DNA of 25,355 nt from positions 1-25,355 of IMG/VR virus record IMGVR_UViG_3300006071_000087, one strand, 5' to 3'. Below are positions 1-25,355 of this stretch, one piece after another. The notes under the pieces are model-generated. The model had not been told where the DNA came from. It ran no database searches and saw only the letters and a program-made list of their open reading frames with translations. This DNA is from a virus. The position numbers and the translations under genes were made by a program. Each line of letters opens with the position of its first letter. The stretch's first letter is position 1.

Positions 1-1
1 G

Positions 2-661
2 GCCAATCTTCAAACTCACTTCGATGTTGATATTGGGCGGTTACATTCATCACGCAATGTCTGGTATAGGACAAATCGTTTCATGGATGTCACAGGTAAG
101 GCCACACTAACCAAGGCAGAAAACGATAGACTGTCTGGTATTCTTTCACAGGCAGGTAATCTATTCAGACAAATACCTGCGGCACTACTAAACGAGATTG
201 CCTCTAACGATACATATCGTATTCCTATTATGACTTATTATAACCAAAAAGTCCGAGCAGGCGAACACATGGGTGCCGGTCATGTGAATGAAATCATCAA
301 GTTTGTTTCAGACAAGTATGATAAACAGATTGCCGATGCCAAGATGCCTGCTACAAAACAAAAAAGAACTATGGAAAAGAATAAGGTTGTTGGTTGGTAT
401 AAGAAGAATGCCGCTGGACTAAAAAACATATTCCAACTACAGAACCTATTCATAGATGCCAAGACAATGCTTATTCGCAAATTTGATGAGGTAAACGATA
501 TTGGAACTTTTCTACATACTCCGGATGGTGGATATAAAGTTACTACACCAGAAGGATATGTTGGTTGTCTTTCAGTTGATGGCCAAGCGTGGAAATTGGT
601 AGACAGGATGAACTTCTCAAGGTCCAATTTCCTTGCGCAAAAATCATGGAAGCCTAAATAG
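2..661 (+). CDS. DUF6267-like phage protein, 5' partial
   Basis: The frame is open from the first bases of the window, so the Met at 83 is internal and the true start lies upstream. About 219 residues are visible and the protein ends ..SWKPK. I see no catalytic motif. The Lys/Asn-rich sequence, with blocks such as [10 protein letters not shown] and [12 protein letters not shown], resembles conserved phage proteins that I recall as DUF6267, whose function is unknown. The stop codon lies inside the motif CTAAATAG (654-661), which is also the left arm of the homing-endonuclease leader. The gene is followed by a HAD phosphatase once the inserted endonuclease is discounted. The coding call is secure. 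The family name is from memory and uncertain. Confidence 0.8.
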
Positions 662-730
662 GATGTCCGTCACGGTGCGACAACACCCACGGACTCTAAT
701 ACTGTTTAGGAGTATCAGCATGTCTATTTA
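654..730 (+). promoter_or_regulatory. Structured leader of homing endonuclease, copy 1, with late-promoter-like CTAAATAG
   Basis: This is one of three related leaders. Proposed pairing: outer arm TAAATAG..ATG (655-665) with CATGTCTATTTA (719-730), containing one small asymmetric bulge; P2 GTCCGT (665-670) with ACGGAC (689-694); P3 GGTG (674-677) with CACC (684-687); then CTAA (696-699) with TTAG (706-709), and TACT (700-703) with AGTA (711-714). The last two overlap, so they are either a pseudoknot or alternative hairpins. The endonuclease ATG (720) sits in the outer arm and its TAGGAG ribosome site sits in the overlapping hairpins. CTAAATAG resembles the T4 late promoter TATAAATA. If transcription starts just downstream, the outer stem cannot form in late mRNA. 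Confidence 0.7.
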
Positions 731-1271
731 TTCACCCCACCATTATTATGTCTATGCTTATCTAAGAAAAGATGGTACACCTTATTACATAGGTAAGGGA
801 CAAAAACAGAGAGCATGGACTAAACACAGAACAGTTACAGTTCCAAAAGATAAATCAAAAATAGTTATTATGGAGTCCAATCTAACTGAAATAGGTGCTC
901 TTGCTTTAGAAAGAAGATACATTCGTTGGTATGGTCGTAAAGATAATGTTACAGGAATACTAATGAATAAAACTGATGGTGGTGAATCTACTTCCGGTTT
1001 TGTTGGTTCACCTGAAAGAAATGAAAAAATGCGTAAATCTATGAAGAATAGTTCTAAGCATAAAGAAGCAATGGAAAAAAGAAAACAAGATCCCGAATGG
1101 AAAAAGGCTCAAGCAGAAAGAGCAAGGCATGCCGCAAGAACAAGAGGTGAAAAGTGGATAAAAAGTCAGAGTGAATCGCACAAGGGTAAAATACCTTGGA
1201 ATAAAGGACTAACAAAAGAAACTGATGAAAGAGTGAAAAAATATATAGAGACCAGAGAAAAGAAAAAATGA
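720..1271 (+). CDS. Free-standing GIY-YIG homing endonuclease with NUMOD3-like C-terminus
   Basis: The 183-residue protein opens with the GIY-YIG core: YYVYAYL at residues 9-15 and PYYIGKG at about 21-27. The conserved Arg (RAW) and the [13 protein letters not shown] helix with the metal-binding Glu follow. The basic C-terminus has NUMOD3-like DNA-binding repeats ([11 protein letters not shown]). The ATG at 720 was chosen because the frame upstream is the structured leader, because AGGAG lies 5' of it, and because the paralogue at 11819 begins with the same MSIY. It lies between the DUF6267-like gene and the HAD gene and overlaps the latter by 4 nt (ATGA). Such enzymes cut intron-less alleles of a neighbouring site and spread by gene conversion. 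The target here is unknown. Confidence 0.92.
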
Positions 1272-1873
1272 AAAAGTTTAAAACAAAAGTAGGTCAAGGT
1301 ACACTAAACATCTTTGATATTGACGATACGTTGTTTATGCCTAATGCCAAGACAAATGTTGTAAAAGACGGCAAGGTTGTTGCCCGTCTTTCATCCGAAG
1401 ATTTAAAACATTATAAACCAAAACCAGGTGAACGACTAGACTTTGGTGAATTTAGGTCTGGTAAGTATTTCCATGATAAAGCAGAACCTATTGAGAAGAT
1501 GATTAGACGGGCCCAGTTGGTTGTTGGTCATCAAGGCGCACACTCTCGTACCATTATCGTAACCGCAAGAGCAGACGTATCCGACAAAGATATGTTTCTC
1601 AAAAAGTTCCGTGACCATGGATTCCCTATTGACCAGGTTCATGTAGAACGTTCTGGTAATGTATTTGGTGGTGGTAATGCGGCACCATTATCTAAGGCTG
1701 TTGTTATTCGTAAGTATATTGACAGCGGTAAGTTCAACAAGATCCGAATGTGGGATGACCATGAAGGTAACCTAAATATGTTATTACAACTAGCAAAGTT
1801 ACACCCGGAGATAGATTTTGAAGCATACCTTGTCAACCCAAAAACCGGAGTCCCTTCCCGTTACGGAAAATAA
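1268..1873 (+). CDS. HAD-superfamily phosphatase-like protein
   Basis: The 201-residue protein has HAD motif I DIDDT at 17-21 (nucleophile D17, acid/base D19), motif II in TIIVTAR, a Lys in SKAVVIRKY, and motif IV in MWDDHEGN. All are in the right order for a phosphohydrolase or polynucleotide-phosphatase-like fold. It is followed by the nucleotidyltransferase/P-loop fusion, so a role in end-processing or nucleotide chemistry is plausible but is an inference. The start overlaps the homing endonuclease stop. The C-terminus may be truncated: the +1 frame after an AAAA run at about 1867-1870 stays open to 1943 and would add about 24 residues including LETIRRIVRKVREEE. See findings. Confidence 0.88.
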
Positions 1874-1934
1874 ACCAGTATCAATACTGGAAACCATTAG
1901 ACGTATCGTGCGAAAGGTCCGAGAAGAAGAGAAA

Positions 1935-1942
1935 TATAAATA
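1935..1942 (+). promoter_or_regulatory. T4-type late promoter, TATAAATA
   Basis: An exact match to the T4 late promoter box TATAAATA lies 26 nt before the ATG of the next gene. A purine-rich ribosome site (GAGGGAGAG) sits between them. T4-family late genes use this box with gp55 and gp33 and the sliding clamp. The match is seen; the activity is inferred. Confidence 0.7.
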
Positions 1943-1967
1943 ACTTTAAACCCGCAGAGGGAGAGAT

Positions 1968-4004
1968 ATGAAAAAAATAGTATTCACATTTGGCCGTTAT
2001 AATCCACCGACCACAGGCCATGCAGAACTAATCCATTATGCCGTAAATTTGGCAAATAAAACTGGTGCTGATCACCGCATCTATACATCCCAATCACACG
2101 ACTCCTCCAAAAATCCACTATCACCAAAACAAAAGATGGCGTTTCTTCGTCAGATTTTCCCTGGTGTAAACTTTGTGGATGACCCTTCTATGAAGACCGC
2201 ATTTGCTATCTGTAAGAAACTGGCAGATGAAGGTTATGAAGATGTTACATTTGTGGTTGGTGATGACCGTGTCAATGAGTTTAGAACACAACTTGGCAAG
2301 TATGTTATGCCTAAGACTGCTAAAGGTTTTGATCCTAAAAAACATTATCCATTTAAGAAGTTCAAGGTTGTATCATCTGGTGCTAGAAAGCAGGGTATTT
2401 CTGGAACTGCTCTACGTGCCGCTGTTCGCAAGGGTGACTTTGCTACATTCGCCAAGTCATCGGCTGCCAAAGATAAAGCACTTGCTAGAAAAATCTTTAC
2501 AGCAACCAGAACACAACTAAAAGAATGGTATCTTAAAGAACAAACTAGTGCAATGTCTCGTAAAGAGTTCCATGAAAAACTAATGTCTTTTGTTGACTAC
2601 ACCTGTGCCCATCTTGGTATTGATGAGAAACCAAGAGTTCAGTATATGGGTTCAGATGAAAGTGGAGATAAGAATCCAGTAAACCAACCTTCATTTGCTT
2701 CTTACTCACCATCCGAAAAGTTGGTTAGGATTTCTACAAAGAACCGACATCCAATGGATATCTTCCGTTCGGTAGCACATGAGTTGGTTCACCACAAACA
2801 GAACCTCGATGGTCTCCTTGGTAAGAATATCAAAAAAGAAGGAGCAACAGGTTCCAAGATTGAGAACGAGGCCAACTCCGAGGCCGGCAAGGTTATGCGT
2901 TATTTTGGACAAGACAATCCATCCTACTTTGATATGACCTACGTTGGTGAAGAAAAGGCTATTATTCTTTCTGGTACACCTGGTTCTGGTAAAGATAAAA
3001 TCCTAAAAGAGGCCATTCTGCCATTTGGATTCACCGAGGTATCCGCAGATACTTTCCATAACCAGAAACTCCAAGGTGCTATTGTAGTGAATGGTGCTTC
3101 TGATTACCTTACAGTAAAGACAATCAAAGAGGCCTTGGAAATCCAAGGCTATGAAACTATTATGGTGTTTGTGAATACCAGCAACGAGGTATCCAAACAA
3201 CGAAATGAATCCAGAGCAACCAAAGGTGGTCGTGTAATCACCGAGGCAGTTCGCTTTGCCAAGTGGAAAGGTGCACAAGAGTCCCTTGACCGCTTTGACC
3301 AGTTATTTGAAAAGGTAATTGAGGTCAAGAATGACCTTGATCTAAACCTAAACGAAAATGTAATCAAAGAAACATATGATAAACTAATTCATTCTGTTTC
3401 AAAAGAAATCGCAGAGTTTGCTTTGAATGAGGCAGATAAGCGATTTGAAAAAATGCTAAACGAGGTTGGTGGTGCTGGTAACTGGGGCACACAGCAACTT
3501 ACAGACAAATATAAACTAGACACGCCAGGCCAAGAACCTGGTAAGTTCGCAACTATGAAAGTATTAAAATTGAATAACAAAATGAGAAAAGAAGAAAAAC
3601 CTTCACCTTTAGATCCAAGAAACCAGAATCCTGGTCCTATTGGTGGTGATAGAGTAGGAGACGAAGCTGGTATGCCTAAAGGTCCTGGTTTCGGTGATAA
3701 CCAAAGTTTAGATTTCACCGGTGTAAACGGTGCCAATAGCAAGCAGATTGACCGTTGGATGGTGAAAGAAGAAACACGAAGAAGGTTCAAGGCAAAGTAT
3801 GGTGCCTTGGCCGACAAGAAACTTAAAGAAGTTGCCGATAGATTGAAGAAAGAAAGTTTGGATGACCCATATTCTGGAACTATGGCTTCGGCATCTGCTA
3901 CTGGTGGTCCTCCAGAAGATGTAAGACCTGATGCAAAAGCAGAAGATGAAAAAACATCATTATTTAAAAAACAGAAATATAAGAAAAAGAAATATACTAA
4001 ATAG
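1968..4004 (+). CDS. Multidomain protein: nucleotidyltransferase + HExxH metallopeptidase-like + P-loop kinase
   Basis: The 678-residue protein has at least three modules. Residues 1 to about 190 form a cytidylyltransferase-like nucleotidyltransferase: FTFGRYNPPTTGH near the start carries the T/HxGH signature and ISGTALR at about 144-150 is the ISSTxxR-type motif. Residues about 200-320 carry a zinc peptidase motif HELVHH (about 270-275) with a likely third ligand in NEANSEAG. Residues about 330-460 carry a Walker A SGTPGSGKD and a zeta-toxin/AAA_33-like kinase pattern (VSADTF, VFVNTSNEVSKQRN, GGRVI). The last 180 residues are Gly/Pro/Lys-rich and probably flexible. A late promoter lies 26 nt upstream. 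Individual domains are well supported; the substrate and the purpose of the fusion are unknown. Confidence 0.9.
   Translation: MKKIVFTFGRYNPPTTGHAELIHYAVNLANKTGADHRIYTSQSHDSSKNPLSPKQKMAFLRQIFPGVNFVDDPSMKTAFAICKKLADEGYEDVTFVVGDDRVNEFRTQLGKYVMPKTAKGFDPKKHYPFKKFKVVSSGARKQGISGTALRAAVRKGDFATFAKSSAAKDKALARKIFTATRTQLKEWYLKEQTSAMSRKEFHEKLMSFVDYTCAHLGIDEKPRVQYMGSDESGDKNPVNQPSFASYSPSEKLVRISTKNRHPMDIFRSVAHELVHHKQNLDGLLGKNIKKEGATGSKIENEANSEAGKVMRYFGQDNPSYFDMTYVGEEKAIILSGTPGSGKDKILKEAILPFGFTEVSADTFHNQKLQGAIVVNGASDYLTVKTIKEALEIQGYETIMVFVNTSNEVSKQRNESRATKGGRVITEAVRFAKWKGAQESLDRFDQLFEKVIEVKNDLDLNLNENVIKETYDKLIHSVSKEIAEFALNEADKRFEKMLNEVGGAGNWGTQQLTDKYKLDTPGQEPGKFATMKVLKLNNKMRKEEKPSPLDPRNQNPGPIGGDRVGDEAGMPKGPGFGDNQSLDFTGVNGANSKQIDRWMVKEETRRRFKAKYGALADKKLKEVADRLKKESLDDPYSGTMASASATGGPPEDVRPDAKAEDEKTSLFKKQKYKKKKYTK
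3997..4004 (+). promoter_or_regulatory. Late-promoter-like CTAAATAG
   Basis: The octamer overlaps the Lys-stop end of the fusion gene and precedes the structural gene at 4055 by 50 nt. The same octamer stands at the start of all three homing-endonuclease leaders (654, 11753, 22639). It differs from T4 TATAAATA at the first bases, so it is a candidate variant late promoter. The position fits, but no activity can be shown from sequence. Confidence 0.45.
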
Positions 4005-4054
4005 TAGGAACATTTTATATTATCCGACTAGGACAACTTTCAAAGGAAACTAAC

Positions 4055-5524
4055 ATGGTATTCTCTAACAAATTTAACTCAAAGAAAGCAGACCCTTTGG
4101 TGGAAGCCGCCAAAGCCGCTATGGAACTAGGCCAGAAGCGCCGCGAAGCAATCAACGCCGTCAACGAAGAGTTCGGCGTATTCAATCGCAACGCAGTTGT
4201 CCGCGAACACCTTGCCGCATATGATGCTCGTATTGAAGAAGTCTATAAAGGCATGATGGCAGGCAATCTTACAGAAGGCAAAAAACTTGCTGACAAAGAC
4301 TATGACAAAGACGGCAAGATTGAATCTCCAAAAGACGAAGTATGGGGTTCACGCTTCCGTGCTGCTAAGGCTGCTGGCAAGATGGAAGAGGGATCACAAT
4401 GGCGCAAACCAGGCCGTGAAGGTAAGACTTGGGGTACCGACTCATCAGAAGATCGTGAAGACGGACATGAAACTAAGTTTCAACTAAACAAAAAAGGTAA
4501 GATCAGTGATGGTCCGAATAAAGATGTGTTGGCTCACAGAAAAGATCCAGATAAATGGTACAGTAAAGCACAGCAGAAAAAGCACGGTGTTGATCTAAAA
4601 AGTCAGATCAAAAACCAAATCGGTAAGCATACAAAACCAAATCTACCAGAAGAGATTGATTACTCTGCTCCAGACCGTGCTGCTGTTACAAAAGATAACA
4701 AACCAGTTGTTTCAACTACAGCACCAAAAGCAGACACATCAGGTCCATCTGCCGCAGATAAAGCAGGTCTTGCTGCTAAAATCGGTGCTATGAGAGAAGC
4801 AAAGTTGGATGAAGTCTCAAAAAAACTTGCTATCAAGGCCTATAAAAAATCACAAGATAATCTTGATAATGGCCAGGTATCCGATTATCATTGGGCCGGC
4901 AAAACATCAGATAGACTCCGCAAACATCTTGAACGTAAGCAGGGTAAGAACGAAAAGCCAGGTCGCGGTGAAGGACGGTCAAGAATAAAAGGTAATGATG
5001 GTCATTCAGGTCGTTCAGAATACTCAACACCAACAAAGTCTGGTAAATATAATAAGACTACACAAAAATCTTGGGCAAAACAGACATCTGCCAAGATTGA
5101 GCGTGAACGTGGTCGTCCAAAACCGCATCTACCAGAAGAACACCTCGATGAGGCAGTTTCACGCAAGCATTTCCAGCAGGTCGCAGACCTAATCAAAGGT
5201 CATGAGTCCCAAGAAAAGAGAAATGAACTTGCTACACATCACGCAGGTATCTTCGCAAAGCAGAATCCTCGTTTTGACCATGGCCGTTTCCATAAGGCTG
5301 CTGGTTCAACTGCACACGAAGCACCTAAGAAAATGGAAGAGGCAGCATATTCAGCAAAGGCTGGTCGTGCTGGTAAAGACCTCGGCAAACCAGACAAAAT
5401 GTTCTCAAAGATTGCCAAGAAAGCCGGTAAAGAATATGGTTCAGAAGAAAAAGGTAAGAAGGTAGCAGGTGCTATCCTTGCCAAGATCCGTGCAAAGCAT
5501 ATGAAGGAAGAACAGTCTTTTTAA
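4055..5524 (+). CDS. Modular Lys-rich virion or prohead-core protein
   Basis: The 489-residue, very hydrophilic protein is built from linear modules. They are an Ala-rich N-terminal helix region; an EF-hand-like DYDKDGKIE followed by VWGSRFRAAKAAGK at about 86-110; a KKLAIKAYKKSQDN block; a VSRKHFQQVADLIK...RFDHGRFHKAAG block at about 368-420; and a C-terminal AGKDLGKP..KVAGAILAKIR block. These recur in marine myophage structural proteins as I recall them. LTE, LPEE and LPEEH sites match the (L/I)xE consensus of T4 prohead protease gp21, so cleavage during head maturation is possible. AAGGA precedes the ATG. The reading frame ends at TCT TTT TAA in a T run, and the -1 frame runs on into the next gene (see findings). 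Confidence 0.85.
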   Translation: MVFSNKFNSKKADPLVEAAKAAMELGQKRREAINAVNEEFGVFNRNAVVREHLAAYDARIEEVYKGMMAGNLTEGKKLADKDYDKDGKIESPKDEVWGSRFRAAKAAGKMEEGSQWRKPGREGKTWGTDSSEDREDGHETKFQLNKKGKISDGPNKDVLAHRKDPDKWYSKAQQKKHGVDLKSQIKNQIGKHTKPNLPEEIDYSAPDRAAVTKDNKPVVSTTAPKADTSGPSAADKAGLAAKIGAMREAKLDEVSKKLAIKAYKKSQDNLDNGQVSDYHWAGKTSDRLRKHLERKQGKNEKPGRGEGRSRIKGNDGHSGRSEYSTPTKSGKYNKTTQKSWAKQTSAKIERERGRPKPHLPEEHLDEAVSRKHFQQVADLIKGHESQEKRNELATHHAGIFAKQNPRFDHGRFHKAAGSTAHEAPKKMEEAAYSAKAGRAGKDLGKPDKMFSKIAKKAGKEYGSEEKGKKVAGAILAKIRAKHMKEEQSF

Positions 5525-5556
5525 ACGCACAGGCAACTGGTAAGTCGGTAAATGAG

Positions 5557-6453
5557 ATGAAATCTTCTTTTAAGGACTTGTTTGATACAATGTTTTCTAA
5601 ACAGGGCCTAGATTATGCCGCTGATGCTGTTGGCAAAGCTGCAAAATCATATAGCGATTATTCTCATGCCGCAGTTAAAAAAGCAGGTTTTAAACCAGAC
5701 ACAACAGAACCTTTGTCAAAACCTGCTCCAACAAACAAAACTGCACCAACTACCAAATCATCATACACCTCTAAACCAGGTGTTGTGTCTAAAGCTGAAT
5801 TGGATGATTTCAGAAAATTCAATCCAGGTGCAACACTCGGTCAGTATATGAACGCAATTAAAGGTAAAACTGCTGTAAAAGGTGGTGCTAATGACCCAAC
5901 ATCTGCTAATTTCAAAGCAGATAAGTCACAAGGTGATACTAAGTGGAATCCAGATGATATAAAAGTTTCATCTTCAGGAACTTCTGTACCGGAACCCGCA
6001 CAATCTCCAAAACCAGAACCTGCACAGACACCAACACCACCTTCAAGACCGGCTGATTTGGACGTTAAGGCATCGGTTAAGACAGAACCGGACCAGAATA
6101 AATCAACTGCACCTGGTGTTCCGTCAGTACCAGCACCTAAACCTACTACACCAGCACCGGCTGCACCAACACCAGCACCTATTCCACCGAAGAGACCGTC
6201 TGGTTTAAGTGAAGGAATAAATAAGGTACCTTCACAAAAGGGATCAAACAATCAGGGTAGCGGTACACTCGGTGCCCTTGAACATCGTTATGGATCATCC
6301 AAAAAGTTGGCACAGGAAGCAACTAAGGTTGCCTTGCAGAAATCAACCGATCAAAAGATGCTAAACCCTGGCAAAACTGCCACAGGTCAACCAGCGGATC
6401 CAATTGAAGTAAACCCTGTTAAAGCAGGGATGCAACAACAATCTGTAAATTAA
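5557..6453 (+). CDS. Pro/Thr/Ala-rich low-complexity phage protein
   Basis: The 298-residue protein has an ordered-looking N-terminus (SSFKDLFDTMFSKQ, DFRKFNPGATLGQYMNAIKG) around a disordered Pro/Ala/Thr region with runs such as TPAPAAPTPAPIPPKRP. No enzyme motif is seen. It lies between presumed structural genes, so a virion or tail-fibre-linker role is a guess. The ATG at 5557 lacks a good ribosome site (only GGTAA and GAG upstream), unlike its neighbours. The same frame is open without a stop back across the end of the previous gene. Either translational coupling or a frameshift joining the two genes would explain this. Confidence 0.75.
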   Translation: MKSSFKDLFDTMFSKQGLDYAADAVGKAAKSYSDYSHAAVKKAGFKPDTTEPLSKPAPTNKTAPTTKSSYTSKPGVVSKAELDDFRKFNPGATLGQYMNAIKGKTAVKGGANDPTSANFKADKSQGDTKWNPDDIKVSSSGTSVPEPAQSPKPEPAQTPTPPSRPADLDVKASVKTEPDQNKSTAPGVPSVPAPKPTTPAPAAPTPAPIPPKRPSGLSEGINKVPSQKGSNNQGSGTLGALEHRYGSSKKLAQEATKVALQKSTDQKMLNPGKTATGQPADPIEVNPVKAGMQQQSVN

Positions 6454-6479
6454 ACCTATCATAGAGAAGGAAAACTAAA

Positions 6480-7127
6480 ATGCCATTATGGGGAACTTAT
6501 AATAATGCTGCTAACTCAGATTTTGCAGCAGTCATTCAAATGGGTATGCCAGTAAATGAGGCAAACGCCGCACTAATCTTTGAGAATGATACAGCAGGTG
6601 CCGTTGGCCCACATCTAAATCCAAACGTCATCTACGGTCAGTTTGGTGTTTCTGCACAAGAAATCCAAGCTAGCCCAACAGGTCATGGTTATCATGCTGG
6701 TTGGGTTCTTCGTAAAGAAGGTACAGGCGGCCGCGCAGGACGTGTAACATATGAAACACTTGTTGCTACAAATTCAATTCCTGGTGATGGAAGCAATGAT
6801 GGCCTCTGGTTCCCAGACTATACATTGAGAATTGTTACACAACCAGTAAGCAGCACAATGAATGGTGCTCCACAGAATGTTACTTTCACCGTTGCTGCTT
6901 CATCTACACCAGCAGGTGCTACACTATCTTATCAGTGGCAGGTAAACACTGGTACATCATGGACCAACGTTACAGGTTCTGCTGGCAAGTATTACAACCC
7001 AACATCTGCTACATTTACTGCTAACAACAAGACTGCAAATGGTAACACCTTCCAGTGTGTTGTTTCGGCCGCAAACTCAAATACTGTAACCTCAACAAGC
7101 GCAACAGTTATTTGGTATACACCATAA
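6480..7127 (+). CDS. Putative head-decoration or structural protein with C-terminal Ig-like domain
   Basis: The 215-residue protein has an N-terminal domain (MPLWGTYNNAANSDF...GHAGWVLRKEGTGGRAGRV-type pattern, residues about 1-115) seen in small structural proteins of marine myophages. The C-terminal part (about 118-213) looks like an Ig-like beta-sandwich: QPVSS..., YQWQVNTG..W, YYNPTSA and FQCVVSA are typical Ig-like strands. It has a strong ribosome site (GAAGGA) and a Thr/Ala/Asn-rich composition typical of exposed virion proteins. Ig-like domains on phage heads often bind host or environmental glycans. That role is inference. Confidence 0.8.
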   Translation: MPLWGTYNNAANSDFAAVIQMGMPVNEANAALIFENDTAGAVGPHLNPNVIYGQFGVSAQEIQASPTGHGYHAGWVLRKEGTGGRAGRVTYETLVATNSIPGDGSNDGLWFPDYTLRIVTQPVSSTMNGAPQNVTFTVAASSTPAGATLSYQWQVNTGTSWTNVTGSAGKYYNPTSATFTANNKTANGNTFQCVVSAANSNTVTSTSATVIWYTP

Positions 7128-7145
7128 TAAAGAAGGATATCCACT

Positions 7146-7985
7146 ATGAAAAGTTTTAAGTCATTTATTAGTGAGGAAGTCCTTCCAACTGCAAATGTAG
7201 AGAATGGCAACTTTGACCTAGAAAACGATGCAGTTCGTTCCGAGGTTAATGCCATTCTTGCTGGCATCTGTAGCCGTTCACATATTACACCTTACATTAC
7301 ACTGCGTAAGATTTCTAAGGCCCTTGCCTACTTTAGCATTATCCTTCCAAAGAGAACATTTTTGGAAGGTGATAAAGGTGTAGAGGTCTATGAGATTAGA
7401 CAGTTTGGTGAAAAGATGGGTATGAGCGACCAAGGTGAGTTTATTCGTGAAGTGCCAGTTCAGTATCATCTATTCTTCCAATATACACAGATTATGGGTA
7501 TGTTTTTATGTGTTGCTAAGGTTGTTGATAAAGCAGAACTAGACAAAATGCTTGATACAGCCGAGATGACCATGAAAGAATGTTGGGATAAAGTAACACA
7601 GAGCCAGAGAAGTGCTGTTAAAGAACCAATGCATACCGATGGTAACAATGGTTCTCCAAGTACCAAACAGGCTATGGATACATCTGAAAGAACAAAAGAT
7701 AAGAAACTTGCTAATGGTAAGTTAGATAAAGAATGGCCTGCTGTTGTTAAGGAAGATGAAGACCTTGACGAAGGTCTGACACCTGTAAAGAAATCATATG
7801 CTATGAAAAAAATGAAGAAGAAGGTTTCTACCGCAGTTAAGCAGGGTCTTGGTATTGGTAAAGAAAAATCTGATACCGTTCTTGTAACAAACAAGGGTGA
7901 TCCACATGCTGCTACAGGTGGTGGAGTTCATCGTATTAGAAAAGATAAATACGATCCATCAAAACACAACTTGGCATCTGAATAA
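7146..7985 (+). CDS. Probable internal head protein with T4-like capsid-targeting N-terminus
   Basis: The 279-residue protein begins MKSFKSFISEE. This closely matches the T4 internal-protein capsid-targeting sequence MKTYQEFIAE, which gp21 cleaves after an (I/L)xE site (here ISE). Residues about 25-150 form a compact hydrophobic domain (ITPYITLRKISKALAYFSIILPKRTFLEG). The tail (about 170-279) is charged and probably disordered, with a basic KKMKKKVSTAVK stretch. The ribosome site AGAAGGAT is well placed. The domain resembles conserved phage proteins of unknown function. The targeting call rests on the N-terminal resemblance and on the structural neighbourhood. Confidence 0.82.
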   Translation: MKSFKSFISEEVLPTANVENGNFDLENDAVRSEVNAILAGICSRSHITPYITLRKISKALAYFSIILPKRTFLEGDKGVEVYEIRQFGEKMGMSDQGEFIREVPVQYHLFFQYTQIMGMFLCVAKVVDKAELDKMLDTAEMTMKECWDKVTQSQRSAVKEPMHTDGNNGSPSTKQAMDTSERTKDKKLANGKLDKEWPAVVKEDEDLDEGLTPVKKSYAMKKMKKKVSTAVKQGLGIGKEKSDTVLVTNKGDPHAATGGGVHRIRKDKYDPSKHNLASE

Positions 7986-7991
7986 AATGTA

Positions 7992-8384
7992 ATGATAAAT
8001 GATTTAAGTGATGATAACTTTCTTATCTATGCTGCAAAATCTTATGATCGTCCTCATATCCTACAATCGGAGTTTGAGGATGATCTAAAGAGAATAAAGT
8101 ATGTAAAAAGGTTATTACGAAAGTATAGACAAACTGGTGAGTTCAAGGAGAGGTTGGTTCTAAACCATGTAATCATCCTTGCTAATGTGTTTGGTGTTGA
8201 AGCGACAGTGAATATGCTATTCTTCAAAGTGGATAAAGAAGATTATCCACTCCTCAAAACTATTCTTATATTTCTTAACTATTTACCTAAAAGATTAACT
8301 GTCTCGTTTGATAAATACTATGTAAGGCAAGAAGAAATACCAGTTGATCTGGATATTGCGGACATATTAAGGAATCTACAATGA
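7992..8384 (+). CDS. Conserved small phage protein (DUF7207-like)
   Basis: The 130-residue protein opens INDLSDDNFLIYAAKSYDRP and continues SEFEDDLKRIKYVKRLLRKYRQTGEFKERLVLNHVI. This pattern is strongly conserved in T4-superfamily phages and is one I recall as DUF7207. It is mostly helical with no catalytic residues evident. It overlaps the next gene by 4 nt (ATGA), implying coupled translation. Its position between structural genes suggests a morphogenetic role, but the function is unknown. Confidence 0.82.
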   Translation: MINDLSDDNFLIYAAKSYDRPHILQSEFEDDLKRIKYVKRLLRKYRQTGEFKERLVLNHVIILANVFGVEATVNMLFFKVDKEDYPLLKTILIFLNYLPKRLTVSFDKYYVRQEEIPVDLDIADILRNLQ

Positions 8385-8806
8385 AGAGGGTTTACGAAGA
8401 CGGTGTAGGAGCACCAACCAATAATGCAGGTGCTGGTGGTATAGCAGGTATTGGTGTAGGTCCGCAAGGTGAACCAGGTATGCCTGTAAGTTCGCAGAAG
8501 AAACGATACGGTAAGACCAAGTCACCTTTGCTATTTCCTGATATGATGAAACGAACAATACCAAGTTTGGTTAAAGAAGAAACATTCGCAGGCGCAGCAG
8601 TATTTGAGGTTTCATCACATGTGTTCCATACTGCAAAGATGGAAAAGCGTAAGCATAAGACATGGCGAAAGTATTTAGAAGAGGACGATTGCCTCGCCGA
8701 GATTAGAGAATATGCCAATAAGAACCCAGGCAAACCTATAGTATTGAGAAACCAAAACACGGGAGAAATGACATATGCCAGGTACGGTAACAAACGCAAA
8801 GTGTAA
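8381..8806 (+). CDS. Conserved phage protein, Gly-rich N-terminus
   Basis: The 141-residue protein has a flexible Gly/Ala/Pro-rich first 35 residues (AGAGGIAGIGVGPQG), a basic middle, and a compact C-terminal domain beginning TFAGAAVFEVSSHVFHTAKMEKRKHKTWRKYL. That domain is a recognisable block next to endolysin genes in related phages. No enzymatic motif is visible. It overlaps both neighbours: by 4 nt upstream, and by 32 nt with the peptidase start downstream. The function is unknown; a structural or lysis-linked role is a guess from position. Confidence 0.8.
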   Translation: MKRVYEDGVGAPTNNAGAGGIAGIGVGPQGEPGMPVSSQKKRYGKTKSPLLFPDMMKRTIPSLVKEETFAGAAVFEVSSHVFHTAKMEKRKHKTWRKYLEEDDCLAEIREYANKNPGKPIVLRNQNTGEMTYARYGNKRKV

Positions 8807-9302
8807 AGAACTTTTTCCGCACGAAGATGTGGTAAATCTAAATAAGTTTTTCGGGGATCCATCTGGTAAAAACGGAGATGTAGATCCTACTTGGTTCAAA
8901 GAGAACATCGTAAAGTGGGCACCACCTTACCCTATGTTCTTTAATGCCAGTGGCCAGCAGTTCAAGACAATGAAACTACATAAGAAGGTAGTTGATGTCT
9001 ATACTGCGGCATTTACCGAGGTTCTAGAACACTTTGGTAAAGATAACATTAAGAAACTACACCTAGATCAGTCAGGTGGTTCTTATAACTACAGACTGAT
9101 GCGAGGTGGTTCTAGATTATCAGTCCATTCATGGGGTATAGCCATTGATATGGACCCAGCAAGAAATCCTTGGCCATCTGCATGGCATGAAGGTATGCTG
9201 AACCACGATTTCGCAGATATATTGGAGAAGCACGGATTGTGGTGGCGCGGTAGACCCGGCGATAACGACCCGATGCATTTTCAGGCTGCATGGAGATACT
9301 AA
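8775..9302 (+). CDS. Peptidase M15 (D-Ala-D-Ala carboxypeptidase-like) endolysin
   Basis: The 175-residue protein carries the M15 zinc site: SVHSWGIAID supplies H118 and D125 (SxHxxGxAxD), and DPMHFQ supplies H168. These match VanY and L-Ala-D-Glu endopeptidases such as T5 endolysin. It would cut peptide stems of peptidoglycan at lysis, or locally at entry. No signal peptide is visible, so release would need a holin; the next gene encodes a small membrane protein. GGGA precedes the ATG, which lies within the previous gene. A hairpin terminator follows. Confidence 0.92.
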   Translation: MPGTVTNAKCKELFPHEDVVNLNKFFGDPSGKNGDVDPTWFKENIVKWAPPYPMFFNASGQQFKTMKLHKKVVDVYTAAFTEVLEHFGKDNIKKLHLDQSGGSYNYRLMRGGSRLSVHSWGIAIDMDPARNPWPSAWHEGMLNHDFADILEKHGLWWRGRPGDNDPMHFQAAWRY

Positions 9303-9303
9303 T

Positions 9304-9336
9304 TCGTCGCCCCGGTCCTGTGAGGGCGACGATTTA
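9304..9336 (+). terminator. GC-rich hairpin terminator after endolysin
   Basis: TCGTCGCCC (9304-9312) pairs perfectly with GGGCGACGA (9324-9332) around an 11-nt loop and is followed by TTT and an AT-rich stretch. The stem is strong but the T tract is short, so termination may be partial. It closes the structural/lysis block. Confidence 0.65.
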
Positions 9337-9372
9337 TAAGATGGAGGTTTAAACAGGAGAAAGTAAACCAAA

Positions 9373-9717
9373 ATGTTAAAACACGACCACAACCATAACG
9401 ACGAGATTGGCGATGATGGAGGTGGATTCAATCTTATCAATTTTTTACCACACGCTATTACAGCTATAATTGCCGTGTGTGGTATTGGTGTATCACTATT
9501 ATGGACCATTAGTGACCTTAAAGTGGGAGATATGGAACTTAAAACAAAAGTGACCTATCTTGAGTCCAGAGTCCAACATATTGAAGATTACCTTGGTCAA
9601 AGAAAAGAATTGACTGATAATGACCGTAAAAGTCTTTGGGATGAGGTAAATGATATAAAGCAGTCCTTACAAAATATAGAACAACAACATAAAAGGGAAC
9701 TGCCACCAAGAAAGTAG
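9373..9717 (+). CDS. Small membrane protein with coiled coil, holin or spanin candidate
   Basis: The 114-residue protein has a His/Asp/Gly-rich N-terminus (HDHNHNDEIGDDGG), one hydrophobic segment at about 24-46 (LINFLPHAITAIIAVCGIGVSL), and a charged C-terminal coiled coil (about 53-108). The layout, short N-tail, one transmembrane helix and long helical domain, suits an inner-membrane spanin-like or holin-type lysis protein. It lies directly after the M15 endolysin, though beyond a terminator. No lipobox is visible. The membrane call is firm and the lysis role is inferred from context. The ribosome site AGGAG is rather far from the ATG. Confidence 0.78.
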   Translation: MLKHDHNHNDEIGDDGGGFNLINFLPHAITAIIAVCGIGVSLLWTISDLKVGDMELKTKVTYLESRVQHIEDYLGQRKELTDNDRKSLWDEVNDIKQSLQNIEQQHKRELPPRK

Positions 9718-9746
9718 TTGACATAGAGCCAACTACCAAGTATAAT
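9718..9746 (+). promoter_or_regulatory. Consensus sigma70 promoter for the primase operon
   Basis: TTGACA (9718-9723) and TATAAT (9741-9746) are both perfect consensus hexamers with an optimal 17-bp spacer. They lie 29 nt before the primase ATG. This predicts strong early transcription by host RNA polymerase through primase, the small gene at 10789 and thyX. Confidence 0.88.
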
Positions 9747-9775
9747 AAAAAACTTCGTTATGATTATGGTGGAAT

Positions 9776-10792
9776 ATGTCCTTATACATAGATAAAAAAT
9801 ATGTTTCCCTCCTTTCGCCCAAGTTGAAAAACTTCAAGCAGAGGGGGGAATTTTTATGGAACTTTTCTTGCCCCGTATGTGGTGATTCCAAGAAGGACAA
9901 ACTAAAGGCCCGTGGTTACATCTATAAGAAGAAGGAACACCTCTTCTTTATGTGTCATAATTGTCACACCTCCACCACATTTCAAAAGTTCCTAAAAGAT
10001 GAAGATCCGATGTTATATCGTGATTTTGTATTGGACTCGTTCGTCCAACCTAACACGACCAACACCGTTGTGGACGTCAAGGATTTTGTCTCCAAACCAG
10101 TCTTTAAAGAACAACCTAAGTCCCTACTATACAGTGATGCCGTTCGTGTTAATGGATTGAATCCTTATCATCCGGCTAGAAAATATTTAGAAGATAGGAA
10201 GGTTCCTATTGATGATATGTGGTATGCGGAAGACTTTGCAAACTTCGTTTCTGTCACATTTCCTGCACACGCAAAAACACTATATAAGGAACCTCGCATA
10301 ATAATCCCGTTCTATAACAGGGACGGCCAACTACTGGGAATACAGGGGCGATCCATTGACAGACATTCCAAGATCAAGTATATCACGATCAAAAGTGACG
10401 AAGAGAACCCAAAAGTTTTTGGTTGGGATAAACTTAACTTTGATATGCCTATATATGTTGTTGAGGGACCCATCGACAGTCTTTTCCTTAACAATTCTCT
10501 GGCTACTATGGATGCAGCACTGTTTAATGCTCCTAACATTGTAGGTCTTGACAAAGATTATATTTTTGTGTATGATAATGAACCTAGGAACAAACAAATT
10601 GTTTCCAATATGCGCAAGACTATTGATTTAGGTTATAAGATTTGTATTTGGCCTGACACAATTAAAGAAAAAGATATTAATGAAATGGTTCTTTCAGGAT
10701 TGTCTCCTGCCATTCTCCAACACATTATAGATATAAACACACACAGCGGATTTGAGGCTACGATGAACTTGAATATATGGAGTAGATTATGA
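9776..10792 (+). CDS. DNA primase (T4 gp61-like)
   Basis: The 338-residue protein has an N-terminal zinc ribbon (C32-x2-C35 and C60-x2-C63) and a C-terminal TOPRIM core. In the core, VVEGPIDSLF at about 228 supplies the catalytic Glu, FVYDNEPRN the second acidic motif, and KDINEMV a further conserved acidic site. It would synthesise RNA primers on the lagging strand with the phage replicative helicase. The length agrees with gp61 (about 340). A perfect sigma70 promoter lies upstream, and the stop overlaps the next gene (ATGA). Confidence 0.93.
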   Translation: MSLYIDKKYVSLLSPKLKNFKQRGEFLWNFSCPVCGDSKKDKLKARGYIYKKKEHLFFMCHNCHTSTTFQKFLKDEDPMLYRDFVLDSFVQPNTTNTVVDVKDFVSKPVFKEQPKSLLYSDAVRVNGLNPYHPARKYLEDRKVPIDDMWYAEDFANFVSVTFPAHAKTLYKEPRIIIPFYNRDGQLLGIQGRSIDRHSKIKYITIKSDEENPKVFGWDKLNFDMPIYVVEGPIDSLFLNNSLATMDAALFNAPNIVGLDKDYIFVYDNEPRNKQIVSNMRKTIDLGYKICIWPDTIKEKDINEMVLSGLSPAILQHIIDINTHSGFEATMNLNIWSRL

Positions 10793-11004
10793 GTATGTTG
10801 AAATTTAAAAATATGTCAAACGACAATGTAGTTGACATGCCAATTTACATTAACTCTGAGTGGATTATTGCTGTCTATGAAAGACGCCGAAGAGATAGTG
10901 GTAGCGTTGCCACAGTTATTTTTGGTGGTCCGGGTGGTACAGAATGGACAGTAGAAGAAAGTTTATCCGAAGTTATAAAGATTATTAATGAGGAAACAAA
11001 ATGA
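10789..11004 (+). CDS. Small hypothetical protein between primase and thyX
   Basis: The 71-residue protein contains INSEWIIAVYERRRR..ATVIFGGPGGTEWTVEESLSEVIKIINE. This is a small beta-rich fold with a Gly-rich turn and a C-terminal helix, like many phage one-domain proteins. It is coupled by 4-nt overlaps to primase upstream and thyX downstream, so it is translated with them. I do not recognise a function. Confidence 0.8.
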   Translation: MSMLKFKNMSNDNVVDMPIYINSEWIIAVYERRRRDSGSVATVIFGGPGGTEWTVEESLSEVIKIINEETK

Positions 11005-11738
11005 ATACCGCGAAAATTATAGCATTGACACAACCGATACTTTCGGCATGGGAAACACAAACAGAACGAGCAATCGGTGCCGAGGCCTTTATTGCTTACA
11101 CAGCCAGAGTATCAAACCCGTCTAATCAACACAATACCTTAACAGCACCTAAACTTCTCAAATACCTAATCAAAAATAAGCACTGGTCTCCATTTGAGAT
11201 GGTGTCTATCACTATGGATATTCAGACAACCCGTGATATAGCACATCAAATTATCCGTCATCGGTCATTTTCATTCCAAGAGTTTAGCCAGCGTTATGCT
11301 GATCCAACAAAGGATATGGGTTTCGTTACAAGAGAAGCACGACTACAGGATGCCAAGAACCGTCAGAATAGTATTGAGACGGATGATGACAATCTTAAAT
11401 ATGATTGGAATTATCTTCAAGGTGTTGTTGGTGATCTTGCAGTTAGACATTATAAGACTGCTATTGAACTTGGTATCGCCAAAGAACAGGCTAGAGCAAT
11501 CTTACCAGAAGGTCTAACCAAGACACGACTATATATGTCAGGTACACTTCGTTCTTGGATTCACTGGATAGATGTTCGTGCGGAAGTAGGCACACAGAAA
11601 GAACATCGTTTGATTGCTCTTGATGCACAGGAAGAAATTCTAAAACACTTCCCGTCATTGAGAGAGTATTGGCATCCTGCACCAATACAGATGGAGAATC
11701 CAGACGCTAAAGAAAAACCTTGGTGGCCATTTTGGTGA
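11001..11738 (+). CDS. thyX: Flavin-dependent thymidylate synthase ThyX
   Basis: The 245-residue protein carries the diagnostic ThyX motif RHRx7S: R86-H87-R88 followed by S96 in SFQEFSQRY. It also has the C-terminal Arg-containing substrate region ([19 protein letters not shown]). It makes dTMP from dUMP using methylene-tetrahydrofolate and NAD(P)H through FAD, supplying thymidine for phage DNA. It sits upstream of the ribonucleotide reductase, with a homing endonuclease inserted between them. Free-standing homing endonucleases often lie next to such conserved nucleotide genes, which makes thyX or nrd a possible cleavage target. Confidence 0.96.
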
Positions 11739-11752
11739 AAAGTATAGGATTA

Positions 11753-11829
11753 CTAAATAGACATGTCCGTCACGAGGTGCGAACTCTACGGACTCTAACA
11801 CTTTTAGGGAGTGCCAGCATGTCTATTTA
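11753..11829 (+). promoter_or_regulatory. Structured leader of homing endonuclease, copy 2, with CTAAATAG
   Basis: Proposed pairing: a perfect 12-bp outer stem, TAAATAGACATG (11754-11765) with CATGTCTATTTA (11818-11829); P2 GTCCGT (11765-11770) with ACGGAC (11788-11793); P3 GAG (11774-11776) with CTC (11784-11786); CTAA (11795-11798) with TTAG (11804-11807); CACT (11799-11802) with AGTG (11810-11813). The endonuclease ATG (11819) is buried in the outer stem and the AGGGAG ribosome site is in the overlapping hairpins. Compared with copies 1 and 3, several pairs change on both sides. Late transcription from CTAAATAG would leave out the 5' arm and expose the start. Confidence 0.75.
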
Positions 11830-12412
11830 TACATCCTCAAATCAACCTCCAGGTTTCTACATTTATGCTTATTTGCGTAAAGATGAACTTACACCTTATT
11901 ATATTGGTAAGGGAAAAGGTCGCAGAGCGTGGGAGAAACACAAATCTCATTCCATTATAAGGCCTACTGATAAAAATAGAATTGTTATAATGGAGTCCAA
12001 TCTAACAGACCTCGGTGCTCTTGCTTTAGAAAGATTCTATATTCGTTGGTATGGTCGTAAAGACCTTAATACCGGCATTCTACATAATAGAACCGATGGT
12101 GGTGAAGGTAACACCGGTTTGATAATGGAATATACAGAAGAAAGAAATAAAAAAGTTTCCGAAGCACAGAGAGCATCTTGGGCCAGAAACAGAAATAAAA
12201 GAATACAAGCATCAAAAGGAAGAACATGGAAACTTTCAGAAGAAAAAAAAGCGATTGTCGCTGCTGCTAACATAACAAAATTTACCAGTGAAACAGCAAA
12301 AGTTTGTCAAGACACTATCTGGATAAATGATGGTGTTATAAGCAAGAGAATAAAAGAAACAGATGACATACCATCCGGGTTTGTCAAAGGAAGAATATAT
12401 AAGAGGAAGTAA
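11819..12412 (+). CDS. Free-standing GIY-YIG homing endonuclease
   Basis: The 197-residue protein starts MSIYTSS and carries GIY-YIG motifs [10 protein letters not shown] (about 13-22) and PYYIGKG, a conserved Arg, and the [16 protein letters not shown] helix. This is nearly the same catalytic domain as the enzyme at 720. The C-terminus differs: it ends with [11 protein letters not shown]...IPSGFVKGR, a module common at the ends of phage homing endonucleases. The shared catalytic domain and leader with a different DNA-binding tail suggest related enzymes retargeted by tail exchange. It lies between thyX and the RNR gene, and its last codons hold the ribosome site (AGAGGAAG) for the RNR. Confidence 0.92.
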
Positions 12413-12414
12413 TA

Positions 12415-14307
12415 ATGGAATCACTTTACCAGGAATTCATCTATAAATCCAGATATGCTCGTTATGTACCAGAACTAAACCGTCGAGAAAATTGGGAGGA
12501 AACCGTTGAACGTTATATTACCTTTATGTCTAATCACCTCGCCGATACTTATAACTTTGATATGGCACCTTATCGTGAAGAGATAAAAGATTACATTATC
12601 AAACTAAAAGTTATGCCATCTATGCGGTCCCTTATGACTGCTGGTAAGGCATTAGAGCGAGACCACACATGTGGTTATAACTGTTCATTTCTAACTATTG
12701 ATGACCCTAAGGCCTTTGATGAGGCCATGTTCATTCTACTATGTGGAACAGGTGTTGGTTTCTCCGTTGAGCGCCAGTTCATTAATCAGTTGCCAGAGAT
12801 TCCGGAGAAGATGTATGACTCCGATACCACCATTTCCGTGAGAGATAGCAAAGAAGGTTGGGCTAAGGCTCTACGTATGCTTATTGCTCTCCTATACACA
12901 GGTGAGATTCCAAAGTGGGACCTAACCAAGGTGCGTCCTGCTGGTGCTCCGTTGAAGACCTTTGGTGGTCGTTCATCTGGCCCAGGTCCTCTAAATGATC
13001 TATTCAAGTTTGTTGTAAAAGTATTCCGTAATGCTCATGGTCGTCGCCTGACTTCCATTGAGTGTCATGATATAATGTGTAAGATTGGTGAGGTTGTTGT
13101 AGTTGGCGGTGTCCGTCGTTCTGCTATGATTTCTCTATCTAACCTATCCGATGACCGTATGCGTCACGCCAAGGCGGGTGCGTGGTGGGAAGCAAACCCA
13201 CAACGGGCATTGTCAAACAACTCGGCCGTCTATAATGAGAAACCAGAGATTGGATCTTTCATGTCCGAGTGGTTATCATTATATGAATCCAAGTCAGGCG
13301 AGAGAGGTTTATTCAGTCGTGAAGCATGTCAAAAAATCGCTGCGAGAAATGGCAGACGAAATCCAGACCAAGCATTTGGAACCAATCCGTGTTCGGAGAT
13401 CATCCTTAGACCATATGGCTTTTGCAACCTTACTGAAGTTGTCCTGCGGTCAGATGACACGATGGAAACTATTAGAGATAAAGTTAAGATTGCAACTATC
13501 CTCGGTACTTTTCAATCTACTCTTACGGATTTTCCCTACCTGAGAAAAGTTTGGAAGAAGAACGCCGAAGAAGAACGCCTACTTGGTGTATCACTTACAG
13601 GCATCTATGACTCCAAGTTGTTTAACAATCCACATGATAAAGAGATTAAGGCACGCCTTGCTTCTCTTCGTGACTATGCTGTTGAGGTGAATAATGGACT
13701 GGCTGAAAAACTTGGTATTAATCCTGCCGCTGCTATTACTTGTGTCAAGCCTTCTGGCACAGTATCGCAACTATGCGACTCCGCGTCTGGTATTCATCCA
13801 CGGCATTCTAATTATTATATCCGTCGTGTTCGGGCTGATAATAAAGATCCTCTAACAAAGTTTATGAAAGAAAAGGGTGTGCCTTGGGAACCAGATGTTA
13901 TGAAGCCCGACTCCACAACAGTATTCTCCTTCCCACAGAAAGCACCAAAAGGTGCCGTTGTTCGTGACGATATCAACGCTATTAGTCATCTAGAACTATG
14001 GGCGGTGTATCAGGAAAGTTGGGCGGAACACAAGCCATCAGTCACTATCAATGTTCGTGAGGACGAATGGATGAAGGTCGGTGCCTGGGTTTACGACCAC
14101 TTTGATGAGATGTCCGGCGTATCGTTCCTACCTTACGATGGTGGTAGCTATCGGCAAGCACCTTATGAGGCCATAACCAAAGACCTTTATGATGCTATGC
14201 TGCCTTCTATTCCAACACATCTTGACTGGGATAGTTTGGTTGAGATGGAAGACAATGTTGAAGGGGTGCAGACACTAGCTTGCACAAGTGGCACATGCGA
14301 AATCTAA
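12415..14307 (+). CDS. nrdJ: Adenosylcobalamin-dependent (class II) ribonucleotide reductase
   Basis: The 630-residue protein matches monomeric RTPR-type class II reductases. NPCSEI places the thiyl-radical Cys at C326. C337 lies 11 residues later, the same spacing as C408/C419 of the Lactobacillus enzyme. The C-terminal shuttle pair C623-x4-C628 ends the protein, as C731/C736 does there. CGYNC at 86-90 holds the other likely redox Cys. GVGFSVERQ and VKPSGTVSQL are family motifs. It is shorter than the 739-residue Lactobacillus protein. It reduces ribonucleotides using host B12. The glutaredoxin at 16742 could reduce its cysteines. The start depends on a ribosome site inside the homing endonuclease. 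Confidence 0.95.
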   Translation: MESLYQEFIYKSRYARYVPELNRRENWEETVERYITFMSNHLADTYNFDMAPYREEIKDYIIKLKVMPSMRSLMTAGKALERDHTCGYNCSFLTIDDPKAFDEAMFILLCGTGVGFSVERQFINQLPEIPEKMYDSDTTISVRDSKEGWAKALRMLIALLYTGEIPKWDLTKVRPAGAPLKTFGGRSSGPGPLNDLFKFVVKVFRNAHGRRLTSIECHDIMCKIGEVVVVGGVRRSAMISLSNLSDDRMRHAKAGAWWEANPQRALSNNSAVYNEKPEIGSFMSEWLSLYESKSGERGLFSREACQKIAARNGRRNPDQAFGTNPCSEIILRPYGFCNLTEVVLRSDDTMETIRDKVKIATILGTFQSTLTDFPYLRKVWKKNAEEERLLGVSLTGIYDSKLFNNPHDKEIKARLASLRDYAVEVNNGLAEKLGINPAAAITCVKPSGTVSQLCDSASGIHPRHSNYYIRRVRADNKDPLTKFMKEKGVPWEPDVMKPDSTTVFSFPQKAPKGAVVRDDINAISHLELWAVYQESWAEHKPSVTINVREDEWMKVGAWVYDHFDEMSGVSFLPYDGGSYRQAPYEAITKDLYDAMLPSIPTHLDWDSLVEMEDNVEGVQTLACTSGTCEI

Positions 14308-14756
14308 TCCTCGCCTTTCTCCTTGTCACCACACCAGCAATGGCACTTGATCCTTTGCTGCCAAACCATCAACTAACACCAGGCGCAACTCTTCCTGTAA
14401 CAGAGAAAGAGGTTTGCGTTCCTGGTTATGCTGGTCGTGTCAGGAATGTTCCACAGAATGTAAAGAATAAGGCATATCAGATATATGGTATTACATCTCG
14501 CAAACCAGGTCAGTATGAGATAGACCACCTAATCAGTTTACAGTTAGGTGGTTCTAATGAAATCAGTAATCTTTGGCCACAGTCATATAAAACTTTACCA
14601 TGGAATGCCCATGTGAAAGATGAACTTGAAAATAAGCTACATAGTTTAGTATGTAGTGGTAAGATGACATTAAAAGAGGCACAGGATAAGATTTCAGGCG
14701 ACTGGACTAAATCTTACTGTGAAGTTTTTGGTATAACTAACTGTAATGGAGACTGA
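14295..14756 (+). CDS. Exported HNH nuclease-like protein
   Basis: The 153-residue protein begins with a clear signal peptide, MRNLILAFLLVTTPAMA, cleavable after AMA at about 17. The mature part has an HNH core: EIDHLISLQLGG (D77, H78) and SNEISNLWPQ (N92). Four Cys (C41, C120, C142, C150) could form disulfides, which suits the periplasm. The gene overlaps the RNR end, and the ATG at 14295 is preferred over an upstream TTG because it gives a proper signal peptide. Such a nuclease could degrade incoming DNA (superinfection exclusion) or host DNA at lysis. Both roles are inference. It pairs with the next exported protein. Confidence 0.85.
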   Translation: MRNLILAFLLVTTPAMALDPLLPNHQLTPGATLPVTEKEVCVPGYAGRVRNVPQNVKNKAYQIYGITSRKPGQYEIDHLISLQLGGSNEISNLWPQSYKTLPWNAHVKDELENKLHSLVCSGKMTLKEAQDKISGDWTKSYCEVFGITNCNGD

Positions 14757-14757
14757 T

Positions 14758-15159
14758 GTGAAGAAACTACTCGTTGCAATGATGCTACTTACTACACCAG
14801 CAATGGCACAAACTGATATAACTATCAGCAAGAGACACCAGATGATGCAGGTTGATACTGATGAAGGTTCATATCAGTGGCCAGTATCAACTGCACGAAA
14901 AGGATACTATACACCAAATGGAACTTTTTACCCATATTCACTCCAGCCTATGCACTACAGCAAAAAGTATGATAATGCTCCTATGCCTCATTCTATCTTT
15001 TTCAGTGGTGGGTATGCTATTCATGCTACGCCTCATGTGGGTGCTTTGGGTCGTCCTGCTAGTCACGGTTGTGTCCGTCTATCGCCTGCTCATGCGGCCA
15101 TTTTATATGATATAGTTAAACATGACCGTGAAGGTACAACAATAAGAATTATAAACTAA
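14758..15159 (+). CDS. Exported L,D-transpeptidase (YkuD family)
   Basis: The 133-residue protein has the YkuD catalytic signature IHATPHVGALGRPASHGCVRL, with nucleophile C105 and H103. A signal peptide MKKLLVAMMLLTTPAMA precedes it. The GTG start at 14758 is preferred over the ATG at 14746 because GGAG lies 6-7 nt upstream and it gives the standard signal peptide. L,D-transpeptidases make 3-3 cross-links or attach proteins to peptidoglycan in the periplasm. In a phage this could remodel the wall against rival phages or premature lysis, but that is inference. Its leader shares LLxTTPAMA with the HNH protein just upstream. Confidence 0.92.
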   Translation: MKKLLVAMMLLTTPAMAQTDITISKRHQMMQVDTDEGSYQWPVSTARKGYYTPNGTFYPYSLQPMHYSKKYDNAPMPHSIFFSGGYAIHATPHVGALGRPASHGCVRLSPAHAAILYDIVKHDREGTTIRIIN

Positions 15160-15171
15160 AAGGAAAAACTA

Positions 15172-15393
15172 ATGGCTCTTAATACAGGTTCACAAATACT
15201 AGATCAGATTATTGAAAAACTGGTTGATAGCGAAGTTTCATATGATGATCGTAAAATCGTTTATGAAATATTGCTAGAGGTTTTTGAGGACTTTGATGCT
15301 AAGAACTTAGAAGAATGCCTTGAGAATGATAAAGCATGGGATGAGGTATGGAACGAAAAGTATCCACCTGAAATGGAAGACGAAGAGGACTAA
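15172..15393 (+). CDS. Small acidic hypothetical protein
   Basis: The 73-residue protein is strongly acidic towards its C-terminus (PPEMEDEED) and helical (ILDQIIEKLVDSEVSYDDRKIVYEILLEVFEDFD). AAAAGGAAAAAC gives a good ribosome site. No family is recognised. Acidic early or middle phage proteins sometimes bind host enzymes, but nothing here shows that. Confidence 0.78.
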   Translation: MALNTGSQILDQIIEKLVDSEVSYDDRKIVYEILLEVFEDFDAKNLEECLENDKAWDEVWNEKYPPEMEDEED

Positions 15394-15408
15394 TACCTAC
15401 ATAGGTGT

Positions 15409-15801
15409 ATGTGGTTATACAACAATACACCCTTTGAAGAAATACCCGATGGTTATGTAGCCTTTGTTTACCTTATCACAAACGAGGTAACAGGTCGTAA
15501 ATATATCGGAAAGAAACTGTTTAAGTTCACCCGCTCTACCAAACGAAAAGGTAAGCGGGTGAAGAAACAGGTTGACTCCGACTGGTTAGATTATTATGGT
15601 TCTAACAAAGAACTGAATGAACATGTGGATCTATACGGCAAAGACAAGTTCAAACGAGAAATCCTATATCTTTGTAAGTCTAAAGGCGAGGCTTCATACC
15701 TTGAGGCCAAAGAACAGTTTGCCAGAGATGCCTTGATGACCGAAGATTACTATAATACATGGATCATGGTACGAGTAAGAAAGTCCCATATCAAAAAGTG
15801 A
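15409..15801 (+). CDS. SegE-like GIY-YIG nuclease-family protein
   Basis: The 130-residue protein has a GIY-YIG pattern VAFVYLITNEVTGRKYIGKKL (residues about 18-38). Basic residues (RSTKRKGKRVKK), DWLDYYGSN and a later Glu (YLEAKEQFARDA) follow. This compact form is typical of the SegE-like proteins common in T4-superfamily phages and is unlike the two long homing endonucleases in this window. It lacks the structured leader. A small perfect inverted repeat, ACCTA-CA-TAGGT at 15395-15406, covers the ribosome site. It may be a structure-specific or a homing nuclease. Confidence 0.83.
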   Translation: MWLYNNTPFEEIPDGYVAFVYLITNEVTGRKYIGKKLFKFTRSTKRKGKRVKKQVDSDWLDYYGSNKELNEHVDLYGKDKFKREILYLCKSKGEASYLEAKEQFARDALMTEDYYNTWIMVRVRKSHIKK

Positions 15802-15807
15802 GGCAAC

Positions 15808-16158
15808 ATGACAACACAACAAATTCTAATAGCATCAGGCGTATGGGCCTTTTTACTACTAATTGTCTATAAACATATAACATTTACCAAAATAAAAAAT
15901 TGTTATAGTATGTGGTTCACAAGGGCATATTGGACAGATTACAATACCGTTGAGTTTGTTTCATGGTTTGCTAAAGCCCTTATCATTGTTCCTGGTTTGA
16001 TATTTGGTATTCAAGTATGGCAACTATACTTCTTAACTCTATTTACTTCATTAGCACTCATTTGGGCCAGTAATAAGAAACTTTTACCAACTTTAGTTGG
16101 TTTCAATACAATCTGGGCCTGGATTTCTTGTATGGTATTGGCGCAACATCTACTATGA
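15808..16158 (+). CDS. Small integral membrane protein
   Basis: The 116-residue protein has about four hydrophobic segments: residues 5-20 (ILIASGVWAFLLLIVY), 51-68 (WFAKALIIVPGLIFGIQV), 70-87 and 95-115. It has no soluble domain. The composition and length suit an inner-membrane protein. No family is recognised. It overlaps the oxygenase gene by 4 nt, so the two are translated together. Confidence 0.78.
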   Translation: MTTQQILIASGVWAFLLLIVYKHITFTKIKNCYSMWFTRAYWTDYNTVEFVSWFAKALIIVPGLIFGIQVWQLYFLTLFTSLALIWASNKKLLPTLVGFNTIWAWISCMVLAQHLL

Positions 16159-16745
16159 AATTTGAAACAATCTTTACTAATTTTATAGCATATGATGAAA
16201 TTGAATTAGATAATGATGCTATATTGAATTATTGTTATGATAAGAAAAAGGAAGATGAGAAAGGTAGAGTATTATCCAATATAGGTGGATGGCAAAGTAA
16301 TGACCTATATGTCAAAGATACCCATGATGAAAATATATTAAATCTAATAGATGTTATTTGTAAGAATTTTGAATCACTAGGAACAAGATTAGATTTCAAT
16401 GAACCTGAAAGGATAAAAATAGACAACTATTGGATAAACATAAACAAACAAACTAATAGTAATAATCCACATGATCATCCTAACTCAATCTTTGTTGCTG
16501 TTTATTATGTCAAAGTTCCTATCAATTCGGGTAATATAGTTTTAAGAACACCTGTAGGAAAATATGACCAATATATAAAAATGAACAATATAAAACAATA
16601 CAACACCTTTAATTCATCCACCTATAGATATATACCAAAAGTGAGAGATTTAGTTATATTTCCGGCATGGTTATATCATTATGTTGAACCAAACGAAACT
16701 AACGAAGAACGTATTAGCATAGCATTTAATGGGAGTTATAGATGA
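16155..16745 (+). CDS. 2OG-Fe(II) oxygenase-like protein (2OG-FeII_Oxy_5 type)
   Basis: The 196-residue protein has the pattern of phage 2OG oxygenases: NPHDHPNSIFVAVYYVKVP (H106 and H108 region), SGNIVLRTP, then PKVRDLVIFPAWLYHYVEPNE with the distal His, and RISIAFN with the Arg that would hold 2-oxoglutarate. The ATG at 16155 overlaps the membrane gene stop (ATGA). The gene is visibly more A/T-rich and more Asn/Ile/Lys-rich than its neighbours, which may indicate a recent arrival. The substrate is unknown; protein or nucleic-acid hydroxylation are the usual proposals for phage members. Confidence 0.83.
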   Translation: MKFETIFTNFIAYDEIELDNDAILNYCYDKKKEDEKGRVLSNIGGWQSNDLYVKDTHDENILNLIDVICKNFESLGTRLDFNEPERIKIDNYWININKQTNSNNPHDHPNSIFVAVYYVKVPINSGNIVLRTPVGKYDQYIKMNNIKQYNTFNSSTYRYIPKVRDLVIFPAWLYHYVEPNETNEERISIAFNGSYR

Positions 16746-16969
16746 AAGTAATAATGTATTCCAAAGACAACTGTGCCTTTTGTGATAAAGCTAGACATTT
16801 ACTAAAGGTAAAAGCAATAGAGTTTATTGAGCATAAACTAGGTAAGGATTTTGACCGAGATACTCTATTGGAACAGTTCCCACAAGCTAGAACTTTTCCT
16901 GTAATAACAGTTGACAAGAAGTATATTGGCGGTTATAATGAGTTATATGATTTGCTACTAACTTACTAA
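16742..16969 (+). CDS. Glutaredoxin
   Basis: The 75-residue protein has the redox motif C11-A-F-C14 after MKVIMYSKDN, a TFPVITVD cis-Pro segment, and GGYNELYDLL for glutathione binding. This is a complete minimal glutaredoxin. It probably supplies electrons for the RNR encoded at 12415. It overlaps the oxygenase gene by 4 nt. Confidence 0.94.
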   Translation: MKVIMYSKDNCAFCDKARHLLKVKAIEFIEHKLGKDFDRDTLLEQFPQARTFPVITVDKKYIGGYNELYDLLLTY

Positions 16970-16978
16970 GGAACGGTC

Positions 16979-17227
16979 ATGACTAATATACTTTCTTTTC
17001 CTAAAGTAACTCCAGATATGCGTGTTGGATATACGGAAGTAACCAAAAATAGAGATACTAGGAAAACTAGACGAGAATACCTAGAAAGGGCTAAATCAAT
17101 CTTACCTAAAAGGGATTATCAACATCTATTGATGGCCATTTTGGATCCGGATTATTATATAAGTGGTGATCATCTTATCCGTAGGGCCGTTGATGATTAC
17201 TATGACCATGTAGAAAGTAGGAGTTAA
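16979..17227 (+). CDS. Hypothetical protein
   Basis: The 82-residue basic protein has segments VTKNRDTRKTRREYLERAKSILPKRDYQHLLMAILDPDYY and ends with a helical ADDYYDHVE-like stretch. It begins MTNILSFPK, an opening that also occurs in variant form in other genes here (TDKVIEFPK at 20248). The ribosome site is AAGGAACG. No family is recognised. Confidence 0.78.
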   Translation: MTNILSFPKVTPDMRVGYTEVTKNRDTRKTRREYLERAKSILPKRDYQHLLMAILDPDYYISGDHLIRRAVDDYYDHVESRS

Positions 17228-17230
17228 GTT

Positions 17231-17506
17231 ATGATTGATAAATATTCTTTAAAGGAACAACTACAGAATGGAGTTGTTACCGTTGTTTTTGAGAAAACTG
17301 ACGGAACGGAACGCACAATGCGTTGCACTCTTTCCGATCTTTATGTTCCTCAGGTTGAACCACAGATGTTGTCCGAATATGACGGGCAGGTTCCTAAGAA
17401 CACAAGGCAGATTAATGATAGTGTCCAACCTGTATGGGACATTGATGCTGGTGGTTGGCGTTCATTCCGTTTGGATTCGGTCAAGCAAGTTCTAAGTGAA
17501 GGATAA
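17231..17506 (+). CDS. Small SH3-barrel/WYL_2-like phage protein
   Basis: The 91-residue protein has the pattern LKEQLQNGVVTVVFEKTDGTERTMRCTL followed by VWDIDAGGWRSFRLDSVKQV. This matches a small beta-barrel family widespread in T4-like phages (formerly DUF2693, as I recall it). Members are thought to bind nucleic acid or act as transcription-associated proteins, but the role here is not shown. It lies in a run of closely spaced small genes. Confidence 0.83.
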   Translation: MIDKYSLKEQLQNGVVTVVFEKTDGTERTMRCTLSDLYVPQVEPQMLSEYDGQVPKNTRQINDSVQPVWDIDAGGWRSFRLDSVKQVLSEG

Positions 17507-17510
17507 GTAA

Positions 17511-17804
17511 ATGTCAGCAGATAATGGAATATATGTGTTACTAACTGAGTCCGAAAGAGGTCCAGAATACCGTGTTACACGGGCCAATGCCATTGATAAC
17601 ATCTATGGTGAATGGAATCCTGAAACAGGAAAATATGAAGGAAATGTTGAAGCAATCCTTGATACCTTTGCACAAGTGCCTGTTTTCTATACAATAAACG
17701 AGGCTCTTGACTTTGCTGAGGAATTAGAGCATAATACCGATCCAACTGAAGACGGAGTTTGTGTGATTTCCGACTTCAAGTCATTTGGTAATATTTTTCT
17801 ATAA
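17511..17804 (+). CDS. Conserved small phage protein starting MSADNGIY
   Basis: The 97-residue protein begins MSADNGIYVLLTES and contains EYRVTRANAIDNIYG and VFYTINEALDFAEELE. This arrangement is familiar from many phages and has no assigned function. No catalytic motif is seen. It overlaps the next gene start by one base (TAATG). Confidence 0.82.
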   Translation: MSADNGIYVLLTESERGPEYRVTRANAIDNIYGEWNPETGKYEGNVEAILDTFAQVPVFYTINEALDFAEELEHNTDPTEDGVCVISDFKSFGNIFL

Positions 17805-18370
17805 TGCGTGAACATTATGTAAATGAACTTGACAATTTTATCGGAGGGTGGTATCTTGAAGATCCACTTATTGATGAAATTATTGAGTTTCATAAGAATA
17901 GTGACTCCAAAGAACCGGGTAAACAATGTAAAGAAGTAAGACCTAATATCAAAGATAGCACAGATTGTAAACTTGATGAAAAGTTCTTACATGATAAGTA
18001 TTGCTTATACCGTAGGAATTCTGTATTGAGATATATAGATAAATATCCTATTTGTAATACTTTATCAAATTGGATGGAGATTATGTATCCTCAGATACAG
18101 CATTATAAACCTGGCCAGGCATTTCATGGATGGCATTCGGAAAGAGGAGTAGGTCGTAATCTAACACATTTCCGTCATTTGGTATACATGACTTATCTGA
18201 ATGATGTTACAGATGAAGGTGAAACCGAATTTTACCACCAGAAAATTAAGATTAAACCTGAAAGAGGATTAACTTTAATATGGCCTAGTGATTGGACTTT
18301 TACGCATAGAGGTATAACTTCACCAACCCAAGAAAAGTATATAGTAACAGGATGGTTCTATTTTGTATGA
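17804..18370 (+). CDS. 2OG-Fe(II) oxygenase (prolyl-4-hydroxylase-like)
   Basis: The 188-residue protein has the double-stranded beta-helix pattern: HGWHSE (H111 and E113 as an HxE rather than HxD pair), MTYLND, GETEFYHQ, KPERGLTLIWPSDWTFTHRG with the distal His, and KYIVTGWFY with the residue expected to bind 2-oxoglutarate. Cyanophage and marine myophage genomes often carry such enzymes. The substrate is unknown. It is not closely similar to the other oxygenase at 16155, so these are two separate acquisitions. Confidence 0.85.
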   Translation: MREHYVNELDNFIGGWYLEDPLIDEIIEFHKNSDSKEPGKQCKEVRPNIKDSTDCKLDEKFLHDKYCLYRRNSVLRYIDKYPICNTLSNWMEIMYPQIQHYKPGQAFHGWHSERGVGRNLTHFRHLVYMTYLNDVTDEGETEFYHQKIKIKPERGLTLIWPSDWTFTHRGITSPTQEKYIVTGWFYFV

Positions 18371-18377
18371 GGAAAAC

Positions 18378-18836
18378 ATGGCGCAGATAAAAATACACGG
18401 TACTCCTAAAAAGGTAGATAAAAAAGAAATAAAAGAGGCCGCTTCCTTTTTCTGCGACTATCTTATGAAACGCCTGAGTAAAAATGTCCTTGTGGTAATA
18501 AAACTCAAAAAGGACCTCTATAAACAAAGTAAGTGTTTTGGTTTTGCAATGTATACCGATGATGATGCAAAAAACCATAACCATAGGGAGTTTGAGATAG
18601 AGGTAGATAGTGGCCTTGGTCGTGTATTCCTACTGCGCACCATAGCACATGAATTAACACATGTTAAGCAATATGCCAGAAAAGAACTGGTTGATGGTGA
18701 CTGCAACTATCAAAAATGGAATAAAGTATTATATAATGAGAAGGTAGTCGGTTATAAAAATCTTCCTTGGGAAGCAGAGGCACGATTACTAGAAAAACAA
18801 CTATATGAAATGTGGAAAGAAAAAAGTGGAAGATAA
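18378..18836 (+). CDS. Small zinc-metallopeptidase-like (HExxH) protein
   Basis: The 152-residue protein has H91-E92-L-T-H95 in RTIAHELTHVKQY and a downstream Glu in PWEAEARLLEKQL as a likely third ligand. The layout is SprT-like. ATG 18378 was chosen for its GAGGAAAAC ribosome site. The core resembles the peptidase module embedded in the 678-residue fusion at 1968 (HELVHHKQ versus HELTHVKQ). The window therefore has this module in both stand-alone and fused form. The activity is unproven. Confidence 0.85.
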   Translation: MAQIKIHGTPKKVDKKEIKEAASFFCDYLMKRLSKNVLVVIKLKKDLYKQSKCFGFAMYTDDDAKNHNHREFEIEVDSGLGRVFLLRTIAHELTHVKQYARKELVDGDCNYQKWNKVLYNEKVVGYKNLPWEAEARLLEKQLYEMWKEKSGR

Positions 18837-18846
18837 GGAGAAGAAA

Positions 18847-19941
18847 GTGAAAACTCGTCCTAAATTTGCGGATGAAAAGTATCTTGGTTCTGAACCTACC
18901 GTTACGGAGGATTCCACACAGGCTGAGTTGGCTGTTGCATATAACTGGTTTAACTATTTCTATACAAGTGATGATGCTAAGTCATTCACCATATCCTACC
19001 TAAAGAGTATTCACTATGACAAAGAAATCATCCGACGAATATCTAACGTTAAGTCTGTGGAACTCCACTCTATTGGATGGAACTGTCGGCTCCTCCACAC
19101 CGGGTCATCCCTACCTGACGGAATCTGGGAATCTATTGAGCAACGAATTGTGGACCTGGCCAGCGAGGTGTTGGTCAATTCGGAGGTTGAAGAAGATCAA
19201 CCGCAAAAGGTTGTGGTCTCTATACAAGACCGCATCGCGAGCCGTGCATCGGACCTCATCGGAGAACTAGAAGGTGAGTTAGACGTTTTCTATAGAGAAG
19301 GAGTAATCCAGTTTGACGTTAAGAAGTGGGCCCTTGAGAAGGCAATCAAACCGCCAGTGGCGAAGAGGATTACAGACCATTTCCGGCCGCAATATGAAGA
19401 AATCACCGAAGCACTCAAAGGTGAAGATCCAGATTTGGTGGAAGCATATAAAAGATGGCGTAAACCTGTTCTTAAAATTATGGCCCTTTTCATCAAAAAG
19501 ATCCTAGATCACCTTGATGAAACATCAGCAGCACAGGTCTCTATTCGCAAACCTCGTAAGAAGAAAGAAAAACCAGCACATGTTTTGGTTTCTAAGTTAA
19601 AGTATAAAGTTGAAGACAAGGACCTAAATATCAAGAGTGTCCAATCCAAGGATATTATTCATGCGCAACAACTTTGGGTCTACAATACTAAGTATCGTAA
19701 TCTTTCTGTGTATAATGCCTTGGGTAATAGCGGGCTTTCTGTCAGAGGGACTACGATCATCGGATATGATCAAGATACTTCTGTCACCAAAAAACTCCGA
19801 AAACCAGAACAAGTGATCCCCCAAGTGTTAAACGAGGGTAAAGTTGGTTTGCGTAAGATTATGAGTGCTATTAAGACAACAGAAACAAAGGCCAATGGCC
19901 GCTGTAACGAAGAAACTATATTACTGAGGATAGTTAAATGA
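18847..19941 (+). CDS. Conserved T4-superfamily hypothetical protein
   Basis: The 364-residue protein uses a GTG start at 18847, preferred because AAGGAG lies 6 nt upstream; an in-frame ATG at 18805 has no such site. Recognisable conserved blocks are TRPKFADEKYLGSEP at the start, RKPRKKKEKPAHVLVSKLKY in a basic central linker, AQQLWVYNTKYRNLSVY, and a C-terminus LRKIMSAIKTT...NGRCNEETILLRIVK. I recall this as a conserved cyanophage-type protein of unknown function. The basic linker suggests nucleic-acid contact. It overlaps the next gene by 4 nt. Confidence 0.83.
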   Translation: MKTRPKFADEKYLGSEPTVTEDSTQAELAVAYNWFNYFYTSDDAKSFTISYLKSIHYDKEIIRRISNVKSVELHSIGWNCRLLHTGSSLPDGIWESIEQRIVDLASEVLVNSEVEEDQPQKVVVSIQDRIASRASDLIGELEGELDVFYREGVIQFDVKKWALEKAIKPPVAKRITDHFRPQYEEITEALKGEDPDLVEAYKRWRKPVLKIMALFIKKILDHLDETSAAQVSIRKPRKKKEKPAHVLVSKLKYKVEDKDLNIKSVQSKDIIHAQQLWVYNTKYRNLSVYNALGNSGLSVRGTTIIGYDQDTSVTKKLRKPEQVIPQVLNEGKVGLRKIMSAIKTTETKANGRCNEETILLRIVK

Positions 19942-20144
19942 CAATACCTACAGGCGGGATAAAATACTATAACAATATACCGGTAGAAAGAATTGATATG
20001 ATAGATAAGTTGGCCTATCTCTATTGGTACGAGCATGTCAATAAAGATGGTTGGACAAAGGATGAGCATAAAGGTTTATATGAAAGAACCAAGAGTGAGG
20101 TAATGGAATATGGTCTCAACTATTCTAAAAACAACGGAAATTGA
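19938..20144 (+). CDS. Small hypothetical protein
   Basis: The 68-residue protein includes NNIPVERIDMIDKLAYLYWYEHV and KDEHKGLYERTKSEVMEYGLNY and is probably an all-helical single domain. It is translationally coupled to the upstream gene (ATGA). Its 3' end is overlapped by a small membrane-protein frame. No family is recognised. Confidence 0.76.
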   Translation: MTIPTGGIKYYNNIPVERIDMIDKLAYLYWYEHVNKDGWTKDEHKGLYERTKSEVMEYGLNYSKNNGN

Positions 20145-20247
20145 CCTAATTTGGTCTATGATATATCTTGGTATGTTCGTGGGTGTCATTTCTATGCTTT
20201 TGGTATTGTATGGAACCTACTTAGATATAAAGAATAAGGATAAGTAA
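20110..20247 (+). CDS. Small single-pass membrane protein
   Basis: This 45-residue frame overlaps the end of the previous gene. One hydrophobic helix (IWSMIYLGMFVGVISMLLVLYGTYL) is followed by a basic tail DIKNKDK. The ATG at 20110 has GAGG upstream at a long spacing. A later Met at 20158 has no ribosome site but would still keep most of the helix. The stop is followed immediately by the next gene, and the segment 20145-20247 would otherwise be empty. The helix makes it a credible gene of unknown role. Confidence 0.6.
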   Translation: MVSTILKTTEIDLIWSMIYLGMFVGVISMLLVLYGTYLDIKNKDK

Positions 20248-20649
20248 ATGACCGATAAAGTTATCGAGTTCCCAAAACACAAAGTTGTTCGTGATGTACC
20301 AGGAGAAGTTTTAGAAGAAAGAGCAAGACGAGCTGATATGAAAATGGCAGATGCCATTGTCACCGATATAACTACAATGATTGTCACTGAACTTGATAAC
20401 TATTATGTAAGTGTTGAAGATGAGTCTTTCACAAAGGATCTTGTCCTTGTTGTAGATGCTCTCCGTGCTACCGTATATCGTCAGTTTGGTTTTGAACATC
20501 ACCTACATCCTTTTATAGAAGATAATATAACCATTATTTCCAAAGCGGATGCTAAAGCAATGGAAAACATGGATGAGGAACAAATCCAAAAAATGATTGA
20601 GGATATGTTAGCGTCAAAAGAAAAACTTGCCAAAGAAGAGGAAGAATGA
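20248..20649 (+). CDS. Hypothetical protein, acidic C-terminus
   Basis: The 133-residue protein starts MTDKVIEFPKHKVV. It continues with a helical domain (ADAIVTDITTMIVTEL, LVLVVDALRATVYRQFGFEHHLHPFIED) and ends with a very acidic helix (KLAKEEEE). Similar proteins occur in T4-like phages, but I cannot assign a role. The ribosome site AAGGATAAG lies in the end of the preceding membrane gene. Confidence 0.8.
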   Translation: MTDKVIEFPKHKVVRDVPGEVLEERARRADMKMADAIVTDITTMIVTELDNYYVSVEDESFTKDLVLVVDALRATVYRQFGFEHHLHPFIEDNITIISKADAKAMENMDEEQIQKMIEDMLASKEKLAKEEEE

Positions 20650-20650
20650 T

Positions 20651-21115
20651 ATGGTAGATACAGTAGATCCGAATACCCTTAAAGGTATTGATCGACCATT
20701 ATATGTAAAGAAGGTATTAATGGAACTTGGTTGGAAAGATTTCCAAGCAGCTGCCATGTGTGGTCAGTTTATGCAGGAATCCTATACAGACCTACGTTGC
20801 TCCGTATGGGGTGACCATCATACAGCATTTGGTATTGCACAATGGCGTGGTCAACGTCTTGCTGATCTGGAACACTTCGCCAATAACCTAGACAAACCTA
20901 TTGGTGACCTTGATACACAGGCCCGTTTCGTAAACTGGGAGCTTACACAAGGTTCTGAAATGCCTGTTGGTAAGGCACTACATAAAACCACAAACATTGA
21001 TGAGGCCTTATTGGTTGCTATTGCCTATGAAAGACCAAGAGGTTATACTAAAGACCATCCAGAGAACGGCGACGGTTTCGCCAACAGATGCAAGTATGCT
21101 AAATCCCTAATGTAA
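20651..21115 (+). CDS. Tail-type phage lysozyme (Phage_lysozyme2-like)
   Basis: The 154-residue protein has the pattern AAAMCGQFMQES with catalytic Glu E43, then HTAFGIAQWRGQRLADLEHFA and DTQARFVNWEL, typical of tail-tip lysozymes that cut glycan strands. There is no signal peptide and no other domain, so it is either a soluble endolysin or a tail-associated enzyme. ATG 20651 is preferred over the upstream in-frame start because GAGGAAGAA precedes it, next to the upstream stop. The phage thus has both a peptidase (8775) and a lysozyme. Confidence 0.88.
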   Translation: MVDTVDPNTLKGIDRPLYVKKVLMELGWKDFQAAAMCGQFMQESYTDLRCSVWGDHHTAFGIAQWRGQRLADLEHFANNLDKPIGDLDTQARFVNWELTQGSEMPVGKALHKTTNIDEALLVAIAYERPRGYTKDHPENGDGFANRCKYAKSLM

Positions 21116-21124
21116 GGAAAGAAA

Positions 21125-21985
21125 ATGTCTTATATCATGGTGGATCTAAATCAGGTCCTCATTTCCAACTTGATGCAACACCTGAAACAAATAAGTAAAT
21201 CGCATGAGATGAATGAGGACCTTATTCGTCATATGTCTATCAATACTATCCGTGCTAATGTAAGACAGTTCAAATCAAAATATCCTAATGTAATACTTTG
21301 TTGCGACTCCAAGAAGTATTGGCGTCGTGAGTTTTTTCCATTCTATAAGAGCCAGCGCAAGCACGACCGCGAGGCCAGTGGGCTTGATTGGCACCTTATC
21401 TTTGACACTCTCAACAAAATCCGCGATGAGTTCAAAGAGAGTTTCCCTTACAAGGTGTTGGATGTAGAAGGTGCCGAGGCGGATGATATCATTGCCGTCC
21501 TTACTGCTAGATTGTCGTCGAGCAGTAACATTCTCATTTTGTCGTCGGACAAAGACTTTGGTCAACTACAGAAATATCCTAATGTAACCCAGTATTCACC
21601 TATTCTAAAGCGGTTCATTAAGATTGATAACCCTACCACATTCATCCGTGAACACATTCTTAAAGGTGACCGTGGTGATGGCATTCCTAACTTTCTATCA
21701 CCAGACAATACCTTTGCGGCAGGCGAACGTCAAAAGGTCATAAATAGTAAACGTCTTCAGGAATGGATTAGTCAGGATGCCGAAACTTTCTGCACTACGG
21801 ATATTATGCTACGTGGTTATAAACGTAATCAAACTTTGGTTGATTTTGACTATATACCAGGAGACATTCAGGCAAGCATCGTTTCCGCGTTTGAAAATAC
21901 CAAAGTGGCGACGAAAGAGAAAATGTTGAACTACTTTATAGATAAGGGCCTCAAAGTAATGATTGAGTCCATCAACGATTTTTGA
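21125..21985 (+). CDS. rnh: RNase H / 5'-3' exonuclease (T4 rnh type)
   Basis: The 286-residue protein is a FEN1-like flap/5' nuclease. Metal-binding acids are visible: D7 in MVDLN, D61 in CCDSKKYWRREF, the E-x-E-x-DD cluster in VEGAEADDIIAVL (about 113-125), and SSDKDFGQL (about 139-147). KGDRGDGIPN (about 180-189) begins the helix-hairpin DNA-binding motif. It removes RNA primers from Okazaki fragments, complementing the primase at 9776. The length is close to T4 RNase H (305). It has a good ribosome site, AAGGAAAG. Confidence 0.95.
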   Translation: MSYIMVDLNQVLISNLMQHLKQISKSHEMNEDLIRHMSINTIRANVRQFKSKYPNVILCCDSKKYWRREFFPFYKSQRKHDREASGLDWHLIFDTLNKIRDEFKESFPYKVLDVEGAEADDIIAVLTARLSSSSNILILSSDKDFGQLQKYPNVTQYSPILKRFIKIDNPTTFIREHILKGDRGDGIPNFLSPDNTFAAGERQKVINSKRLQEWISQDAETFCTTDIMLRGYKRNQTLVDFDYIPGDIQASIVSAFENTKVATKEKMLNYFIDKGLKVMIESINDF

Positions 21986-21993
21986 GGAATATA

Positions 21994-22431
21994 ATGAGTA
22001 AGAAAAATGTATATGAAGTCTTTGATGATTTCCGCAAGGCTAAGACTAAGAAAGACCGTATTGCGGTCCTAAAAGAAAATGAAACATTTGCTTTGGTAAA
22101 TGTCCTAAAAGGAACATTTCATCCAGGTGCTACATATGTAATCAAAGAAGCACCGAATTGGAAGAAAGAAACAGACCTACCTCCTGGTATGGGTTATAGC
22201 AATATGTCACAGGCATTGGATAAAATCTATCTTTTCATGGAAAACCATCCACGCACACCTCCCGCACTCACCGAAAAAAGAAAGAAAGAACTTTTACTAC
22301 AAGTATTGGAAAGTCTAGAGCCTAAAGAGGCTGATGTCTATATGGGTATCATTCTAAAAGATCAGAAGGTACCACATTTAACTGAGGCGCTTGTTAATGA
22401 AGCGTTCCCAGGATTATTACCACAAGGGTAG
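21994..22431 (+). CDS. Conserved phage protein (DUF6433-like)
   Basis: The 145-residue protein starts MSKKNVYEVFDDFRKAKTKKDRIAVL and contains NWKKETDLPPGMGYSNMSQALDKIYLF and a helical C-terminus (KELLLQVLESLEPKEADVYMGIIL). I recall this as DUF6433, often next to RNase H in T4-superfamily phages, of unknown function. ATG 21994 was chosen over 21982 for its GAGGAATATA ribosome site. Confidence 0.83.
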   Translation: MSKKNVYEVFDDFRKAKTKKDRIAVLKENETFALVNVLKGTFHPGATYVIKEAPNWKKETDLPPGMGYSNMSQALDKIYLFMENHPRTPPALTEKRKKELLLQVLESLEPKEADVYMGIILKDQKVPHLTEALVNEAFPGLLPQG

Positions 22432-22437
22432 AATAAC

Positions 22438-22632
22438 ATGAAGCAACTAAAAAACACTTTCAAAGATCCTTATGTTGAACTACAAGAAGAAGACCGTAAA
22501 TATGGTGGTCGCAAATTGGAACGCCCAGAGTCCGAAATGCGTCGTGATCGCCGTCCACTAAAGAACCTCAAGAAGGCATGGGAATCACATTTAGAAGATT
22601 GGGATGAATGTGATGATTTCTTTGAAAAATAA
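22438..22632 (+). CDS. Small conserved phage protein
   Basis: The 64-residue protein is highly charged and opens MKQLKNTFKDPYVELQEEDRKY. Blocks EEDRKYGGRKLERPESEMRRDRRPLKN and a WESHLEDWDECDDFFEK end make it recognisable as a conserved companion of the preceding gene in related phages. No function is known. It is the last gene of this transcription run before the homing-endonuclease remnant. Confidence 0.8.
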   Translation: MKQLKNTFKDPYVELQEEDRKYGGRKLERPESEMRRDRRPLKNLKKAWESHLEDWDECDDFFEK

Positions 22633-22638
22633 GAACTA

Positions 22639-22714
22639 CTAAATAGTCATGTAGGTCGCGGTTGGGGAACCCACCTACTCTAATGCTTTAGAGGAGCACC
22701 AGCATGACTATTTA
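22639..22714 (+). promoter_or_regulatory. Structured leader of homing endonuclease, copy 3 (orphaned)
   Basis: Proposed pairing: a perfect 12-bp outer stem, TAAATAGTCATG (22640-22651) with CATGACTATTTA (22703-22714); P2 GTAGGT (22651-22656) with ACCTAC (22673-22678); P3 GGTT (22660-22663) with AACC (22668-22671); CTAA (22680-22683) with TTAG (22688-22691); TGCT (22684-22687) with AGCA (22695-22698). Nearly every base that differs from copy 2 inside the stems is matched by a partner change. The element is intact, but the gene it serves is reduced to 12 codons. Confidence 0.72.
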
Positions 22715-22742
22715 TCCATCCAATTTCTATATCTATTTGTAA
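22704..22742 (+). pseudogene. Remnant of a GIY-YIG homing endonuclease (first 12 codons)
   Basis: The ATG sits in the leader exactly where the two intact endonucleases start. It encodes MTIYPSNFYIYL then TAA, which aligns with MSIYTSS...FYIYAYL at 11819 and [15 protein letters not shown] at 720. The sequence then stops matching and runs directly into the terminator of the early region. This indicates that the rest of the gene was deleted, leaving the 5' leader. Confidence 0.72.
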
Positions 22743-22747
22743 ACGAG

Positions 22748-22806
22748 GGTATGTAAACGACGGCCAGGGTGCGACATCCTGTCGCAGTTGTTTACATACC
22801 TTTTTT
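22748..22806 (+). terminator. Rho-independent terminator with internal palindrome, early cassette 1
   Basis: GGTATGTAAAC (22748-22758) pairs perfectly with GTTTACATACC (22790-22800) and is followed by six T (22801-22806). Nested inside is TGCGACA-TCC-TGTCGCA (22770-22786). It ends transcription from the RNase H side. The inner palindrome recurs at 24599 and 25270 at a fixed distance from a promoter, so it may also be a protein-binding site. The 22743-22842 interval contains only this cassette and no gene. Confidence 0.88.
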
Positions 22807-22807
22807 A

Positions 22808-22836
22808 TTGACTATTCCGTTCCTTAGTGCTATTAT
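22808..22836 (+). promoter_or_regulatory. Early sigma70 promoter, cassette 1
   Basis: TTGACT (22808-22813), a 17-bp spacer containing CCGTTCCTT, and TATTAT (22831-22836). Transcription should start about 22843, which is the first base of the next ATG, so the message may be leaderless. The -35 begins 21 bp after the palindrome, as in the two other cassettes. Confidence 0.82.
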
Positions 22837-22842
22837 ACGTCC

Positions 22843-23169
22843 ATGATGAAAACACAAAAGCGGAAATCACGGTCTGATCGTAAACACCTTGTTTACAGTC
22901 TGTCTGTAAACGGACAGGAATACATTGGTGTGACCTTTGTCGAACGGTCGGCAGTGAAGAAATCCCTAACCAGAAGGTGGCAGAAACATGTCCGACGGGC
23001 CCTTACAGAAAACAAAAACTGGAAGCTCTGTGTTGCTATACGTAAATATGGCGCTGATGCCTTTGACGTTACTGTATTGGACGTGGTCCGCGGTAAGTCC
23101 GCTGCTCATACCTTAGAACGTGAACTAATCAAATCCCGCAAACCTAAACTTAACACGGATGTAAGATAA
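22843..23169 (+). CDS. Small GIY-YIG nuclease-like protein, possibly leaderless
   Basis: The 108-residue protein has HLVYSLSVNGQEYIGVTF (residues about 17-34) as the GIY-YIG strands, the basic helix SLTRRWQKHVRRAL, and AHTLERELIKSRKP with the expected Glu. It is short, without the NUMOD-type tail of the two larger endonucleases. No ribosome site exists between the -10 box (22831-22836) and the ATG, and the predicted +1 coincides with the start codon, implying leaderless translation. It overlaps the next gene by one base (TAATG) and heads the early operon. Confidence 0.8.
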   Translation: MMKTQKRKSRSDRKHLVYSLSVNGQEYIGVTFVERSAVKKSLTRRWQKHVRRALTENKNWKLCVAIRKYGADAFDVTVLDVVRGKSAAHTLERELIKSRKPKLNTDVR

Positions 23170-23327
23170 TGGCTAATGCTCGTTTTGCTGCTAAAAAACC
23201 CGCTATTCAGGTTACTCTTGACCAGTTGGAGGACTTCTTCCTCAAGGGTAATGATATTAAGGTGTGTAAGGCACCTAAACGCCCTAAGAAGGGTTATACC
23301 ACTGGCAAAAAGGTGAAAGGTATCTAA
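23169..23327 (+). CDS. Small basic early protein
   Basis: This 52-residue protein starts MANARFAAKKPAIQVTLDQL. It has a short helical LDQLEDFFLKGNDIKVCK part and a very basic C-terminus (APKRPKKGYTTGKKVKGI), suggesting nucleic-acid or host-factor binding. It sits between two genes with one-base TAATG overlaps, which supports real translation. No family is recognised. Confidence 0.7.
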   Translation: MANARFAAKKPAIQVTLDQLEDFFLKGNDIKVCKAPKRPKKGYTTGKKVKGI

Positions 23328-23416
23328 TGTTGGAAATAATCGCTCTAACCGTATCGCTGGCTATTCCAGTTTCTTTTGCTCTTGTTGCTTTACTCTCGGA
23401 GTCTGATAATGTTTAA
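23327..23416 (+). CDS. Tiny hydrophobic early protein
   Basis: A 29-residue frame encoding MLEIIALTVSLAIPVSFALVALLSESDNV, almost entirely one membrane helix. It is joined to the previous gene by TAATG and overlaps the next by 8 nt. The tight chain of starts and stops supports it. The role is unknown. Confidence 0.6.
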   Translation: MLEIIALTVSLAIPVSFALVALLSESDNV

Positions 23417-23510
23417 AGATGATGAACAAATGGTCCAATGCCTCGGTCTTTTCCTGACTTTGGTTGGTCTTATGTTCGGTGTTGGTCTTATCGCTTATTT
23501 TGGAGGTTAA
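23409..23510 (+). CDS. Tiny membrane early protein
   Basis: A 33-residue frame with one hydrophobic helix (CLGLFLTLVGLMFGVGLIAYF) after a short charged start MFKDDEQ. The ribosome site CGGAG lies in the preceding gene, and the end TTGGAGG serves the next gene. It forms a pair of consecutive one-helix proteins with its neighbour. The function is unknown. Confidence 0.65.
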   Translation: MFKDDEQMVQCLGLFLTLVGLMFGVGLIAYFGG

Positions 23511-23511
23511 T

Positions 23512-23637
23512 ATGGTTGTCTTTTATTCAGAAACGGATTTTGGTAAACGCAGAATTGATGTTATCACCTGGTTATACAATGCAATCCTGCCTGTAGATGT
23601 TTCTTGGTGGGCTGTTCCTGGAACTTTGGAGGATTAA
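23512..23637 (+). CDS. Tiny early protein
   Basis: A 41-residue frame, MVVFYSETDFGKRRIDVITW followed by LYNAILPVDVSWWAVPGTLED. GGAGG lies 6 nt upstream and TTGGAGG near its end serves the next gene. It is aromatic-rich and without a recognised family. Confidence 0.68.
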   Translation: MVVFYSETDFGKRRIDVITWLYNAILPVDVSWWAVPGTLED

Positions 23638-23638
23638 T

Positions 23639-23773
23639 ATGAAGCAAGTAATCGTATCTGGTTCTTTCCGTTACGTGGCTAAACGTATTGAGGAATTTGA
23701 TGCTCAAGGTTATAAGATTGTCCGTTGTAAACAATGGTCCGATGGTAAGTGGACTTATGTGATGGAGAAATAA
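23639..23773 (+). CDS. Tiny early protein
   Basis: The 44-residue protein includes KQVIVSGSFRYVAKRIEEFDAQGYKIVRCKQW and is probably a small alpha/beta fold. TTGGAGG precedes the ATG at good spacing, and TAATG links it to the next gene. It contains a copy of the recurring TGTAAAC motif at 23726. The function is unknown. Confidence 0.7.
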   Translation: MKQVIVSGSFRYVAKRIEEFDAQGYKIVRCKQWSDGKWTYVMEK

Positions 23774-23979
23774 TGAATAACGCCATCCACTTTGTGGGTT
23801 TCAAAGATAACCGTTATCATACGGCCGTCAAGGTGTTCGGCACTCCTGACTTTATCCATAGACTATGGGATAAGCGTGCCGCCGATGAGGTTATGGAAAA
23901 TGATGTGGTGATATTTGCTGATAGTGATGAAACGCAAGAGGTGAAATTTTTTGCGTTTGACGACTCCGCTAACTTCTAA
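23773..23979 (+). CDS. Small early protein
   Basis: The 68-residue protein starts MNNAIHFVGFKDNRYHTAVK and ends with an acidic segment (DSDETQEVKFFAFDDSANF). ATG 23773, with GATGGAG upstream and overlapping the previous stop, is preferred over an in-frame ATG at 23749 inside the upstream gene. It resembles small phage proteins predicted to act early, but no function is known. Confidence 0.75.
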   Translation: MNNAIHFVGFKDNRYHTAVKVFGTPDFIHRLWDKRAADEVMENDVVIFADSDETQEVKFFAFDDSANF

Positions 23980-23989
23980 GGAATATAAT

Positions 23990-24139
23990 ATGGCTAATGT
24001 GAAAACTTTCAATCTGTCGATTTGGTTCAAAGGTTATGACCTTACATTCCGTGGTATCTCACGAACTGCGGCCTGTAGGTATATTGATCTTTATTCTAAG
24101 AAAGAAAACTATATCTCTTGGAGTGTAGAGGAAAGATAA
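23990..24139 (+). CDS. Tiny early protein, paralogue of the next gene
   Basis: The 49-residue protein MANVKTFNLSIWFKGYDLTF, RGISRTAACRYIDLYSKKENYISWSVEER has the order beta-beta-alpha-beta. The order and key residues (N/T-L-S/T-hydrophobic, the I-S/T-R turn, a C-terminal W-x-x-E end) match the adjacent gene, so the two look like a tandem duplication. The ribosome site AAGGAATATAAT is good. Confidence 0.72.
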   Translation: MANVKTFNLSIWFKGYDLTFRGISRTAACRYIDLYSKKENYISWSVEER

Positions 24140-24291
24140 TGCATAACATAAAGAGTTATACATTGACGGTATATCTTAAAAACGGTGATCAAGTCGTCTA
24201 TAAAAACATTACCAGAAATGCCATGATGAAAAAGGTTAGACATTACCAGGAGTTAAAATTATCTCTAACGTTTCACATTGATTGGGAGTAA
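24139..24291 (+). CDS. Tiny early protein, paralogue of the previous gene
   Basis: The 50-residue protein reads IKSYTLTVYLKNGDQVVYKNITRNAMMK and ends LTFHIDWE. It aligns with the preceding product over its full length. TAATG overlap joins the two. The pair has diverged to low identity, so the duplication is not recent. The function is unknown. Confidence 0.7.
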   Translation: MHNIKSYTLTVYLKNGDQVVYKNITRNAMMKKVRHYQELKLSLTFHIDWE

Positions 24292-24296
24292 ACATA

Positions 24297-24521
24297 ATGC
24301 GTAGGTTCACCAATGCTGTTATTGAGGCTAAGGATGAAGGTGTGTTGGATCGTGATGAATTGATCCGTGACCTTCTCAACTATCTGTCCGAGTCCGAGGT
24401 CGCAAACTTTTTGAGTAATTATTATGCCGAGTTTTATGGTGAACTAGCAGAGGAGGAAGATGATTATGACGGCCAACCGGACGAAGCGCAAGAATGGCAT
24501 GACTTTGATCCAGACTGTTAA
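24297..24521 (+). CDS. Small acidic early protein
   Basis: The 74-residue protein begins MRRFTNAVIEAKDEGVLDRD, has a helical LIRDLLNYLSESEVANFLSNYY core, and an acidic tail (AEEEDDYDGQPDEAQEWHDFDPD). ATG 24297 with GGGAG upstream is preferred over 24282. Its 3' third overlaps another gene in a different frame. Acidic small early proteins often inhibit host enzymes; here that is speculation. Confidence 0.74.
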   Translation: MRRFTNAVIEAKDEGVLDRDELIRDLLNYLSESEVANFLSNYYAEFYGELAEEEDDYDGQPDEAQEWHDFDPDC

Positions 24522-24636
24522 TCCTGTTGCCAAGGCACTCCGCAATCCTGTATGTAAACAGCGGATTGTCAACAGCAAGAAGGTTTACAATCGCAAGGTG
24601 CGACATCCTGTCGCATCTGTTGACATACGATTTTGA
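24466..24636 (+). CDS. Small basic protein overlapping the acidic gene and the next cassette (DUF7230-like)
   Basis: The 56-residue basic protein contains NPVAKALRNPVCKQRIVNSKKVYNRK. I recognise this pattern as widespread in small phage proteins (I recall DUF7230). GAGGAGGAAG lies ideally upstream. It overlaps the acidic gene by 56 nt in another frame. Its last codons run through the palindrome (GTG CGA CAT CCT GTC GCA) almost to the -35 box, so the regulatory hairpin is translated. Confidence 0.75.
   Translation: MTANRTKRKNGMTLIQTVNPVAKALRNPVCKQRIVNSKKVYNRKVRHPVASVDIRF
24550..24628 (+). terminator. Nested hairpins with palindrome, early cassette 2
   Basis: GTATGTAAACA (24550-24560) pairs with TGTTGACATAC (24618-24628) with one mismatch. 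GATTGTCAAC (24564-24573) pairs with GTTTACAATC (24583-24592) with one mismatch. TGCGACA-TCC-TGTCGCA lies at 24599-24615. Only four T follow (24631-24634). This resembles cassette 1 but is weaker as a terminator, and its 5' part is coding. The conserved part is the inner palindrome and its spacing to the promoter. Confidence 0.6.
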
Positions 24637-24665
24637 TTGACTGTTCCGTCCGTTTATGCTATTAT
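24637..24665 (+). promoter_or_regulatory. Early sigma70 promoter, cassette 2
   Basis: TTGACT (24637-24642), a 17-bp spacer with CCGTCCGTT, and TATTAT (24660-24665). The -35 starts 21 bp after the palindrome. A leader of about 21 nt with GAGAGGATAG leads to the next ATG, so here a normal ribosome site is used. Confidence 0.82.
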
Positions 24666-24692
24666 TAGACATAATCAGAGAGGATAGTAAAC

Positions 24693-24836
24693 ATGAAAAA
24701 CCTTATTATGTATAAAGTCAATAGCTTCTTTGCCTATCTAACCATAGACGCACCTGTTCCATTTTTTGTAAAACTTCATGCCCTTACACTACAAGGAAAA
24801 ATTAACTCTTTCGTCAACTATCAATGGGGAAATTAA
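24693..24836 (+). CDS. Tiny early protein
   Basis: The 47-residue protein contains MYKVNSFFAYLTIDAPVPFF and continues VKLHALTLQGKINSFVNYQWGN. It is the first gene after promoter 2, with GAGAGGATAG upstream. GGGGAAA at its end serves the next gene. No family is recognised. Confidence 0.68.
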   Translation: MKNLIMYKVNSFFAYLTIDAPVPFFVKLHALTLQGKINSFVNYQWGN

Positions 24837-24837
24837 T

Positions 24838-25068
24838 ATGAAACTCATTCCGCATGGTTCAAACCAAAATGTAATCGTCTTTGAGAATGGCATTAAGGTG
24901 CTTTTCTCATATCGGACTCCAGTGGCCGCTTTCCATCCTATTCAAGGTTGGTTAATGACCGAAGAAAAGTATTCCCGCACGACCTCAAAGCATATTAACC
25001 AATGGCTAAAAGGTCTGACCGTCACGGTCGTTTCCCAGTCCGATATTGACAACCTTGTGGAGGGTTAA
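24838..25068 (+). CDS. Small conserved phage protein (DUF8033-like)
   Basis: The 76-residue protein has the pattern MKLIPHGSNQNVIVFENG, KVLFSYRTPVAAF, YSRTTSKHINQWL, familiar from many phage early regions (I recall DUF8033). It is a small beta-rich fold with no catalytic motif. ATG 24838 with GGGGAAA is preferred over an upstream in-frame start at 24778 that lies within the preceding gene. Confidence 0.78.
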   Translation: MKLIPHGSNQNVIVFENGIKVLFSYRTPVAAFHPIQGWLMTEEKYSRTTSKHINQWLKGLTVTVVSQSDIDNLVEG

Positions 25069-25070
25069 TA

Positions 25071-25268
25071 ATGTCTAGAATGTCCGACCTTGCTTTGGAA
25101 GTAGATGAGTTGGTGGTTCAGGCCATCGAATACGGTGCCCAGACGGAACAGCAAGTCCAGACGTATGTAAACGACCGTCTGGCGTTGACAATCCCTATAG
25201 AGCAAATCAATCGTATTATAGACGATTTCTATAGAGAGGATTTCTATTGTCAACACCACAACCTATAG
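25071..25268 (+). CDS. Small early protein
   Basis: The 65-residue helical, acidic protein contains LALEVDELVVQAIEYGAQTEQQVQTYVNDRLAL and IDDFYREDFYC. GAGGG precedes the ATG. It is followed at once by the third palindrome. No family is recognised. Confidence 0.74.
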   Translation: MSRMSDLALEVDELVVQAIEYGAQTEQQVQTYVNDRLALTIPIEQINRIIDDFYREDFYCQHHNL

Positions 25269-25269
25269 G

Positions 25270-25286
25270 TGCGACAACCTGTCGCA
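25270..25286 (+). promoter_or_regulatory. Palindrome TGCGACA-ACC-TGTCGCA, early cassette 3
   Basis: The same 7+3+7 inverted repeat as at 22770 and 24599, differing only in the first loop base (ACC for TCC). It is followed by TGTTTACAAACGATTTT. Here no long outer stem or T run forms a convincing terminator, so a DNA-binding or RNA-hairpin role is more likely than termination alone. Confidence 0.6.
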
Positions 25287-25307
25287 TGTGTTTACAAACG
25301 ATTTTGG

Positions 25308-25335
25308 TTGCCATATCCGTCCGTTGTGTTATAAT
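25308..25335 (+). promoter_or_regulatory. Early sigma70 promoter, cassette 3
   Basis: TTGCCA (25308-25313), a 16-bp spacer with CCGTCCGTT, and a perfect TATAAT (25330-25335). The -35 starts 21 bp after the palindrome. The gene it drives lies beyond the window end. Confidence 0.78.
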
Positions 25336-25355
25336 GTCCGTATTAAATGAGAAAT

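Follow-up and report, generated by a model that had tools for sequence, protein, structure and literature searches.

A late promoter and structured leader probably form a portable cassette of homing endonuclease genes in uncultured phages

The window, the whole 25,355-nucleotide stretch analyzed here (IMG/VR record IMGVR_UViG_3300006071_000087), comes from an uncultured phage with an uncultured host. Its primase is T4-like, and the best cultured matches are Synechococcus T4-like phages, at about 44%. The window contains three repeated leaders on the plus strand, at positions 653–732 (copy 1), 11753–11830 (copy 2), and 22639–22715 (copy 3). Each leader begins a GIY-YIG nuclease, of which copy 3 retains only MTIYPSNFYIYL*. 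In copy 2, the T4-type late box CTAAATA (11753–11759; ACTAAATA at 11752–11759) also forms the 5′ part of an outer stem, denoted as P1. The 5′ arm of this stem, TAAATAGACATG (11754–11765), pairs over 12 bp with the 3′ arm, CATGTCTATTTA (11818–11829), which comprises the ATG and codons 2–4 (MSIY) and reads ATAAATA on the minus strand. Two hairpins lie between the arms. The first, P2 (11765–11793), consists of GTCCGT/ACGGAC, a CAC bulge, and an apical stem, and is supported by covariation. The second, P3 (11799–11813; CACT/AGTG), contains the Shine-Dalgarno sequence GGGAG at 11807–11811. The match to the covariance model described below spans 11765–11821 with a score of 62 bits. The downstream GIY-YIG homing endonuclease of 197 amino acids (11819–12412) is flanked by thyX and a B12-type ribonucleotide reductase gene.

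Copy 3 also has a 12 bp outer stem, formed by TAAATAGTCATG (22640–22651) and CATGACTATTTA (22703–22714), with the late box CTAAATA at 22639–22645. The P2, P3, and ATG segment (22651–22706) scores 71.1 bits, and the nuclease remnant occupies 22704–22742; elsewhere, an intact nuclease lies behind the same leader (L043). The earlier note had placed the ATG and the next three codons in the 3′ arm of copies 2 and 3, and the sequence confirms this. The outer stems of these two copies differ by a single compensatory swap, in which one A-U pair is exchanged for U-A. Copy 1 has the same box (CTAAATA, 654–660) and an identical 3′ end, but the match between its arms, TAAATAG/CTATTTA, extends over only 7 bp, with a predicted P1 probability of 0.0. 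Its P2, P3, and ATG segment (665–722) scores 71.9 bits, and the GIY-YIG homing endonuclease gene runs from 720 to 1271. At this copy, CTAAATAG (653–661) also provides the upstream gene with its TAG stop. The box holds stops in two frames (TAA and TAG), so an insertion can restore the end of a reading frame. The stop of the copy 1 nuclease overlaps the ATG of the next gene (ATGA, 1268–1271), and this overlap replaces the one between the upstream and downstream genes in relatives with an empty site (L515–L517).

Several other features of the window were noted. Two more small GIY-YIG-like proteins (22843–23169 and 15409–15801) are encoded without this leader. The hairpin GTGCGACATCCTGTCGCA occurs in three copies that are 61–83% similar (22765–22836, 24594–24665, and 25265–25336), each followed by a sigma-70-like promoter (TTGAC..TATTAT/TATAAT), and these repeats are probably early promoters of the phage. 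A repeat in two adjacent ORFs (14301–14346 and 14764–14809) encodes a signal peptide-like N-terminus (LL.TTPAMA).

The leader belongs to a large family. A search of IMG/VR with a pattern joining the box, the leader, and the 3′ arm yielded 86 exact matches, so the repeats in the window are not due to chance. Patterns in which the arms were left free yielded at least 120 matches each in the same database. Extraction from these scans, together with a covariance model, gave at least 203 non-redundant matches, three of which (L295, L555, and L593) are plainly chance. The covariance model R1, built from P2, P3, and the ATG alone, without the box or the 3′ arm, assigns 62–72 bits to the window copies. 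Of 18 large phage contigs, 17 contain leaders detected by this model, 68 in total. Altogether, about 200 non-redundant copies or more are present in uncultured phages, with up to 13 per contig. Rfam searches at gathering and relaxed scores returned nothing in the window, the best E value in the leader region being 8. Searching 50,697 records of cultured phages by blastn, with the window leader and with a consensus of the family, gave only weak fragments (E ≥ 5), and the two that were inspected are not leaders. Pattern matches in bacterial genomes are due to chance and score at most 25 bits, compared with 62–72 in the window; L550, a non-metagenome record, is likewise a chance match. In a literature search, mostly outside subscription journals, no report of a leader common to several nucleases was found.

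The consensus begins with the box (ATAAATA or CTAAATA) and a 5 nt gap, followed by P2 (GUAGGU CRC GGnn..nnCC C ACCUAC). It continues with a UCUAA linker, P3 (YRCU..AAGG AGYR), in which the Shine-Dalgarno sequence is located, YCAGC, and the start segment (AUG NNU AUU UAU). Two-sided changes were found in the alignment A1 at five of the six P2a pairs, all four P2b pairs, and all four P3 pairs, amounting to 13 of 14. The whole structure contains 180 two-sided cells, compared with 52 in shuffles, and 92.5% of its cells are paired, compared with 75% in shuffles. This signal is lost when the pairing partners are slid along the sequence. The P2 pairs include all four Watson-Crick types, and the unpaired CRC, UCUAA, and CAGC are nearly fixed. 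The fixed single-stranded linker UCUAA(C/U) (e.g., 11794–11798) is similar to the UAAC loop in the RNA operator of T4 gp43, a similarity that we regard as a lead only. RegB and RegA sites were considered on the basis of the literature; the Shine-Dalgarno sequence is GGAG, but the leader fits neither the 3′ context of RegB sites nor the RegA operator. Inspection by eye for a self-cleaving ribozyme revealed no known core. The earlier note had missed three points: the conserved part is this two-hairpin RNA between the arms, the family is very large, and the 12 bp stem is exceptional.

An alternative explanation would be an ordinary late promoter and Shine-Dalgarno sequence, with the likeness of the RNAs reflecting the descent of one mobile gene behind a functionless leader. 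Homing spreads genes quickly, and within a lineage the copies are identical over long flanking stretches. A leader that merely hitch-hikes would look portable too. However, the leader is common to nucleases of unrelated families, and the compensatory changes in P2, together with the nearly fixed CRC, UCUAA, and CAGC, argue against a functionless leader. We consider this explanation highly improbable.

The proteins encoded downstream link the leader to homing. Comparison of 146 of them with PHROG and Pfam assigned most to homing, GIY-YIG, HNH, or NUMOD3 families, and the ORFs behind the leaders found by R1 in the large contigs also look like homing endonucleases. At an empty site (L430), thyX and the reductase gene meet at the junction TAAGAGGAAAAACATG, which is without the box. 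The site of copy 1 is a direct stop/start junction without the box in L515–517 and L528–530, and is occupied by other cassettes in L519 and L520. Since the empty sites lack both box and leader, the box, leader, and nuclease move as a unit. In addition, L511–513 have the same leader at the copy 1 site but a nuclease that differs from that in L509, indicating that nucleases are exchangeable behind the leader. The leader type tracks the genome (1 of 300 shuffles) more closely than the nuclease class (35 of 300). In L429 (3235–3340), thyX is followed by the stretch TTTATAAAATGGGGTCACGG, a probable decayed cassette, and then by the RBS region of the reductase gene.

A T4-type (gp55) late promoter directs initiation 6 nt past its box and requires gp55, gp33, and gp45. 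Of 1481 other ORFs in these phages, 19.2% are preceded within 60 nt by [AC]TAAATA on their own strand, compared with 5.4% for the reverse strand. CTAAATA is the published late consensus of the T4-like phage Aeh1, positioned at −12, while T4 late boxes span −13 to −6 (PMC1524935). The consensus and the strand bias agree with the proposal in the earlier note that a late-box variant lies in the 5′ arm of the 12 bp stem in copies 2 and 3. The box adjoins the leader in 179 of the 203 matches listed and lies up to 70 nt away from it in 18 further ones. Among the 179 copies listed, the box types are GATAAATA (53), TATAAATA (52), ACTAAATA (23), and others. In nearly all copies, the gap between the box and P2 measures 3–6 nt; it is 5 nt in 116 of the matches listed, 3 nt in 38, and 4 nt in 17. 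With a T4 box at −13 to −6, a 5 nt gap makes the first base of P2 the +1 position, which in copy 2 is the predicted late start site, 11765. A late transcript starting there, or at 22651 in copy 3, would lack the 5′ arm, as had been suggested; these start sites and the late timing are predicted from the box consensus. If the −6 rule were strict, many of the 38 copies with a 3 nt gap would start inside P2. In six copies (L201, L219, L236, L278, L300, and L599), the late box lies 24–40 nt further upstream, with an extra hairpin of variable sequence before P2. In several far-box copies, the added hairpin starts about 3–5 nt past the box, and therefore these late RNAs, too, would seem to have a hairpin at their 5′ end.

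The outer stem had originally been read as a portable timing switch, in which the AUG is hidden in early or middle read-through RNA and the late RNA escapes, as described for T4 gene e and I-TevI; the literature agrees with these precedents (PMC2988022, PMC3014915). Folding predictions for copies 2 and 3 are in line with such hiding. The P1 probability is 0.98 in copy 2 and 0.95 in copy 3, and the predicted AUG accessibility is 0.01 and 0.00 in the read-through RNA and rises in the late RNA to 0.23 and 0.82, respectively. The box is complementary to the 3′ arm in most copies of the family. Co-adaptation of the arms is weak: the native arm duplex averages −4.04, compared with −3.75 after permutation (p = 0.001 overall; p = 0.044 within P2 types), with descent incompletely corrected. 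In scans leaving both arms free, the g1-N2 pairing is found in 44 cases against 34.5 expected (p = 0.02). As a general switch, however, P1 fits the family poorly. Its probability exceeds 0.5 in only 20% of 114 folded copies, and the mean AUG accessibility is 0.36 in read-through RNA and 0.39 in late RNA. Unlike the inner hairpins, the seven A-U pairs that make up P1 in the family hardly vary; four of the seven never do, and only a single cell has a two-sided change. In the window, the compensatory changes of the outer stem amount to the one swap between copies 2 and 3. The central mismatches TACTTAT, TATATAT, and TATCTAT, present in 24 of the 179 copies listed, are uncompensated. The AUG itself is seldom paired, with a C facing its G in three of 112 copies. 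The arm duplex of copies 2 and 3 (−11.1 kcal/mol) is unique in strength; the median of the 197 distinct arm pairs to which it was compared is −3.6, and none of them is as strong. Furthermore, the arm strength is equal whether the upstream gene lies on the same strand (n = 38) or is divergent (n = 58; p = 0.64), which weighs against a switch because the switch model needs read-through. Near-box-less copies that keep the 3′ arm were considered as a refutation of P1 and dropped, as most have a box further upstream.

These findings make it unlikely that P1 serves as a timing switch throughout the family, and the promoter itself accounts better for the timing. The portable late element of homing nucleases survives from the earlier proposal, while AUG hiding finds no support as the family-wide mechanism. 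Burial of the start in read-through RNA is predicted for copies 2 and 3 and finds no counterpart in copy 1 or in the family mean. For the lineage represented by copies 2 and 3, we put start-codon hiding at slightly below an even chance.

The start segment AUG-NNU-AUU-UAU raises a separate question. The third base of codon 2 is U in 126 of 129 copies (baseline 0.335), although the encoded amino acid varies, and isoleucine is encoded by AUU in 107 of 111 copies (baseline 0.40). The start segment is thus conserved as nucleotides and not as protein, and the conservation of TATTTAT in the coding start goes beyond what the promoter and the leader explain. It could be caused by pairing with the box, by a late box on the minus strand, or by an initiation signal. 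The second of these would make the 3′ arm a minus-strand late promoter (ATAAATANNCAT followed by G), with antisense RNA over the leader limiting the nuclease and the inverted repeat representing two convergent promoters. Suitable boxes are found on the minus strand of the window, namely TATAAATA at 11831, GATAAATA at 22716, and AATAAATA at 732, each 5 nt before a G, and TATTTAT is kept as nucleotides even where the near box is absent. Nevertheless, antisense transcription has no independent sign, the 3′ arm is more variable than the plus-strand box, and codon 5 shows no push toward the best −13 base. Accordingly, we regard convergent promoters as very improbable.

Computation has established the anatomy, covariation, and spread of the element, its association with GIY-YIG/HNH nucleases, and the lack of both box and leader at empty sites. 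Together, these results point to a portable late promoter and structured leader cassette for homing endonuclease genes, which we consider the likely explanation with good confidence. In the proposed mechanism, the gp55-type late box [AC]TAAATA would act as the promoter, giving the nuclease its own late message wherever it is inserted. P2 would provide this message with a 5′-terminal hairpin, and P3 would present the Shine-Dalgarno sequence. In the lineage of copies 2 and 3, whose arms are extended to 12 bp, read-through RNA may well bury the AUG too, as in T4 I-TevI and gene e; this burial would be an added layer in that lineage and not the common function. A broader reading seems less likely than not: P2–P3 may be a new RNA family serving as a common docking and control module, behind which recombination swaps nucleases of unrelated folds. 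All the homing nucleases of a genome might then be controlled together by a factor of the phage or host that reads the fixed CRC bulge, UCUAA, and CAGCAUG.

Homing nucleases need to be expressed wherever they are inserted without harming the phage, and T4 solves this problem gene by gene. A promoter and leader cassette shared by both major nuclease families, with up to 13 copies per phage, would solve it in a general way. Such a cassette would also mark these elements for finding and dating in uncultured phages, and the leader offers a well-defined structured RNA with a testable function.

In T4, I-TevI, I-TevII, I-TevIII, and segB, like mobE of Aeh1, have structures that sequester the RBS, with the promoter placed so that the late RNA escapes (PMC2988022, PMC3014915). 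The leader resembles this group in that homing genes of T4-like phages carry a late promoter within a 5′ arm over the start, and the late RNA would be without this arm. In the I-TevI group, however, each hairpin is gene-specific and the RBS is sequestered, whereas in the present family many GIY-YIG and HNH nucleases share one type of leader, the Shine-Dalgarno sequence has a small hairpin of its own, and most copies have a weak outer stem. The late promoter of T4 gene e lies in the 5′ part of an inhibitory structure, and its read-through RNA is nearly silent (PMC3014915). Gene e and soc share with the leader an inhibitory RNA structure at the start, but they are fixed, non-mobile genes, and the conserved P2 and P3 are absent. 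In Aeromonas phage 25, seg43(25) has a stable, non-sequestering hairpin just upstream of the RBS, with a Seg-type nuclease downstream (PMC2988022); the likeness to the leader is by description, and seg43(25) is a single case. Seven free-standing T4-type nucleases, including mobE, have been described as promoter-less cassettes (PMC2988022). The free-standing seg and mob genes of T4 are nuclease genes located between phage genes, as in the present case, but here a promoter and leader accompany the gene.
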